Shown piece by piece: positions 1-64,000 of a DNA stretch of 64,000 nt (position 1 is the first letter of the stretch; each line of letters begins with the position of its first letter). The position numbers and the translations under genes are program-made. Under the pieces are notes generated by a model. It saw only the letters and a list, made by a program, of their open reading frames with translations. It ran no database searches and was not told the DNA's origin. The DNA comes from Flavobacteriales bacterium. GTDB lineage: Bacteria > Bacteroidota > Bacteroidia > Flavobacteriales_G > Salibacteraceae. The stretch is from the NCBI GenBank assembly GCA_020435995.1, contig JAGQYO010000008.1, forward strand, positions 1 to 64,000, given 5' to 3'.

Positions 1-920
1 AACGCTTTTGCCATGGCCTTCGCATTCTTACTTACTTGCACCATGTAGTGGAAATAATCGTCGGTAAGAGCTTCGCCAAATGCTACGGCTTTAGAAGCGA
101 TAACGTGCTCCAAAGGACCGCCTTGAGTACCTGGAAATACACCTGAATCGAGCAAGGAAGTAAAGGACCTTAATTCGCCTTTTGGCGTTTTCAAACCAAA
201 TGGATTGTCAAAGTCTTTTCCAACCATAATAACTCCACCGCGAGGTCCTCTTAGGGTTTTGTGCGTAGTTGTTGTCACGACGTGACAATGCGGAATTGGG
301 TCATTTAGAAGTCCTTTGGCTATTAATCCAGCAGGGTGTGAAACATCAGCTAAAAGAATAGCACCAACCATGTCGGCAATTTCTCTAAACCGCATGTAAT
401 CCCAATCGCGAGAATAGGCCGAAGCACCACAAATAATCATTTTGGGTTTCACTTCTTTGGCTTTTGCTTCCACAATATCCATGTCTACAACGCCCGTTTC
501 TTTGGTTACACCATAGAAATGCGCATTGTAAAGTTTGCCCGAAAAGTTCACTGGAGAACCGTGGGTAAGATGTCCACCATGCGATAAATCGAAGCCCAGA
601 ATGGCATCACCTGGATTTAGGCAAGCCAGCATAACTGCCGCATTGGCTTGTGCTCCAGAGTGAGGTTGCACGTTGGCCCATTCGGCATTAAATAATGTTT
701 TGAGACGGTTAATCGCTTCATTTTCAATTTGATCCACTATTTCGCAGCCACCATAATATCTTTTTCCTGGCAGTCCTTCAGCGTACTTATTGGTAACCAC
801 CGAGCCCATGGCTTTCATCACTTGTTTCGATACAAAGTTTTCTGAAGCAATTAATTCTAAGCCACTTTTTTGGCGATGTTTTTCCTCTTTAAGGAGCGAA
901 TAAATGAAGGAGTCTTTCAT
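1..920 (-). CDS. glyA: Serine hydroxymethyltransferase (partial, C-terminus off the window)
   Basis: This enzyme interconverts serine and glycine using tetrahydrofolate and pyridoxal phosphate in the cytoplasm, and supplies one-carbon units. About 306 N-terminal residues are visible, out of a usual length near 420. The N-terminal stretch reads LELIASENF, the active-site region has [13 protein letters not shown] and SGAQAN, and the PLP-binding lysine lies in [14 protein letters not shown]. These are textbook GlyA motifs. The start is the ATG at 918-920 and gives [10 protein letters not shown]. The gene runs off the left edge, so its end and downstream neighbours are unknown. A TAATTTTG -7-like box lies about 35 bases upstream. 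Identity is certain; only completeness is open. Confidence 0.97.
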
Positions 921-955
921 GAAATGTAGGATTAATGTAAATAATGAACCGCGCG

Positions 956-963
956 CAAAATTA
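956..963 (-). promoter_or_regulatory. Candidate -7 box (TAATTTTG) for glyA
   Basis: On the minus strand this reads TAATTTTG, matching the Bacteroidota TAnnTTTG -7 consensus. It lies 35 bases before the glyA ATG. No clear TTG -33 element was found at the usual spacing, so this is a motif match only. Confidence 0.45.
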
Positions 964-1033
964 AGTGATTTAAGAAGGGAGATTGGCTAAAAACTCTTTA
1001 AAGTTAAAGCAAGGTTAGAATCAGAAATATACC

Positions 1034-1975
1034 TTATCTGGAAGTATGCAATTCAATAGACAGCTTTAATTGTTGAGAGTAAATGTCTGCCCCGATTTTA
1101 TTTAGATGACTTCTGTCATTCCAAAATTTGGTGGATGCGTTTAATATGGTTGAATTAGTATGGTCTAAATAAATGCAATTCAAAGATTTTAGGCAAGAAT
1201 CCATTTTTTGGTTATCCAATTGGCAAACATCGTTGTACCTTGGAGATGTGAAAAAAAATAGCTGTTTGTTGTTTTTTAAGGCAAAATCGCGAATCTCGAT
1301 TAACGAGTTGACATAAATGGAATTTAATGTCAACCTGGAGTTGATACAACGTTGATCTTGAGTTTCAAACTCTTTATTTTCCATTAGTTCTTGGGTGTTT
1401 TTTGGTGGTAGCGGATCATATCCTAAATAATTTTTGTAATCATATTTAGGTTTAAAGTAGTTTTTTAAAGATGAAATTACTTTTCCATTATAAGTGATAC
1501 ACCATAAATAATACTGCAAAGGATTTGCTTGGTTTAACTTTTTGATATGTTTTTGAATGATACTGTTATTATAAAAATGGACGTTCAAAACGTCTAAATC
1601 CTCACCTGAATAATTAGGGTCAAAGGCGTTGTAAAGATCTAGTTGCACCAAAACAGTTTGTTTTTTTTTCGCTGGCAATACTCCAACGAGCGCATTGGAG
1701 TATGCAACAGATCGTCTCATTAACCCCACATTATATGAATTAGAATCAATTACACTTGGGTCCACATGAAAATAAGCCCTTGAGTTGCCTAGTACGATCA
1801 CGTTCAAGCTGTCTTTTATTTTTAAATAATGGTTGATTTTACCCATGCTTTCGCCGCTCATTACTTGATTGCCAATGCTGTTCAGCGCCAAGTATGCTAA
1901 TTTATCCAATATGAAAATGCTGAGCAAGGTTATAGAGAGAAGCGAAAGTATTTTTCTGAATTGTATTTTACTCAT
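1034..1975 (-). CDS. SGNH/DltD-like membrane-anchored hydrolase, partner of the MBOAT acyltransferase
   Basis: This 313-residue protein has one N-terminal membrane segment (about residues 8-32) and an extracytoplasmic domain. A GNSR block at residues 63-66 places Ser65 as the likely nucleophile, and DRSH near the C-terminus (Asp287, His290) fits the SGNH Asp-x-x-His motif. It starts 5 bases after the stop of the upstream MBOAT gene. MBOAT proteins often pair with SGNH-like partners in O-acetylation of exopolysaccharides (AlgI with AlgJ/AlgX) or D-alanylation (DltB with DltD). It therefore probably completes acyl transfer to a cell-surface glycan. The substrate cannot be told from sequence. 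Lys and Asn are abundant, as in neighbouring genes. Confidence 0.72.
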   Translation of the reverse strand: MSKIQFRKILSLLSITLLSIFILDKLAYLALNSIGNQVMSGESMGKINHYLKIKDSLNVIVLGNSRAYFHVDPSVIDSNSYNVGLMRRSVAYSNALVGVLPAKKKQTVLVQLDLYNAFDPNYSGEDLDVLNVHFYNNSIIQKHIKKLNQANPLQYYLWCITYNGKVISSLKNYFKPKYDYKNYLGYDPLPPKNTQELMENKEFETQDQRCINSRLTLNSIYVNSLIEIRDFALKNNKQLFFFTSPRYNDVCQLDNQKMDSCLKSLNCIYLDHTNSTILNASTKFWNDRSHLNKIGADIYSQQLKLSIELHTSR

Positions 1976-1980
1976 TACGC

Positions 1981-3405
1981 TTAGAATTGAAAGTAAATGA
2001 AATTCAAGGAAGTGGAATGGAAGAGCGCCATCAAAGTAATTACGATGCTAGTTAAAAAAACGAATTTTACAAGAGAGAAATATGACCCCAAAGATTCGAG
2101 ATTCATCCCTTTTTTGAACAAATAAATATCAAATAGTATTCCGATAAGAAGTACTACGATTGCATTGGTTTGCACTTGGATATCATTGATGTAAGGTGCA
2201 GAAAAATCAAATTCTAGTAATTTTAAAAAGGCTTCAATTGCCAAAGTGAAATTGTTGGCTCTGAAAAATATCCAAGCGATGAGAACAATCGTAAAAGTGT
2301 AAATCCAACCAAGTACTTTTCCTAATGCAATGTACTTTTGGAAAAAGACAAAATATTTTGTCAATCCTTTTTCTAAACTCAAAACCAAGCCGTGAATACC
2401 GCCCCATATCACAAAATTCCAAGAACTTCCATGCCACAATCCTCCGAGCAACATTGTGAGCATTAAATTGCGGTACGTAAAAATTTTATTTATTCGATTA
2501 CCGCCTAAAGAGATATACAAATAATCACGAAGCCAAGTGGAAAGCGAAATGTGCCATTTGCGCCAAAACTCCGTAAGTGAAGTTGAAAAGTAGGGCAGAT
2601 TGAAATTTCTTTCGAACTTAAAGCCCAATAGTCTCGCTGTACCAATGGCAATATCAGAATACCCCGCAAAGTCGAAATAAATTTGGAAGGCGTAAAACAA
2701 AGTAGCTAAGAAAACGGTGCTCGAATTGTAAGCACCTGGATTTTGATAAATCACATCAACATAGACCCCTAGTGAATCGGCTATTACAATTTTGCGAAAC
2801 AACCCAATAATTATTTGAAAAATTCCAGCCTTGAAATCATCAATATGGATTCGTCTTTTTTGGCTGAGTTGAGGAATCAAATTGGACGCTCTTTCAATTG
2901 GTCCAGCGACTAATTGAGGAAAGAACGCCACATAGGTAAAGAAGGTTAAGATGCTGCGTGAGGGTTCTATTTTATTTCTATAAATGTCGATGGAGTAGCT
3001 CATGGTTTGAAAGGTGTAAAAGCTAATTCCAATAGGCAGAATAATATTTAAAGTCACGTGATTGGGCTGCCAGCCGATTGCAGAGAACATCGATTCAAAG
3101 GATTCAATAAAAAAATTGAAGTATTTGAATATTGACAACAACAATAGGTTGGTTGAAATACTCGCAATGAGCCAAGCTTTTTTCTTTTTTAAACAAATGG
3201 AATCGTGAATTATTAAACCGATAACATAGTCAATGGTTGAGCTAAAAATGATCAAAGACAAAAAACGCCAATCCCACCAGCCATAGAAGAAGTAGCTTGC
3301 GAATAACAACAGGAAGTTTTGTAAAGTTAGTCTTGAATTAAGACTCCAATACAAGATGAAGACCACTGGCAAAAACAGTAAATATTCTATTGAATTGAAT
3401 AGCAT
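1981..3405 (-). CDS. MBOAT family O-acyltransferase (AlgI-like)
   Basis: This 474-residue polytopic protein moves acyl groups (usually acetyl) across the inner membrane for polysaccharide modification. Family motifs are clear: FPQLVAGPIERA near residue 165, FWRKWHISLSTWLRDYLY near 280-297, and GGLWHGSSWNFVIWGGIHG near 321-339. The conserved WHG histidine is His325 and a second one is His338. Length matches AlgI/DltB-like enzymes. It lies between the upstream GT39-like gene (33 bases away) and the downstream SGNH-like gene (5 bases away), all on the minus strand, so the three probably form one transcript. No cytochrome- or alginate-specific genes are nearby, so alginate itself is unlikely. Confidence 0.9.
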   Translation of the reverse strand: MLFNSIEYLLFLPVVFILYWSLNSRLTLQNFLLLFASYFFYGWWDWRFLSLIIFSSTIDYVIGLIIHDSICLKKKKAWLIASISTNLLLLSIFKYFNFFIESFESMFSAIGWQPNHVTLNIILPIGISFYTFQTMSYSIDIYRNKIEPSRSILTFFTYVAFFPQLVAGPIERASNLIPQLSQKRRIHIDDFKAGIFQIIIGLFRKIVIADSLGVYVDVIYQNPGAYNSSTVFLATLFYAFQIYFDFAGYSDIAIGTARLLGFKFERNFNLPYFSTSLTEFWRKWHISLSTWLRDYLYISLGGNRINKIFTYRNLMLTMLLGGLWHGSSWNFVIWGGIHGLVLSLEKGLTKYFVFFQKYIALGKVLGWIYTFTIVLIAWIFFRANNFTLAIEAFLKLLEFDFSAPYINDIQVQTNAIVVLLIGILFDIYLFKKGMNLESLGSYFSLVKFVFLTSIVITLMALFHSTSLNFIYFQF

Positions 3406-3437
3406 TTATCGAATTTGGGAGTGAGTTTTTATTTAAA

Positions 3438-4724
3438 TCAACTTTTTTTTTCAGTTAAAACCTTGTTCAGAAGTCTATTTACTAAAGGAAATTTTGAGCA
3501 AATTGCCGAGGCCGCGTAAATAATCAGAATCGGTTCAAGTGTGATGGTTCTAAATCGATTTTGGTTGTACCACAAAACCGAAAACCCAAACATTACGGCA
3601 AATAAACCTATAAAAATCAGGTGCTCTTTTGGGTACTTGGTAAGCGCATTCCATAATGTTATGTATGCGAACAGAAAAATGGGCGCCGATAATAAAAATG
3701 AAACCAACCAGAGCTTAAATGGATAATATCTGAAATTGAAACCAGGACTTAGGAAATTAAAGGCATTGGCCAATTTCAATTTGATAAAATCTAAGGTGTT
3801 GGTAGCAATCCAATTTAGAGCGTAATTGAAATAAGCAGGTTGTTTCAACTTATGTGGAAGTGCCATAAGTGAATCATGAATTGATCCATTTGCAGTTGCC
3901 ATGTAGTTGAGGTGGTTGATTTCTTGCAATTTTTCTTTTTCTCCGAAAACCACTTGGTACCCAAATGGGGAGTTCCCAGTATAAAAATGAAATTGACCAC
4001 CATTACTTGAAATTACATATTGCTGGTGTTTGTTTAAGTTGAAAAAACCAAAAGGTAGAGTAGTTAGAAAACATACCCCTGCAAAAACCAAACTCTTTGA
4101 AATTCCAATCTTAATTGGCCAAGCCACCATTAGAGATAGAAAAATAATGGGTGCAAAGAGCAAAATGTGTGACTTGGTAAGGAACGTTAAAGAAAATAAA
4201 AGTGCGGCGATGAGTACAGTTGTCCAATCTTTTACAATGGTCATCTGATGAATGTAAAAGAGCGCAATGATTAAAAATGATTGGAACACGATTTCTGTAC
4301 AGATGCTGTGTACCCACCAAAAAGTAAAAGGATAAACAGCAAAAATTACGGTAGCCAACAGGGCTACTTGATAATTAAACAGATTTTTTGCCAGCTTATA
4401 CAAATACACGCCACTCACCGCAGACAATGTGAGCTGAAAAAGTACAATTGCCGAAATCGAAAAACTTCCGAAACAGATTTTGAAAACAGATATTAGAAAT
4501 GGATAAAGAGGGGAAACGATAAACCGACCAACATCCAAATCAAAATTGCCAGCTAAAATTCTCTCAGAAAGGGTTAGATATGTGGCGCTATCTGAACACA
4601 ATTCACAATTGTCGTAACCAGAAAAAAGAGTGAATAAAAGGCGAATTGAGAAGTAGGTAAAAAAAATTACCCATGAGGTTTTAAGCTCAGAAACTTGAAA
4701 TTTGTTATTCGTCTTTATCTTCAT
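3438..4724 (-). CDS. GT39/ArnT-like polyprenyl-phosphate-sugar glycosyltransferase, polytopic
   Basis: A hydrophobic protein of about 428 residues with many membrane segments. The first periplasmic loop contains DSATYLTLSERIL, resembling the acidic D-x-x-x-Y loop of GT39/GT83 (PMT_2) enzymes. These use polyprenyl-phosphate-linked sugars as donors outside the inner membrane. The ATG at 4722-4724 (MKIKTNN) is preferred over the upstream TTG at 4742, which would add six residues. It leads the minus-strand group with the MBOAT and SGNH-like genes and is divergent from the flippase gene at 4840. The specific sugar and acceptor are unknown. Confidence 0.68.
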   Translation of the reverse strand: MKIKTNNKFQVSELKTSWVIFFTYFSIRLLFTLFSGYDNCELCSDSATYLTLSERILAGNFDLDVGRFIVSPLYPFLISVFKICFGSFSISAIVLFQLTLSAVSGVYLYKLAKNLFNYQVALLATVIFAVYPFTFWWVHSICTEIVFQSFLIIALFYIHQMTIVKDWTTVLIAALLFSLTFLTKSHILLFAPIIFLSLMVAWPIKIGISKSLVFAGVCFLTTLPFGFFNLNKHQQYVISSNGGQFHFYTGNSPFGYQVVFGEKEKLQEINHLNYMATANGSIHDSLMALPHKLKQPAYFNYALNWIATNTLDFIKLKLANAFNFLSPGFNFRYYPFKLWLVSFLLSAPIFLFAYITLWNALTKYPKEHLIFIGLFAVMFGFSVLWYNQNRFRTITLEPILIIYAASAICSKFPLVNRLLNKVLTEKKS

Positions 4725-4839
4725 TTTTGATATAAGCAACAATAATAAACGATATCATTCATTGATTTAATCGAAGGTTAATTGGTTGAATCTTTTGGAA
4801 TCATATTACTTTGAACCCTAATAAATAAAAAAGGCTTTT

Positions 4840-6150
4840 TTGGCTTCTAATACCTCGAATTTCATTCTTAGAAAGTTTCTTTCTGCCTCGGCACTTGTTT
4901 TTGGACTTGGTGTGCTTGCGAAGGTTGTGGGTCTATTTCGTGAAATTGTAGTAGCAGATGCATTCGGTTTGTCTCCCAACTTGGACCTATTTTACCTTGC
5001 TCTTCTGGTTCCTTTGTATCTACTCAATACTTTAATTAATCCACTTGGGTCTTCGGTTGTTCCTGTCTTGAATCAACTAAAATTGAATGATAAAAATGAA
5101 GCGGTAACATTTACTAATAGCGTTTTGACTTGGCTTCTTTTCGGGCTTTGTTTTATCGCCGTTGTCCTTCCGTTGTGTAGCGATTTAATTGCCAGAATAT
5201 TGTCGGTTTCTACCTCAGATTATGAAAAATTCAACCAATTTACTTGGATTTTTGGAGCATTAATCGTCCTACAGGGTTTGGGTAGTTATGTGTTGATTCA
5301 ACTTGAAAGCGAAAAAATATTTGGATTGTCTTCACTCCAGGCGTTTTTATCGTCCGGGGGTGTAATTGCGTTTTTGTGGTTCGAGTCCAGTATAACATCA
5401 ATGGCAAATGGCTTACTCGTTGGCGCACTTTTTTTTCTAGGAATCTCTTTAGCGATACTTTATTTTAAAACCGATATCCGATTAGGGATTTCGTTAAAAC
5501 TCGATACCATTCACAAGCCATTTAGGCAGCAATATGCCTTGCTTTTTGCTTCTAGTCTGATGATGGGTTCGACGTTTGTTGTCGATCAAGGAATGGCCTC
5601 GTTTATCGGTCCCACCAACGTTTCTGCCGTTAATTATGGTTTTCGGGTCGTGAGTTTATTCACAGGAATGGGAGCCTTGGCCTTGGGGTCAGTAGCACTT
5701 CCATATTTTTCTGAACTTGCCGCCATAGGCCAAAAGGATGAATTGCGGAAGTTGGTTCGACAGATTCTGGGAATTACATTCTTGTCAAGTGGATTAATCA
5801 TCGCAGGTATTTTCTTTTTCGGAGATTTTATAGTTTCTATGTTATTTGAGCGAGGTAGTTTTTCCAATCAAAATGTAGAAATTGTTGCATCTATTTTTAA
5901 ATGGTATTCTGTGCAACTGCCTTTTTATATAGGAGGAATTGTGTTGGTTAGGTTAATTGCCTCCTTTAAAAATAGTCGACCTGTACTTTGGATTTCATTT
6001 GGCAACTTATTGTTAAACATTATTTGCAATATCATTTTTGTAAAGTGGTGGGGGGTTGTAGGTATCGCTATTTCAACTTCTTGTGTTTACATATTTTCCT
6101 TTGTTTTGCTTTGGCGGCAAAGCACAAAAATTCTTTCATCAAATGTCTGA
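4840..6150 (+). CDS. MurJ/MviN-like lipid-linked oligosaccharide flippase
   Basis: This 436-residue multi-pass protein belongs to the MOP superfamily. The N-terminal VVGLFREIVVADAFG and the following DLFYLALLVP segment resemble the MurJ signature (RhxGLhREhhhA-FG, D-FxxAh). Such proteins move lipid II or other undecaprenyl-linked glycans across the inner membrane. No in-frame ATG is available at the N-terminus because TAA occurs at 4822-4824, so TTG at 4840 is the likely start. It is the first gene of a plus-strand operon of glycosyltransferases and overlaps the next gene by 8 bases. Since the locus also has a Wzx-like protein, it could be a dedicated exporter of this glycan instead of the housekeeping MurJ. 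Confidence 0.75.
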   Translation: MASNTSNFILRKFLSASALVFGLGVLAKVVGLFREIVVADAFGLSPNLDLFYLALLVPLYLLNTLINPLGSSVVPVLNQLKLNDKNEAVTFTNSVLTWLLFGLCFIAVVLPLCSDLIARILSVSTSDYEKFNQFTWIFGALIVLQGLGSYVLIQLESEKIFGLSSLQAFLSSGGVIAFLWFESSITSMANGLLVGALFFLGISLAILYFKTDIRLGISLKLDTIHKPFRQQYALLFASSLMMGSTFVVDQGMASFIGPTNVSAVNYGFRVVSLFTGMGALALGSVALPYFSELAAIGQKDELRKLVRQILGITFLSSGLIIAGIFFFGDFIVSMLFERGSFSNQNVEIVASIFKWYSVQLPFYIGGIVLVRLIASFKNSRPVLWISFGNLLLNIICNIIFVKWWGVVGIAISTSCVYIFSFVLLWRQSTKILSSNV

Positions 6151-6826
6151 ACAAGGTTATAACCAGGATACAATTTGGGATTTCTATCAAAATGAAATGG
6201 CCGAATCTTTTGAAGGAAGTTCGGCTCGCATCACTTATTTGCTTAATCAAATACCCAAGGGAAGCAGATGCCTCAATATCGGTGTTGGAAGTGGCATCCT
6301 AGAATACAAAGCCCATCAATTGGGAATAGATGTTTATAGCCTTGATCCTTCGGACAAATCCATTCAAAAGCTCAACGAGAAATTCCCTAAAAGGGCCACA
6401 GTTGGATTCAGTCAGGAGATGCCTTTTGAGAATGCTTCATTCGATTGTGTAATTATGTCAGAAGTACTCGAACATCTGAGTGATGAGGTGCTAACGTCAA
6501 CTATTATTGAAGTGAGAAGGGTATTGAAACCCGGAGGAGTATTTATCGGAACCGTACCTTCAAATGAGAACTTGGCTTTGAATCAGATCGTGAGCCCCTC
6601 CGATGGCTTTGTTTTTCACCGATGGGGGCATTTGCAGTCGTTTAATAAAGAAAGGCTTAAGAAAATGTTGACCAAGTCTTTTTCAAGAACTGAAGTAACT
6701 GAAAAACTTTTTGTGAATTGGGCCACACTAAATTGGAAAGGAAAAGTAATCGGATTTCTTAGGCTATCGGCCTTTTACCTTGGAAGCCCAGGAGCTGGCA
6801 GAAATTTATTTTTTAAGGCGTGGTGA
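6143..6826 (+). CDS. Class I SAM-dependent methyltransferase
   Basis: A 227-residue Rossmann-fold methyltransferase. Motif I is CLNIGVGSGILEY, followed by an acidic VYSLDPS strand and FDCVIMSEVLEHLSDE, typical of the Methyltransf_11/UbiE-like group. A start exists further upstream at 6083, but that would place 22 codons inside the flippase gene. The ATG at 6143 overlaps the flippase stop by 8 bases, which suggests translational coupling. Position between a flippase and a GT4 gene implies methylation of a sugar or a lipid-linked glycan. The substrate is unknown. Confidence 0.82.
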   Translation: MSEQGYNQDTIWDFYQNEMAESFEGSSARITYLLNQIPKGSRCLNIGVGSGILEYKAHQLGIDVYSLDPSDKSIQKLNEKFPKRATVGFSQEMPFENASFDCVIMSEVLEHLSDEVLTSTIIEVRRVLKPGGVFIGTVPSNENLALNQIVSPSDGFVFHRWGHLQSFNKERLKKMLTKSFSRTEVTEKLFVNWATLNWKGKVIGFLRLSAFYLGSPGAGRNLFFKAW

Positions 6827-7890
6827 ACCAACCTATTTGTTTTGTGATTTCTTCGATGAAGGGAGGAGGAGCCGCTAGGGTGATGAGCTATATTGGCAAC
6901 CATGTTTCGACCCAAAGCCCGGCTGTGATTCTCACGCTGGATCAGGCCGATTCATTTTATAATTTGAATAACAATGTTCGAGTCATTCATTTGAACGAAA
7001 TGGGAGATTCAAATTCGGTTCTAGAGGCCATTAAGTCCAATAAAAAGAGAATTAAACGAATTAGAAAAAAAATTTTGGAGTTCAATCCGAAATCCGTTCT
7101 GTCGTTTGGCACCGAAACAAACGTGCTTGTGCTTATGGCTTTGCATGGCGCAGGTATTCCTGTTTATGTATCGGATAGGAACGACCCATTTCAGAAAAAT
7201 GAAAACTTGTATTGGCGATTGTTGAGGAAATTTTATTACCCAAAAGCGGAATTGATCATTTGTCAAACTAAAAGATCAGATGGTTTTATTCATTCTAATA
7301 TTAAGGGGGCTAAAACGCGAATAATCGGCAACCCTGTTCAAATTGGGGAATGGAACATTGAAGAGAAAAAAAAGGAAATTCTCTTTGTTGGTAGGTTTCA
7401 GTATGCAAAAGGTTTTGATAGAATCCCTCTGATATTGAAAGATTTAGATTTAAAAGATTGGACGGTTAATGTGCTTGGACCAAGTGATGATATGGAAAAG
7501 ATCAAATCTGATTGCGAGCAATTGCTACCGAATACTCAGATTAATTTTTTAGGTCAAGTGAGCAACGTTGAGTCATATTATAGAAGTGCATCAATATTTG
7601 TGCTTCCGAGCAGAAGTGAAGGTTTCCCAAATGCCTTGTTAGAGGCCATGTCGTGGGGATGTGTGCCAGTTGTTTTTGAAGTTGGCGGCACGCAAGATTT
7701 AATCCAACACGGTGTAAACGGATTTGTAGTTCGGCAAGGTAGATTTTCCGAAATGACAAATCAGATTGGTTTTTTACAAAAAGAAGATTCGGTAAGAAAT
7801 CGCATGGCTCAAGCTTGCATTGTGAAGGTAAAAGAATTTGAAATGAAGCACATTTGCGAACAATGGTCTCAATTATTAAACTTGAAATAG
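6820..7890 (+). CDS. GT4 family glycosyltransferase
   Basis: A 356-residue GT-B fold enzyme predicted to transfer a sugar from a nucleotide donor to a lipid-linked glycan on the cytoplasmic face. The N-terminus has the SSMKGGGAARVM loop, which binds acceptor or phosphate. The C-terminal domain has FVGRFQYAKG and the retaining GT4 signature EGFPNALLE (E-x7-E), followed by GGTQDLI and HGVNGFVV. GTG at 6820 or the adjacent GTG at 6823 is the start, overlapping the methyltransferase stop. It lies 1 base before asnB. Linkage and sugar cannot be predicted. Confidence 0.9.
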   Translation: MVNQPICFVISSMKGGGAARVMSYIGNHVSTQSPAVILTLDQADSFYNLNNNVRVIHLNEMGDSNSVLEAIKSNKKRIKRIRKKILEFNPKSVLSFGTETNVLVLMALHGAGIPVYVSDRNDPFQKNENLYWRLLRKFYYPKAELIICQTKRSDGFIHSNIKGAKTRIIGNPVQIGEWNIEEKKKEILFVGRFQYAKGFDRIPLILKDLDLKDWTVNVLGPSDDMEKIKSDCEQLLPNTQINFLGQVSNVESYYRSASIFVLPSRSEGFPNALLEAMSWGCVPVVFEVGGTQDLIQHGVNGFVVRQGRFSEMTNQIGFLQKEDSVRNRMAQACIVKVKEFEMKHICEQWSQLLNLK

Positions 7891-7891
7891 C

Positions 7892-9790
7892 ATGTGCGGA
7901 ATCTGTGGTTTAATTGATTTTGATAATGGCTCCAACTTGGAGCAATTAACTCAAATGAATGCTACGCTCACCCACAGAGGCCCAGATGCTGAAGGTCATT
8001 TTTTTGAGGAAATAGGAAGTGTACAGGTAGGTCTTGGTCACAAGCGATTATCCATTATTGACTTATCAAACCACGCCAACCAACCCATGCATTCTGAGGA
8101 TAAAAAATGGGCGATTGTATTCAACGGTGAAGTATATAATTTCCATGAAATTCGAAAAGAATTAGAAGCCCTTGGAGAGACATTCACAACCCAATCCGAT
8201 ACCGAAGTGGTACTCAAAAGCTGGAGAAAATGGGGAGAAAAAGCAGTTGATCGATTTATAGGAATGTTTGCCTTTGCCATTTTGGATAAAACTACTCAAA
8301 AGCTTGTGTTGGTTCGTGACAGAGCAGGGGTAAAGCCGCTGTATTACTTCCACAAAAACGGAGTGTTTTTATTCGGGTCGGAATTGAAGGCATTGATGGC
8401 ACACCCAAAATTCGAACGAGTTATTGATCCTGATACTACCGCGCTATATATGAAGTATGGGTATTATCCCGAGCCACATACCGTATTTAAAAATTGTTTT
8501 AAACTCCCTGCAGCTTCTATTTTAGAAGTTGATATAAAGACAAATACAAGCCGCGTTGAAGCCTATTGGAGTCCGTTTAGGAACATCGAAAAACCGTCGG
8601 AATTTTCAGAAGGAGAAACCCTTGAGCGGGTTGAAAATTTGTTGGTTGACTCTTTTAAATATCGAATGGTTTCAGATGTGCCTGTTGGCGTGTTTCTCAG
8701 CGGAGGGTATGACAGCACAGCAGTAACCGCCTTATTACAAAAGCAATCCAACCAGCCTTTAAATACATTTACAATTGGTTTTGATGAAAAAGGGTTTAAT
8801 GAGGCTCCATTTGCCTCGGTTATAGCAAATCGTTTGGGAACCAACCATACCGAAGAATATTGTACCCACCAAGATGCCCAGCAAGTGATTCCTGAATTGG
8901 GGGAAATTTATTGTGAACCTTTTGGAGATAGTTCTGCCATCCCAACAATATTGGTCAGCCGAATGGCCAAAAAGCATGTAAAAGTAGCCCTGAGTGCGGA
9001 TGGAGGTGACGAACTTTTTGCGGGATATGGTAAATACAAAACAACCAAAAAATACCTCGATATGCTTGCTTCACTTCCTCTTCCTAAAGTCATTTCATCC
9101 GTGATGGGCAGCATCAAACCCATCGTACCTTTCTCGATGTTAGGATACAATGCCAAACGCAGATATAGCAAGGTGGAAGAAATGCTTGCGTCGGCCCTTT
9201 CCTCAACAATGGTCATGAAACTTAATAGTGCTGTATTGGTCCCGCAAGAGCTAAAAAAACTGGTATTAAATTCAGCTTATGAGCTAAAGACAAACTTCGA
9301 TTTGACATCGAATTGCGGCCACAAATTTGAAGATAATTTAATGCTTGCAACGGACTATAAAACCTACATGGTAGATGATATTCTTACCAAAGTAGACAGA
9401 GCCACCATGTCGGTTGGCTTGGAAGGCCGCGAACCCATGCTCGATCACAGGTTAGCCGAGTTTTTAGCAACCGTGCCTTATTCTTTAAAAACCAAAAATG
9501 AGGACCCAAAATATCTTCTGAAAACCATTGTCCATAAGTATGTTCCCAAAGAAATGATGGATCGGCCAAAGATGGGTTTTGCGGTACCTGTAGAAAAGTG
9601 GATGAAGGATGAACTTGTAGAAATGCTCGAAGAGACCTTAAGCTTTTCGGCAATTAAAGATGCGGGAGTATTCAACCCAAATGAGGTTGAAAACTTGAAG
9701 AGAAGTTATCTCAATGGTAAGGAAGAAGATTTTCGCGCGGTTTGGTTTTTATTCGTTTTTCAATTGTGGTACAACCAATGGATGAAGTAA
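7892..9790 (+). CDS. asnB: Asparagine synthase (glutamine-hydrolysing)
   Basis: A 632-residue class II glutamine amidotransferase fused to a PP-loop synthetase. The mature N-terminus is Cys2 (MCGICG), the ammonia-producing nucleophile. GHKRLSIIDLS and VFNGEVYN follow in the glutaminase domain. The PP-loop reads SGGYDST near residue 269, where most homologues have SGG-Leu/Phe/Val-DS. SADGGDELFAGYGKY completes the ATP site. AsnB-type enzymes are common inside Bacteroidota polysaccharide clusters, where they may amidate sugar acids such as uronamides as well as make asparagine. The role here is inferred from context. It overlaps the next GT4 gene by 13 bases. Confidence 0.93.
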   Translation: MCGICGLIDFDNGSNLEQLTQMNATLTHRGPDAEGHFFEEIGSVQVGLGHKRLSIIDLSNHANQPMHSEDKKWAIVFNGEVYNFHEIRKELEALGETFTTQSDTEVVLKSWRKWGEKAVDRFIGMFAFAILDKTTQKLVLVRDRAGVKPLYYFHKNGVFLFGSELKALMAHPKFERVIDPDTTALYMKYGYYPEPHTVFKNCFKLPAASILEVDIKTNTSRVEAYWSPFRNIEKPSEFSEGETLERVENLLVDSFKYRMVSDVPVGVFLSGGYDSTAVTALLQKQSNQPLNTFTIGFDEKGFNEAPFASVIANRLGTNHTEEYCTHQDAQQVIPELGEIYCEPFGDSSAIPTILVSRMAKKHVKVALSADGGDELFAGYGKYKTTKKYLDMLASLPLPKVISSVMGSIKPIVPFSMLGYNAKRRYSKVEEMLASALSSTMVMKLNSAVLVPQELKKLVLNSAYELKTNFDLTSNCGHKFEDNLMLATDYKTYMVDDILTKVDRATMSVGLEGREPMLDHRLAEFLATVPYSLKTKNEDPKYLLKTIVHKYVPKEMMDRPKMGFAVPVEKWMKDELVEMLEETLSFSAIKDAGVFNPNEVENLKRSYLNGKEEDFRAVWFLFVFQLWYNQWMK

Positions 9791-10689
9791 GACAATACGA
9801 GCAACTTTTCAAAGGAAGGCGTATTATGTTTTTAATGCCTTCGTTAGACACTGGAGGTGCAGAGCGCGTGATGATTACCTTGCTTAAATACCTAGACAGG
9901 GAGAAGTTCCAACCCATTTTGGTGGTGTTAAACGAAGGTATAAATCCACTTGATTTAGAAGATATCGGTTGTAATGTGGATATGTCGATTCTACATGTTT
10001 CAAGAGTCAGAAAAGCAGCTTTTAAAGTTCGAGAAAAGGTAATTGACTGGAAGCCAGATACTGTACTTTTTACCTTGGGATATATGAACGAAATGATGGC
10101 CACCATTATTCCTTTTTTACCAAAAAAGGTTCGATATATCGCCAGAGAATCCAGTATCCCATCACTTCGAAATCGGGCCGATAAACTCTCGCGGATTCAC
10201 GAGTATATCTATTCCAATTGGATGGCTCGCTTTGATTATATTATTTGCCAAAGTGAAGAAATGAGAATAGACATGGAAGGGCATTACCCGAAAACCACTT
10301 CAAAGCTTCAAGTAATTCAAAATCCAATCGACAAAGAGTACATACTCCGAAAGTCACAGGAGCCATGTGAGGCGATGAAAAATGAATTTCACAACATACT
10401 CGCCGTAGGCTCGCTAAAGCGCGTAAAAAACTATGATTTACTGATTGGCGAGGCTTCTCAAGCAGAAGAAAATGCTCGGTATTACATTTTAGGCGACGGA
10501 CCCGAACGAAACCATTTAGAACAAATGATTATATCTAGGAACTTGGAGAATAAAGTTTTTCTTTTGGGTCATCAAAACAACCCATGGAAATACATGGCCC
10601 GTGCCGACGAATTTTGGCAAAAAAGCCATTGGGAAGGGAGTAGCAATGCGTTGAGGGAGTGGACGCATCTCAAACTCAAAAAACCATAG
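9778..10689 (+). CDS. GT4 family glycosyltransferase, truncated at the C-terminus
   Basis: A 303-residue remnant of a GT4 enzyme. The N-terminal loop FLMPSLDTGGAERVM is normal and LAVGSLKRVKNYDLLI and ILGDGPERNHLEQMI are intact. The catalytic E-x7-E survives as EGSSNALRE. Right after it the protein reads WTHLKLKKP and stops, while relatives continue for 60-90 residues through the donor-binding end of the second Rossmann domain. No continuation was seen in another frame before the acyltransferase ATG, 10 bases downstream. The ATG at 9778, overlapping the asnB stop, is chosen over an upstream TTG inside asnB. Probably inactive, or active only if another subunit supplies the missing end. Confidence 0.75.
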   Translation: MDEVRQYEQLFKGRRIMFLMPSLDTGGAERVMITLLKYLDREKFQPILVVLNEGINPLDLEDIGCNVDMSILHVSRVRKAAFKVREKVIDWKPDTVLFTLGYMNEMMATIIPFLPKKVRYIARESSIPSLRNRADKLSRIHEYIYSNWMARFDYIICQSEEMRIDMEGHYPKTTSKLQVIQNPIDKEYILRKSQEPCEAMKNEFHNILAVGSLKRVKNYDLLIGEASQAEENARYYILGDGPERNHLEQMIISRNLENKVFLLGHQNNPWKYMARADEFWQKSHWEGSSNALREWTHLKLKKP

Positions 10690-10699
10690 CAAGGACTAT

Positions 10700-11635
10700 A
10701 TGCGATTCGAAGGATTAGATATCATAAGGTGCTTGGCTATTTCTGGGGTGTTTCTATTTCATTGTGAATTTGGATTTAAAGCCGGGTACATTGGAGTGGA
10801 TATGTTTTTTGTTCTTTCGGGCTTTTTGATGGGAGGGTATTTTGACAAGTTGATTGATCAATCCACACTTAGGAGCAAGATTTCCTTTCTCATACGCAGG
10901 GGGCTCCGAATATGGCCCCTATATTATGCAGTGCTTATTGCTACTGGAATCGTTTTGGGGTTAGACGGCAGACCACTGAGCTTTTTAGAATGGTCATCAT
11001 TCTTGTTATATGTAAACAATTACACAGCTTATTATATTGAGGAATTAGGACATTTATGGTCCTTGTGTATTGAAGAACACTTTTACCTTGCCATTCCTTT
11101 GGTTGTCCTAGTGTTTACCAAGCAAAAACTTATAGAATCGAGAGCTTTGTTTTTAGTCATTGTCTTGATGGGTGCATTGTTCTTAAAGCATTTTTTTAGT
11201 CATCCAGATGCTCCTTTTACATCACATGCGCGAGTTTATGAGTTATTTGCTGGTGTGTTGTTGTACCAACTAAAGCCGATGGTGAGTTTGGGCAAGTTAT
11301 ATTCTAGAATTATATTTTGCAGTTTATTATTGGCTGCTGTTTTAATCATGCAGATAGACTTGAAAGAATTTTTGGGAGAATGGACTGGGATTGTCCTTGG
11401 GTTGGTTTTTTCTTTGCTGATTTTAAGTAGTTTGCAAATTCAAACGCCAATAACAAGTTTTTTTTACCATTTTTCAAATTTAAGCTATGGTATTTACCTA
11501 ATTCACGTACCGGTATTAATATTTCTGGGAAATGGATTATTAGGGATAATTAGCTGTCTGATTTTAGCCGTTTTTTGTCGAAATGTTATTGAAGTACCTT
11601 TTTTAAATTTAAGAGATAAATACCTAACAATATGA
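10700..11635 (+). CDS. Acyltransferase family 3 (OafA-like, membrane)
   Basis: A 311-residue polytopic protein predicted to O-acetylate a surface glycan. The N-terminus has MRFEGLDIIRCLAIS, the family R-x-D/E-G-L-D-hhR motif, with the conserved histidine in VFLFHCEFG. GVDMFFVLSGFL and RRGLRIWPLYY follow, and the central LGHLWSLCIEEHFYL box is typical of the family. It is somewhat shorter than the usual 340-390 residues. It follows the truncated GT4 gene by 10 bases and overlaps the next gene by 4 bases (ATGA). It is a second acylation system, separate from the MBOAT pair. Confidence 0.9.
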   Translation: MRFEGLDIIRCLAISGVFLFHCEFGFKAGYIGVDMFFVLSGFLMGGYFDKLIDQSTLRSKISFLIRRGLRIWPLYYAVLIATGIVLGLDGRPLSFLEWSSFLLYVNNYTAYYIEELGHLWSLCIEEHFYLAIPLVVLVFTKQKLIESRALFLVIVLMGALFLKHFFSHPDAPFTSHARVYELFAGVLLYQLKPMVSLGKLYSRIIFCSLLLAAVLIMQIDLKEFLGEWTGIVLGLVFSLLILSSLQIQTPITSFFYHFSNLSYGIYLIHVPVLIFLGNGLLGIISCLILAVFCRNVIEVPFLNLRDKYLTI

Positions 11636-12324
11636 GTAAGTTGCCCATTAGAGTTCGATTAAAAAACTATTACCCGGAATGGCTTTACCGAAAAATCAGA
11701 TTGTTGAGAGATCGAAAACTCATTGAAAGGTGGAAGGAGGATGGACAGCCAATTCCTGCTGTGGACGCTTATAAACGGAAAATCTTGGCAAAGTTTGTTG
11801 AACTTAATAACAGAAATATTTTTATCGAAACTGGAACCTTCCTTGGGGATACAGTATTTGAAATTTATCCATTGGTCGATCGAGTTATAACCATTGAAAT
11901 TAGTAAAGAGCTAAAAACCAATGCTGAAAGGCGTTTTTTTGGCAATAATAAAGTTCAAATTTTAGAAGGAGATAGCGCAACGGTGCTGGCTTCAATAGAC
12001 CCTAAAAAACTAAAAAACGATAGGGTTATTTTTTGGTTAGATGGACACTACTCTGGCGGTTATACTGGAAAGGGGTCAGAAATCACACCAATTTATAGGG
12101 AATTAGATTGTATTAAAGAATTTCAATATAACCACGTAGACTCTATAATAATTATAGATGACAAAAGGCTGTTTACGGGCAACGAAGGCTACCCAAAGGC
12201 TAAAGATCTTATTGTTTATGTTGAAAGTTTGTTTGGCTGCAAAGTGAAAGAATACCACGATTTTTTTGTGTTTTCACTTGATAGTAAGGAAATAAATTTT
12301 CCATCTCCAGAAATTTTTATCTAA
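11632..12324 (+). CDS. Methyltransferase-like Rossmann protein of unknown substrate
   Basis: A 230-residue protein with a possible SAM-binding core. IFIETGTFLGDTV resembles motif I, RVITIEISKEL gives the acidic strand-2 end, and VIFWLDGHYSGG and SIIIIDDKR occupy the positions of later core strands. Homologous proteins appear in glycan clusters as putative sugar methyltransferases. It starts with ATGA overlap of the acyltransferase stop, so the two genes are probably translationally coupled. It is the last gene of this plus-strand run, before convergent genes. Enzyme activity is inferred only. Confidence 0.6.
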   Translation: MSKLPIRVRLKNYYPEWLYRKIRLLRDRKLIERWKEDGQPIPAVDAYKRKILAKFVELNNRNIFIETGTFLGDTVFEIYPLVDRVITIEISKELKTNAERRFFGNNKVQILEGDSATVLASIDPKKLKNDRVIFWLDGHYSGGYTGKGSEITPIYRELDCIKEFQYNHVDSIIIIDDKRLFTGNEGYPKAKDLIVYVESLFGCKVKEYHDFFVFSLDSKEINFPSPEIFI

Positions 12325-12490
12325 AACTGAGTTGAGTCTTCTTTGATTTTATTAGAAAGCCCAACTTTAAGGGCTGAATTAATTTTGTGTAATCTATTGC
12401 TTACATCGCAGAAGAATTAAACCTTCATAAGAGCCTGATTAGTGATGATTAATTTCGGAAGGCAAAGCGAGAGGTTGAAAAGTCGATTCA

Positions 12491-13348
12491 TTACCCGGGA
12501 TAATTTTTTTTCGGGTTCAGCAAGTAATAAACTTTTCTAAGCGCCTTTTTAATAAAACCAGTGCTACTGGAGTCTCCAAAATATCTCAAAGACTTTGGTA
12601 CGGCTTGCAAGTCAAATTTTTTGACAGGCTTATTATGCCATAGAAGCTTAAATTCATTAGTTAAAACCAAGGTGCCATCATACAATTGAAAGATTCTAGG
12701 AGCATCATAATTCTCCCACATCGCGTTTATGCTATTGTCTTGTATTTCGAATAAGTCAAATAAATCTTTTTTGACAAAAATTCCATTGCAGGTGGTGGTT
12801 GCAATGAGTTCATAACCCTTGCTTTTGCCTAGTTTTATTAACGAAAGAAGGCTGTTTCCATGGTTTAACGATGCTTTTTTTTCTTGAACAAATTCAATAT
12901 CACTAGGAATTGTAGGATTGAATTCGATGACAACCACCCGCGGTTGGTGTTTTTTTAAGGATTCCCATACATGGTAGTCATTGCCATCAATGTCAATAGA
13001 AAGGAGGTCGAAATCTTTGGGAATATTTGCTTTTTCGATGATATTATCGAGCGTATGCTTACCTTCAAAAGCAACAAATTCGTTTATTAATATTGCGTGG
13101 CTTGTGGTACTAAATGTTCTCTTTAAATCTTGGAATTTATTCGAATTTCCTTCAATAAGAATTCCGTTCCAATGTTTGTTTTTTATTAACTCGTATGTAT
13201 TGCTTAAGTGCTTGCCATCCCAAGCACCAAATTCTACACACCAATATTTTTCTTTCTTTGGCAGTATTTCAAAGATTTTCTCGATGATTCCATCTTCTCC
13301 AAATTGAGAAAACTTGTTGAATGCATATTTTTTTAATTTATTCTCCAT
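12491..13348 (-). CDS. FkbM-like methyltransferase
   Basis: A 285-residue protein with an FkbM-type layout: WCVEFGAWDGKHLSN as motif I, GILIEGN, then LLSIDIDGNDYHVWESL and VVVIEFNP. FkbM-family proteins O-methylate sugars or other small molecules, but some members have unknown activity. It is convergent with the plus-strand gene that ends at 12324, with 166 bases between them. The start is ATG at 13348. No partner gene on the same strand is close; the next minus-strand gene upstream starts its end 250 bases away. Confidence 0.65.
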   Translation of the reverse strand: MENKLKKYAFNKFSQFGEDGIIEKIFEILPKKEKYWCVEFGAWDGKHLSNTYELIKNKHWNGILIEGNSNKFQDLKRTFSTTSHAILINEFVAFEGKHTLDNIIEKANIPKDFDLLSIDIDGNDYHVWESLKKHQPRVVVIEFNPTIPSDIEFVQEKKASLNHGNSLLSLIKLGKSKGYELIATTTCNGIFVKKDLFDLFEIQDNSINAMWENYDAPRIFQLYDGTLVLTNEFKLLWHNKPVKKFDLQAVPKSLRYFGDSSSTGFIKKALRKVYYLLNPKKNYPG

Positions 13349-13598
13349 GTTGTCGTTTCTTTCTATGAATTTAAGTGAGAGATGTGATGTAGAAATAGAT
13401 GGGGGACTTTCAATTAAAAGCAGGCCAAAAGTAAAATTTTGCCAGAGTTTAAAAGTTCGAAATCCTGGGCAGTTTTACACTAATTATATTTGCTTTCAAA
13501 ACCAATAAACGAGGTTTTTTTAGGCATCTTTTCATAAAAAAACGTCACTTGTTTTAACAGCCCATTTTCACGGTTATTATCTTGTCTCTTTTTGATTA
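13349..13598. other. Noncoding gap in the polysaccharide locus
   Basis: A 250-base stretch between two minus-strand genes. It is AT-rich with no convincing open frame, repeat or hairpin terminator. It probably holds the promoter of the FkbM-like gene, but no TAnnTTTG match was recognised. Confidence 0.5.
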
Positions 13599-14537
13599 TC
13601 AGATATTTTCGTTTCGGGTAGAATTCGTATACATTTCAATAAAATCAGATTTTGTTAGTGCATAAAAGTCTTCTATGATATGAGTACTTACAACCAATTT
13701 ATGAATTTCATCTCCTTCATTTTCTAAGAATATCAGTTTGTTTTGGCCCAGAAATGCGGCCATGGCGCTGAACGTGCTTGGAACGGCATAAATAATATCG
13801 CATTGCATTAAGCAATCAAAGTCTTCAATCATAAACCTGTTCTCTAATCGTATTTGAGGATGACTTAATTCAGGAATGTTGTACAATTCATCAAAACAAT
13901 CTGAACAAATGAAAATTTTAGAATCGGCTTCGACCTTATATTTTTCGATGATCTGCTCAATCCATTTTACATAAGTAGAAATATCAAAATAGTATTTACC
14001 CTTTAAAAGATATTTATAATCGGTTCGTCGAATATGCACCCCTATATTGTAGCTGCCACCAATAGGAGTTGACTTCGAGAATTTAAAATGCTGCTTAATG
14101 GTCTCTATATGATTTTTAATATCGGAATTGCACCAGAATCCACGAATGAAGTTAAACTTAGTTTTAGAAAGCTGATTGATAACTTGTTGGTTTTTTAAGT
14201 CGATGGTTTTGTCGTAGTCATAATCAAATGAGGTTACCCAATCATTGTCAATTTTGAACCGATTTATAATTCGATACGCCGCATAGGTAGTTAAAAACAA
14301 TAGCTTTCTATAAAACCGAAATTTCGACAGAAACGATAATAAATTAGCTTTTTCGGGAAACCTTCCTAGTGGATCTTTATCGAACGATTTGAAAATCCCA
14401 TAGTAGTTGTCAAAAGAGGCATTTATAATCCTAAAATGGGGATGTGCTTTAGCAAAAGCGACAAAGTGCGCATGCCATAATATCCGGTTGCCCAACCTGC
14501 CCGGTTTGTCACATAGAATAATGTACCTAATTTGCAT
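13599..14537 (-). CDS. GT11-like (alpha-1,2-fucosyltransferase-like) glycosyltransferase
   Basis: A 312-residue protein. The N-terminal PGRLGNRILWHAHFVAFAKAH corresponds to the GGLGNQLFQYA-type start of GT11 enzymes. GVHIRRTDY near the middle is the HxRRxD motif that binds GDP-fucose. The end contains CDIIYAVPSTFSAMAAFLG, comparable to the D-hhhhSSSTFSWWaA region. Fucose transfer from GDP-fucose to galactose is the family role, but no GDP-fucose synthesis genes are in the window, so the donor is an inference. It overlaps the Wzx-like gene by 11 bases and is probably cotranscribed with it. Confidence 0.68.
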   Translation of the reverse strand: MQIRYIILCDKPGRLGNRILWHAHFVAFAKAHPHFRIINASFDNYYGIFKSFDKDPLGRFPEKANLLSFLSKFRFYRKLLFLTTYAAYRIINRFKIDNDWVTSFDYDYDKTIDLKNQQVINQLSKTKFNFIRGFWCNSDIKNHIETIKQHFKFSKSTPIGGSYNIGVHIRRTDYKYLLKGKYYFDISTYVKWIEQIIEKYKVEADSKIFICSDCFDELYNIPELSHPQIRLENRFMIEDFDCLMQCDIIYAVPSTFSAMAAFLGQNKLIFLENEGDEIHKLVVSTHIIEDFYALTKSDFIEMYTNSTRNENI

Positions 14538-15918
14538 TTATGAACCGCCAAACATGTTTTACTTTAATAAGCATAATTAATACAATGCCTGTTATTCCTA
14601 CAATGCTATAGGCCCATTGATACTGCAAGTATTCTGAAAGCATAAGTGCTGCAACAAATAGAACGACATAAAGAATAAGATTCTGCAAAATCATGAATAC
14701 TAGAGATGACTCTTTTCTAATTATCCCAAATATTGTGAGAATTAAAATAGAACCTATGATTTTTGAAAATAGAAAATAGAAAATTACGTCAGAAAGGGTT
14801 AGTGACTTGTCAAAAAATATAATTACCAAGTAGGCAATTCCGGAAAAGGAATTGAAAAAACCAACTAGTTGTGGCCGTTTCTGCGCAATTAATTCAACCG
14901 TGACAACATAGTGTGGAATTGTAAAAAAGAAGGCAAAGGATGCTAAGAAAATATTTTTTCCAATATCTAAATACTGTTCTCCTAGGACAACCTCAATAAG
15001 CCCAATCAAACTAATTAAACCTAGGAATCCAACTCCCGCAAGATGAACAAACCAAGATAAAAACTCTATTTCTTTTTTTTTTTCTTTTTTTAGAAAGGCG
15101 TCCATAAATAAAGGTTGTATTGCCCCAGTTGCTCCTGTATAAAATATTTGAATTGCCCCTGAAATTGTTATTACTATTCCGAAAGTTCCTAAAGTTTCAA
15201 TATCAATTTTATCTTCAATTATGAATCGATCTATATAATACAGAAACCAAGCGAATACAAGCCATGGGATAAGCTTTATAGAGTAAGCAAGGCCTGTTTT
15301 TATTAATTTGAATTGTGTATTTGCCTGCCAGAGCTTTTCAATAAAATATACGAGGATTAGAATCAGAACATTGGTGGCGAACTTGGCCAAAAAAAGAAAC
15401 GATAAATTAAATTTATTAAGGATGACTAAGAGACTAAAAACTAAATTAGTGAGTATAGAAATCAAACTGCAAATGGATGCGATTCGGATTTTCTTAAGGT
15501 TCTTGTAGTAAACCAAAGAAGAATTTGAATAAACTTCACTAAGTCCACATAAGATGGCCAGAAAAATGGTAGTGTTGGTCAATAAAGGATTTGAATAAAA
15601 CGTGACAATAAGGACTCCGCCGACTAAAAAAATACCAATATTGAATAAGGTGGCATATTGAAAAATAGACTTTAGGAAATCTTTAGAAGTCTTTAAATCT
15701 GAGATGTAATTGAAATGGAAGTTGTTCATTGCGTGACTGATACTGAGGCCACTAATGAGTGTAAAAAAAGCGGAAAAAACTAGTAGCAATACATAAATTC
15801 CATACGATTCTTTGGAGTAATATTGCGTTATTAATGGCAACAACAAAAAGGCTAAAGCTGGTTGCAGAAATGAAAGAATGGTGTATGAAACACCAGATTT
15901 TAACAAGTAACTAAACAT
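14527..15918 (-). CDS. Wzx-like oligosaccharide flippase (MOP superfamily)
   Basis: A polytopic protein of about 463 residues with 12-14 predicted membrane segments. The N-terminal LPLITQYYSKESYGIYVLLLVF is typical of Wzx/RfbX polysaccharide flippases. It probably translocates an undecaprenyl-diphosphate-linked repeat unit to the periplasmic face. ATG at 15916-15918 is preferred to TTG at 15924. Its start and the start of the divergent GT4 gene at 15929 lie only 10 bases apart, leaving no room for separate promoters between them. A second flippase (MurJ-like) sits at 4840, so the region may be two joined glycan clusters. Confidence 0.85.
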   Translation of the reverse strand: MFSYLLKSGVSYTILSFLQPALAFLLLPLITQYYSKESYGIYVLLLVFSAFFTLISGLSISHAMNNFHFNYISDLKTSKDFLKSIFQYATLFNIGIFLVGGVLIVTFYSNPLLTNTTIFLAILCGLSEVYSNSSLVYYKNLKKIRIASICSLISILTNLVFSLLVILNKFNLSFLFLAKFATNVLILILVYFIEKLWQANTQFKLIKTGLAYSIKLIPWLVFAWFLYYIDRFIIEDKIDIETLGTFGIVITISGAIQIFYTGATGAIQPLFMDAFLKKEKKKEIEFLSWFVHLAGVGFLGLISLIGLIEVVLGEQYLDIGKNIFLASFAFFFTIPHYVVTVELIAQKRPQLVGFFNSFSGIAYLVIIFFDKSLTLSDVIFYFLFSKIIGSILILTIFGIIRKESSLVFMILQNLILYVVLFVAALMLSEYLQYQWAYSIVGITGIVLIMLIKVKHVWRFINAN

Positions 15919-15928
15919 CCTCAAAGTT

Positions 15929-16975
15929 GTGAAAGCAAAAGTATTGTTTGTTGTAGAACAGCTTGAAGATTCTAGATATTATTCGGATTTGTTTCATTGG
16001 TTGGAATCTGAGAGTTATGAAATATGGTTTTTCAATTTAGCCCAATTTAAGTTTAATGAGGCGACTTTAGCTCATAGAACCATCCTAAATACAAGTTCTA
16101 ATTACTTCATGTCCATGATTCAGCTTATGCGTTTAATGCATAGATTTGATGTAATACACGCTCACGAATTTATTCCGGCTTTTTATTCCGTTATTGCTAA
16201 GCTTGTTAGTTTTAACCAAAAAAAGCTAATTTTTCATTGGCACCATGGTAAATCAAAAGGTTTTAAGCCGTTCATTATGGCAAGTTTTTCCATGTTTTTT
16301 TCGGATCGAATAGTCTTTGTATCTGAAGAGATGCGTGCAATAAATGTTGGCAGGAAAAAGATTCGAAACGGGAAATTTAAAGTGATAGAAAATGGAATAT
16401 CGGTAGACCCTTCACCTGTTGACATTTCTCGAGATATCGACATTTGTTTATTGGGCAGATTAAGAGAAGAGAAGGGCTTTCTGCAGGCATTAGAAGCAAT
16501 TGCTGAAATTCGGCAAATACATCCTCAACTTAAAGTAAAGCTGATAGGTTCTGGCCCGCAAAAGGAAGAACTAAAAAATAAAATTGCCAAATTGCACTTA
16601 TCTGATGCAGTTGAAATGCTTGGGCATATATATAACCCAATTCCTTTTTTACATAGATCAAAAATTCTGCTAGTACCCAGCCGTTCCGAGCCATTTGGAA
16701 TAGTTGCAATAGAAGGGCTTGGGGCTGGAGCCGTTGTTGTGGCTAGTAGAGTAGGAGGATTGATGCACATAATTGATCATAATAAAAACGGCTTGTTAGT
16801 AGGATCTAATGACCTAGTTGGCTTTTCTAATTCAATTCATGAGTTGTTAATAAACCATGCGTTGAGAACAAAGCTCTCCGAGGCAGGGTTAGAAAAGTTT
16901 AATTTGAAATATAGCGCAGCTAAGATGGCAGAGCGATACACGCTACTTTATAAAGAATTATTAAATGGCAGTTGA
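15929..16975 (+). CDS. GT4 family glycosyltransferase
   Basis: A 348-residue GT-B enzyme. The first domain carries VIHAHEFIPAFYSV and the second LLGRLREEKGFLQALEA, then the E-x7-E motif EPFGIVAIE and RVGGLMHIIDHNKNGLLV. It starts at GTG (15929), because no ATG is available before residue 82 in frame. It overlaps the next methyltransferase gene by 11 bases and begins the long plus-strand run to 22966. Donor and linkage are unknown. Confidence 0.9.
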   Translation: MKAKVLFVVEQLEDSRYYSDLFHWLESESYEIWFFNLAQFKFNEATLAHRTILNTSSNYFMSMIQLMRLMHRFDVIHAHEFIPAFYSVIAKLVSFNQKKLIFHWHHGKSKGFKPFIMASFSMFFSDRIVFVSEEMRAINVGRKKIRNGKFKVIENGISVDPSPVDISRDIDICLLGRLREEKGFLQALEAIAEIRQIHPQLKVKLIGSGPQKEELKNKIAKLHLSDAVEMLGHIYNPIPFLHRSKILLVPSRSEPFGIVAIEGLGAGAVVVASRVGGLMHIIDHNKNGLLVGSNDLVGFSNSIHELLINHALRTKLSEAGLEKFNLKYSAAKMAERYTLLYKELLNGS

Positions 16976-17747
16976 AAGAGTTGATGCCGTAGAGCAAGGT
17001 TCACCTTGGCACGAAGAGCACCTAAGTAGGTACGTTTTTGCTTCAAAATATTTCAAAAGCAAAAGGGTTTTGGACATTGCCTGCGGTACTGGATTTGGCT
17101 CTGAATTCATTTTAAATAATAAGCCGGACTTTTTATATGCTGCTGATGTATCTGAGGAAGCTATTGAAGCAACTAAAAGAAAAATTGAAGGTGTGGCTAA
17201 CTCAGAAGTTGGTTTTCAAAATGGGTGCAACATGTCATTCGAAGACAATAGCTTTGATGTAGTTATCAGTATTGAAACCATAGAACATATTGAAAACGAC
17301 ATTCAATTTTTGGCTGAAATTCATAGGGTTTTAAAACCCGACGGTGTGCTAATAATTTCAACACCAAATGGGCTAGTTACCAATCCGAACCAAGGAAAAC
17401 CTGTCAATCAGTTTCATGTAAGAGAAGATTTCCCAAAGGATTTGCAAAGAAAACTGAATACCCACTTTCTGATTGATTTGGCCGCCGGACAACATGTTTC
17501 TAAAAAGTTCAAAGTAGCTCCTTTTCTTCCATCTTTTTCCAAACATTTGATGGGTTCAAATGAAAAAGTTTGGGCGGCAATTTGGTCAGTGATATTCCGC
17601 CTTCCAAGGGTTTTAAGAAATAGTATTTCGAACATGCTACTTGGCCATGATTTTTATCCCCAAGTAGAGGATTATACCTTTGAGCCCGAAAACATAGAAA
17701 AAGCACACGTGCAATACTATATCTGTAGGAACAAAGGAATTGTTTAA
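16965..17747 (+). CDS. Class I SAM-dependent methyltransferase
   Basis: A 260-residue methyltransferase with VLDIACGTGFGSEFIL as motif I, LYAADVSEEAI as the acidic strand, and FDVVISIETIEHIEND plus LKPDGVLIISTPNG in the later motifs. The N-terminal GSPWHEEHLSRYVFA is common in glycan-cluster methyltransferases. It overlaps the upstream GT4 gene by 11 bases and the downstream GT2 by one base (TAATG). It probably acts on a sugar residue of the repeat unit or caps a chain; the target is not known. Confidence 0.85.
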   Translation: MAVERVDAVEQGSPWHEEHLSRYVFASKYFKSKRVLDIACGTGFGSEFILNNKPDFLYAADVSEEAIEATKRKIEGVANSEVGFQNGCNMSFEDNSFDVVISIETIEHIENDIQFLAEIHRVLKPDGVLIISTPNGLVTNPNQGKPVNQFHVREDFPKDLQRKLNTHFLIDLAAGQHVSKKFKVAPFLPSFSKHLMGSNEKVWAAIWSVIFRLPRVLRNSISNMLLGHDFYPQVEDYTFEPENIEKAHVQYYICRNKGIV

Positions 17748-18550
17748 TGACGGAATCACAAAGTCTTGTTTCTGTAATCATACCATGTTACAACGCCGAG
17801 AAATACCTCGCTGAGACCATTAATTCCGTGGTCAACCAATCGTATAATCACATAGAAATCATTGTAGTTGATGACGGGTCATCTGACGCTTCGGTTTCAA
17901 TAGCGGAGTCCATTTCTGGGGTTCAGGTTGTAAAAAAGAAAAACGGCGGAGTTTCGTCAGCGAGGAATTTGGGTTTTGAAGCCTCTAAAGGAGAATACCT
18001 GACCTTTTTGGATGCTGATGACTGGTTGTTTCCCAATACAATAGAAGACAAGGTAAATGCATTGAAAAACTCGAAAGCTGGCTTGGCTCACGGCATTGTA
18101 GAAGTAACAGATAGCCAGTTAAAAGGAAACGGTACTTTTCTTAAAGGTGCAGAGGATAAAACCTTAGAAGCCCTTTTAAATTATGCCCCTCCTGCTATTC
18201 CTTGCCCTTCAAATGCCTTAATTAAGCGGGATGCATTGTTGAAGGTGGGTTTATTCGACCTTCAATTGAGTACAAGTGCCGATTATGACCTGTGGCTGAG
18301 AATCGCCATGGAATTCGAAATTCTTGCGGTGGATACAATGGGTGTGAAATATCGGCAACATGAGTTGAATATGTTTTCGAACCTCGGACTTCAAATTCAC
18401 GATATGGAACTCATTTTCGGTAAGTATGATCGGCAATTAGATTTGCGCCGGGTAAAAAATAAGTTCTATAATTCAATAGCAAAAGCATTTTTAAAGCAAG
18501 GAAACCTTTATCAGGCAGCAAGGCAATTTTATAAATTGATGTTTTTATGA
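17747..18550 (+). CDS. GT2 family glycosyltransferase
   Basis: A 267-residue GT-A enzyme. It has VSVIIPCYNAEKYL, IIVVDDGSSDAS, the metal-binding FLDADDW (DxD-like) near residue 88, and a later D-Y-D-L-W-L motif holding the probable catalytic acid. GT2 enzymes are inverting and use nucleotide-sugar donors. Membrane segments are absent, so it acts in the cytoplasm. The start overlaps the preceding stop by one base and its own stop overlaps the next ATG by four bases, so it is tightly coupled within the operon. Confidence 0.92.
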   Translation: MTESQSLVSVIIPCYNAEKYLAETINSVVNQSYNHIEIIVVDDGSSDASVSIAESISGVQVVKKKNGGVSSARNLGFEASKGEYLTFLDADDWLFPNTIEDKVNALKNSKAGLAHGIVEVTDSQLKGNGTFLKGAEDKTLEALLNYAPPAIPCPSNALIKRDALLKVGLFDLQLSTSADYDLWLRIAMEFEILAVDTMGVKYRQHELNMFSNLGLQIHDMELIFGKYDRQLDLRRVKNKFYNSIAKAFLKQGNLYQAARQFYKLMFL

Positions 18551-19617
18551 AAATAGGTCTATTGGATAAAATTTGCTGCCCTCGATCTGGTGAACCGTTA
18601 ATTCTTGAGAGTACATCGGCAAAAGATGGAGAGGATATTATTTCGGGCACTTTAAAGTCCGTAACATCAGGAAATACCTATTCAATTGAGCAGGGCATAC
18701 CAAATTTGATTATTGAATTTAGTGAGAAGGTAGAGCAGACAGCACAACAATTCTCCTTTGAACACACCAAAATAGGTGAGCACGCTAACCCCCGCCAAAA
18801 AGCAGAAGAGGATGTACTGCTTTACTTTTTAAAAACCGGTCTAGACCCTCAGGTTTATAAGATTGAAGGCTTAGATATTTCACAATGCCAATCGTACAAG
18901 GAACTTGGATATTCTCCTAAATGGGAAAAACTAAATGATAAAATTGTGGTTGATGCTGGTTCGGCCAGTGGCCGTTATGCCAAGTTGGTTGCCCCACATT
19001 GCAAGCAACTCATTCTCATGGACCTGGGAGATCACATTTATGAGGCAAAAAAGGAACTTAGCCATTTCGATCATGTACATTATATCAAATGCAACTTGCT
19101 CCATCCTCCTCTAAAGCCAAACACTATAGACTTTATTTATAGCATTGGAGTACTGCATCACACACCCGACCCTCCTAAAAGTTTTTCAAATCTCGCTCAA
19201 TCTCTTAAGGATGGTGGCGCTTTTTCATTGTGGGTTTACCCTCCAGCTTATTGGTCTCATTCCATTAAGGCATTCGTGGCCAAGTTTATCCGAAAAATAT
19301 TGTTGTCGATGTCGTTTCCTAAGCAGGTTTTTATTATCCAACACTTGCTATATCCCTTAGGCAGGCTACAAATGAGAATAGCCAGTAGATTTTGGTTGAA
19401 AATTGTTTTTTCGCCCTTGTTTTTAATCAATGTTCCAAGACATGAAGATAAAAGCGAAATGTTGGCTACCATTATGGATTACTACACTCCGCAATACATT
19501 TTTACCTACACAGACCATGATCTACACTTATGGTATGAAAATGCGGGACTTACTTATAACAAGTTGGACTTTCCTACGGCTGGTATCGGGTTTAAAAGCG
19601 GTTTAAAAATCGGTTAA
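18547..19617 (+). CDS. Trm112-like N-domain fused to a class I methyltransferase
   Basis: A 356-residue protein. Residues 1-60 resemble a Trm112/UPF0434 domain (KICCPRSGEPL, then GIPNLI), but the zinc-ligand CPxC pattern is reduced to CCPRSG with no second Cys pair, so zinc binding is doubtful. The rest is a SAM methyltransferase: VVDAGSASGRYAKLV, LILMDLGD, and FIYSIGVLHHTPDPPKSF. Such two-part proteins are common in Bacteroidota glycan loci. ATGA overlaps the GT2 stop. It lies 2 bases before the next GT4 gene. The substrate is unknown. Confidence 0.8.
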   Translation: MKIGLLDKICCPRSGEPLILESTSAKDGEDIISGTLKSVTSGNTYSIEQGIPNLIIEFSEKVEQTAQQFSFEHTKIGEHANPRQKAEEDVLLYFLKTGLDPQVYKIEGLDISQCQSYKELGYSPKWEKLNDKIVVDAGSASGRYAKLVAPHCKQLILMDLGDHIYEAKKELSHFDHVHYIKCNLLHPPLKPNTIDFIYSIGVLHHTPDPPKSFSNLAQSLKDGGAFSLWVYPPAYWSHSIKAFVAKFIRKILLSMSFPKQVFIIQHLLYPLGRLQMRIASRFWLKIVFSPLFLINVPRHEDKSEMLATIMDYYTPQYIFTYTDHDLHLWYENAGLTYNKLDFPTAGIGFKSGLKIG

Positions 19618-19619
19618 TC

Positions 19620-20708
19620 ATGGCAAAACAAAAACTCATGCATGTTTTGTATTCCGGTATTGGTGGACACGGCAATGTTTTTAAGAATTTTGTGGAAGCT
19701 GATGTAAACAAACAATATAACTACTCCGCTTTGTTTTATGGAATTGAACCCATGAGGGATTCGTATGAAGCGTTCTGCATTGAAAATGATATTGTTTATT
19801 CGTATTGCAACAAAAACATAGGGGTCGACTTGTTGTTTTATTTTCGGATTCTTTTAGCCATTATTAAACAAAAACCAGATGTCATTTTTCTGCATGGTAG
19901 TTACTTAATTTTTCCTTGTTTTTTGTTTTCAAAATTCAAAAAATGCAAAGTACTAGTTAGAGAAACGCAGGCAAACCATTTAAAAACTAAGATTGACTTT
20001 TTGATGTTAAAATGGGCATTGCAATGGGCTGATCACGTGGTTTTTTTAACAGAAGAGTTTAAAAAAGAAGTAGTTAAAAGGTATGCTTTAAAAAACATTA
20101 AACCCAAAATATCGGTTATCCCAAATGGGATAGACTTAAATACGCTTGACCAAAACAGAGATTATTTGAAGGAAGCAACTTTGGCATGTATGGTTAGCAG
20201 AATAGTTTCAATTAAGGATTTTTTTACTCTTGTTTCTGCCTTCGAGCTACTTCAAAAAAAAGGTTCACCACTTCAGCTTAAGATTGCTGGTAAGGGTGCC
20301 TTGGAAGATGAGCTTAAAAAACTTATAGCTGATAAGGAGATAAGAAACATTCAATTTGTTGGTGAGCTTAATGAATCTCAAATTTTCTCGCTGTTGAATG
20401 CCTCCGATATGTATATTCACCCCACGTTTGGCGAAACAATGAGTACAAGTTTGATGCAAGCTATGGGCGCAGGGTTGCCGATAATATCCTCGAATGTGGA
20501 TGGTGTTAAAAACATGATAGACCATGGAAAAACAGGATTATTGGTAAAAACCGAAGCTATTGAAGAGCTTGTAGCCGCAATTGAAAACATTTGCTCTTCA
20601 CCAACACTCAGGTCGCAACTAGGAAAAGCGGCTTACCAAGTTTCGATAAAAAAGTTCGATCGAATCAAGATGTTTGATGCCTATTCCCAACTTATTCAAC
20701 CTTCATGA
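19620..20708 (+). CDS. GT4 family glycosyltransferase with E-x7-Q active-site variant
   Basis: A 362-residue GT-B enzyme with MHVLYSGIGGHGNV at the N-terminus, VSRIVSIKDFFTLV and IAGKGALEDELKKLI in the second domain, and SSNVDGVKNMIDHGKTGLLV near the end. The usual E-x7-E reads GETMSTSLMQ, so the second glutamate is glutamine. That residue often contacts the donor ribose, and some GT4 members tolerate change there. The neighbours overlap or nearly touch, indicating one transcript. Confidence 0.88.
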   Translation: MAKQKLMHVLYSGIGGHGNVFKNFVEADVNKQYNYSALFYGIEPMRDSYEAFCIENDIVYSYCNKNIGVDLLFYFRILLAIIKQKPDVIFLHGSYLIFPCFLFSKFKKCKVLVRETQANHLKTKIDFLMLKWALQWADHVVFLTEEFKKEVVKRYALKNIKPKISVIPNGIDLNTLDQNRDYLKEATLACMVSRIVSIKDFFTLVSAFELLQKKGSPLQLKIAGKGALEDELKKLIADKEIRNIQFVGELNESQIFSLLNASDMYIHPTFGETMSTSLMQAMGAGLPIISSNVDGVKNMIDHGKTGLLVKTEAIEELVAAIENICSSPTLRSQLGKAAYQVSIKKFDRIKMFDAYSQLIQPS

Positions 20709-22966
20709 GAATACTTTTTTCCCAAAAAATTAATGGAATTTCAGGTTCCGAACGATACTTCTTAAATATCATCCCTGAACTTAAAAAAAGAGGGCATGAA
20801 GTAGACTTTTTAATATACCACACCCACGCGAAAGCGTCAGATGAGTTTTTGACTATCATGACACATCTGGGAGTGAGAGTGAAAGTATTGAATATTAGCA
20901 AGCTTGGACTACTTTCTTCAATTTGGGCAACGGTTCGATTTCTAAAAGTAGAAAGGTATGATATAATCAATTCGCACTTGATTCACGCTGATTTTATTCT
21001 GGCACTGTGCAAGTTGTTTATGAGTTTTAAGCTTATTAGCATCAAACACGGATACGACGAAGAGTTTATTAAAAAGTTTGGGTTAAATCCTGAAAAACAC
21101 TTGTATAACTTATACTTTTTCACAGCTTGGTTCGTGGAGCGTATGATTGACGAATCGATTTGTGTATCGCATGGGCTTTCGCGGTTGTATTTTCGATTGG
21201 GCATTACCAACTATTATCCAAAAGTAATTTGGCATGGGGTAAATTCATTGCGTCCCGACGAACACTTTATCCGAGCATCTGGACAGCCGCCTTATATTAT
21301 TGTTCTTGGAAGGTTACTGGAATTTAAGGGACACAAATATTTATTCGATGCTTTTGCTTTAATTGAAAAAAATCATCCAGAGTTAGTTATAAAGGTCGTG
21401 GGTGACGGGGAATACCGATCAGAACTAGAAAAGTATGTCGCGAAAATTGGTTTAGAGGAAAAAATTGAGTTTTGTGGCTACCGAACGGATATTGATAGGC
21501 TAATTTCGGGAAGTCAGTTTATGGTTGCGCCTTCAATTGGTGAAGGGTTTGGACTTGTGGTGTTGGAGGCATTCAAACATGCCAAACCCGTTATATCGTT
21601 TGACGTATCCGCTTTTAACGAAATAATAGATAACGGGGTAAACGGCTATTTAATTCCCACCTTCGATATTGTTCATCTTTCTGAAAAAATTTCGGTATTA
21701 CTATATAATGAAGCGCTAAGGGTTACTATAGGCGAGAATGGTAAACGAAAGCTAGATCAAATATTCAGCATGGATAAGTGTGCTGATCATACGGACCAAT
21801 TCTACAAGGGATTATTTGTTCAAAGGGAGAAAGGAAAAAAGGCAGTTGGTTTTTTAACCATTTCACTGCACGGTGGGGGAGCCGAAAAAGCGGCTTTTCT
21901 TAATGCTATGACCCTGTCGAAAACCTATGAAATTCATATTTTTTTATTGGAGCCTTGGGTTCAATTTTACCCATCAAATGAATTGAAAATTTGGAGATTA
22001 CCCTTTTTCTCGGTTAAAAATCAAATATTCAAGTTTTTATCGATCATGCTTTTTTCATTCTTGCTGCATCGACAGAAGAAGTGGCTTCAAATACAAACGG
22101 TCATTTCATATTTGAATTGGCCTAATTACATCAACATAGTGGCAACTTACTTTTCGTCTGCACATGTTTCAATTATTTCAGAACGTTCTTATACCGAATT
22201 GGAGTACGCAGATCGCACATTTTCGAACTTTATTTCAAAAAGACTAGTTCGCAACCTCTATCCTAAAGCTCATTCTATTACCGTTAACTCTAGGTTAAAT
22301 GCGAATAATCTACCTCGAAAATTCAATATTCCGTCTAGCAAAATAAATTGGGTACCAAACCCGCTTACGGGCCTAGTAAAACCTTTTGATGCAAGGAAAA
22401 AATTTCATTCACCACTCGAAATTATTAGTATCGGAAGGTTAGACGAAAATAAAAACGTGAGGATGTTAATAGAAGTCCTTTCACAAGTGGATTTTGACTT
22501 CAAATGTAGCATTGTTGGCTCTGGCCCTTTAGAAGAGGAACTTGCGCATTTAATTCGAGAAAAACACCTTGCCGAGAAGGTAAAAATGAAAGGGTTTGTT
22601 AGTGATGTTTCAGAGCTTTTGAAAAGAGCAGATATCTTGGTTCTGTGTTCCCGACATGAGGGGTATCCTAATGTTCTTTTAGAAGCGATTTTAGCTGGAG
22701 TTACCGTTGTGTCTACCGATTGTGCAAGTGGGCCAAGAGAGATATTAAGTGCAGGCAGTCAAGTTGTGCCTAAATTGACGTCAGGATGGGAAAAACTACC
22801 ACTGGGGCATTTGTTTGCTATTGACGACAAAAATGCCTTACAGGATTGTTTAATACATCTGAATGGGAGCGGGTATTTCGAAATTGATGAGCAATATTTA
22901 GAGAATCTTTTGAAATTGCATTCAGAGGATAGTTCGGTAAAATTCTTTCGACAATTACTGGGATAG
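20705..22966 (+). CDS. Tandem double GT4 glycosyltransferase
   Basis: A 753-residue protein with two complete GT4 units. Unit 1 (about 1-375) has GISGSERYFLNIIPEL, VLGRLLEFKGHKYL and the E-x7-E motif EGFGLVVLE. Unit 2 (about 378-753) restarts with FLTISLHGGGAEKAAFL and carries SIGRLDENKNVRML, EGYPNVLLE and the TDCASGPREIL donor-binding segment. The linker is only a few residues. Two active sites in one chain suggest successive additions of two sugars. It overlaps the previous gene by four bases (ATGA) and ends the plus-strand operon 12 bases before a convergent gene. No frameshift or stop lies between the units. Confidence 0.9.
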   Translation: MRILFSQKINGISGSERYFLNIIPELKKRGHEVDFLIYHTHAKASDEFLTIMTHLGVRVKVLNISKLGLLSSIWATVRFLKVERYDIINSHLIHADFILALCKLFMSFKLISIKHGYDEEFIKKFGLNPEKHLYNLYFFTAWFVERMIDESICVSHGLSRLYFRLGITNYYPKVIWHGVNSLRPDEHFIRASGQPPYIIVLGRLLEFKGHKYLFDAFALIEKNHPELVIKVVGDGEYRSELEKYVAKIGLEEKIEFCGYRTDIDRLISGSQFMVAPSIGEGFGLVVLEAFKHAKPVISFDVSAFNEIIDNGVNGYLIPTFDIVHLSEKISVLLYNEALRVTIGENGKRKLDQIFSMDKCADHTDQFYKGLFVQREKGKKAVGFLTISLHGGGAEKAAFLNAMTLSKTYEIHIFLLEPWVQFYPSNELKIWRLPFFSVKNQIFKFLSIMLFSFLLHRQKKWLQIQTVISYLNWPNYINIVATYFSSAHVSIISERSYTELEYADRTFSNFISKRLVRNLYPKAHSITVNSRLNANNLPRKFNIPSSKINWVPNPLTGLVKPFDARKKFHSPLEIISIGRLDENKNVRMLIEVLSQVDFDFKCSIVGSGPLEEELAHLIREKHLAEKVKMKGFVSDVSELLKRADILVLCSRHEGYPNVLLEAILAGVTVVSTDCASGPREILSAGSQVVPKLTSGWEKLPLGHLFAIDDKNALQDCLIHLNGSGYFEIDEQYLENLLKLHSEDSSVKFFRQLLG

Positions 22967-22978
22967 AGGTTAGGACGA

Positions 22979-24346
22979 TTACCTTTTTTTACTCGATGTT
23001 TTAAGGAAGGATAGTGAGGTCATTTGACTGCGTTTATATTCACTAATAAGCAGAAATAAAATGCTGAAATAAAAAGACAAACAAGGGATTTTATAACGAG
23101 CCAAGGCTCCAAAATTATAGGATGAAAATCCCACGAGAAAAGCGAATATGAATGTAAATACCATTCCCATTACAATAAAACTATCTGAGCCTATATATTG
23201 AGTAAGGCGCTTGAATTTCATTTTGACCAACACAAATAGGGTAAACCCAGTTAATATTAGACTTTCTAGACTTGATAAGGCCATCACAAGGTTTTTTATT
23301 TCCCAAGGAAAAGGCCGGAAGAGCGTTACTACAATCGACGGGATGAGTTTTTGGATCATTCCCCCAAAAGTTTTGTCAAATTCACCTAATGTATAGCCAG
23401 AAGTTGTTCCTTCTATCGCCTCTTCGGAGAAATGATTGATTTGATAAATGTATGCCTGATTCATTAATTCCTCAGAGCCATATTTTGAATCTACTGATTC
23501 TACCATTTGAAAAGAAAAAACACTTAAACCAAGCACTAAAATGGTGACTACAGGAATGATGACGAATCGAATGAGAGAATTCTTTATGCGGGAGCTATAA
23601 GAAAAGAAAACCCAGAAAAATATCCCTGGAAACAGGGCTAAAAGTACATAGCCTTTTAGTAAATAAATCAAATAAGCTGAAATTGAGATTGATAGAATAT
23701 TACGCACAGTTATCCTTTTCAAAACGAATAGATTATCGAGATGAAAAATCAATAATCCTAGAAGACCAATTACTAGCGAATCCTTCATAATACCAGACCC
23801 CCAAAAAACCACTGATGGGATAAAAAAATGGGCTAATGCTAGTTCGAATTTTAAAAAAGGATACCGTCGTATAAAGGTTTGATAGAGTTTCCACTGGCCG
23901 TAAAAAGCAAAAAGAGAAAACAGCATTCCAGTTGTGAAAAATCCGCCTAGGCCCAATATAGAAAAAATACCTGCTATTTTAATAACCGTAAAGGTGTCAT
24001 CACCTCGGTAGTAGTTTACCAAGAATTCATTGTATAAGTAGTCCTCTGCTCTTACATAATCAGCTTGGTTAAATACAAGTTTGAGCGCATAGATAGGATC
24101 ATCGATGAATACATTTTTAAGGATGATCGCACTCTCATAATACATGAATGTATCCCCATATTTATAATAAAACATATAAACCAAACCAAAGCAAAATCCC
24201 CCGAAGAGTTTTGCCACTAATCCCCATGCAAAATATTTGTATTCAGCTTCTTTTTTGTTGATTACATAAAAGTAGAGCCATAGGAGTATAACCATGAAGT
24301 ACAACGCCGATAAGCCAAATTCGAATAAGAGATTAAATTCTTCCAT
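22979..24346 (-). CDS. Polytopic membrane protein, candidate O-antigen/capsule polymerase (Wzy-like)
   Basis: A 455-residue protein with roughly 10-12 hydrophobic segments. A long extracytoplasmic loop (about residues 275-330) has KYGSEELMNQAYIYQINHF, and an earlier loop has YYKYGDTFMYYESAI. The architecture resembles Wzy/EpsG polymerases, which vary so much in sequence that motifs rarely help. The locus otherwise lacks an obvious polymerase, which supports the guess. It is convergent with the double GT4 gene and starts with ATG at 24346. Similar proteins are widespread in Bacteroidota as hypothetical proteins, so a different role is possible. Confidence 0.5.
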   Translation of the reverse strand: MEEFNLLFEFGLSALYFMVILLWLYFYVINKKEAEYKYFAWGLVAKLFGGFCFGLVYMFYYKYGDTFMYYESAIILKNVFIDDPIYALKLVFNQADYVRAEDYLYNEFLVNYYRGDDTFTVIKIAGIFSILGLGGFFTTGMLFSLFAFYGQWKLYQTFIRRYPFLKFELALAHFFIPSVVFWGSGIMKDSLVIGLLGLLIFHLDNLFVLKRITVRNILSISISAYLIYLLKGYVLLALFPGIFFWVFFSYSSRIKNSLIRFVIIPVVTILVLGLSVFSFQMVESVDSKYGSEELMNQAYIYQINHFSEEAIEGTTSGYTLGEFDKTFGGMIQKLIPSIVVTLFRPFPWEIKNLVMALSSLESLILTGFTLFVLVKMKFKRLTQYIGSDSFIVMGMVFTFIFAFLVGFSSYNFGALARYKIPCLSFYFSILFLLISEYKRSQMTSLSFLKTSSKKR

Positions 24347-24411
24347 TTATGTGAGATGACCCAAATTATTCATCAAGATTTATTTGAGGAATAATAAAGC
24401 ATCGTATTTTG

Positions 24412-24419
24412 CAAATGTA
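24412..24419 (-). promoter_or_regulatory. Candidate -7 box (TACATTTG) for the polytopic membrane protein
   Basis: The minus strand reads TACATTTG, 65 bases before the ATG at 24346. It matches TAnnTTTG, but no -33 partner was identified. Confidence 0.35.
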
Positions 24420-24449
24420 ATGGCGCAATGCTTTAATTTAGATTGAACA

Positions 24450-25013
24450 ATGAATGACTTACAAAGAGCCCGCGAACAGTATTCTCTCGGCAACTTCAAA
24501 ACCGCTATTACTTTTTTTGAGAAAGCCCTCATAACTTCTCCAGGCGACCCCGATATCTTTTCTGAGCGCGGTGTTTGTTTTTTTCACATGAAGGAATTCG
24601 CAAAGGCCTTGCTCGATTTTAATGAAGCCGTTCGGCTTGAACCAAATCATCCCTACCGATACAGCAGCCGAGCTTATATTCGTGATGCAATGGGCGACAT
24701 CGATGGTGCTATACTGGACTACGAAAAGGCAATTCACCTTGACCCAGAAGACCTCATTGCCCACAACAACCTCGGGCTCCTTCTCGAAAAAAAGGGCAGA
24801 ATGAAATCTGCCAAACGACATTTCGAAAAAGTCGATAATTCAACCATCCTACCTGAGCAGGAACATCTGATTGAAAAAGCAGAAACCAAGATTTCTAAAA
24901 ACCAAAAGTTGCCATTGGGCGAGGCTTTTGGCGTTATTAAAAACACTTTCCGAAGCAAAAAGAACCTTAAAGAGTTTATCGACTTTGTCAAAAATGGCTT
25001 TAGAATCAAATGA
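24450..25013 (+). CDS. Tetratricopeptide repeat protein
   Basis: A 187-residue soluble protein with about three to four TPR units between residues 1 and 125. Consensus positions are visible in LGNFKTAITFFEKAL, KEFAKALLDFNEAV and GDIDGAILDYEKAI. These form helical pairs that bind partner proteins. There is no signal peptide. The C-terminal 60 residues are Lys-rich with no recognised domain. Its stop overlaps the ATG of the AddB-like gene (ATGA), so the two may be translationally coupled. A function in DNA repair is not otherwise supported. Confidence 0.85.
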   Translation: MNDLQRAREQYSLGNFKTAITFFEKALITSPGDPDIFSERGVCFFHMKEFAKALLDFNEAVRLEPNHPYRYSSRAYIRDAMGDIDGAILDYEKAIHLDPEDLIAHNNLGLLLEKKGRMKSAKRHFEKVDNSTILPEQEHLIEKAETKISKNQKLPLGEAFGVIKNTFRSKKNLKEFIDFVKNGFRIK

Positions 25014-27592
25014 ATACATTTTTAAACCATATTGCCCATCATATCAAGGCGTCCGATTCAGACCCGTATAGCCAATTGGTTATTTTTCCATCTTCGCGCT
25101 CCTTGGCGTTTTTCGAACAAACCTTTGGCCATGGGATTGAAACCACCCAATGGCTTCCTCACACCGCTACCATTGGCCAACTGGTAAACAAATTTTCGGT
25201 TGTTCAAAGCATTCCAAAAGATGATCAGTTAATAGCATTTGTTAAAGCCAATTTAGAAGCTGGGTGTAGTCCGAGTGAGTTTGTAAACGTACAGTCTTGG
25301 GGCCCGGGTCTCCTCCATGATTTTGAGACGCTTATTAACCAGCAAGTTGAATGGACATCTTATTTTCCACGGCTAAAAGCCATTAAGGAAATTGAAAACT
25401 GGATTCCAGAAAATGCCACCAAGAGTGCAGGTAAAAAATATTTGGCGCTCTGGGAGCGAGCCCAACTTTATTTTGAAAACTTCACCAACTACTGCCTAAA
25501 AAACAAAATTGGAACAAACGCCATGCAGGTTGCTCAAGTTGTGGCATCTATTGAAGAAAATGGCGTTGAAAAATGGATAACATCTTTCTTTTCTAACAAA
25601 ATAAAGCATGTTCACTTCGTTGGTTTCACCGCACTTACAAAAAACGAAAGGGCCCTTTTTCACCACATAAGCCAATCGTATCACTGCAAGTTCTGGTTGG
25701 ATGATTTATCTGTGGAATTGCATAACCACCCCGCTAGGCACTTTATTGATTTCAACAAATCCAGCTTTCCCAAAGAATTTGAACTAGTGGATGCCAAATT
25801 GGCCTTGCCCAAGGTAAACGCCGTGAGCTGTACAGGGCAGCTTGAACAAGTGCAATTTCTGATGGAATCGCTTAAAGATTTGTCAAATTCCGATTTGAAC
25901 AACTGTGTGGTCTATTTAGCAGACCCAGATGCATTTCAAATTTTAATCAACCACATCGAGTCGGATCGAATTCAACTCAATTCTGGGTTAGGCATTCCAA
26001 TTTCTCATTTCGATTTTACCAAAGAAGTTTTGTCTGTCCTTTCAATGGGGAATATGCGAACCTCTAAAAATCAGAAACCAGTATTTAGTCAATTTCGACA
26101 AAGTTTTTGGAATGAATTCTTAGCTTCATTGGGCGATCAGGAAGATGAAATAAAATTCATAAGCCAACTTTTAAATCACTTGGGCTCTATTCAATCTGAG
26201 TCTCTTAGTAAAAATGAATTATCGGGCCTAGGGCTGATTATGGAGGCATTGAGTGGTGTTCTTCAAGTGTTTGATGCTTCCATTAACTTGACAACCATAT
26301 TTTCACCAGTAGCTGAGGCGAAAAACAGAGTTAAAACCCTTCAACTTGCTGTGCTTGGAGATAAGAAAAATGGTATTCAAGTAATGTCGCCGCTTGAAGG
26401 GCGTAATTTGGATTTTGAGCATGTTTATTTTCTGGGATTTAATGAAGATAATTTTTCAATGTATAGAGCGGGCTTTATCCCGTCGGAGCTTGAAATTGAA
26501 TATGAGCTTCCTGGAATGGAAGACAAAAATTCAGTTATGTCATACCATATATATAGGTCTATAAAAAGAGCGAAGAATGTGGTGTTGTTGTTTTCAGAAA
26601 ACTCGGCGAGCTTCGATTCGGGCGAACCAGCCCGATTTATTCCACAATTACAAATCCTGTACGACAAACTTGGCTCGGGAATTAGGCATTATGCCAATGA
26701 GGGTTCCATACGGGTGGTAAGTGAAAACACGGTGGAGAAAACGGATGAAACCGTCAAAGCCGTGCAGCATTACCTAAGCAACAAAGGCCTCAGTCCGTCT
26801 GCACTCAATACCTACCTTTTAAATCCCCTAGACTTTTACCTCGGATATGTGCTTGGCGTTAGAGAACCAGAAGATGCCAATCCCTTGCACCCCAATAAAA
26901 TTGGCAACATTGCGCACTCGGCTCTCGAAGTGATTTACGAGCAAGTGATTCATAAGGCTTGGAAAAATGATAAAAACCTTGAAGAAATCATCAAAGTTGC
27001 CATGAAGAATCAATTGGGCAGGATAGATGCAAACTCCATTGAAGCGGTAACCATACTTACCATTATAAAGGGGTGGATAGCTAAGTTTTTAAAATATGAC
27101 CTGCCCCGGTTGGATAACAACGTAAGTATAGTTAGCCTTGAAAATGAGTACAGTTATGTTTTGGATAAAAACAAGTCAGCATTGAATATTCCGATCCGGC
27201 TCAAAGGATATATTGATAGGATAGAAAAGGATCAAAATTCGGTTGGAATCATAGATTATAAAACTGGCAAGGTTGTACCTAAGGAGCTCGAAGTGTCTTC
27301 TGCGGATTTAGAATTTTTAGAGGCCAAAAACTCAAAAGCAAATCAATTGGCGATGTACACCTATATATATATGTATCAAATGAAGTGTGAAGCACTTTTT
27401 GCTGCCATCTATTCTTTTCGTAATTCAAAGGAGGGATACATCAAATTATCCATTGATGGTAAATCATCAATAACCAGCAACTCTCTTTTGCCATTTGAAA
27501 AAGGATTAATTAAAGTGGTTGGTGAAATGCTTGACCCAAGTATACCTTTCGTAAGAATACCTCACCAATACGAAAAAATAATTTCTTCTTAA
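25010..27592 (+). CDS. AddB-like PD-(D/E)XK exonuclease/inactivated helicase subunit
   Basis: An 860-residue protein with a helicase-like but degenerate N-terminal part and a C-terminal RecB-family nuclease. The nuclease core is visible as GNIAHSALE (His) and GIIDYKTGK, the D-x-K catalytic motif near residue 748. MSPLEGRNLDFEHVYFLGFNED corresponds to the superfamily 1 motif region of AddB. AddAB-type complexes resect double-strand ends for recombination. The probable partner is the AddA-like gene at 47873-50992. Unlike classical AddB, no iron-sulfur cysteine set was recognised. It ends in a four-base TTAA shared with the convergent response-regulator stop. Confidence 0.78.
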   Translation: MNTFLNHIAHHIKASDSDPYSQLVIFPSSRSLAFFEQTFGHGIETTQWLPHTATIGQLVNKFSVVQSIPKDDQLIAFVKANLEAGCSPSEFVNVQSWGPGLLHDFETLINQQVEWTSYFPRLKAIKEIENWIPENATKSAGKKYLALWERAQLYFENFTNYCLKNKIGTNAMQVAQVVASIEENGVEKWITSFFSNKIKHVHFVGFTALTKNERALFHHISQSYHCKFWLDDLSVELHNHPARHFIDFNKSSFPKEFELVDAKLALPKVNAVSCTGQLEQVQFLMESLKDLSNSDLNNCVVYLADPDAFQILINHIESDRIQLNSGLGIPISHFDFTKEVLSVLSMGNMRTSKNQKPVFSQFRQSFWNEFLASLGDQEDEIKFISQLLNHLGSIQSESLSKNELSGLGLIMEALSGVLQVFDASINLTTIFSPVAEAKNRVKTLQLAVLGDKKNGIQVMSPLEGRNLDFEHVYFLGFNEDNFSMYRAGFIPSELEIEYELPGMEDKNSVMSYHIYRSIKRAKNVVLLFSENSASFDSGEPARFIPQLQILYDKLGSGIRHYANEGSIRVVSENTVEKTDETVKAVQHYLSNKGLSPSALNTYLLNPLDFYLGYVLGVREPEDANPLHPNKIGNIAHSALEVIYEQVIHKAWKNDKNLEEIIKVAMKNQLGRIDANSIEAVTILTIIKGWIAKFLKYDLPRLDNNVSIVSLENEYSYVLDKNKSALNIPIRLKGYIDRIEKDQNSVGIIDYKTGKVVPKELEVSSADLEFLEAKNSKANQLAMYTYIYMYQMKCEALFAAIYSFRNSKEGYIKLSIDGKSSITSNSLLPFEKGLIKVVGEMLDPSIPFVRIPHQYEKIISS

Positions 27593-28299
27593 GCGAGGTA
27601 TTTGTAACCTACCCCCCTAATGGTCAAAAAATGCTTAGGTTCTTTTGGGTCAGCTTCAAAGTATTTTCTAAAATTAAGAATGAGGTTGTCAATGGTTCGT
27701 GCTGATGCTTGTTTGTCCCGCCAAATAAATTCTAGAATATCATCCCTCGAAATTACCTGATTGGGTTTGTTTGTAAATAGCAGCAGCAGGTCTATCTCTT
27801 TTTTTGTTAAAGTGAGTTCAGTGCCTTCCTTATTTATAATAGAGTAGGATTTAAAATTCACTTCGCCCAAACCAATCCTAACTGAATTGGCCTGCGTGGC
27901 TTCTTGTTGGTCTGGTTCTAAGTCTTGAATTTTTCTTTTGAGCAAGATCTTAATTCGAAGGAGCAATTCTTCCAAGTTAAAGGGCTTGCCCAAATAATCA
28001 TCCCCGCCGCTCTTGAGCCCCATTATTTTATCTTCACTTGTGTTTTTTGAAGAAAGGAACAATACAGGTGTATGAATTTTATTTTCTCTTAAATTTTTAC
28101 ACAAGGTCAACCCATCCTTTTCCGGAAGCATTACGTCTAATAGTACGAGGTCAAAATTTCGGCCTGATTCGATGAGAAGATTATATGCAAGTTGTCCGTT
28201 AGAAATGAGTGTAGTAGCGTACCCTTCAAGTTCTAAATTGAGTTGTATGGCCTCGGCCAAATTTCTCTCATCTTCTACTATTAATATCTGTGGTTTCAT
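27589..28299 (-). CDS. OmpR/PhoB-family response regulator, orphan
   Basis: A 236-residue two-domain transcription factor. The receiver domain (1-120) has the acidic pocket VEDE, the phospho-acceptor Asp in LLDVMLP, and the conserved Lys in GKPF. The C-terminal winged helix (about 140-236) ends with FLTIRGVGYKYLA, typical of OmpR-type regulators. The RprY group of Bacteroidota is similar. No sensor histidine kinase gene is in the neighbourhood, so its partner lies elsewhere. Divergent from the giant surface-protein gene, whose start is 120 bases away, which makes direct control of that gene possible but unproven. Confidence 0.93.
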   Translation of the reverse strand: MKPQILIVEDERNLAEAIQLNLELEGYATTLISNGQLAYNLLIESGRNFDLVLLDVMLPEKDGLTLCKNLRENKIHTPVLFLSSKNTSEDKIMGLKSGGDDYLGKPFNLEELLLRIKILLKRKIQDLEPDQQEATQANSVRIGLGEVNFKSYSIINKEGTELTLTKKEIDLLLLFTNKPNQVISRDDILEFIWRDKQASARTIDNLILNFRKYFEADPKEPKHFLTIRGVGYKYLA

Positions 28300-28307
28300 T
28301 GCGATGA

Positions 28308-28315
28308 CAAAATTA
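28308..28315 (-). promoter_or_regulatory. Candidate -7 box (TAATTTTG) for the response regulator
   Basis: The minus strand reads TAATTTTG only 8 bases before the ATG at 28299. If used, the transcript would have almost no leader. There is no clear -33 element. Confidence 0.35.
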
Positions 28316-28362
28316 GCCCCGCATGTTGGTAGTAAGGTTATTTTATAAAATAAAAATTAAGT

Positions 28363-28370
28363 TATATTTG
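28363..28370 (+). promoter_or_regulatory. Candidate -7 box (TATATTTG) for the giant beta-helix protein
   Basis: TATATTTG matches TAnnTTTG and lies 49 bases before the ATG at 28420. The upstream sequence is very AT-rich and lacks a clear TTG at the normal distance. Confidence 0.5.
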
Positions 28371-28419
28371 GGGCTTTATCCCAAGAAAGATTAAATCGTT
28401 AAATTAAAATCAAATAAGT

Positions 28420-31400
28420 ATGAAGTACATTCACACAATTATGAGCAAGGTAGCGCTAAGTATAGCGGCGGTCTGCTTCTCCCTGGTGAGCTTTGGTCAG
28501 CTCTCGGGTACGTACACCATTGGTGGTACGAGTCCTAGTTATGCTTCTTTTACAGCGGCCATTTCGGCGCTCAATACAAGTGGAGTTAATGGACCAGTAG
28601 TTTTTAATGTTCGACAAGGAACTTATCTTGAACAACTTTCGTTTTCGGGCATTACAGGTGTTTCGGCGGTAAACAACATTACGTTTCGTCCAGATCCTGC
28701 TAACACCGCTCCAGTAAACGTACAGTACAATTCGACTTCATCTATTGATGTTGGGGTTGCTTTGTTTAATGGCGCTTCTCATATCAGTATTGATACCATT
28801 AACCTAAAATCTCTTGGGTCTACTTATGCTAGAGGGGTTGAATTTAAAGGAACGAACAGCAACATTACAATTGATGGATGTAAGCTCGATGTGAGTTCTG
28901 GTTCTCAAACTACTTCAACTTATGATTGTGGGGTTTACGACAATACAGGAACTACGAACATGAGTAATAACATTACCATTACTAATTGTGAAATTATTAA
29001 TGCTGCCTATGGAATTTATTCCTACGGAGGGTCGACTTCTGTACAGCAGTCAGGTTGGGAGATTAGCAACAACAAAATAGATTTTTCTAACTATGGTATT
29101 TATTGTTACTACTCTGGTGGTGATTTTAACAACAACGAACTTACAAACGACCAATCTTACAATTACCCAAGAGCATTTTATTGCTATTATGCTAGAAACT
29201 CGAACTTCATTGGTAACAAGATAGTTCTGTCAAATGGTGTTTATGGATACGGAATGTATTTGAATCGTTCAGGTTCAACTTCGTCTTCAAGCCGTGGTAC
29301 ATGCGCCAATAACCAAATTGCTATTGTTAATATGTCAAGTGGAACCAATTATGGTTTGTATACTTACTATTATGACTACGGCGATATTTATCACAACAGT
29401 GTGAATATTACTGCTGGATCGGCTTATGCAGCGTATTTGTATTATGGTACCAGCGTTACGTATACCAACAACTGTATTGTGAATCTTGGAACCAATTATT
29501 TGCTATATCATTATGGAACACACACCATGGACAACAACAACTTTTATGGCCCTAATGGAGCTACAATAGTTGGAACTACTGGTACGAATTCTATTTCTGT
29601 AGATCCAGCTTATAAGTCAGCTACCGATTTACATGCTACTGGTATTGGAATCCACAATATGGGTAAAGTGATAACTGGGGTAATAAATGATATTGATGGA
29701 GATATCAGATGTCCAGGTACTGGATGTCCTGGTGGTGCTTCTGCTCCAGACATTGGTGCTGATGAATTTGTTTTACCTCCTAACGATGCTGGTATTACAG
29801 GATTTGGAAGTTTAGCATTTTGTGCTGGTCCTGGTACGGTTAAAGCCACAGTAAGAAACTTTGGTAGTGACACGCTCAAGTCAGTTAATGTGGGTTGGGA
29901 GCTAAAAACGAATGCTGGGCCTTATGTGGCTCAGGTAGGTCTTTCTATGTCTGGTTTAACGATTCCTCCAGGAAAAGACACATTGGTTACATTGGGAACC
30001 TTAACTATTGCTGCCAACAGTACATATTATATAAATACTAAAACCTCTTCACCTAACGGAAGTACGGATGGTGATACCACAAATGACGCAGCGAACAGTG
30101 GTGCTTTTAAAGCTTCTATGTCTGGAACTTTCACCGTAGGGCCAACTACTGGTAAAGACTACTCAGATTTAGAAACTGCATTTAACGATTTAGAACTTAA
30201 TGGTATTTGCGGTCCAGTTATTTTAAATGTGGAGCAAGGTGTTTATAACCATCAGCTTAAAATTACTAATATCGTGGGAACATCAACAAGTAATACCATT
30301 CTTGTTCGTCCTGATCCTGCCAATACATCTGAAGTTCGTTTGACTTACAACTCCACTGGATCTGCACTTACTCAGAATGCTGTGGTTTACATTGAGGATG
30401 CAAGTTGGATTACATTCCGAGATATGAATTTCCAAGCTTTAAATTCTTCTTATGGACGAGTTATCAGCTTTGCTGGTAACCCTACGGATTGTAGGTTTAT
30501 AAATGACTCGATTTTATCACCTTCGGTTAGTACTTCAAGTGACTACAATGCTGTTATCTTTAATAATAGAGGTTCTGTAGTAGTTGAAGATTTTAAATTC
30601 AGAAATTGTGCAATTCGCGGAGGTTCTTATGCCATATATACTTATGGAGGATCTTCAACTTCAAGAAACCCTGGTGGTTGGATTGTAGATAGTTGTGATA
30701 TCAGAGGATTTGCTTACATGGGAATCTACGATTACTACATGGATAACATGACTTATACCAATAATTACATTGAAAAGAACTCTGGTTATACTTATGGTTA
30801 TGGTATGTATCGTTATTACGGTTACTACCACAAAATCGTAAACAACACCATTAGAATGTATGGTGGTACTTCGTATTTCTATGGAGTTTACAACTATCGA
30901 GGAGAAGATGGTGAATTCAGAAATAATGATATTGAGATCAACACCACAAGCTATGGTTATCCGCTTTACTTGTATTACAACTACAACACGCCTATTACGG
31001 GTAATAAGGTTGTGGCGAATGTTGGAAATTACGCCTACTGTTATATGAACTATTGTGGTTCTACTAGTTCGTCCAATAGAAACATTATCGCTAACAACAT
31101 GATTAGTACTAATGGTTCAAGTCTTTCAGGTTCTACTAATCATTATGTTTATTATGCGAATTACACCGATGTAGTTCACAACTCGTGGTTAGTTGAAGGT
31201 GGATCGGGTTATGGTACTTATTTGTATCAAGGTACTGGTACTGTTTTCGCCAACAACATTTCGGTTCACTTGGGTTCAGGTTATGGATTGTACGTAAGTG
31301 GATCTCATACTTATAGCAAAAACAATGCTTACGCACCTAATGGAACTACCACAACTACACCGGGTGCTGTTACATGGTCGGTTAACCCAGGATTTATTGC

Positions 31401-34400
31401 AAATGATGATTTACATGCAACTTCTGCTACGCTACACAATGCTGGTGACAACTGGACTTCATTGGTTCCCGTTGATATAGATGGCGAAGTTCGTTGTCCT
31501 GGAACAGGTTGCCAAGGTGGAGCAAGTCTTCCAGATGTTGGTGCTGATGAATATTGGTTGCCAGACCATGATATAGGTATCAAAGGTCCTGGTGATGGTG
31601 CACAGTGTGCTGGTTTAGCTAACATTTCGGCAAAAGTCAGAAACTTTGGTGCTCTTTCTCAAGATACTGCAGTAGTAGGATGGTCGGTATCTACCAATGG
31701 TGGCGCTTTTGTTCCTCAAACAGGTCTTACAATTACTAATCTTGGATTAACTCCTGGAAATGATACTACTGTAAATCTTGGTTCAATGACCATGGTGAAT
31801 GGATCTTATTATGATTTCATCGTATGGGCTTCTAATGGCCGTGATCAAAGAATTGCCAATGATACCAATAGGTTCAGAATGGCTCCAGCAATGACAGGGG
31901 TTTATACTGTTGGCGGTGCAGGTGCTGATTATGCGAAAGTGCAAGATGCATTCGATGATATCTCGGCTAATGGTGTGTGTGGTCCTATCTTTTTACACTT
32001 GGCGGATACTACTTTCACCGAAAATGTGGTAGTTAGAGCGATTCCTGGATCTAACAGGGTAAACATAGTTACAGCTATGAGTAATCCTGCTAATGCAAAC
32101 AGAGCTAAAATTCAAGGTAAAATCACCTTCGAAAGAACAAGTAACGTTACATTCCATAACCTACACTTAGAGAACAGTTCTACGGTAATTGATTTTTCTG
32201 GGACTATTCCGCATTTAACATTGGATAGCAACAGGATTGAATGTACTGGTACTTCTTTTGGAAACTATGCAATCTATGAGTACAACAGTTCTTCTACTGA
32301 TAGCTTGGTGATATCTAGAAATGATATTAGTGGAGGTTATTACTGTGTTTATATATACGGTACAAGTACGAGTAGAACTGATCGTGAGTCTAACTGGTAT
32401 TTAGTAAATAATTACATTCACGATTGGTATATCTATGGAACGTATATTTATTATGCTGCTGATGCCTTCGTTAGAGGCAATCGTTACGAGAGTTCTCCTA
32501 CACTTTATTCTTACCCTTATGGTTTGATGTGCTATTATAGCAACAACATGGAGATATCTGGAAATAAGTTACTCATTGGAGGTACTTCTGGTGGTTACGG
32601 TATGTATATATACTATGGTAACTATTATAACAGGTTAACAACTGATACCAATCGCATCTTCAACAATATGATCTCAATCAGAACTGGAAGTGCGGATTAC
32701 ACTAAATACGGTGTTTACTTGTACCGTCCATACAATACATTGTTTGAGCATAACAGCATCTATTTAAATTCATCTTATTCAAGTGCCTATGGGTTGTATT
32801 CAAACTATGTATACAATTCTAAAATCATGAATAACGTAATTGAAAATGGAGCTGGTGGCGCCACATGGTATAACCCTTATATGGGATCTGGTATGACGAA
32901 CAATTACAATGCGTTCTGGACAGGGAATCCTTTGATATCTGGAGTGAATGGTCCTACTATGGGAACTGGTTCGTTTATTACACGACCTAGGTATAAAGAT
33001 CCAAGTACGATAGATTTAAGGGTTAATAGCCTCCAACTAGATAGCGGTGCTTATGCTGCTGGTTATACTGAGGATATTTTTGGCAATCCACGTAATATGA
33101 GTTTCCCAGATATTGGTGCTCATGAATTTGATCCATGTATTTGGGATGCTGCCGTTACTGGTTTTGATCATGGCTATGCATCAATTCCTGCTGGACAGAG
33201 CGTAAGATTAACGTCTGAATTAACAAATTATGGTTTGGATTCTATACTTAATGTTGTAGGTCGTTTTGATTTGAGCGGTTCAGCTACAGTTGCACCTTCT
33301 ATTACTTTACAAGTTGATCAAGATACTTTGATGAGTGGGATTATTCCAGTTGGAAATATTGCAGGTGCTTATCAGGCTATGGGTACTGTTACTACTACAA
33401 GTGCTGATTGCGATAGATCTAATGATACGGCTTATGTTGCTGTTACAGTGAGTGATTCTGTATATGCTAGAGAAATGATGACTTCAACTGCAACTGGTAT
33501 TGGTAATCCACAGCCATTGGAGTTTGGTCAAACCTTTGAAGTGTTCTCTCCAGACGTGATGACTTCAATAAGCTTTTACTTGGTTCAACCAACTTTTGGT
33601 GCAACCGTAAGAGCTGTGATTTATGAGATGGATCCTACTACTGGATTGCCAGGAGCTAAATTAGATTCTACACGAGTTATGATGGTTACCAATTCAACTG
33701 GAAGTTGGTATACGCTACCTCTTGGTTGTAGAGGTCTCCAAGTGAATGCAGGGATGTATTTTGTGTCTATTCACCAGATTAATCCTCCAAACATGAGTTT
33801 GGGATACACGCTTGGAAGAACTGCATTAGAGAGATATGTGTTTGTTGATCTTTATGATGGAACAGGTTGGAGAGCTTCTAATGATCCAGGTTTAAATTCT
33901 ATAGTTGATGATATGTCTTTCTTGTTGAGAGCAAACTTTGGCACCTTCACTGAGCCCAAGATTCTTGAAGATACATCACTTATATGTAATGGTTCTTACT
34001 CTTACATTAAGACAATAAAAGAGTATCAGTCACAGTATTGGAGCAACAGTTTAATCTTTGACTCTATTAGAGTTTCTACTGGTGGAACCTATTCTGTTAC
34101 AGTTTGGGATGAATTAGGATGTATCTACATGGATAGTACACAGGCAATCGTTAGTGATCCTATTAATGTTACTTCTTCTTCAACTAAAGCTACTTGTGGA
34201 ATGAGTGATGGTGTTGCAACTGTTAATGCAACTGGTAACACTTCGCCTTTCTCTTATAACTGGTCTAATGGTGGATCTACAGCTTCTATAAATGGAGTAG
34301 CAGGAGATGACTACAAAGTGACTATTACAGACAACTTAGGTTGTAAGAAGGTACAAGATGTACAAGTGCTTGGAGCATTCCCTGATATTACTGCTTCTTG

Positions 34401-35574
34401 GGGTTATCCAAGTTGTAATGGTGATGGAAATGGTACTTCAAATGTTGTAGTTAATAAAGGAGTTTCTCCTTCTTCAGTTGTTTGGAGTGGTGGTAATACG
34501 CCTAATCAAGCTTCAAACTCTGGTATGGCTGCTGGAACCTATACGGTTCAAGTAACTGATGCAAGTGGATGTACTACAAGAGATACTATCTTGATTCTTG
34601 ATCCTCCAGTTCTTGGATCTGTAAATGCTGCTTCAAGTCCTACAGCTTGTTTAAGATCTGATGGTACTGCTAAAGTTACTATGACAGGTGGATTAGCTCC
34701 TTATAAGTACTTGTGGAGTGCTACTGCTGGTAGCCAGACTACTGCAACAGCAATTGGATTGAGAAAAGGTTCTTATGATGTTACGGTTACTGATAGCTTA
34801 TCTTGTCAGTATATTACCAAGGTTACTATTAAGGATCCAAATTCTCCAGTAGCAGTACCTAACAACAAAACGCTTAATTGTAGTTATGATAAGACAACAG
34901 TTGAAGTGAATGTCACAGGTGGTACGCCTCCAATGAATTACAACTGGGTATACAATGGAAAGAGTTCTCAGTCTGCTACCATTGTTAATGGTGGAGCGGC
35001 TCAGTATCACTTACACATTGTTGATGCGGCTGGTTGTGAGCACGATACTGTGGTATCGATCACTGCACCTCCTGCTCTTGCAGTATCTTTAAGTGGTTAC
35101 GTTGATGGTGGTCAAGGAAATGTAAGTTACACTGCGAATGCTAGTGGCGGTACTCCTCCTTATACTTCTTATACTTGGAGTCCAAGTAACGAAGTTGGAC
35201 CTACAGCTAACAAGCTTGACAATGGTCGTAACACAGTTACTATTGTTGATTCTAAAGGTTGTACTTTGAGTTATGATCTTGATGTTCATTCAGTATATAC
35301 TGGATTGGATGCATTTGATCAAGAAAATGGCTTTAAGATTTATCCAAACCCTTCAAATGGTGAAGTGAACCTTGAGTTAAACTTAAATGCTCAAGCTGAT
35401 GTTACTGTTAGAGTTATGAATGCTACAGGTGAGTTGATCGAGTTTGTTGAAAGAACTAATGTAGTTCAAGATAAGATTACACTTGATCTAAGTACCTATG
35501 CAGTTGGAATGTATTTTGTTGAAACTACTATCGGTTCTGAGAAAGTGGTAAACAAGATTCAGTTAACTAGATAA
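28420..35574 (+). CDS. Giant secreted beta-helix and SprB-repeat surface protein with T9SS sorting domain
   Basis: A 2384-residue protein. A signal peptide (about 1-26, ending SFG) is followed by three large modules starting near residues 30, 569 and 1160. Each begins with a G-T/V-Y/F-T-h-G element and continues as a right-handed parallel beta-helix rich in Asn, Gly and Tyr, then closes with a D-I-G-A-D/H-E segment. Residues near 1650-1880 hold a beta-sandwich region. About five SprB-type repeats (residues 1922-2291) follow, with the hallmark TDxxGC ends. The final 85 residues form a type A T9SS sorting domain (KIYPNPSNG, ending VNKIQLTR). It is probably exported by T9SS and anchored or released at the surface, where it may act in adhesion or gliding. 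The ligand is unknown. Confidence 0.88.
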   Translation: MKYIHTIMSKVALSIAAVCFSLVSFGQLSGTYTIGGTSPSYASFTAAISALNTSGVNGPVVFNVRQGTYLEQLSFSGITGVSAVNNITFRPDPANTAPVNVQYNSTSSIDVGVALFNGASHISIDTINLKSLGSTYARGVEFKGTNSNITIDGCKLDVSSGSQTTSTYDCGVYDNTGTTNMSNNITITNCEIINAAYGIYSYGGSTSVQQSGWEISNNKIDFSNYGIYCYYSGGDFNNNELTNDQSYNYPRAFYCYYARNSNFIGNKIVLSNGVYGYGMYLNRSGSTSSSSRGTCANNQIAIVNMSSGTNYGLYTYYYDYGDIYHNSVNITAGSAYAAYLYYGTSVTYTNNCIVNLGTNYLLYHYGTHTMDNNNFYGPNGATIVGTTGTNSISVDPAYKSATDLHATGIGIHNMGKVITGVINDIDGDIRCPGTGCPGGASAPDIGADEFVLPPNDAGITGFGSLAFCAGPGTVKATVRNFGSDTLKSVNVGWELKTNAGPYVAQVGLSMSGLTIPPGKDTLVTLGTLTIAANSTYYINTKTSSPNGSTDGDTTNDAANSGAFKASMSGTFTVGPTTGKDYSDLETAFNDLELNGICGPVILNVEQGVYNHQLKITNIVGTSTSNTILVRPDPANTSEVRLTYNSTGSALTQNAVVYIEDASWITFRDMNFQALNSSYGRVISFAGNPTDCRFINDSILSPSVSTSSDYNAVIFNNRGSVVVEDFKFRNCAIRGGSYAIYTYGGSSTSRNPGGWIVDSCDIRGFAYMGIYDYYMDNMTYTNNYIEKNSGYTYGYGMYRYYGYYHKIVNNTIRMYGGTSYFYGVYNYRGEDGEFRNNDIEINTTSYGYPLYLYYNYNTPITGNKVVANVGNYAYCYMNYCGSTSSSNRNIIANNMISTNGSSLSGSTNHYVYYANYTDVVHNSWLVEGGSGYGTYLYQGTGTVFANNISVHLGSGYGLYVSGSHTYSKNNAYAPNGTTTTTPGAVTWSVNPGFIANDDLHATSATLHNAGDNWTSLVPVDIDGEVRCPGTGCQGGASLPDVGADEYWLPDHDIGIKGPGDGAQCAGLANISAKVRNFGALSQDTAVVGWSVSTNGGAFVPQTGLTITNLGLTPGNDTTVNLGSMTMVNGSYYDFIVWASNGRDQRIANDTNRFRMAPAMTGVYTVGGAGADYAKVQDAFDDISANGVCGPIFLHLADTTFTENVVVRAIPGSNRVNIVTAMSNPANANRAKIQGKITFERTSNVTFHNLHLENSSTVIDFSGTIPHLTLDSNRIECTGTSFGNYAIYEYNSSSTDSLVISRNDISGGYYCVYIYGTSTSRTDRESNWYLVNNYIHDWYIYGTYIYYAADAFVRGNRYESSPTLYSYPYGLMCYYSNNMEISGNKLLIGGTSGGYGMYIYYGNYYNRLTTDTNRIFNNMISIRTGSADYTKYGVYLYRPYNTLFEHNSIYLNSSYSSAYGLYSNYVYNSKIMNNVIENGAGGATWYNPYMGSGMTNNYNAFWTGNPLISGVNGPTMGTGSFITRPRYKDPSTIDLRVNSLQLDSGAYAAGYTEDIFGNPRNMSFPDIGAHEFDPCIWDAAVTGFDHGYASIPAGQSVRLTSELTNYGLDSILNVVGRFDLSGSATVAPSITLQVDQDTLMSGIIPVGNIAGAYQAMGTVTTTSADCDRSNDTAYVAVTVSDSVYAREMMTSTATGIGNPQPLEFGQTFEVFSPDVMTSISFYLVQPTFGATVRAVIYEMDPTTGLPGAKLDSTRVMMVTNSTGSWYTLPLGCRGLQVNAGMYFVSIHQINPPNMSLGYTLGRTALERYVFVDLYDGTGWRASNDPGLNSIVDDMSFLLRANFGTFTEPKILEDTSLICNGSYSYIKTIKEYQSQYWSNSLIFDSIRVSTGGTYSVTVWDELGCIYMDSTQAIVSDPINVTSSSTKATCGMSDGVATVNATGNTSPFSYNWSNGGSTASINGVAGDDYKVTITDNLGCKKVQDVQVLGAFPDITASWGYPSCNGDGNGTSNVVVNKGVSPSSVVWSGGNTPNQASNSGMAAGTYTVQVTDASGCTTRDTILILDPPVLGSVNAASSPTACLRSDGTAKVTMTGGLAPYKYLWSATAGSQTTATAIGLRKGSYDVTVTDSLSCQYITKVTIKDPNSPVAVPNNKTLNCSYDKTTVEVNVTGGTPPMNYNWVYNGKSSQSATIVNGGAAQYHLHIVDAAGCEHDTVVSITAPPALAVSLSGYVDGGQGNVSYTANASGGTPPYTSYTWSPSNEVGPTANKLDNGRNTVTIVDSKGCTLSYDLDVHSVYTGLDAFDQENGFKIYPNPSNGEVNLELNLNAQADVTVRVMNATGELIEFVERTNVVQDKITLDLSTYAVGMYFVETTIGSEKVVNKIQLTR
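28507..33480 (+). repeat. Three diverged intragenic modules of about 1.6-1.8 kb (beta-helix units)
   Basis: Module starts lie near 28507, 30124 and 31899. Shared marks are the opening GTYTIGG/GTFTVGP/GVYTVGG, the following GPV-N-h-QG-type strand, and the closing DIDG-RCPGTGC-GG (first two modules) with DIGADE/DVGADE/DIGAHE. Similarity is at the protein level; long identical DNA tracts were not seen. Confidence 0.75.
34183..35292 (+). repeat. Five SprB-type repeats of about 70-80 codons
   Basis: Each unit has an early Cys, a central Y-N/L-W-S/V strand and an end of the form hTDxxGC or hVDxxGC. Matches are TITDNLGC, QVTDASGC, TVTDSLSC, HIVDAAGC and TIVDSKGC. They resemble repeats of the SprB gliding adhesin family. 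Confidence 0.75.
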
Positions 35575-35595
35575 TAAATTAAATAATAGATAATG

Positions 35596-35625
35596 AAACC
35601 CCGGCTTTGGTCGGGGTTTTTTTTT
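35596..35625 (+). terminator. Intrinsic terminator after the giant surface-protein gene
   Basis: An 8-bp stem, AAACCCCG (35596-35603) with CGGGGTTT (35612-35619), has an 8-base loop and is followed by T residues to 35625. It separates the surface-protein gene from the men operon. Confidence 0.9.
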
Positions 35626-35641
35626 GCCCTTATTTTGCTTT

Positions 35642-36655
35642 ATGGATTTTGTTCACTGGAAGCTGCCAAAAGAATCGACCTTCAAATCAATGATGGGCAC
35701 ACCTAAAATTATAGGAGCCCAAGTGTCTCCTATTCTTGGAAGAAAGGGATTTTTGTTGTTTCCATTTAATGCTACAAATTCTTCTGTCTTTTTTTGGGAA
35801 GGCGACTATAAGACTCATTCTCTACCAAAAAGTTCCTTCCCTGAAAACACCTGCAGCATTGACCTTATTGACGAGGGAAAAGATGCGTATTATCGGAACG
35901 GAAATGCACTGATATCAGCCGTTGCAAATGGTCATTTTGAAAAGGTAGTATTGTCGAGGAGAATCGAGGTTCAGGGTACTTTGGATAGCAAAACCTGCTT
36001 TGCTGCGATGTGCCACATGTACCCCGATGCATTTGTTTACCATTATAGAATAAATGATGTGGAATGGCTCGGAGCGAGCCCCGAATTATTCCTAAATGTC
36101 GATAACGAAAAGGTCGCTTCCTTTTCGTTGGCGGGTACACGTCTGAATTCTGGAAACAGTGATGTACCTTGGCCTAGTAAGGAGCAAAATGAGCAACAAT
36201 ATGTCACAGATTTTGTGCTTGACGCGTTTATAAAATCTGGATTAACCGATATACAAGTTCATGATTCAGTGAAGCACTCGGCAGGAGCAGTTGAGCACAT
36301 TTTGTCAGTAGTTGAGGCTCAGGTAAATCCTTCTTTTAATCTCGAAAAATTAATTTTGGAGTTACACCCTACACCAGCGGTTGCAGGCATACCAAAAGAA
36401 AAAGCCATCAAATGGATATTAGAAAATGAACCACATGATAGGGAGTACTATTCGGGTTTTTTGGGTGAAACTGGAACTCACCAAAGACTCTATGTAAACC
36501 TAAGGTGTTTAAAGCTGGAGGGAAGAGGCATAAGTCTTTTTGTAGGTGGCGGTTTTACAAAAGATTCTGATTTGGATGCTGAATGGGAAGAAACTGTTGT
36601 GAAATCAAAAACAATGATGGCTGTCTTACAAAAAATGAACAATTTAGCAGAATGA
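35642..36655 (+). CDS. menF: Isochorismate synthase
   Basis: A chorismate-binding enzyme of about 337 residues that makes isochorismate, the first step of menaquinone synthesis. Motifs seen are VVLSRRIEV, WLGASPELFL, FSLAGTR, SAGAVEHILS, LHPTPAVAGIPK, and DREYYSGFLGE near the metal and chorismate site. ATG at 35642 is chosen; a TTG at 35624 would start within the terminator. Its stop overlaps menD (ATGA). The shorter length is usual for Bacteroidota MenF. Salicylate or enterobactin use of isochorismate is not supported by the neighbours. Confidence 0.93.
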   Translation: MDFVHWKLPKESTFKSMMGTPKIIGAQVSPILGRKGFLLFPFNATNSSVFFWEGDYKTHSLPKSSFPENTCSIDLIDEGKDAYYRNGNALISAVANGHFEKVVLSRRIEVQGTLDSKTCFAAMCHMYPDAFVYHYRINDVEWLGASPELFLNVDNEKVASFSLAGTRLNSGNSDVPWPSKEQNEQQYVTDFVLDAFIKSGLTDIQVHDSVKHSAGAVEHILSVVEAQVNPSFNLEKLILELHPTPAVAGIPKEKAIKWILENEPHDREYYSGFLGETGTHQRLYVNLRCLKLEGRGISLFVGGGFTKDSDLDAEWEETVVKSKTMMAVLQKMNNLAE

Positions 36656-38349
36656 ACACGAATAAAATTTCGGCCTTAATCCTAGCGAAACTATTTGCTA
36701 AAAAGGGTGGAAAATATGTTGTGATATCACCAGGTTCTAGAAATGCACCACTTACAATTGCCTTTCAAAAAGTGAAGGAAATTACATGTCTCTCCATTCC
36801 AGATGAGAGATCGGCGGGTTTTGTTGCCTTGGGAATAGCCAAGTCTAAAAATGAGATGGTTGGTTTGGTTTGTACCTCCGGATCGGCCCTCACGAACTAC
36901 TTCCCAGCCGTAATAGAAGCTGACTTTCAAAACATCCCCATCGTTGTTATGTCCGCCGATCGGCCCGAAAAATGGATAGATCAGGGAATTGGACAGTCCA
37001 TTTATCAAAAGGAAATATTTGGGAATTATGTCAAATGTTTTCATCACTTCGACGATGGATTGGTTACCGACCAAAATCTATGGGATATGAATCGCAGAAT
37101 AAATGAGTCATTCCTGAAGGCCTTAAGCATTCCTAAAGGCCCCGTTCATCTGAACCTGGCTTATTCCGAGCCATTGTACGATCAGGTTGAAACGAGTTTA
37201 CCAGAAGGAGCATTTCGAGAAATAGAACTTCAATCGCAGAGTCGTATATTGGAAAAAAGAGGGTATGACCAGTTAAATGAAATTTGGCTGAAGGCGGAAA
37301 GGGTTTTGATCTTGTGTGGTGTTTTAGCACCGTCCAAAAAATTGCTTGATTTGCTCACTAAAATGGAGAGATTAAAAGGCGTTGTAGTTCTTCACGAAAC
37401 CACCTCTAACCTCCCACCTAGCTTAGGTATTGGTTCCATTGACCAAGCCTTGGAGTGTCTGCCATCACAAATGGATTTTAAACCAGATTTACTCATTACT
37501 ATCGGCCATCACATTGTTTCAAAAAGAGTAAAGTCATTTTTGAACGATAAATCTATTCACAACCATTGGCAAGTATCAGAAGGTGGAGAAATGGTCGATA
37601 CCTTCCAAAGGTTAACAGCCATTATCCCTACTACACCAGAAGATTTTTTTTCAGGTTTACTTTTAGAAAGTACGACTCAGACGACTTTTCAAAACAAGTG
37701 GTTTAAAGTTCGAGATAAAGCGCAAGCTGCTCATACCAGTTTTATAAAACAAACCGAGTTCAGTGATTTGTTATCCTTTCAATTGCTTCTTGGTGCCGTC
37801 CCTACGGGGTTTCACTTGGAGTTGGCCAATAGTTCGGTTATTCGCTATGCGCAGTTGTTCTCAGATCGTAAATGGGACTCGTGTTCGTCTAACCGAGGGG
37901 CAAGTGGCATAGAGGGAAGCACTTCCACAGCCATAGGTCATTGCTTAGGAAGTAAAAAAAACACGGTTTTGATTACTGGAGATATCAGTTTCTTCTACGA
38001 CTCGAACGCCCTTTGGAACCACCATATTCCCAATAATTTTAGAATCATATTGATAAACAACTCTGGTGGTGGTATTTTTAGATACATTCCAGGGCCGCAA
38101 AGTGTAGAGAATTTTGAAGAATTTTTTGAAACACAACATCAACTGAGTGCGAGTGGAATTTGTCAAACACATGGTGTTGCTTATTCATCATGCGACTCTG
38201 TTCCGAGTTTAAAAGGCGAGCTGGATTCCTTTTTTAAAGACACAAGAAAGGGGCCTTCCTTATTAGAAGTGTTTACACCACGAGAGAGAAATGACAAGGT
38301 GCTTCATGAGTATTTTAGATTCATAAAAGATTTTACCGCCATCGAATGA
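36652..38349 (+). CDS. menD: 2-succinyl-5-enolpyruvyl-6-hydroxy-3-cyclohexene-1-carboxylate synthase
   Basis: A thiamine-diphosphate enzyme of 565 residues that joins isochorismate and 2-oxoglutarate. The N-terminal VISPGSRNAPLTIAF and CTSGSALTNYFPAV are characteristic, and the TPP/Mg site includes LITGDISFFYDSNAL and INNSGGGIFRYIPG. ATG at 36652 overlaps the menF stop, and the longer upstream frame is inside menF. Its stop overlaps menA in the same way, so menF-D-A are probably translationally coupled. Confidence 0.96.
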   Translation: MNTNKISALILAKLFAKKGGKYVVISPGSRNAPLTIAFQKVKEITCLSIPDERSAGFVALGIAKSKNEMVGLVCTSGSALTNYFPAVIEADFQNIPIVVMSADRPEKWIDQGIGQSIYQKEIFGNYVKCFHHFDDGLVTDQNLWDMNRRINESFLKALSIPKGPVHLNLAYSEPLYDQVETSLPEGAFREIELQSQSRILEKRGYDQLNEIWLKAERVLILCGVLAPSKKLLDLLTKMERLKGVVVLHETTSNLPPSLGIGSIDQALECLPSQMDFKPDLLITIGHHIVSKRVKSFLNDKSIHNHWQVSEGGEMVDTFQRLTAIIPTTPEDFFSGLLLESTTQTTFQNKWFKVRDKAQAAHTSFIKQTEFSDLLSFQLLLGAVPTGFHLELANSSVIRYAQLFSDRKWDSCSSNRGASGIEGSTSTAIGHCLGSKKNTVLITGDISFFYDSNALWNHHIPNNFRIILINNSGGGIFRYIPGPQSVENFEEFFETQHQLSASGICQTHGVAYSSCDSVPSLKGELDSFFKDTRKGPSLLEVFTPRERNDKVLHEYFRFIKDFTAIE

Positions 38350-39263
38350 CTGCAATAGGCACTTGGCTTGATGCATTAAGGCTGAAAACACTTCCACTGG
38401 CCTTGTCCTGTATTTTTATGGGAAGTTCATTGGCATTCTACTTTGGTTATTTCGATGCTACTATTATGCTTTTGGCCACACTTACTACATTGTTTCTTCA
38501 AGTGCTATCTAATTTGGCCAATGACTATGGCGATGCCCAAAAAGGAACTGATGGTGAAGGACGGTTGGGGCCTCTACGCGCGGTACAATCTGGAATGATA
38601 ACTGAGAAATCGATGAAATTGGCAGTTGTATTGTTTGCCTTACTTTCCTTAGCCTCTGGAATTACGTTACTTATGGTTTCGTTTTCGTCATTGTCCTTGG
38701 CTATGTGGATATTTTTAGGGTTGGGGATTGGTGCTATTGCTGCTGCAATTAAATACACGGTTGGTGATAATGCCTACGGTTATAGAGGACTCGGCGACTT
38801 ATTTGTCCTTATTTTTTTTGGGTTTATAGGTGTGTTGGGTTCTTTTTACTTGTATGCAGGGCTAGTTTTTATGTCTCTTTTTTTGCCAGCGCTCGCCATA
38901 GGAGTTTTTGCGATGGGTGTGCTCAACCTCAATAATTTGAGAGATATCGACAACGACCGTGCATCTGGAAAAATCACCATTGTGGTAAAGTATGGTGCAT
39001 CCTTTTCTAAAAAATACCACTTGTTTTTGCTGGCTGTAGGCTGGCTTAGCGCCTTGTTGTTTTCCGTAATTCACTTCAAACATCCTGTTCAATTGATATA
39101 TATCCTTTCCCTACCAATTTTTTATAAGAATGCACAAAAAGTAATGGTCTACAACAATCCCAAGGAATTAATTCCCTCCCTTAAGCAATTGGCTTTAGGC
39201 ACCTTTGTGTTTACCCTTTTATTTGGCTTGGGTCTGGCTTTAACTAGTTTTATTTCACAATGA
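38346..39263 (+). CDS. menA: 1,4-dihydroxy-2-naphthoate polyprenyltransferase
   Basis: A 305-residue UbiA-superfamily membrane enzyme that attaches the polyprenyl tail to dihydroxynaphthoate. The first aspartate-rich motif is NDYGDAQKGTDGEGRLGPLRA, the second is NLRDIDNDRASGK, and both bind the polyprenyl diphosphate through magnesium. About eight or nine membrane segments are visible. It overlaps menD and menC by four bases each. The order places the membrane step between the MenD and MenC genes, as is frequent in Bacteroidota. Confidence 0.95.
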   Translation: MTAIGTWLDALRLKTLPLALSCIFMGSSLAFYFGYFDATIMLLATLTTLFLQVLSNLANDYGDAQKGTDGEGRLGPLRAVQSGMITEKSMKLAVVLFALLSLASGITLLMVSFSSLSLAMWIFLGLGIGAIAAAIKYTVGDNAYGYRGLGDLFVLIFFGFIGVLGSFYLYAGLVFMSLFLPALAIGVFAMGVLNLNNLRDIDNDRASGKITIVVKYGASFSKKYHLFLLAVGWLSALLFSVIHFKHPVQLIYILSLPIFYKNAQKVMVYNNPKELIPSLKQLALGTFVFTLLFGLGLALTSFISQ

Positions 39264-40327
39264 AGGCCCGCTATGCTAAGTATTTTCTGAAATTCATTAG
39301 GCCTGCTGGTACTTCTAGAGGGATCCTTTATGAAAAAGAGAGCTATTTTATTCGAATAGAGGATGAAGTGTCTAATCAATATGGCATAGGTGAGTGTGGG
39401 CTTCTTCGCGGGCTGTCATTCGATGATCGATTGAATTATGAAGCGATTTTAATTCAGACGTTAAAGGATTTTAATAGCGGAAAAACTTGGGATGACATAA
39501 AGCCAACTCTTCAAGAATGGCCCTCTATTTTTTTTGGTATTGAAACGGCGATGAAGTCATTGCACGCCAGCGACCCTTTCGCCTTATTTGACAATTCGTT
39601 TTCTCAAGGTAGAGCTGGAATTGAAATAAATGGTTTGGTTTGGATGGGCGATTTTGAGTTTATGTCACGGCAAATTGAAGAAAAAATTCATAAAGGTTAT
39701 AATTGTATTAAACTGAAAATTGGAGCCTTAGATTTTGAAAAAGAGTTGGCATTAATCCAAAAGATCAGAAAATCTTATGCTGTTTCTGATATTGAAATTA
39801 GGGTGGATGCCAATGGCGCATTCCTGATAAGAGATGCATTAGATAAACTTAAGGAATTAAGTAAATATCAGATTCATTCGATTGAGCAGCCCATTGCACC
39901 AAAACAACATAGGGCTATGGCTCAACTATGCTTGGCATCACCAATTCCCATTGCTCTCGATGAGGATTTAATTGGAGTGATAGAAAGAGCAAACAAAGAG
40001 TCACTTTTAGAAACAATAAAACCTGCCTACCTTATTTTGAAACCATCATTCTTGGGCGGATTTGAGGCTACAAGCGAGTGGATAAATTTGGCTAAGGAAA
40101 GAAGCATAGGTTACTGGTTGACAAGTGCATTGGAATCAAATATTGGGCTAAATGCCATTTCTCAATATGCGTATTCATTAGCTTCTTCCATTCCGCAAGG
40201 TTTGGGTACGGGAAGCCTTTATTCCAACAATATTCCTTCGCCTCTCCATATTGTAAAGAATCACATTTGTATAAATTCAGATGCGAAATGGGATTTATCG
40301 CAACTAAAATGGATCGATGTCTGTTGA
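39260..40327 (+). CDS. menC: o-Succinylbenzoate synthase
   Basis: A 355-residue enolase-superfamily dehydratase. Catalytic features are IKLKIG (K-x-K), RVDANGAF, SIEQPI and ALDEDL as metal ligands, and LILKPSFLGG with the second catalytic lysine. It turns the MenD/MenH product into o-succinylbenzoate. Its start overlaps menA by four bases and its end overlaps menE by 11 bases. Confidence 0.94.
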   Translation: MKARYAKYFLKFIRPAGTSRGILYEKESYFIRIEDEVSNQYGIGECGLLRGLSFDDRLNYEAILIQTLKDFNSGKTWDDIKPTLQEWPSIFFGIETAMKSLHASDPFALFDNSFSQGRAGIEINGLVWMGDFEFMSRQIEEKIHKGYNCIKLKIGALDFEKELALIQKIRKSYAVSDIEIRVDANGAFLIRDALDKLKELSKYQIHSIEQPIAPKQHRAMAQLCLASPIPIALDEDLIGVIERANKESLLETIKPAYLILKPSFLGGFEATSEWINLAKERSIGYWLTSALESNIGLNAISQYAYSLASSIPQGLGTGSLYSNNIPSPLHIVKNHICINSDAKWDLSQLKWIDVC

Positions 40328-41360
40328 TTTTCAAATAGAAGGGATTCCGTTTGTTAATTCCGAATCTTTTTGGAACGAGCTCAGTCAAGCAAGGCCGGGG
40401 TTTGCAATTTCTATTTTGCGCCATACGGTGTCCAATTTTCTTGATGCCAAAGACCATATCGTAGCTCATACAAGTGGTTCTACTGGGCCTCCAAAGGAAA
40501 TTCACATTAGCAAAGAACATGTGATTAACTCGTGTAATGCAACATGTGATTTTTTTAAATTGGAGCCCCGAATGACTATTTGGTTGTGCCTCCCGCTGGA
40601 TTTTATAGCAGGTAAAATGGTGGTATATCGGGCTATGACGCGTGGATTAAATTTATTAATAGATCGCCCAGAGGTAAGTGAGTTAGCCAAATCTAAGAGA
40701 AGCAATATTGATTTTGCGGCTATGGTTCCAACGCAGGTTCATGAACTTTTGATGTCCAATTCATCTATTTTTAAGCCAGTTTCTCAGTTAATTATTGGTG
40801 GTGCACCTGTTTCCACGAGAATCGAAAAGCTTCTTTTAAACCTCTCTGTACAGGCCTACGAAACTTATGGAATGACAGAAACAGTAAGCCACGTTGCCCT
40901 CCGCAAAATGGGTCAAGGCACTTTCACGGCCCTGCCAAACGTAAAGTTTGTTGATCGAAATGGGCAGCTTGAAATAATAGCTCCCCATATTTCAGATTCG
41001 CCAATTTTAACGAACGATGTTGCAGAAATTGTTGATGAATACCATTTTAAATGGTTAGGCCGACTCGACAACGTACTCAATTCGGGAGGAGTAAAAATTC
41101 ATCCTGAAAAAATCGAAAAATTGATCTCGGAGAGTATAAATAGGGAAGTAATTGCCTTTGGCCAAAAAAATGAAAAATATGGCGAGGTGCTTTGTGTCCT
41201 TATCGAATCAAAGGATGAAGTGGCTATACACTTACCTACTCAACTTTCACAATACGAACGACCAAAGGAAATATTTTACCTGTCTGAATTTGTGCGAACT
41301 CCGAGGGGAAAACTCCTAAGAGATGCCACATTAAAGTTGACCTTTGCAAACCGAGGTTAA
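40317..41360 (+). CDS. menE: o-Succinylbenzoate-CoA ligase, short form
   Basis: A 347-residue ANL-superfamily adenylating enzyme, shorter than the usual 450-500 residues because the N-terminal region is reduced. HTSGSTGPPKEI is the ATP P-loop motif, ETYGMTETVSHVAL is the adenine-site motif, and the C-terminal lid has RLDNVLNSGGVKIHPE and the catalytic lysine in TPRGKLLRDA. It activates o-succinylbenzoate for MenB. menB, menH and the thioesterase gene are not in the window. The stop lies in a TTAA shared with the convergent pseudouridine synthase. Confidence 0.92.
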   Translation: MSVDFQIEGIPFVNSESFWNELSQARPGFAISILRHTVSNFLDAKDHIVAHTSGSTGPPKEIHISKEHVINSCNATCDFFKLEPRMTIWLCLPLDFIAGKMVVYRAMTRGLNLLIDRPEVSELAKSKRSNIDFAAMVPTQVHELLMSNSSIFKPVSQLIIGGAPVSTRIEKLLLNLSVQAYETYGMTETVSHVALRKMGQGTFTALPNVKFVDRNGQLEIIAPHISDSPILTNDVAEIVDEYHFKWLGRLDNVLNSGGVKIHPEKIEKLISESINREVIAFGQKNEKYGEVLCVLIESKDEVAIHLPTQLSQYERPKEIFYLSEFVRTPRGKLLRDATLKLTFANRG

Positions 41361-42397
41361 TCCATTTGCTGATGAACAGCGTAGTTCCTCCATTTATCCA
41401 AAACCATTTCCATATCTGATGGAAGGTCGCTGTTAAAATGTAAAAATTTTCCGGTAGTGGGGTGCTCAAAGCCCAGGGTTTTGGCGTGAAGGGCTTGTCT
41501 TGGCAATAATTTAAAGCAATTTTCAACAAATTGCTTGTACTTCGCGAAAGTAGTACCCTTTAGTATTCTATCCCCACCGTAGGTTATGTCCCCGAATAAG
41601 GGATGTCCTATAGATTTAAAATGTGCCCTAATCTGATGGGTTCTTCCTGTTTCTAATTTACACTGAACAAGTGTAACATAACCGAATTTTTCTATGATCT
41701 TGTATCTCGTAACGGCAGGTTTTCCGAAGCTTTCGTCATCGAATACGGTCATTATCTTTCGGTCCTTTAAACTTCTTCCAATATGACCTTCAATTATTCC
41801 TTCTTCTACAGGTGGCTCTCCCCAAATAAGAGCGTAGTAAAACCGTTGAGAAGTTCTGTTAAAAAACTGCCGCGCTAGGTGAGTCATGGCAAGTTCAGTT
41901 TTTGCAACCACCATGATGCCTGTTGTCATTTTATCTAATCTGTGTACAATACCGGGTCTGTCTTCTTGATCACGTGTCGGAAGATTTTCTAAGTGGTAGA
42001 GTAGCGCATTCACTAGTGTGCCCGATTTATTGCCATATCCAGGATGACAAACCAGTCCAGCGGGTTTGTTGATCACCAGCACTTGCTCGTCTTCAAATAC
42101 AATATCTAAAGGAATGTCTTCGGGCCGAAGGCTGGTTTCTTGTTCGGGCTTGGTCATGTAAACCAGAATTTGATCGCCAGGCCTTACTTTATAGTTTGAT
42201 TTTACTATGCTTCCGTTGACAATAATACAGTTGGACTTGGCGGCATTTTGAATTCGGTTGCGAGAGGTATTCGAAACGCGGTCTATCAAAAATTTGTCTA
42301 TCCGAAGGGGTTCTTGCCCTTTGTCGGCTACAAAAGTGAGTTCTTGTAATTCTATGTCGTCATCCTCTGAAAAGGAATCTTCTAAATCTTCCTTCAC
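41357..42397 (-). CDS. rluD: RluD-family 23S rRNA pseudouridine synthase
   Basis: A 346-residue enzyme with an N-terminal S4 RNA-binding domain (RIDKFLIDRVSNTSRNRIQ, about 30-90) and a PseudoU_synth_2 catalytic domain. The catalytic aspartate lies in GIVHRLDKMTTGIMVVAKT, and LETGRTHQIRAHFKSIGHP is the family signature. The start overlaps the T9SS protein stop by one base, and the order PASTA protein, T9SS protein, rluD suggests one transcript. In Bacteroidota, rluD often lies near ddl and a PASTA protein gene, as here. Family certain; exact uridine targets inferred. Confidence 0.92.
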   Translation of the reverse strand: MKEDLEDSFSEDDDIELQELTFVADKGQEPLRIDKFLIDRVSNTSRNRIQNAAKSNCIIVNGSIVKSNYKVRPGDQILVYMTKPEQETSLRPEDIPLDIVFEDEQVLVINKPAGLVCHPGYGNKSGTLVNALLYHLENLPTRDQEDRPGIVHRLDKMTTGIMVVAKTELAMTHLARQFFNRTSQRFYYALIWGEPPVEEGIIEGHIGRSLKDRKIMTVFDDESFGKPAVTRYKIIEKFGYVTLVQCKLETGRTHQIRAHFKSIGHPLFGDITYGGDRILKGTTFAKYKQFVENCFKLLPRQALHAKTLGFEHPTTGKFLHFNSDLPSDMEMVLDKWRNYAVHQQMD

Positions 42398-44601
42398 TAT
42401 CTGGAGATCATCAATTTTTTGGTAGATGTCGAACCAGATTCGTCTGATACTCGAACTATATATAATCCTACTTCTAGTTGGTCAATTTGAATTGTTGAAG
42501 ATCCAGTCGTTTCATTCAACACCAATCGGCCTTTAGTGTCATAGATGTCAATTGAAATAATCGTTTTATCTGTTGAGATGTTGAGCATGTTGCTCGCTGG
42601 GTTAGGATATAATTTTACGTCGCTTGTGGAGGGAATAATTGTTTCTGATTCGAGTGGTTCTTCTTTCCCATTGCCAAAATCAGCTCTAATCATAATGGTA
42701 CCTTGATAAATGCTTTTGGACCATCGACCTGGAACTTCCGAAACAAATGTTTTGTCTTGGTTGTTGTAGTTTACATCGTAGCCAACGTAGGTTTTATTTT
42801 GGTCATATTGCTCCCAACCAATATAAAATTTTCCGTCTACGATAATGTCTTCTGGCAACACATACCGATGAAACCGCCCTGCCGATGTTTTTACAACGTC
42901 AATTGGTCCGCTTTCATATATGGCGCTCGATCCAAGAGTCTTGTACACCTTTAGTTTTATTTTGTGAAAGGAAACAGGCTCGAATGTTTCCACAAAATTG
43001 ATAAGAATTCCTCTTAAGGTATCGCTAACTGGCGTTTCAAACTCAACAGCTAGGTTGGTTCCCACCAAATTTAAATGATATGTTTTTTCAGCAGAATAGT
43101 CATCATAACTGTAATAGCGATCAAATATTTGAATGTGTACCAAGGTATCGTTTTCGCGAAATTGGTCGTTCGACGAGAATGTTTGGCTCACTACTCTAAA
43201 CCATTGTCTTTCGTGATCATCCAAGGGAAACGTAAAATTATTTGACCCACCCCTCAACGTCATCGGAATCTTGTACTCTCCATTAATAGGCACATTGGGG
43301 TATTGCTGAAGCGAAGAAACAAAAGTGCTATTAAATTCTGCTGCTCGGTAAACCTTATAGCGTGCCTCAGCAATATCTGGTTTCTTGCTCAGGTTGCGCA
43401 TGTGCAAGTTAATGGTGTCGCCAGTAAATTCCCAGGGATTGGTTTTATAATGTTCCCACGGCATCGAAGTGTAATTCTTAATCGTAGTTCGTATAGGTTT
43501 TGAAATGGCAAAGTCTTCAATTTCGTCGAACAATTCTCGTTTTTCATCTAGGTGGATATAATCTATGTGCCAATGGTCGAAGTTACCGGAAAGTGTTGCG
43601 TAATTCTTGAAGCGAAATTTAAATCCCTTTTGTAGATATATAGTGTCTTTTATATGAAAAAAAACTTGTTTAAAAGGGGCTAATGAGTCCAACTCATTGG
43701 ACCAAATGGTTGACCATTGTTTGGTTATGGGCGAGAAAAAATCCAGTGTAAGTGAATCTACTTTTTCGGGCCTATCACCATATCCCTGGGCTTGATAAAA
43801 AAAGCTGAGATAAATGGAATCAGAAGAACCGTATCTTATGGTTTGTCCGCTAATTTTTTTACCGTATAAATTGATGGGTTTCGATTCAAATTCATCGGCT
43901 TTTCCAAAGGTGAGTTTGCTGCTGTTGTCGTAAGGGTTGCCGTTGCTGTCGAGTCCATCAAAAGTGATGATTCCAAGGGTAGGAGGGTCTACCGCCATGG
44001 TTCTGTTCCAAAAAGCTCCGCGGCTTATCCAATAGGAGTAGTTATCGTCACGTGCAAAATAATGGGCTTTTCTTAAATTGTAAATAATGGTATCAGGCGT
44101 AATATCGATTTTACGAGTAATTCCATTTTGCGTGAACAAATGGTAATTTCTGTGCACATAAAATTGATCTGTAAGGAAGAATTCTCTAATGCTATCGCCA
44201 TAGTAGTTCACCAACATCGAATCGGCCTTACTTGAGTCTAATTTCCCAGTAAATGGGTTGAGAATAATGTTGTAAGCTGGTTCAAATCGGTATTCCAATG
44301 AATCTGGACTCTGTCCATCAACGGTAAACTTAAAACTGGCTGAATCAAAAACGGCAGGATCATCTAATGAAACCGGAAATATTTTTAATCGGTATTTGGT
44401 GAAGTCATCAATTACTGGCAAATTCAGGGTGTCGTATAAATAGATGATTTCGTTATCATTTGCTCCAGCGCGAGAAGATTGAATTGCATTTTGCGATTGC
44501 TGTTCTGGCCTAAAGGGTAATTCACCCAATTCCTCCTGCGCCATTACCGGCCCAAATATGAGAAACAATACAGAAAATATATAGAGTTTAATAGCTGACA
44601 T
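42397..44601 (-). CDS. Secreted protein with T9SS type A sorting domain
   Basis: A 734-residue protein with an N-terminal signal peptide (about 1-21, ending VMAQ) and a C-terminal sorting domain (KLYPNPASNMLNIS, ending KKLMISR). The middle is beta-rich with aromatic residues and resembles no family that I recognise; one segment may be a lectin- or sandwich-like unit (DHWHIDYIHLDEK near residue 345). It is likely exported by T9SS. It overlaps the PASTA gene and rluD by one base at each end. Function unknown. Confidence 0.82.
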   Translation of the reverse strand: MSAIKLYIFSVLFLIFGPVMAQEELGELPFRPEQQSQNAIQSSRAGANDNEIIYLYDTLNLPVIDDFTKYRLKIFPVSLDDPAVFDSASFKFTVDGQSPDSLEYRFEPAYNIILNPFTGKLDSSKADSMLVNYYGDSIREFFLTDQFYVHRNYHLFTQNGITRKIDITPDTIIYNLRKAHYFARDDNYSYWISRGAFWNRTMAVDPPTLGIITFDGLDSNGNPYDNSSKLTFGKADEFESKPINLYGKKISGQTIRYGSSDSIYLSFFYQAQGYGDRPEKVDSLTLDFFSPITKQWSTIWSNELDSLAPFKQVFFHIKDTIYLQKGFKFRFKNYATLSGNFDHWHIDYIHLDEKRELFDEIEDFAISKPIRTTIKNYTSMPWEHYKTNPWEFTGDTINLHMRNLSKKPDIAEARYKVYRAAEFNSTFVSSLQQYPNVPINGEYKIPMTLRGGSNNFTFPLDDHERQWFRVVSQTFSSNDQFRENDTLVHIQIFDRYYSYDDYSAEKTYHLNLVGTNLAVEFETPVSDTLRGILINFVETFEPVSFHKIKLKVYKTLGSSAIYESGPIDVVKTSAGRFHRYVLPEDIIVDGKFYIGWEQYDQNKTYVGYDVNYNNQDKTFVSEVPGRWSKSIYQGTIMIRADFGNGKEEPLESETIIPSTSDVKLYPNPASNMLNISTDKTIISIDIYDTKGRLVLNETTGSSTIQIDQLEVGLYIVRVSDESGSTSTKKLMISR

Positions 44602-45425
44602 TATTGAAGCGTATCCTGTGGCTCGTCTACTATCGGAATTTCGGGCCTTTTATTGTCATCAGTAGTGAAGAACAATTGAATGGGACTGCCTAAATAAGCT
44701 GATGGATTATTGGTAGGAGCCGGAATCTGCTTATAAACGAAGGCATTCAGTGAGTCACTTGCAGTGAATTCCGCATCTAGCACCATCACACTGATTTTTA
44801 GTCCAGCTTGTTTGGTCGTTTCTAGGGCATCGGCCATGCTCATTCCACCCAGATAAGGAATCGGAACAAATTGATCGCTTTTACCACCACCAAGTACCAG
44901 TGCCAGACTAGTTCCTATATCGAGCTTTGTTCCCGGGGGAATCCTTTTTCCTCTTATTTCAATAAACTCTAGGCAATCAACACATTCACTAGGGATATAA
45001 CTTATAGAATCAACTTTAAAGCCTATGGCTCTGAGTTGTGCGATTACGTTCCTTCTGTCGTCAAATTTCAGATTGGGTAACGGAATTTTAGGGGCTTGAT
45101 AGGCACTTAATGTGAGATAAATCTTGCGATCCATTTTAACCAGAAATCCGCTGTCAGGAATTTGTTCCATCACCATTCCTCCACCTACTTTCTCAACGTA
45201 TATGGAATCTACAACAACAAATCCTAGCGATTCGTTTGCTAATAGATGCTCTACTTCGGAGATGTGATACCCTCTGATGTTTGGAACGGCCAATTCTTCT
45301 CCATGCAGGGTGTAGGAATTCAAATAGCTAAATAGGCCATAAAGCATTATGCATACTAGCACAGCGTATGCGCCAATGTGCATCCAAAACTGCTTAGTAA
45401 ATATGAATTGGATAAATTTTATCAC
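44601..45425 (-). CDS. PASTA-domain protein, membrane-anchored
   Basis: A 274-residue protein with one membrane segment (about residues 15-36) and an extracytoplasmic region of three PASTA-like domains (about 40-108, 110-180, 190-262). Repeated marks are VPNIRGYHISEVEHLL, PLPNLKFDDRRNVIAQL and PIPYLGGMSMADALE. PASTA domains bind peptidoglycan fragments. There is no kinase domain, unlike PknB-type proteins, and the ddl gene is divergent nearby, so a cell-wall role fits. The start codon is GTG at 45423-45425. A -7 box lies about 17 bases upstream. Confidence 0.87.
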   Translation of the reverse strand: MIKFIQFIFTKQFWMHIGAYAVLVCIMLYGLFSYLNSYTLHGEELAVPNIRGYHISEVEHLLANESLGFVVVDSIYVEKVGGGMVMEQIPDSGFLVKMDRKIYLTLSAYQAPKIPLPNLKFDDRRNVIAQLRAIGFKVDSISYIPSECVDCLEFIEIRGKRIPPGTKLDIGTSLALVLGGGKSDQFVPIPYLGGMSMADALETTKQAGLKISVMVLDAEFTASDSLNAFVYKQIPAPTNNPSAYLGSPIQLFFTTDDNKRPEIPIVDEPQDTLQ

Positions 45426-45441
45426 ACTTCTCGTTTAAACG

Positions 45442-45449
45442 CAAAGATA
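45442..45449 (-). promoter_or_regulatory. Candidate -7 box (TATCTTTG) for the PASTA-T9SS-rluD operon
   Basis: The minus strand reads TATCTTTG, 16 bases before the GTG start. A TTG lies upstream at 14-base spacing, which is shorter than usual. Confidence 0.45.
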
Positions 45450-45543
45450 ACATTGATATTCACCAATTGTAAGCCAACACCAAGCGCTTTTTTATCAGTT
45501 CAATATGTTAGTAAATCCATTATAAGTTTTGACGCTCATGAAG

Positions 45544-45571
45544 TTGCCCAATTAGGCTCAAATTAAATTTG
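45544..45571 (+). promoter_or_regulatory. Promoter of ddl: TTG, 17 bases, TAAATTTG
   Basis: TTG at 45544-45546 and TAAATTTG at 45564-45571 are 17 bases apart, matching the Flavobacterium-type promoter TTG-N17-23-TAnnTTTG. The ATG follows 16 bases later at 45588. This is the only full two-part match that I found. Confidence 0.6.
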
Positions 45572-45587
45572 AATAAACTGAATTTTG

Positions 45588-46577
45588 ATGGAAAAATTAA
45601 ATATTGGTGTAGTCTGCGGTGGATTTAGTGGCGAAGCAGTTATTTCACTCAAAAGCGCAGATACCATACTAAAAAGTCTTGATGGTTCTAAATACAACGT
45701 GTTTAAACTTGAGCTGAATAAAGAAGGATGGAAGGTTTCTGCAAGCTCAAACGTTGATTGGCGCATTAACCGATCAGACTTCACGCTTGAGAGTGATGTA
45801 GATAAAATAAAACTGGATGCAGTTGTAAATGTAATTCACGGAACGCCCGGAGAAGATGGCAAACTTCAGGGATATTTTGAGCTACTCGGCGTGCCTTATA
45901 CCAATTCTGACGTGCTTGCTTCGGCATTGGCTTTTAACAAGGGGTTTTGCAATCAATACTTGAGTAAGAACGACATCAAAGTGGCCGAGTCTGTGTTTTT
46001 GCACTCAAAAGATCAAGAGGTGGATGAAGATAAAATCATAAGCAAGCTTGGCTTACCATGTTTCGTTAAACCAAATGATGGCGGTTCAAGCCTCGGAGTA
46101 ACCAAGGTTAGAACCAAAGGAGAATTGCTTCCTGCCATTGAAAAAGCGTTCTCCATAGGATCGAGGGTACTTATTGAATCATTTGTGAATGGAACCGAAA
46201 TCACTTGTGGTGTTATTTGTTGGAACGGAAAACCCACTGCCGTGGCGGTAACTGAAATTGTATTCGAATCGGATTTTTTCGATTTTAACGCGAAATACTT
46301 GTCCAAAACCACCCAGGAAATTACCCCAGCCAGAATCCCGAAGGATGTTTATGATACCGCCATGCAAAAGTCAGTGGAGATCTATAAATTACTTGGCTGC
46401 CGTGGATTTTTTAGGGCTGATTATATTCTACAAAATGGTGAACTATTTTTAATTGAGGTAAATACCATTCCGGGTATGTCGGCACAAAGTTTAATGCCTC
46501 AAATGCTTGATTATGCTGGTTTTCCATTATCAGAGGTTCTCGATCAAGAAATCAATTTATTGGTTCAGGGCAGATAA
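45588..46577 (+). CDS. ddl: D-alanine-D-alanine ligase
   Basis: A 329-residue ATP-grasp ligase that makes the D-Ala-D-Ala dipeptide for peptidoglycan. The N-terminus has IGVVCGGFSGEAVISLKSA, then VIHGTPGEDGKLQGYFE, ATP-site CFVKPNDGGSSLGV, and the metal site in FLIEVNTIPGMSAQSLMP. ATG at 45588 is preferred to the TTG one codon before. It is divergent from the PASTA gene and overlaps the rdgB end by 13 bases, tail to tail. Confidence 0.97.
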   Translation: MEKLNIGVVCGGFSGEAVISLKSADTILKSLDGSKYNVFKLELNKEGWKVSASSNVDWRINRSDFTLESDVDKIKLDAVVNVIHGTPGEDGKLQGYFELLGVPYTNSDVLASALAFNKGFCNQYLSKNDIKVAESVFLHSKDQEVDEDKIISKLGLPCFVKPNDGGSSLGVTKVRTKGELLPAIEKAFSIGSRVLIESFVNGTEITCGVICWNGKPTAVAVTEIVFESDFFDFNAKYLSKTTQEITPARIPKDVYDTAMQKSVEIYKLLGCRGFFRADYILQNGELFLIEVNTIPGMSAQSLMPQMLDYAGFPLSEVLDQEINLLVQGR

Positions 46578-47155
46578 CTTTCTAAGAAAAGAAGTAGCTT
46601 TTTAACGGCTAGTCCTCGGTGGCTTATTTCATTTTTTAATTCTGTTGTCATTTCGGCAAAAGTTTCATTGTACCCAACAGGCTTGAAAATAGGATCGTAG
46701 CCAAAACCATCACTGCCCTTGTATTCCTCCAAAATAGTTCCTTCAACTACACCTTCAAATGTTTTAATTCCATGTTGATCCATAAATGAAATTACGGTTT
46801 TGAACCTAGCTTTTCTGTCTTTTTTTTTAGCTAAATTTCGGAGTACTTTGTCGCAATTGTCTTTAAAAGAGCATGCCTCGCCAGCATATCTTGCGGAGTA
46901 CACGCCGGGCTCTCCGTTTAAGGAATCGATGATGAGTCCAGTATCGTCAGCAAAACAAGGAATGTTATAGCGTTCAAATATGTATTCGACTTTTTGCTTG
47001 GAATTGCCCTCGATGGTATCCTGTGTTTCAGGAATTTCTCCCTTAAAATTTATATCTTTTAGCGAAAGCAAAATTATTTTATTGCCTACAGCTTGCTGCA
47101 CCTCTTTTAGTTTATGAAGGTTATTTGTGGCAAATACAATTTCTGTTTTTTTCAT
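46565..47155 (-). CDS. rdgB: dITP/XTP pyrophosphatase (RdgB/HAM1 family)
   Basis: A 196-residue house-cleaning enzyme that hydrolyses dITP, ITP and XTP to monophosphates. The N-terminal FATNNLHKLKEVQ carries the family's T/S-x-N-x-x-K motif. FADDTGLIIDSLNGEPGVYSARYAG holds the metal-binding aspartates, and GFGYDPIFKPVG and SHRGLAVKKL complete the signature. Length is standard. It starts with ATG at 47155, and a TAGATTTG -7 box is only 6 bases upstream. Confidence 0.96.
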   Translation of the reverse strand: MKKTEIVFATNNLHKLKEVQQAVGNKIILLSLKDINFKGEIPETQDTIEGNSKQKVEYIFERYNIPCFADDTGLIIDSLNGEPGVYSARYAGEACSFKDNCDKVLRNLAKKKDRKARFKTVISFMDQHGIKTFEGVVEGTILEEYKGSDGFGYDPIFKPVGYNETFAEMTTELKNEISHRGLAVKKLLLFLESYLP

Positions 47156-47161
47156 AGTCTA

Positions 47162-47169
47162 CAAATCTA
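47162..47169 (-). promoter_or_regulatory. Candidate -7 box (TAGATTTG) for rdgB
   Basis: The minus strand reads TAGATTTG directly before the rdgB start. Use of this box would give a near-leaderless transcript. Confidence 0.35.
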
Positions 47170-47186
47170 AACGATACCTTCGTCGG

Positions 47187-47447
47187 ATGAATTTTCCTGC
47201 TTGCTTTAGGTACCCAAACCATAAAACGTGGATTCGAATTCACTCTTTTGATCGATTTGAAGAAATTGTGCTTATTGGTAAAAAATATGAGCACATTGAA
47301 ATTCGTGCTGAACAATACCCCGAAAAATTGAAAATAAAAGATATGTTGGCCAATGAAAACGGGTGGTTAGAGGAAGTCAATGAATCGGAGTTTATCAACT
47401 TTTTGGAAGAAATAAAAAAAAGCCACTCGCTACTCGGCTCGGTTTAA
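47187..47447 (+). CDS. Small protein of unknown function
   Basis: An 86-residue protein that I do not recognise. ATG at 47187 (MNFPACFRYPNHK) is preferred over an upstream start at 47127, which would overlap rdgB on the opposite strand. It is mixed in charge, with no signal peptide or membrane segment. The end, NFLEEIKKSHSLLGSV, suggests a terminal helix. It overlaps the acetyltransferase gene by 18 bases, tail to tail. Natural coding look and length between two real genes support it, but homologues could not be checked. Confidence 0.6.
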   Translation: MNFPACFRYPNHKTWIRIHSFDRFEEIVLIGKKYEHIEIRAEQYPEKLKIKDMLANENGWLEEVNESEFINFLEEIKKSHSLLGSV

Positions 47448-47876
47448 TTTCATACCGTGATGAGGAATATTATCTTCCAAATAGGGCAAACCGTAGGGTT
47501 GAAATCCCAATGTGGAATAATACGCTTGCAGGTGGGCTTGTGCAGATATTTTTATGGTACATTCTGGAAACTCCTCTCGACAAAATCTAATGGCCATTTG
47601 CATGGCCTTGTAACCGAGGTTCTTGCCCCTGTATTCGGCATCAACCACAACCCTTCCTATCCAAATTTCATGATCTGATTTGGGTTCGAGAATACGCAAA
47701 TAGGTTACAAGTTTATGGTCGTTATACGTGAGTAAGTGCCAAGCCATTTGATCTTGATGATCTGCATCTTGATAGGGGCAATTTTGCTCAACCACAAAAA
47801 CCTTTTCTCTCAGCGAGAGCATTTCGTAAACCTCATTCTTGCTCAGGGTATTCCAATGTTTTATTGCGCTGCTCAT
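47430..47876 (-). CDS. elaA: ElaA-like GNAT acetyltransferase
   Basis: A 148-residue GNAT enzyme. LREKVFVVEQNCPYQDADHQDQ is a hallmark of the ElaA group. The acetyl-CoA site is IGRVVVDAEYRGKNLGYKAMQ (R/Q-x-x-G-x-G/A variant), and FQPYGLPYLEDNIPHHGMK ends the fold. The acceptor is not established for the family. Its ATG overlaps the stop of the AddA-like gene by four bases (same strand), so translation may be coupled. Confidence 0.88.
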   Translation of the reverse strand: MSSAIKHWNTLSKNEVYEMLSLREKVFVVEQNCPYQDADHQDQMAWHLLTYNDHKLVTYLRILEPKSDHEIWIGRVVVDAEYRGKNLGYKAMQMAIRFCREEFPECTIKISAQAHLQAYYSTLGFQPYGLPYLEDNIPHHGMKLNRAE

Positions 47877-50800
47877 ACTTCAACTAGTTCTTGATGTTGG
47901 GTGTAGTAAATAAACCCTTGAACATTTTTGTAACCCATATTCTGAAGTGCAGCTTTATATAAAGTAACTTGGGTATGGTCTTTATTCAGTTTCTTCCCTG
48001 TTTTGTAATCCAATATTTTGGCGGTGTTATCTTGAATTAGCACCCTATCTGGCCGCAATATGCTTCCATTGGGTTCAATCATTTTTACTTCATTTCTAAT
48101 GTTGGCATTAGGGTCAAAAAACGCTTGAAGTTGCTTCGTTTTTGCGGCGGCTAATATGTCTTTTAAGATGTTGGATTTTATATTTTCTGGAAGGTGAGAA
48201 AAATGTTCTTTTATCAAATTTTCGGCATGCTCAAAGCTGTTTAACCTTGAAAACACTTCATGCAAAAGAATACCGTATTGACGCTCAACATCTATTCCGT
48301 TTGTAGACGGTATATCTACTTTCTGAAGCTCAACCAAATCTGAAGTGGGCGTGACATAATAACCAGAACTCGTAATTGCGGCTTCTGGTTTCTTTTTCTT
48401 GGATACCCTTTCTGAGTTTAATTCGCCTCTTGTAAAAACCTTGTTGTTGTCGTCCCACCCGCTTAAATTTGAAAGCGCCTTGTCTATGTAAAAAAAGCTG
48501 TAATTGCCATTAGATTTGTCAGAAGTGAACACTATCAAGGTTTCTATGGCTCTTGTAAAACCAACATAAAAAGAATTGATTTCATCTAACCTCTTGTTTT
48601 CTACTTCGCTTTGATATGCTTCGGCGAGTTCGGTTTTTAAAAGTGCCTGAACCGAATTCATCCACGCTACGGGAATTCCATATTTCTCTTGATCTAAGTT
48701 AACCCAGATATAATTTTCTTTATTTAGATAATTATCGGCAAATGGAAGAATCACGGCGGGAAATTCCAGACCTTTTGATTTGTGAATCGTCATCAAGCGC
48801 ACCGCATTCGGTCCATCAGGCAATTCAATACTCAACTTTTTCATTTTTTCGTCAAGCTGATCCAAAATTTCTGAAAGTGTTAGCTCCACTTTTCCAATAC
48901 CACTATAAATATGGTTGAGGTAGGTATCCAAAAATGGATTAGGCGCGGATAAGGAAAATGCTGAAAGTATGTACCTTATTTTTTCATAAATTGGTAATGT
49001 GTTGAGCTTCGAAAAGCTAATTTTTATTCCAATTTCTCCAAGTAGTTTATGTAAGGCTACAAGCCCTGTTTTTTCATCGGCAATAGAGATTAATGGTTCA
49101 TGTAAATGGGTATCTACTATATTTAAATTTTGAAGTATGAAAAGTACACGAAGCCTATGGGTGTTGTTTTTCGGGTCGGTTGCTATTTTCAACAAGGTAT
49201 GGAGTAGCTGCACCCAATTGTCATTTGCCACCAAAAGAGCTTCTTGCGTAACTACAGGAATGTTATGATCCAAAAGAATAGGAGCGATGGCCGAAATCTG
49301 AGCATTTTTTCTGGTAAGTATAGCTATTTCGCCATACTCATATCCCGATAAAACGAGTTCTTTTACTTGATCTAAAACGCGGATCAGATTCCACTCATGG
49401 TACGTTTCTTCCAAATCGGATGGCATTCTTTCAATCCGAACATATCCTTCATTGGGCTTTTTAATGATTGATTGTGATGCGCTTCTATATATTTCTTCTA
49501 CAAGACCTTCACCTTGCAGGGCAATTTCCGAAAACAGATCATTATTGAACTGGACCACCGTACCAAAAGAGCGATAGTTGGAGGCCAATTGGTGAATTTC
49601 GGATTGGGACTTCAGTACGCTCATTCGTTCCGATAGCAAGCTTTTTTTTGATGTTTCAAATGGGTTTGCGAATTGCGTTACGGAACCTCCTCGCCATCTA
49701 TAAATCGCTTGTTTTCCGTCTCCTACAATAAGTCCTGTACCGCCCTTCGAGATTCCTTCTTCGAACAAGGGAACCAAGTTGTGCCATTGCAGTTGGCTGG
49801 TATCTTGAAATTCATCAATCAGAAAATGCTGAAACCGGTTTCCAAGTCGTTCATAGATAAAGGGTGCAGGTTCATTGGCAATTAAATCGCTAAGCAAATG
49901 ATTGAATTCACCTATGAGCAAAAGCCCTCTTTCTTTTGTTAGGGTTTTGAACGCCGAGTCAATTGCCACAAGTAAGGCAAGGGAGTGAATGTTTTTGAGA
50001 AGAATAGAGGTAAGGGTATATTGTTGGAGTTGTTCCCCCAAGTATTCAATGATTTGGTCATAAATAATAGGAAATTCTGCGCAGTTTTGGTCGAGGTAGG
50101 ATCTTCTTTCTGCACTCAATTTTGGATGAAAATAATCACCACTGGCCATTGTTTTTGCTATGGTGGCGGAGGGTTCGGGCAAGCCCGCCTTAAGCGACAC
50201 ACATTTTTCGAAGTAGGAACCCAATCCGCGGCTTTTCCCATTAAAGTCATCCGATACAATGCCATGCTCATCCATTATGGCCACCGCCTCCTTTCCCCAA
50301 TCTTGGATCTTTGTTTCTACCGTTTTGAGGTATGCCCGATAACGAGCAATTTGGGTCGAAATTTCGTCTAAGTTGATGAGTTGCAATTGTTCCACAAAGG
50401 ATTTGGCATCCTCATTCAATAAGGTGTTTGAAAACTTAAAGAGGAGGTCTTTAATGTTCCACGATTTGTCCTCCTCTATTTGAAATTGAATAAATTCTTT
50501 CAGAAATTTGGCCAGGGCCTTATCATTTCTACTTTGATTTAAGACATTCTCTATGGCCTCTTTAAGCAACGCTTGCGATTCAAGCACAACTTCATAGTTC
50601 TGATTCAATTCTAATTCGGACGAAAAGGTCCGAATCAATTTTTGGTTGAATTTGTCAATAGTTGAAACGGAGAAATTGTAATACCGGAACAATATTTCTT
50701 CGAGCAAGAATTTGCTTTTCTCTTTAATTTTTTGTGGGCTTTGATTGGGTAAATTGATGAGAATAGCATCTAAAAGATCGTGTTTTTCGTTTGGAGACAA

Positions 50801-50992
50801 ATGGGTGAATTCATGTAAAGAATGAATAATTCGTTCTTTCATTTCGTTGGCTGCCTTGTTTGTAAATGTTAAGGCTAAGATTTGCCTAACTCCACTGTAA
50901 CTCTCGTTATTGAATAGCAAGGTGAGGTATTCCTTTACCAAGGTAAAGGTTTTTCCTGATCCAGCTGCCGAAGTATAAATTTTAATGCCCAT
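47873..50992 (-). CDS. AddA-like UvrD-family helicase-nuclease
   Basis: A 1039-residue superfamily 1 helicase with a C-terminal RecB-type nuclease. Walker A is AAGSGKT near residue 12; LALTFTNKAANEMKERI, LIDEFQDTSQLQW (Walker B) and VGDGKQAIYRWRGG follow, then MTIHKSKGLEFPAVILP. The nuclease has ILDYKTGKKL (D-x-K) near the end. It would unwind and degrade DNA ends together with the AddB-like protein encoded at 25010. Bacteroidota commonly keep these two genes apart. Start ATG at 50992; a TACATTTG box lies upstream. Confidence 0.88.
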   Translation of the reverse strand: MGIKIYTSAAGSGKTFTLVKEYLTLLFNNESYSGVRQILALTFTNKAANEMKERIIHSLHEFTHLSPNEKHDLLDAILINLPNQSPQKIKEKSKFLLEEILFRYYNFSVSTIDKFNQKLIRTFSSELELNQNYEVVLESQALLKEAIENVLNQSRNDKALAKFLKEFIQFQIEEDKSWNIKDLLFKFSNTLLNEDAKSFVEQLQLINLDEISTQIARYRAYLKTVETKIQDWGKEAVAIMDEHGIVSDDFNGKSRGLGSYFEKCVSLKAGLPEPSATIAKTMASGDYFHPKLSAERRSYLDQNCAEFPIIYDQIIEYLGEQLQQYTLTSILLKNIHSLALLVAIDSAFKTLTKERGLLLIGEFNHLLSDLIANEPAPFIYERLGNRFQHFLIDEFQDTSQLQWHNLVPLFEEGISKGGTGLIVGDGKQAIYRWRGGSVTQFANPFETSKKSLLSERMSVLKSQSEIHQLASNYRSFGTVVQFNNDLFSEIALQGEGLVEEIYRSASQSIIKKPNEGYVRIERMPSDLEETYHEWNLIRVLDQVKELVLSGYEYGEIAILTRKNAQISAIAPILLDHNIPVVTQEALLVANDNWVQLLHTLLKIATDPKNNTHRLRVLFILQNLNIVDTHLHEPLISIADEKTGLVALHKLLGEIGIKISFSKLNTLPIYEKIRYILSAFSLSAPNPFLDTYLNHIYSGIGKVELTLSEILDQLDEKMKKLSIELPDGPNAVRLMTIHKSKGLEFPAVILPFADNYLNKENYIWVNLDQEKYGIPVAWMNSVQALLKTELAEAYQSEVENKRLDEINSFYVGFTRAIETLIVFTSDKSNGNYSFFYIDKALSNLSGWDDNNKVFTRGELNSERVSKKKKPEAAITSSGYYVTPTSDLVELQKVDIPSTNGIDVERQYGILLHEVFSRLNSFEHAENLIKEHFSHLPENIKSNILKDILAAAKTKQLQAFFDPNANIRNEVKMIEPNGSILRPDRVLIQDNTAKILDYKTGKKLNKDHTQVTLYKAALQNMGYKNVQGFIYYTQHQELVEV

Positions 50993-51010
50993 TCAATCTT
51001 CTGAAGTTAA

Positions 51011-51018
51011 CAAATGTA
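51011..51018 (-). promoter_or_regulatory. Candidate -7 box (TACATTTG) for the AddA-like gene
   Basis: The minus strand reads TACATTTG, 18 bases before the ATG at 50992. No -33 partner was seen. Confidence 0.45.
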
Positions 51019-51055
51019 AGGTTTAGGAGGCCTTTTTTGTATTTTGGGCGCTCGA

Positions 51056-51808
51056 ATGAACTATATTAAAATCACGGTCTTCACATTGTTTTTATTGGCC
51101 TCAGCACTTCTTACTTTGGCCCAAGAACGCGTTACCACTTTTGGTTTACAATTGAAGCCAATGATTGGGGGAAGTTTAATTAATGAGGGGGATCCATCTA
51201 AAACCGAAAACAATGTTGAGTTTGCCTACGACAAGCTTTTTGGTTTCTCTGGAGGAATGGTTATTCGGCATGGTTTTACCAAAATGTTTTCTATCGAATC
51301 GGGTTTGAGTTTCGTTCAGAGAAATTTTAAAATGAGAATAAACGATGAGGCAAATAATTACCAATTTGAACAAGAATTTGGCATTGTAGGATATGAGTTG
51401 CCTGTTTTGGGTTTGGTTTATATTCAGTTGAGTCAGCAAGTCTTCATGAATACTTCCTTCGGTATGGCCTTCGACTTGTTCCCTAGCGATGTGGCTGTTT
51501 TTGAAGAGGAGAATAGGGTAATTATGGAGGGAACGCGTGAAAGTTGGATTCAAGCTGCATTAACGGCCAACATTGGCTGGGAGTGGCGAACCAAAGAAAA
51601 AGGATCGTTTTACATTGGAGGAACTTACCATCGAACCTTTGGAGATTCATTTGGTTTTTTGGCAGCTTATGATTATAAACCACTCGACCCGGCATCGTCG
51701 GAAACCATAAGTCTTGTAAAAGTAAATGGTAATTATTTGACTTTAGATTTTCGGTATTTCTTTCATGAAGACCCCGATAAACGAAAAGTGAAAAAAGAAA
51801 AACGCTAG
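51056..51808 (+). CDS. Outer membrane beta-barrel protein
   Basis: A 250-residue protein with a signal peptide (about 1-22, ending LAQ) and alternating aromatic strands typical of a small outer-membrane barrel (for example GFSGGMVIRHGF, LSQQVFMNTSFGMAF, GSFYIGGTYHRTFGD). The last strand ends in LTLDFRYFFHE before a charged tail DPDKRKVKKEKR. ATG at 51056 is chosen over TTG at 51044. The stop is in a CTAG shared with the convergent DUF6089-like gene. Specific role unknown. Confidence 0.77.
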   Translation: MNYIKITVFTLFLLASALLTLAQERVTTFGLQLKPMIGGSLINEGDPSKTENNVEFAYDKLFGFSGGMVIRHGFTKMFSIESGLSFVQRNFKMRINDEANNYQFEQEFGIVGYELPVLGLVYIQLSQQVFMNTSFGMAFDLFPSDVAVFEEENRVIMEGTRESWIQAALTANIGWEWRTKEKGSFYIGGTYHRTFGDSFGFLAAYDYKPLDPASSETISLVKVNGNYLTLDFRYFFHEDPDKRKVKKEKR

Positions 51809-52752
51809 AACCTTGCCTTACGACCAGATTTTAAAAAGCTATGTCTTCCACCCGGGCGGCTCACTTTTGGGGTCAGTCGCGTAATGTTATAGGTGGCATT
51901 AATCATAAATGATAAATAAAAATCGTTTTGTTTGGGGTTGCCTCTTGGCGCATCAACCGCCGACCATCCAGGGTTACTCCCATCGGTGCGATCGGCCATT
52001 GCAGCAGCAACTTCACCTTTTGCGGCTCTTATTTGATCGTTGTCAAAATACACGCCGCTGGCATCATCGAGGTAGTCAGTTAAAGTATATCTAAATGAGG
52101 CTTCCATTCCGAGCTTAAACCTATTTGTGATGGCTATGTTTCCTGCCATTCCGAAGGGAAATGCGACCGATATTGGGCTATAAATTGGCGGCCCTCCTGG
52201 CAATCCTTGGCCTTCCGTACTCAATGGCCTCAGGGGTATTCCATCCGATTTGGGATTGAAATAAAATGCTCCTACACCAGCAAATGCAGAAATCTCAAAC
52301 GGCATACCTCGTTCGCCTTTGGCTCCTTTTATATGATATACGTGCCCTGGTCTACTTCTGAGAATCCAATATTCAAAAAGTGCAGTAAATTCGTAAATGT
52401 CGGTTTGAAAAGAGAGGTTTCTATACCGTCTCGTTTCGTTCTCTGTAAGTTGGTCGCTTCCACTTATTTTTCCCTTCAAAAAATGAAGCCTTGCTGAAGT
52501 TCTATAGCTGAGGTTATATCGGTATCCTAAGTTAAAGGAAGGTTTGAATTGACTCATTTCGAGATCCATAAGCCATACTCGGCCATCGCCAGAACCGCCT
52601 CCCAACTCACCTAAGTAATTACAGAAGCCAAAACCCCCAATGAGCTCATGTTTATAGGTTTTCCAACCGTTTTGTTTATCATAGTACTGTGAGTGAACTA
52701 CTTCGCCCAGCAATACAAAAAATAAAATAAGAATAGAAACTCTAGAATTCAT
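51805..52752 (-). CDS. DUF6089-like outer membrane beta-barrel protein
   Basis: A 315-residue protein with a signal peptide (about 1-21) and the opening KHELIGGFGFCNYLGELGGG, typical of a Bacteroidota barrel family often named DUF6089. Strands such as PSFNLGYRYNLSYR and FEISAFAGVGAFYFNPK follow, and TDYLDDASGVYFD lies in the second half. It is paralogous to the next gene upstream. An extra Arg/Lys tail follows the last strand. Function unknown; family assignment is from memory of motifs. Confidence 0.75.
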   Translation of the reverse strand: MNSRVSILILFFVLLGEVVHSQYYDKQNGWKTYKHELIGGFGFCNYLGELGGGSGDGRVWLMDLEMSQFKPSFNLGYRYNLSYRTSARLHFLKGKISGSDQLTENETRRYRNLSFQTDIYEFTALFEYWILRSRPGHVYHIKGAKGERGMPFEISAFAGVGAFYFNPKSDGIPLRPLSTEGQGLPGGPPIYSPISVAFPFGMAGNIAITNRFKLGMEASFRYTLTDYLDDASGVYFDNDQIRAAKGEVAAAMADRTDGSNPGWSAVDAPRGNPKQNDFYLSFMINATYNITRLTPKVSRPGGRHSFLKSGRKARF

Positions 52753-52853
52753 AACTCACCGTAAAGATATAAGTTGAAAAATTAGTTACGGCGCATTCTC
52801 TCGAAAAGTTCTTTTAAATTTATAAAAAGGGATATACGTTTTATAATTGGGGA

Positions 52854-53756
52854 TTATCTCCCAGATCCCGTTGAAATAATTGAAGGTGTATAAGTTAGGT
52901 ATAGCATGGCGGAATAATAGAAATCATTGTTTTTTGGGTTTCCTCGAGCTGCACCGGTGCTTGTTTTACCAGGGTCGCTTTGGTCGCTCTTGTCGCTCAA
53001 CTCAGCAGCTAAATCTCCTTTTGCCGTTCTCAAAGCTTCTTTGTCATAATATACTGTGCTGGCATCATCCAAGTAATCCGTGTTGGTGTATCGCGCCGAA
53101 AGTGTAGCTCCTAATCTGAACTCCTTGTTGATTTGATAGCAAATCGTCATTCCTACGGGTGCCGAAATTGCTGTTTTTTTATAGGCAACTGGTCCGCCTG
53201 GTAGCCCTTGCCCTTCGGTCGACAAATCCCGTAGGTTTACATTTCCTCTTTTAGGGTTGAACCAAAAATAGCCAATACCCATGTGAAGCGAAACACCGAA
53301 TGGGGAGCCTGGCGTTCCTATGACCCCTGCATGATAAAATGAGTGACCTCTTTGAGCTCTAATGATGTGGAGTTCTCCTACAACAGCCAATTCGGTTATT
53401 CTTGAATGAAACTGAAGGTTGCGATAATTTCTATCTGAGTTGGTTGTGAACTGATCGTTGCCCGCTACTTTTCCAAAAAACAGACTGGGGCGAATAGCGA
53501 ACCACGAGCCGAAATTGTACCTGTATGCAAAATCATAAGCCAGCTTAAATGTTCTGTATTCTATATCTTTTGGCGATAAAAATTTTGATTTGGTTTCTTT
53601 TCCACCAAGTTCGCCTAAGTAATTACTAACTCCAATTCCCAATTCAAATTCATGGCGATAGAAGTCCCAGTTTTTTCCACCGAAATCCTTCTTTTGGGTA
53701 AAGGCATCGGGGGCCATTAAAAGAGAAAAGTAGAATAAAAATGTAATTTTTTTCAT
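52854..53756 (-). CDS. DUF6089-like outer membrane beta-barrel protein (paralogue)
   Basis: A 300-residue protein with a signal peptide (about 1-20) and matches along its length to the adjacent gene: RHEFELGIGVSNYLGELGG, LAYDFAYRYNFG, LSTEGQGLPGGP and TDYLDDASTVYYD. The pair probably arose by tandem duplication. ATG at 53756 is preferred to the TTG one codon upstream. A -7 box (TAATTTTG) lies between it and priA. Confidence 0.75.
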   Translation of the reverse strand: MKKITFLFYFSLLMAPDAFTQKKDFGGKNWDFYRHEFELGIGVSNYLGELGGKETKSKFLSPKDIEYRTFKLAYDFAYRYNFGSWFAIRPSLFFGKVAGNDQFTTNSDRNYRNLQFHSRITELAVVGELHIIRAQRGHSFYHAGVIGTPGSPFGVSLHMGIGYFWFNPKRGNVNLRDLSTEGQGLPGGPVAYKKTAISAPVGMTICYQINKEFRLGATLSARYTNTDYLDDASTVYYDKEALRTAKGDLAAELSDKSDQSDPGKTSTGAARGNPKNNDFYYSAMLYLTYTPSIISTGSGR

Positions 53757-53772
53757 CAAATGAATTGCTGGC

Positions 53773-53780
53773 CAAAATTA
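53773..53780 (-). promoter_or_regulatory. Candidate -7 box (TAATTTTG) for the DUF6089-like pair
   Basis: The minus strand reads TAATTTTG, 16 bases before the ATG at 53756. TTG occurs upstream at 14-base spacing. Confidence 0.5.
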
Positions 53781-53809
53781 AGTGCAATTAGAACCAATAT
53801 GAATTTCTT

Positions 53810-56272
53810 TTAATAGGGATCAACGTCAAGGTTAACTCTTGAATTTGAAATGAGTTTTTCCGAATAAAGGTTTTCGATACAATTTTTCAAGGCCACCTTT
53901 TCAAGTGGTTGGTTCATGTTTTTATTGAATTTGATTAGAATATGCTGGATGTACCAATTTCTGATTCGAGAAATGGAAGGCTTTTCGGGGCCCAATATTT
54001 CTGATTTGAGATTTTTTTTAAGCTCATGGACTATTATTTTAGCGTGATCGGCACATACTGAGTCTACCTTATTTTTTACTGTAATTCTCAGCAAGCGCGT
54101 GAATGGTGGATAATGAAATTGGAGTCTGTGGGTGAGCTGCTCCTTGATCATTCCCTTATAGTTGTGCTGAATAAGTTGTTGAATAACAGTATGGTTAGGA
54201 TCATAGGTTTGAATAATCACAGTCCCTTTTTTGTGCTTTCTTCCAGCTCTTCCAGAAACCTGTTCTAATGTTTGAAAAGCCCTTTCAAAGGCCCTGAAAT
54301 CTGGATAGTGTAACATATCGTCGGCATTTAGAACACCCACCAGACTAACGTTGTCAAAGTCCAATCCCTTAGTCACCATTTGAGTTCCAACGAGAATATC
54401 TATTTCGCCGTTTTCAAAGTCCATGAGTATTTTCTGATAGGCGTTTTTACTTCTGGTGGTATCTAAATCAAGGCGTTGAATACTGTTGTTTGGAAAAAGA
54501 ATCTCCAAATCTTCTTCAATTTTTTCAGTTCCATAACCCAGCATCTGAAGTTCACGGGATCCACAAGCACTGCAAGTTTGAGGTACGTGGCTGGCAAAAC
54601 CACAGTAATGGCAGTTGAGTTGGTTTTTGTATTTGTGGTAAGTAAGCGATATATCGCATGATTTGCACTCAGGAATCCAACCGCATTGGTTACATTTCAA
54701 AAACGGGGAGAATCCCCGCCGGTTTTTAAATAAAATAATTTGCTCTTTTCTTTCAAGTGCCCCACCAATAGCATGGAAAAGCTCCGGAGTTAGGTGCGAT
54801 TTAAGTGTTTTTTTCTTTTGGGCCTCAGCGATATTGGCTACCACCATTTCAGGAAGCTGCATCTCTCCGTATCTTTTGTTGAGCTGGACATAGGCGTATT
54901 TTCCGTTTGTTGCATTGAGGTAGGATTCCATACTTGGTGTGGCCGATCCCAATAAAACCTTAGCACCTTGATGTTTTGCAAACACGATTGCCGCATCTCT
55001 CGCATTATACCTTGGTGAAGGTTCGTGTTGCTTATATGATGTTTCGTGCTCTTCATCTACTATCACAAGACCCACATTGGTTATAGGCAAAAGCAAGGTT
55101 GAGCGCGCTCCAATTAATACTTTATAGCCCGACTGGTTCAGCGTGTTGTTCCAAATTTCAACACGTTCGTTTTCATTGAATTTGGAGTGGTAAACTCCTA
55201 AGACTTTGCCCAATCGTTTTTTAATACGGTTGACTAATTGTGTGGTCAATGCGATTTCGGGAACCAAATACAGAACTGTTTTGCCCTTGGCTAGTTCCTT
55301 ATTTATAAGGTTGAGGTAGATTTCTGTTTTTCCCGAACTTGTTATACCATGAAGGAGGGCAACGTCCTTTTGTTTAAATCCTTCTTCGATTTCTGATGTT
55401 GCTTTTAATTGAAATTCATTGAGGGGAGGTGTGATGAGTTCTTCTTTCAGAAAAGGAGAAAGCCTACCTTCTTCTTTTTCATAGATTTCGAGAATTTCTT
55501 TTTGAATTAAACCCTTAAGTTGGGCTAAACTCGAATCCGCTTGTTTGTACAATACCACCTTTTTTACCTCCCGAGGTTGTTCGGAGTGCCACTTGCTCAA
55601 CTTGATATAATGAAGCAAAAGTTCCAATTGTTTGGGTGCATTGGTCAGGTCATCAAATTTGAGTCTAAGTACATCTTCACTTCGGCATTGCTTGGTTAGC
55701 CTAACATATTCTTCAATTTTAGGTTTGAATTTGAGCTTGAGGTCTTCTTCGGCAATAGCCACCTTCTTTTTGATTAAGGAATTGATGATGGGCATGATGG
55801 TCTTTATTGAAAGAATATCAGAAATTTCCTTCAGGGTAAGGTTTTCACTTGAGCTCAATGCCTCAGCTACAAGAAACTCTTTGTCGTTCAAAACCCGAAA
55901 ATCGCCGTCAAAATCTGGATGGGGTAATATGATGGTTTCGCTTGACAGTTTGAGCCCCGAAGGCAAAGCGGCATTATAAACTTCACCTATGGTGCACATA
56001 TAATATTCCGCAATCCAAGCCCAAAAATTTAGTTGCTCTTCAGTTACTATGGGCTCGGAATCGATAACCTCCTCAATGTATTTTGCCTGGTAATGTTCTG
56101 GAGCAGTAGAATGAATTTTTGCAATTAGCCCAGAATACAATTTGTTTTTTCCGAATTGAACCACAACTCTTGCTCTCTCTTGGGCTACTTCATTATATAT
56201 CGTTGGAATGCGATAGGTGAATAACTGGGGTAGTGGAAGTGGAATAATAATATCGGCAAAGAGTGTAGTCAT
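53810..56272 (-). CDS. priA: Primosomal protein N' (replication restart helicase)
   Basis: A DEAH-like helicase of about 820 residues that reloads the replisome at stalled forks. The N-terminal DNA-binding part begins TLFADIIIPLPLPQLFTY. Walker A is GITSSGKTEIY and Walker B is VDEEHETSYKQ. The zinc-binding insert has CNQCGW, CKSCD, CHYCG and CSACG, eight cysteines in pairs. GTQMVTKGLDFDNVSLVG and EQVSGRAGRKHKKG are helicase motifs V and VI. ATG at 56272 (MTTLFAD) fits family N-termini better than the ATG at 56296. Confidence 0.96.
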   Translation of the reverse strand: MTTLFADIIIPLPLPQLFTYRIPTIYNEVAQERARVVVQFGKNKLYSGLIAKIHSTAPEHYQAKYIEEVIDSEPIVTEEQLNFWAWIAEYYMCTIGEVYNAALPSGLKLSSETIILPHPDFDGDFRVLNDKEFLVAEALSSSENLTLKEISDILSIKTIMPIINSLIKKKVAIAEEDLKLKFKPKIEEYVRLTKQCRSEDVLRLKFDDLTNAPKQLELLLHYIKLSKWHSEQPREVKKVVLYKQADSSLAQLKGLIQKEILEIYEKEEGRLSPFLKEELITPPLNEFQLKATSEIEEGFKQKDVALLHGITSSGKTEIYLNLINKELAKGKTVLYLVPEIALTTQLVNRIKKRLGKVLGVYHSKFNENERVEIWNNTLNQSGYKVLIGARSTLLLPITNVGLVIVDEEHETSYKQHEPSPRYNARDAAIVFAKHQGAKVLLGSATPSMESYLNATNGKYAYVQLNKRYGEMQLPEMVVANIAEAQKKKTLKSHLTPELFHAIGGALERKEQIILFKNRRGFSPFLKCNQCGWIPECKSCDISLTYHKYKNQLNCHYCGFASHVPQTCSACGSRELQMLGYGTEKIEEDLEILFPNNSIQRLDLDTTRSKNAYQKILMDFENGEIDILVGTQMVTKGLDFDNVSLVGVLNADDMLHYPDFRAFERAFQTLEQVSGRAGRKHKKGTVIIQTYDPNHTVIQQLIQHNYKGMIKEQLTHRLQFHYPPFTRLLRITVKNKVDSVCADHAKIIVHELKKNLKSEILGPEKPSISRIRNWYIQHILIKFNKNMNQPLEKVALKNCIENLYSEKLISNSRVNLDVDPY

Positions 56273-56356
56273 AAGAGTGGGCAAATTTAATTTCATTTTA
56301 AAGGAAAGACATGTAAATGATAAATTGCTTTAGTTTTATTCCTTCACGTAGAGACG

Positions 56357-57592
56357 ATGAACAGACTCAAGTTTTTAGGGCCAGGATTGTTATATGCAGG
56401 AGCCGCAATTGGTGTTTCTCATTTGGTGCAATCCACCAGAGCTGGTGCTGATTTTGGTTTGGTTATGATATGGGTAATCGTGCTGGCCAATTTAACCAAA
56501 TATCCGTTTTTTAGAATGGCGCCACTGTATGCGGGTATTCGTGGTGAGAGCTTGTTGCACGGGTATTTTGGACTCGGCCGTTGGGCTGTTTGGACTTTTT
56601 TGGTGTTAACCATATCAACCATGTTTGCAGTAATTGCGGCTATTACAGTTGTTACGGCTGGCCTAGCGGAACAAATTTGTGGCTGGCAGATAGAGATGCG
56701 GTATTGGGGTGTTATTTTGTTGGCGATATCTACCGGTATTCTGCTTTTCGGCAAGTATGCTACCCTCGATCGGTTTATTAAGGTGGTCATTTTGATTTTG
56801 AGTGCTACTACTCTTATTGCGTTTTTGATGGCCATAAATATTCCTGACAAAACCGTTGAGATTCCCGAGGCTTTCGATTGGTTTAAAAAGGAGCACATAT
56901 TCTTCTTAATAGCCTTTGTAGGGTGGATGCCTGCCCCAATGGATATTTCTGTTTGGCATTCGGTGTGGGCCATCGAAAAAAGAGATACAAATCGCAAAGA
57001 ATTTACTTTAAAGAAATCGCTTTTAGACTTTAATATTGGCTTCGTAGGCACTGTTTTTCTTGCTATTTGTTTTTTGGTTTTAGGGGCTAAAGTTTTTTAT
57101 GGATCGGGTCAAGAAATGGCGAGTAGTGGGGTAGCATTTTCTGGTCAACTTATCAATGTTTACAGCCAACTATTGGGCAAATGGGCTTACTTTATTATTG
57201 CTATTGCCGCATTCACAACCATGTTTAGTACCTGCATTACCTGCCTTGATGCTTTTCCCAGAGTTGTGAGTGAAAGTTTGGTTAGGGTGCAAGAAAACGA
57301 GGAACTCAATAAATTGAAATATTATAAGATGACGTTGATGATATTGGCTATCGGCGCACTTGGTATCCTATTTTTTTGGCTCCAAAACATGAAGCAAATG
57401 GTTGATTTTGCGACAACGGTTTCATTTATCACCACGCCCATTTTAGCATCTTTGAATTATATGACCATGAAGAATTTAATCAATACGGGCCAATACAAAA
57501 TGGGAATCGTAGAGCGAGTCGCTATTTGGCTTGGTTTCGTATTTCTTTACGGCTTTGCTCTGTATTATGTAGTCCAGAGATTTGTTTTGTAA
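56357..57592 (+). CDS. Nramp-family transporter with non-canonical metal site
   Basis: A 411-residue protein with about 11 membrane segments, related to Nramp/MntH. GPGLLYAG aligns with the Nramp start, but the TM1 DPGN motif reads GVSH (residues 19-22) and the TM6 MPH reads MPA (191-193). In canonical Nramp, the Asp, Asn and the TM6 Met bind Mn or Fe; here Asp and Asn are replaced, Met is kept, and His22 may act. It may therefore carry other ions, or none. It is divergent from priA and convergent with the barrel gene at 57603. The specificity is open. Confidence 0.82.
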   Translation: MNRLKFLGPGLLYAGAAIGVSHLVQSTRAGADFGLVMIWVIVLANLTKYPFFRMAPLYAGIRGESLLHGYFGLGRWAVWTFLVLTISTMFAVIAAITVVTAGLAEQICGWQIEMRYWGVILLAISTGILLFGKYATLDRFIKVVILILSATTLIAFLMAINIPDKTVEIPEAFDWFKKEHIFFLIAFVGWMPAPMDISVWHSVWAIEKRDTNRKEFTLKKSLLDFNIGFVGTVFLAICFLVLGAKVFYGSGQEMASSGVAFSGQLINVYSQLLGKWAYFIIAIAAFTTMFSTCITCLDAFPRVVSESLVRVQENEELNKLKYYKMTLMILAIGALGILFFWLQNMKQMVDFATTVSFITTPILASLNYMTMKNLINTGQYKMGIVERVAIWLGFVFLYGFALYYVVQRFVL

Positions 57593-57602
57593 AAGCAGGT
57601 AA

Positions 57603-58367
57603 TTACCAAGGAATTACTTTTAGGCCAATTACCATAGAACGGGCAGATGGTGCAGCACCTGCAACCCAAAAATCGGTAAGTGCATAATTTGCAAAAACAT
57701 GAAAATTGCCATAACCTAGTCTCAAAGTAGCTGCTATTTTCCAAGGATTTTGAAGCATTTCTGATTTCACCAAGTATTGGTGTTTTTGCTCTCCAAGATC
57801 GTATTTTGTTTTTTGTTTTCCACTCAATCGGTAAGAGAAAATAGCCCCAAACGCAATATGAAAGCTCGTGCTGTTTTTTGGGCTTGTGTTAAAGGCTAAC
57901 AACAAAGGCGCAGTGATATGACCACTTTTCATGTTGTTGTTTTTAAATGAGTGAACCGAATCTGTATAGAACATCAAAGAATCATTTTGTTGATACATGA
58001 TATCACTGCTTCGCAATTGAAAATTGTAGAAATCAAATCCTAAGCCCGAAACAATTTTGAAATATTCACCTGCAATTTGAGCGTCACCTTCAAATAAATT
58101 CAATCCGAAGTAAAAACTACGTCCATAATCCAAGCGAAGAGATTCATACCCTGGAGGAGGCGAATCATTTCCATCGTACATCAACGTATTGATTCCTATA
58201 TCAAACCCTTGCCAGTGTTTGTTTTTGCGCTGTTGCCAATCGTCGAAATCGTAATCTAAATCTTTTTTAAGGTTAGTGTCCTCTACTTTATCTCCTGCAG
58301 TTGGGTTTTGACTGAATGCGAATGGCGCAATTAACAATGCGGCAATAAGGAATACAATATTTTTCAT
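57603..58367 (-). CDS. Outer membrane beta-barrel protein
   Basis: A 254-residue protein with a signal peptide (about 1-19, ending FSQ). An Asp/Lys-rich segment (residues 24-50) precedes barrel strands GFDIGINTLMYDG, YGRSFYFGLNLFEG, SGLGFDFYNFQL and RLGYGNFHVFANYAL. It resembles PorT-type or related small barrels, but no defining motif was found. It is convergent with the Nramp-like gene, with a gap of 10 bases. ATG at 58367 follows a TACTTTTG box. Confidence 0.72.
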   Translation of the reverse strand: MKNIVFLIAALLIAPFAFSQNPTAGDKVEDTNLKKDLDYDFDDWQQRKNKHWQGFDIGINTLMYDGNDSPPPGYESLRLDYGRSFYFGLNLFEGDAQIAGEYFKIVSGLGFDFYNFQLRSSDIMYQQNDSLMFYTDSVHSFKNNNMKSGHITAPLLLAFNTSPKNSTSFHIAFGAIFSYRLSGKQKTKYDLGEQKHQYLVKSEMLQNPWKIAATLRLGYGNFHVFANYALTDFWVAGAAPSARSMVIGLKVIPW

Positions 58368-58388
58368 AATTCTATTTGTCTATATCGC

Positions 58389-58396
58389 CAAAAGTA
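58389..58396 (-). promoter_or_regulatory. Candidate -7 box (TACTTTTG) for the barrel protein
   Basis: The minus strand reads TACTTTTG, 21 bases before the ATG at 58367. No -33 element at standard spacing. Confidence 0.45.
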
Positions 58397-58475
58397 AATA
58401 TTACAATCTGCATGGGCAGAAAGAATTTCATTTTTGGAGTCCGATTTATTGTCATTTTTGCACCTTATATAAAAC

Positions 58476-58481
58476 GGAGGG
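58476..58481 (+). promoter_or_regulatory. Shine-Dalgarno-like GGAGGG before the subtilase
   Basis: GGAGGG ends 6 bases before the ATG at 58488. Strong SD sequences are unusual in this window and support this start. Confidence 0.55.
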
Positions 58482-58487
58482 AAAAGA

Positions 58488-61112
58488 ATGTTTAGGTTTT
58501 TGGTTTTTGGTTCGATATTATTTGGTTTTTCAGGGTTTGGCTTTAGCCAGGCTTCACAAAATGAATGGGCACAAGAAGACATAAGCATTGAAGAACTAAG
58601 AGCGCAGGAGGAATCTGAAAGAGAAAAAGCAGAGGCCTATGCCATACAAATTGGCGCACCACTTGAATATACTACAAGTGATGGAGCTTTTGTTCAACTA
58701 GTTGGTTTTCATAGTGATGGAAGTTTAAAATACTATATTACGGATAACCGCAATGCAGCCAAAACAATTTCTACGAATAAGGTGCATTTGAATGGTGGAT
58801 TGGGGTTAAACCTCGAAGGACAAAATATGACCATAGCCGAATGGGACGGCGGAGATGTATTGCAAACGCATACCGAGGTCTCAGGTAGAGTAACCGATAA
58901 AGATGGTGCAACAGGGGTGCATTACCACGCTTGTCATGTTGCAGGAACATTGATTGCTCGTGGAGCATCAACGTCAGCAAAAGGCATGGCACCACAGGCA
59001 AAATTGTGGGCCTACGATTGGTACAGCGATGATTCAGAAATGAGATCAGCAGCTTTAAGTGGCATTTTGGTTTCGAATCATTCGTATGGTACTGTTGCAG
59101 GCTGGACTTACAACGGTAGTTGGTCGTGGAGTGGAAATACTTCTATTAGTAGTTCTGAGGATTATAAATTCGGTTTTTATGAATTGTCTGCGCAGTATTT
59201 TGATGAAACAGCTAGGCTACGTCCAAATTTACTAATCGTTAAGTCGGCAGGTAACGATAGGGATGATGGTCCGAATCAAACTACGCCAAAAAATGACCCT
59301 ACTTATGGATCAGTTCATAGCCAAGCATGTGCAAAGAACAACCTTGTTGTGGCCTCCGTGCAAGACATTACATCGGGCTATTCTGGAATTAATTCGGTTC
59401 AGATGTCAACTTATTCGTGCTGGGGACCCACTGATGATGGCCGTATTAAGCCAGATATTTCTGCCAATGGGGAACGCGTCTATTCTATGTGGGATGGTAA
59501 AACTAAAAACTATGAGTACTCGTTAGGAACCAGTATGGCGGCACCAAACGCAGCTGGGTCAGCTCTTTTAATTCAGCAGCATTACAAAAATGTAAACAAT
59601 GTTTATGGCAGGTCAGCTACCATAAAAGGATTGATTATTCATACGGCCGATGAGGCTGGAGGCAATGAAGGGCCAGATTACCGTTTCGGTTGGGGCTTAA
59701 TGAATACAGCCAAAGCAGTGCAAGCCATTTCGTCGAGCAATGTAGAAATTGAAGAAAAAACCCTCACATCAGGAACTAAAAATGATATTAAAGTTTCTGT
59801 TAAAGGAAATACTTGGGTGAGAATTACATTATGTTGGACCGACTGGGAAGGAACAGCTCCAAGTCCTTCGCTTAACCCCACTACTTTAATGCTCGAAAAC
59901 GACTTGGATGTTCGATTGATTCACTCTGATAACACGACTTACTATCCCTATATATTGAATCCATCAGTGCCTGCTGCTGCAGCTACCAAGGGAGATAATT
60001 TTAGGGATAATGTGGAGCAGATTTATGTTCAAGTTCCTAAGGCTGGTAATTACACTATTAGAGTAACCCACAAGGGTTGGCTAGTGGGATCAAGTCAACC
60101 GTATTCAATCATCTATGAGAATTTTGAACCGCCCAATGACGTGACCTTTACCATGTCTAAACGAGATATTTGTAAGGGCGACACCGTATTTTTTGCCAAT
60201 ACTACTCAATTTGCCTTTAACTCTTTGAGATGGGATTTTCAGGGTGGTCATATTCAAAATTCAACCTCATCAAATCCTTATGTGGTCTATAATTCAACCG
60301 GACGATTTGGCGTTAAATTGAATATATTTCAAGGAACTCAGACCTTAGACAATTATGATAGTGTAAACGTGCATGAGCATCCTGAAGTGACCATTTTGAA
60401 TAACAAAACGTTTTGTTTACCCAACCTGAAATACGAGACGATTTTGGCCGATGTGCCCACAGGTAAATGGAATGGATATCCGTGGATGGTTCGAACCGAC
60501 AGTTGTGTGTTTAGACCAAGTTCGTTGGGTGCAGGAGACTATGGATTGAAATATACATTTACCAATTTGTACGGTTGTAAAGGGTCGGATTCTACCACAG
60601 TTAAGATTCGAAATTCACCAACTGCTAACTTGTATGTAAATCCAAGGAGCGTATGCCAAGGGGATACACCATTTCTGCTTACTGGAGGAACACCTACAGG
60701 GGGTAGGTATTTGGTGAATTCAAGTTTGATAAACCAATTCGATCCATCTAATTATGCGGTAGGGAATCATGAGGTGCGCTACGAAATTGAAGATGCAAAT
60801 GGATGTATTGGATATGGTTTAGATGAGATCTTAGTAGATATTTGTGAAGGCATTGAGGCAGGAAGCGCAAATGCTGATAAGTTTCAATGCTATCCGAATC
60901 CTTTTTCAACTGGAATGAACATTAGGGGAGATTTGAAAGCGGTAACACAGATATCACTCACCAATATATTTGGAGAAAAGGTTGCGGAAGTTATTGGTCC
61001 ATTCAAGTCGAACTCGTGCTTTCTTGAATTAGGAAATTTGCCCATCGGCGTTTATTACTTAACCGTAGAGGAGGCAGAAGATTCCTTTATTCAAAAAGTT
61101 GTTAGGCAGTAG
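58488..61112 (+). CDS. S8 family serine protease (subtilase) with T9SS sorting domain
   Basis: An 874-residue secreted protease. A signal peptide (about 1-21) precedes a catalytic domain with Asp120 (AEWDGG), His147 in HACHVAGT (usual form HGTHVAGT) and Ser349 in GTSMAAP; the Asn region is VKSAGND. A pro-protein convertase-like beta-domain follows (about 400-540), then a PKD-like domain (about 550-630) and Ig-like segments. The C-terminus has CYPNPFSTGM, a T9SS type A sorting domain. Substrate unknown; it likely degrades external proteins or processes surface proteins. It overlaps the convergent DUF2063 gene by 11 bases. Confidence 0.92.
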   Translation: MFRFLVFGSILFGFSGFGFSQASQNEWAQEDISIEELRAQEESEREKAEAYAIQIGAPLEYTTSDGAFVQLVGFHSDGSLKYYITDNRNAAKTISTNKVHLNGGLGLNLEGQNMTIAEWDGGDVLQTHTEVSGRVTDKDGATGVHYHACHVAGTLIARGASTSAKGMAPQAKLWAYDWYSDDSEMRSAALSGILVSNHSYGTVAGWTYNGSWSWSGNTSISSSEDYKFGFYELSAQYFDETARLRPNLLIVKSAGNDRDDGPNQTTPKNDPTYGSVHSQACAKNNLVVASVQDITSGYSGINSVQMSTYSCWGPTDDGRIKPDISANGERVYSMWDGKTKNYEYSLGTSMAAPNAAGSALLIQQHYKNVNNVYGRSATIKGLIIHTADEAGGNEGPDYRFGWGLMNTAKAVQAISSSNVEIEEKTLTSGTKNDIKVSVKGNTWVRITLCWTDWEGTAPSPSLNPTTLMLENDLDVRLIHSDNTTYYPYILNPSVPAAAATKGDNFRDNVEQIYVQVPKAGNYTIRVTHKGWLVGSSQPYSIIYENFEPPNDVTFTMSKRDICKGDTVFFANTTQFAFNSLRWDFQGGHIQNSTSSNPYVVYNSTGRFGVKLNIFQGTQTLDNYDSVNVHEHPEVTILNNKTFCLPNLKYETILADVPTGKWNGYPWMVRTDSCVFRPSSLGAGDYGLKYTFTNLYGCKGSDSTTVKIRNSPTANLYVNPRSVCQGDTPFLLTGGTPTGGRYLVNSSLINQFDPSNYAVGNHEVRYEIEDANGCIGYGLDEILVDICEGIEAGSANADKFQCYPNPFSTGMNIRGDLKAVTQISLTNIFGEKVAEVIGPFKSNSCFLELGNLPIGVYYLTVEEAEDSFIQKVVRQ

Positions 61113-61869
61113 TTCGGTAGCCAAGAATGAATCCTTTTTCTATCATTTGATTAATCCACTTAGAAATTTGATCCTCAATTTCAGGGGTGAGTTCAAGTTG
61201 AAGCATCGCGCATGTGTCGAGCGCGGCTAAATGTAGATTTTTAGAGCTGTTCAGTTGCCCCATTAGCGTACCAAAAAACAAAGGGAATTCCAGCACTTTT
61301 ACGTTGAGTTTTTTTAAATCACGCAGGAGTATAACGCAATAATTTCCTATTTCCTTTTGGGCATCGCGCAAGGGCATTTTATGTATAGGGTATGAAAGGT
61401 TAATGAGGTAATAATAAGGGTTGAAAACCAGGTCATCCAGCCTCCAATTTCCGTGGTTTATTGTTTTTGGTATTTCTTGATCTGCACCATTGTAAACAAC
61501 TATTTCGGCCCACTCAAACTCCAAAAGTTGGGTCAGAAATGGAAATTCTGTTTTTTCGCTTATGTCAGCATTTTTTACCCAAATGAGCAGCTCTTCGGGC
61601 AGTTTCCAAACTTGATAATGTTGGCATTTATGTTCTATAAAAAACCGTTGTAAAAATTCCTTCCAGCGATCCCCAAACAAATTTCGAGTGATGGGGTAGG
61701 CATTGGTCATAATATCAAATATGACATTGAACACTAGTCTTCTATAATTGTGAAGGCGATCGGGGAGTGCCCCTTTAATTTCCTGCGTTTTACCTGTTTT
61801 ACAATACTCGGCAAGCTGAGATTGAATGCGGTGCGTTTCAGGATTCAACGAACGGGCTGCTTTTTCCAT
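61102..61869 (-). CDS. DUF2063 protein, BufC/HvfC-like partner of the DUF692 enzyme
   Basis: A 255-residue protein. The N-terminal half matches DUF2063: RLHNYRRLVFNVIFDIM, AYPITRNLFGDRWKEFLQRFF and FLTQLLEFEWAEI. In bufferin, HvfABC and methanobactin-type systems, a partner of this kind forms a complex with the DUF692 enzyme and binds the precursor leader. Here the gene overlaps the DUF692 gene by 25 bases on the same strand, strongly suggesting co-expression. The C-terminal half (about 120-255) is less conserved. It ends convergent with the subtilase gene. Role inferred from family and context. Confidence 0.85.
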   Translation of the reverse strand: MEKAARSLNPETHRIQSQLAEYCKTGKTQEIKGALPDRLHNYRRLVFNVIFDIMTNAYPITRNLFGDRWKEFLQRFFIEHKCQHYQVWKLPEELLIWVKNADISEKTEFPFLTQLLEFEWAEIVVYNGADQEIPKTINHGNWRLDDLVFNPYYYLINLSYPIHKMPLRDAQKEIGNYCVILLRDLKKLNVKVLEFPLFFGTLMGQLNSSKNLHLAALDTCAMLQLELTPEIEDQISKWINQMIEKGFILGYRTTA

Positions 61870-62666
61870 GCTTTTGAAGTAATTGATTTTAATTGCCCAA
61901 GTTCTTTTTCTAAAAAGGGTAGTTCGGGAATGTTAAAGTCGCGCTCTAACAAAACGGGAACAGGTGAAATTTGTCTGCTAGTCCATTCAAATAATTCAAA
62001 TACGGGGTCAATAATATCTTGGCCGTGTGTGTCAATAATGAGGTCGTCGCTAATTTTTTCGTGGCCAGCCATGTGAATGTACTCCACATGATTTAATGGC
62101 AATTGAAGAATAAATTCTTTGGAAGAGTATCCGTGGTTGAAGGAGTTGACATACACGTTGTTGACATCCAATAGTAGTTTACAATTGGCGTTTGTGACTA
62201 TTTGAGAAATAAACTCGTGTTCCTCCATTTCGGCAGCTACCGAGGTGTAGTAGGATACATTTTCAATTATCAAAGGTCTTTCAAGCATCTCTTGCACTTC
62301 TTTGATGCGAGATACAATATGGTTTACCGCATCTTGCCTGAACGGAATGGGTAACAGGTCATAAAGGTGGGCATTGTCGCATTTGCTATAGGATAAGTGC
62401 TCAGAATACGTTTTCACCTGATAGCGGTCCAAAAATACTTTGAGCTCCTTTAAAAACGCGTAATCTAATTTATCGGGACTTCCTATGGACAGTGACAAGC
62501 CGTGGCAGAATATAGGGTATCGTTCGGCAATTTGATCTAATTGAGTTTTCCAATAGCCGCCAAGATTCATCCAGTTTTCTGGTGCCAATTCCACGAAGTC
62601 GAAGGCATCACCCTTGTACGCTATCATTTCTTCCGCAAGATCACGCCTAAACCCTAATCCAATCAT
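61845..62666 (-). CDS. DUF692 multinuclear-iron RiPP-modifying enzyme, BufB/HvfB/MbnB-like
   Basis: A 273-residue TIM-barrel enzyme. The N-terminal GLGFRR, ELAPENW (Glu26, Glu30), HGLSLSIG (His55), YSEHLSYS (Glu89, His90), IIENVSYY (Glu135, Asn136), LLLDVNNVYVN (Asp167), HMAGHE (His198, His202), DTHG (Asp212, His214) and LLERDFNIP (Glu241, Asp243) form the complete iron-site set known in this family. Relatives oxidise precursor cysteines to oxazolone/thioamide or thiooxazole groups that chelate copper. ATG at 62666 is preferred over TTG at 62672. It begins 5 bases after the T-tract of a terminator that follows the precursor gene. Confidence 0.92.
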   Translation of the reverse strand: MIGLGFRRDLAEEMIAYKGDAFDFVELAPENWMNLGGYWKTQLDQIAERYPIFCHGLSLSIGSPDKLDYAFLKELKVFLDRYQVKTYSEHLSYSKCDNAHLYDLLPIPFRQDAVNHIVSRIKEVQEMLERPLIIENVSYYTSVAAEMEEHEFISQIVTNANCKLLLDVNNVYVNSFNHGYSSKEFILQLPLNHVEYIHMAGHEKISDDLIIDTHGQDIIDPVFELFEWTSRQISPVPVLLERDFNIPELPFLEKELGQLKSITSKAWKKQPVR

Positions 62667-62670
62667 AATC

Positions 62671-62704
62671 AAAAAAAAGCCCCATCCCAGTATTGGGATA
62701 GGGC
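62671..62704 (-). terminator. Intrinsic terminator between the precursor gene and the DUF692 gene
   Basis: On the minus strand an 11-bp stem (62679-62704, one G-T pair, 4-base loop) is followed by eight T residues (62671-62678). It lies 24 bases after the precursor stop and 4 bases before the DUF692 start. Read-through would allow low enzyme expression. Confidence 0.9.
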
Positions 62705-62728
62705 AATTTAGCTATTAATATTTAGAAA

Positions 62729-63124
62729 TTAGTGTGTTCCACATTTTCCCTCACCACATTTTCCTTCACCGCACTTAGCTTCTTTTGTTTTGTCGTCGCC
62801 TGCCTTAGTAGCTTTGTCTTTTCCAGCTTCTTTGGTTTCTTTTTTTGCTTTAGGAGCTTTTGCGTCTTTGTCTGTAGCCTTGCCATCTTTTCCTTTTCCT
62901 TCGCCACACTTGCCTTCACCACATTTTAATTCTGAAGAAGTGTTGTCGATAAATGCTGATGCAGAGCCATTCAAGTTTAGGATATGAGATCGTATCTCAG
63001 ATCCACTGCCCAGATCATTCACTTGAAATAGATCATTCGAGTTGGCATTTAAAGAAAGAGCACCAATTGCTAAGGTACCTGTAGCCAAAGCGGCTAATTT
63101 TTTCATGTTTTCATTTTTTTTCAT
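62729..63124 (-). CDS. Secreted Cys-Gly-Glu-Gly-Lys precursor peptide, BufA/HvfA-like
   Basis: A 131-residue precursor. A signal peptide (MKKL to about residue 28) is followed by a leader and a first KCGEGKCGEGK block (residues 67-77, Cys68 and Cys73). A 39-residue Lys/Asp/Glu/Ala linker without cysteine follows, then a second block (117-129, Cys118, Cys123, Cys128) and a C-terminal CGTH. EGKCG repeats are the mark of HvfA-type bufferins, where modified cysteines bind copper. A second ATG at 63106 is possible. The two enzyme genes follow on the same strand after a terminator. Modification is inferred. Confidence 0.87.
   Translation of the reverse strand: MKKNENMKKLAALATGTLAIGALSLNANSNDLFQVNDLGSGSEIRSHILNLNGSASAFIDNTSSELKCGEGKCGEGKGKDGKATDKDAKAPKAKKETKEAGKDKATKAGDDKTKEAKCGEGKCGEGKCGTH
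62738..62776 (-). repeat. Cys block 2 of the precursor (residues 117-129)
   Basis: Encodes KCGEGKCGEGKCG. Over the 11 shared residues it differs from block 1 in six codons, all synonymous, so the protein motif is conserved while the DNA is not. Confidence 0.85.
62894..62926 (-). repeat. Cys block 1 of the precursor (residues 67-77)
   Basis: Encodes KCGEGKCGEGK with two cysteines. It is followed directly by the charged linker. Confidence 0.85.
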
Positions 63125-63205
63125 AACCCTTGATAATTTAATTTTCTAAAAATAGAGGATAACAAAGTAAGACGATGTTTAACTCAGATGGTGTCGCAGC
63201 GCAAA

Positions 63206-63213
63206 CAAATGTA
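63206..63213 (-). promoter_or_regulatory. Candidate -7 box (TACATTTG) for the precursor gene
   Basis: The minus strand reads TACATTTG, 81 bases before the ATG at 63124. The leader would be long enough to hold a regulatory element, but no conserved riboswitch was recognised. Confidence 0.4.
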
Positions 63214-63237
63214 GAAATAGAAATATACCTCCTTTGC

Positions 63238-63987
63238 TTATGGATTTTTCTGGCAATCCATGATGGCTTTTACAATGTCGTACTCGGCAGCCTTGAGTAT
63301 AAAGTCATCCTCTAAAGGACATTTTTCCATAAACTCTTTGGCGGCTTCGGCGCTTGGCAATCCTGTTACTTTTTGTACTACTTCTGGGTTGTATTTAGAT
63401 TGAATAATTTTTTCTTGTTCGCTTTGGACCTTTGCCTTTGAAAGCCTTTTCTGTTCTTTGGCTTCTTTGCTAAATTTATTATATAAAAAAGTGATTGGAG
63501 ATCCCAAAGGTACGTGTGCATTGAGGTCGGTTTCAACTTCTTCAAGAGATTGCGGTTTGCCAGTACCATAGGTTTTTAATTCAGGTCCAGTTTCTTGATT
63601 TTTAAAATCCTCGGCAAATGATTCTTTGCTGGGATATACCGATACGTCGATTTCTTTTAACTTATAGATTTTCTCATGCATAAAAATGGTAATCTCAATG
63701 GCGTCGGGAATAAATAAAGTGTTGGTGAAAATAACCTTATCTTCATAACCGATGGAGGTAAGTTTGATGGTGTCATTTTGTACATAAGGTATTAAAAAAA
63801 CGCCATCAGAATAGGTATTTGTGGCGGTAAGCGTATTGAGATTTACAACATGTACCCCAACTAACGTGGACGAATCTTTGGAGCTTACCACTTTGGCCTT
63901 CAGTAATTTAATCTGGGCCTGTGTAGTTAAGGACAAAGCGATGCCTATAACCAAGACGAATATTTTACGAAAAGCGATAAATTTCAT
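63238..63987 (-). CDS. Secreted protein with carboxypeptidase-regulatory-like domain
   Basis: A 249-residue protein. A signal peptide (about 1-24, ending TQA) precedes a CarboxypepD_reg-like beta-sandwich (about 26-105; LVGVHVVNLNTLTATNTYSDG, LTSIGYEDKVI), a domain common in Bacteroidota TonB-dependent receptors and surface proteins. The C-terminal part is helical, charged and without a recognised domain. Start ATG at 63987 is close to the window edge, so upstream control is not visible. It lies 113 bases upstream of the precursor gene on the same strand. A link to the metallophore cluster is possible but not shown. Confidence 0.77.
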   Translation of the reverse strand: MKFIAFRKIFVLVIGIALSLTTQAQIKLLKAKVVSSKDSSTLVGVHVVNLNTLTATNTYSDGVFLIPYVQNDTIKLTSIGYEDKVIFTNTLFIPDAIEITIFMHEKIYKLKEIDVSVYPSKESFAEDFKNQETGPELKTYGTGKPQSLEEVETDLNAHVPLGSPITFLYNKFSKEAKEQKRLSKAKVQSEQEKIIQSKYNPEVVQKVTGLPSAEAAKEFMEKCPLEDDFILKAAEYDIVKAIMDCQKNP

Positions 63988-64000
63988 GTGCTAGACAAAG

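Follow-up and report, generated by a model that had tools for sequence, protein, structure and literature searches.

A three-gene operon of the EGKCG captophorin type in a Salibacteraceae (Bacteroidota) genome

Identity and organization of the operon

The window, by which we mean the whole stretch of DNA analyzed (64,000 nucleotides of contig JAGQYO010000008.1 from a Flavobacteriales bacterium), contains at positions 61102–63124 an operon that we identify with high confidence as an EGKCG captophorin. Its genes are arranged precursor, MNIO, partner protein, all on the minus strand, and every open reading frame was found where the preliminary description of this DNA had placed it. Taken as a whole, it is very probable that these genes form a captophorin (EGKCG/oxazolin-type) RiPP operon that converts cysteines to 5-thiooxazoles for Cu(I) buffering. 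By analogy with characterized systems, thiooxazole formation by the operon appears likely and copper buffering by its product probable; gene identity and order, the enzyme class, its signature residues, and the conservation of a leader and a hairpin are direct observations. Four features are added to the known family: the conserved leader, the hairpin after hvfA, ECF sigma/anti-sigma genes in relatives, and a sister genus lacking the enzymes.

Coordinates are given in Table 1. A gap of 62 nt separates hvfA from hvfB, and hvfB shares its last 25 nt with hvfC. Downstream of the operon, a convergent gene encodes an S8 peptidase carrying a T9SS sorting domain; together with relatives that carry the same system, this agrees with the earlier assignment of the DNA to a Bacteroidota genome. 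The flanking genes seem to stand outside the system, because just the three-gene core persists when the neighborhoods of relatives change. No DoxX gene, which is common but not obligatory in known clusters, was present in the operon or its neighborhood; the window genome has three unlinked DoxX matches, two of them over the cut-off. No copper-linked regulator was seen near the operon.

Table 1. Features of the operon and its upstream neighbor, in window coordinates.
Feature	Position	Strand	Basis
hvfA-like gene for the 131-aa precursor (signal peptide and leader, then EGKCG blocks with 2 and 3 Cys)	62729..63124	-	
Sec-type signal peptide, approximately residues 1-29, without lipobox cysteine	63038..63124	-	by inspection
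Conserved leader, residues 31-49, DLFQVNDLGSGSEIRSHIL	62978..63034	-	
Core block 1, ELKCGEGKCG (Cys68, Cys73)	62903..62932	-	
Lys-rich low-complexity linker, 39 residues, sequence not conserved	62777..62893	-	
Core block 2, KCGEGKCGEGKCG (Cys118, 123, 128)	62738..62776	-	
Hairpin of 11 bp followed by 8 T, terminator-like, in the hvfA–hvfB gap	62679..62704	-	
hvfB-like MNIO (DUF692/PF05114), 273 aa; R7, R8, D243, F244	61845..62666	-	
hvfC-like partner (DUF2063/PME1), 255 aa	61102..61869	-	
CarboxypepD_reg/BamP-like protein gene, upstream of operon	63238-63987		

Precursor and leader

The predicted precursor has the form that had been proposed for it, a secreted EGKCG-type protein. All five of its cysteines (positions 68, 73, 118, 123, and 128; spacing 5/45/5/5) stand in KCG motifs, and at least two KCG motifs occurred in just 95 of 20,000 shuffled versions of the protein. 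Between the second and third cysteines are 44 residues, 15 of them Lys; 39 lie outside the GEGK/K flanks, so the earlier count of five cysteines in two blocks joined by a 39-residue Lys-rich linker is right when those flanks are set aside. The same description had suggested that this arrangement might be new. We reject the suggestion, because FonA and MmrA are precedents and block number varies freely among relatives, which makes a layout of two blocks and a linker ordinary. FonA is cut into peptides losing 8, 12, and 8 H, equal to 2, 3, and 2 repeats (PMC13097082), and MmrA has three two-Cys cassettes (PMC12538549). Precursors of 19 relatives have 4 to 9 Cys in varied blocks, with spacers rich in Lys, Glu, Ala, or Ser and inter-block distances of roughly 10 to 45 residues.

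Between signal and core, 28 of the 29 MNIO-linked precursors carry a leader motif close to F-x3-D-LGSG-x-E-[LV]-R-x2-LL (the exception is L028); the form in the window precursor is LF-x3-DLGSG-x-EIR. The invariance of single L, G, and R positions is by construction, because the pattern used to collect the rows requires them, and the meaningful statistic is the count of 28. The leader is likely a recognition element for the partner protein. A conserved leader is also present in Microbulbifer MmrA, where it is modelled as binding the partner (PMC12538549); FonBC tolerated all single alanine changes ahead of the core (PMC13097082).

A search of plasmids with the precursor gave no match. The viral collection gave two EGKCG matches, one a chance motif within a large protein and the other an EGKCG protein whose end resembles an EF-hand; the available stretch of DNA around the latter contained no MNIO.

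Enzyme and partner protein

The preliminary description had proposed a DUF692 enzyme with the expected iron-ligand positions and a DUF2063 partner, and both identifications hold. HvfB scored 334 bits against Pfam PF05114 (cut-off 25) and 384.9 bits against the NCBIfam HvfB equivalog NF003818 (cut-off 360). Its likely start is the ATG at 62666, with a TTG two codons upstream at 62672. Residues H55, E89, H90, E135, D167, N170, H198, H202, D212, H214, E241, and D243 occupy the expected MNIO-site positions and are invariant in an alignment with L002–L004. The His/Asp/Glu/Asn site motifs are also present in 3BWW, the best solved relative, which has been named as close to HvfB (PMC13419390).

For the Lys-Cys class, the residues reported as conserved or important are Arg15, Arg16, Asp249, and Phe250 of FonB (PMC13097082). 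HvfB matches these residues with "GLGFRRD" (R7, R8) and "LLERDF" (D243, F244), and EGKCG-linked MNIOs of relatives have the same residues or a conservative Arg-Lys form. The FRR and ERDF pair was not seen in the DUF2282- and Buf2-linked MNIOs compared. Given the Arg-Arg and Asp-Phe pairs, we favor an EGKCG/oxazolin-type cluster that would form one 5-thiooxazole per Cys. A tree of 52 MNIOs places the EGKCG-linked enzymes on one side of a branch with weak support (64/37); the division between them and DUF2282/Buf2-type enzymes is strongly supported (100/99).

HvfC scored 48 bits against PF09836/DUF2063 (cut-off 27.2). The quality of its AlphaFold2 model is moderate (pLDDT 76.5), because the alignment had four sequences. 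The six best matches of the model in the whole PDB are 3DEE (the N. gonorrhoeae DUF2063 protein), two TglHI, and three MbnC structures, all MNIO partner proteins; E-values range from 1.7e-6 to 2.1e-3 for the best three and are weaker, 0.08 to 0.27, for MbnC. The predicted fold thus matches the RRE-like one of MNIO partner proteins.

Profile searches with the three proteins, as proposed earlier, gave a mixed outcome: the HvfB equivalog, PF05114, and PF09836 cut-offs were exceeded, and those of the HvfC and HvfA equivalogs, KCGExKCG, and BufB were not. The precursor reached 18.8 bits against the NCBIfam KCGExKCG domain, slightly below the cut-off of 19.5. It scored 18 bits against the HvfA equivalog NF050188 (cut-off 95), and HvfC scored 96 bits against the HvfC equivalog NF050145 (cut-off 142), both narrow Haemophilus-type models that do not define the class. 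These shortfalls, in HvfC and in the precursor against both models, point to a divergent branch.

Hairpin after hvfA

A strong hairpin lies directly 3' of the precursor gene in all 30 loci (median z −4.75, with 30 of 30 below −2, against mononucleotide shuffles). Of the same 30 loci, four had such a hairpin in a control region covering the 70 nt upstream of hvfA, and none had one at 200–270 nt further down. Hairpin sequences vary among genera; a terminator-like T-run follows in most loci of the window's family and is absent in several distant loci. The hairpin likely causes partial termination or protects mRNA, yielding more precursor than enzyme, and would probably do so by holding precursor mRNA above enzyme mRNA. 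With the search terms tried, no paper on hairpins between RiPP genes was found. The Moraxella locus, the one published cluster examined for it, has the hairpin as well.

Distribution among relatives

Close MNIO homologs were found in 19 of 34 sampled relatives of the same GTDB family. The preliminary description had considered that the DUF692 hit might belong to a clade with no precursor association; in all 19 of these loci, a KCG precursor stands 31–80 nt upstream on the same strand. Sampling across the phylum (395 genomes) gave 7 with an MNIO above the HvfB cut-off. Each of these has a KCG precursor, which in G166 lies on a different contig from the MNIO and carries the same leader. The lower-scoring Bacteroidota MNIOs (L033–L043) have as neighbors Cys-rich proteins of other kinds, or showed no such neighbor.

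PMC12452194 places most of about 2,000 members in Pseudomonadota. Captophorin-type operons, described mostly from that phylum, are here common within a single Bacteroidota family, whose natural variation in leader, block number, regulation, and enzyme loss can be used to test substrate recognition and the need for thiooxazoles.

Proposed function and regulation

The closest systems are oxazolin/HvfABC (Haemophilus), fontiphorin FonABC, gonophorin, bulbicupramide MmrABC, and NedABC, all EGKCG captophorins. Shared with the window are an EGKCG repeat precursor with a signal peptide, repeat blocks with spacers, a DUF2063 partner, the A-B-C order, and an HvfB-type MNIO with Arg-Arg and Asp-Phe. What sets the window operon apart is its phylum branch, its leader form (F-x3-D-LGSG-x-E-[LV]-R), the lack of DoxX within it, and partner and precursor proteins that stay under the NCBIfam HvfC and HvfA thresholds.

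5-Thiooxazole formation and Cu binding have both been reported for homologous EGKCG systems (PMC13097082, PMC12538549, PMC13419390). In the mechanism we propose, ring chemistry, export, copper binding, and physiological role, like the functions of hairpin and leader, are drawn from homologs or from anatomy. The precursor would be made with its Sec signal and short conserved leader; in the cytoplasm, HvfC would bind the leader and offer the core to HvfB. There, an Fe(II)/Fe(III) site would use O2 to remove four hydrogens per Lys-Cys pair. Five cysteines would become five 5-thiooxazoles, a total change of about −20 Da. After export, the modified peptide would chelate Cu(I) and buffer periplasmic copper excess, with the Lys-rich linker as a flexible spacer separating two metal-binding blocks.

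The same operon and chemistry could have a natural job other than copper buffering, such as handling another soft metal or protection from oxidative stress, an unlikely alternative that nevertheless deserves serious weight. It draws on regulatory genes in relatives: an ECF-type sigma factor gene precedes hvfA in genera g4 and g9, in f36, and in L002 (Pfam Sigma70 regions 2 and 4 were present in the four tested), and a small HxxxCxxC zinc anti-sigma-like protein was detected in most sigma-linked hvfA loci. Proteins of this zinc anti-sigma-like class often sense redox or metals. The homologous Microbulbifer genes, moreover, were not expressed or copper-responsive (PMC12538549). Against a non-copper role, the EGKCG and bufferin products tested bind copper (PMC13097082, PMC12538549), and copper buffering remains our preferred reading.

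No anti-sigma homolog was found in the window genome, nor in most other family members tested. Sigma/anti-sigma genes are reported for Buf1 clusters and are unlisted for EGKCG ones in PMC12452194. By eye, the f36 loci and L002 show a GTAAGG-N-CGTCT element ahead of hvfA; it is absent upstream of hvfA in the window, so we reject it as a conserved promoter motif there, and no TTTG/TAnnTTT promoter was found at that position either.

Enzyme loss in a sister genus

Three genomes of the sister genus g2, one of them a single contig, gave no match to the MNIO or HvfC and contain two or three EGKCG loci each. One EGKCG type is divergent from a DUF2147 gene, as is hvfA in L072 and L076. Against an hvfA N-terminus profile, the N-terminus of this type ranks first to third of 728 candidates, with weak E-values (0.0007–0.009) to which the signal mostly contributes; the leader is not recognizable. 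The remaining g2 types resemble lipoproteins and gave no match to the profile. Elsewhere, G027 keeps the sigma/anti-sigma pair alone and G025 a short precursor alone. These patterns make enzyme loss with motif retention likely, with assembly gaps possible outside G001.

More tentatively, and on balance doubtfully, g2 may have lost HvfB and HvfC while its leader decayed, leaving EGKCG proteins that act as unmodified thiol metal-binders or as substrates of another enzyme. If so, the Cys repeats and the thiooxazole rings would have separable roles, and the leader would be needed for the enzymes alone. The EGKCG proteins of g2 could also be taken to mean that the window's own cysteines are mainly free thiols in a metallothionein-like protein, with modification dispensable or partial. 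We consider this improbable: the window genome retains intact, conserved enzymes and leader, and it is where the enzymes are missing that the leader cannot be recognized.

Other MNIO chemistries

Slightly less probable still is a methanobactin-like enzyme making oxazolone-thioamide, or another MNIO reaction. MbnABC resembles the window operon in MNIO fold, in the cysteine-derived heterocycle and copper role predicted here, and in the similarity of MbnC to the HvfC model, and oxazolin itself was first assigned as an oxazolone-thioamide (PMC12452194, table 1). That structure was later revised to 5-thiooxazole (PMC13097082, PMC13419390), which is why we expect the latter ring here and not the methanobactin one; HvfB also falls far below the cut-offs of the MbnB (50.8 vs. 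325 bits) and ChrH (66.3 vs. 600 bits) models.

The preliminary description had called the cluster bufferin/HvfABC-like; the HvfABC-like part stands as an EGKCG/oxazolin-type RiPP, and neither a Buf1/Buf2 bufferin nor methanobactin fits. Bufferins Buf1 (DUF2282) and Buf2 (Cys-Lys) share the MNIO superfamily, a DUF2063 partner, and a secreted Cys-rich precursor, and their published 5-thiooxazole chemistry and copper role are likened to those predicted for the window. A true bufferin cluster is nonetheless hardly credible, as HvfB reaches 283.8 bits against the BufB model (cut-off 310) with signature residues of the Lys-Cys type, on a separate branch of the MNIO tree, and neither the DUF2282 match nor the Cys-Lys precursor required beside the MNIO was found in place of the EGKCG family. 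Chryseobasin ChrAH offers an MNIO from the same phylum, Bacteroidota, and differs in having a fused C-terminal domain and a CPxCGxG precursor, a motif absent from the window precursor.

EGKCG proteins and precursors apart from the enzymes

Three genomes of the sister genus g2 (G001, G014 and G020) each carry two or three unlinked loci that encode EGKCG proteins (L078–L084), and no MNIO or HvfC matches were found in these genomes. Some of the proteins resemble lipoproteins. The genes for one type occupy a position syntenic with that of hvfA, and their products do not have the conserved leader motif. The leader is present in a short precursor of 84 aa encoded close to a contig end in G025 (L085), a genome with 7% contamination in which no MNIO was found. 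An EGKCG protein with an EF-hand-like C-terminus was also identified on an IMG/VR contig (L100), a few genes after phage-type genes; the stretch of this contig that was analyzed contains no MNIO.

The precursor in G166 is trans-encoded: it carries the same leader motif and lies on one contig (L086), with the MNIO and its partner on another (L087). A short distance from this hvfBC pair, a translated motif is repeated (KFKIKKICNQTTT / CGLIADFLNFES) in what looks like a CRISPR-type repeat array. At other Bacteroidota MNIO loci (L036–L040), CMGLNxCK-type proteins of 190–230 aa with 13–17 Cys and no obvious signal peptide precede the MNIO, and are possibly other precursors.

Neighboring genes

Homologs of the Nramp-family transporter in the window also occur near hvfABC in L070, L073 and L075; the transporter is not clearly part of the system. 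Immediately 5' of hvfA, an ECF sigma factor and a small HxxxCxxC zinc anti-sigma-like protein are encoded at L002, L015, L016, L018, L021, L022, L024, L026 and L027. The pair is retained at a G027 locus (L106) from which hvfABC is absent, and is likely a remnant there.

Coordinates of features
Feature	Location	Strand	Remark
Nramp-family transporter	window 56357-57592	+	~3.5 kb from hvfABC operon
Repeated motif	L087:9716-11673		
EGKCG protein	L100:11399-11845	+	
Sigma/anti-sigma locus	L106 (G027:C7:49000-56000)
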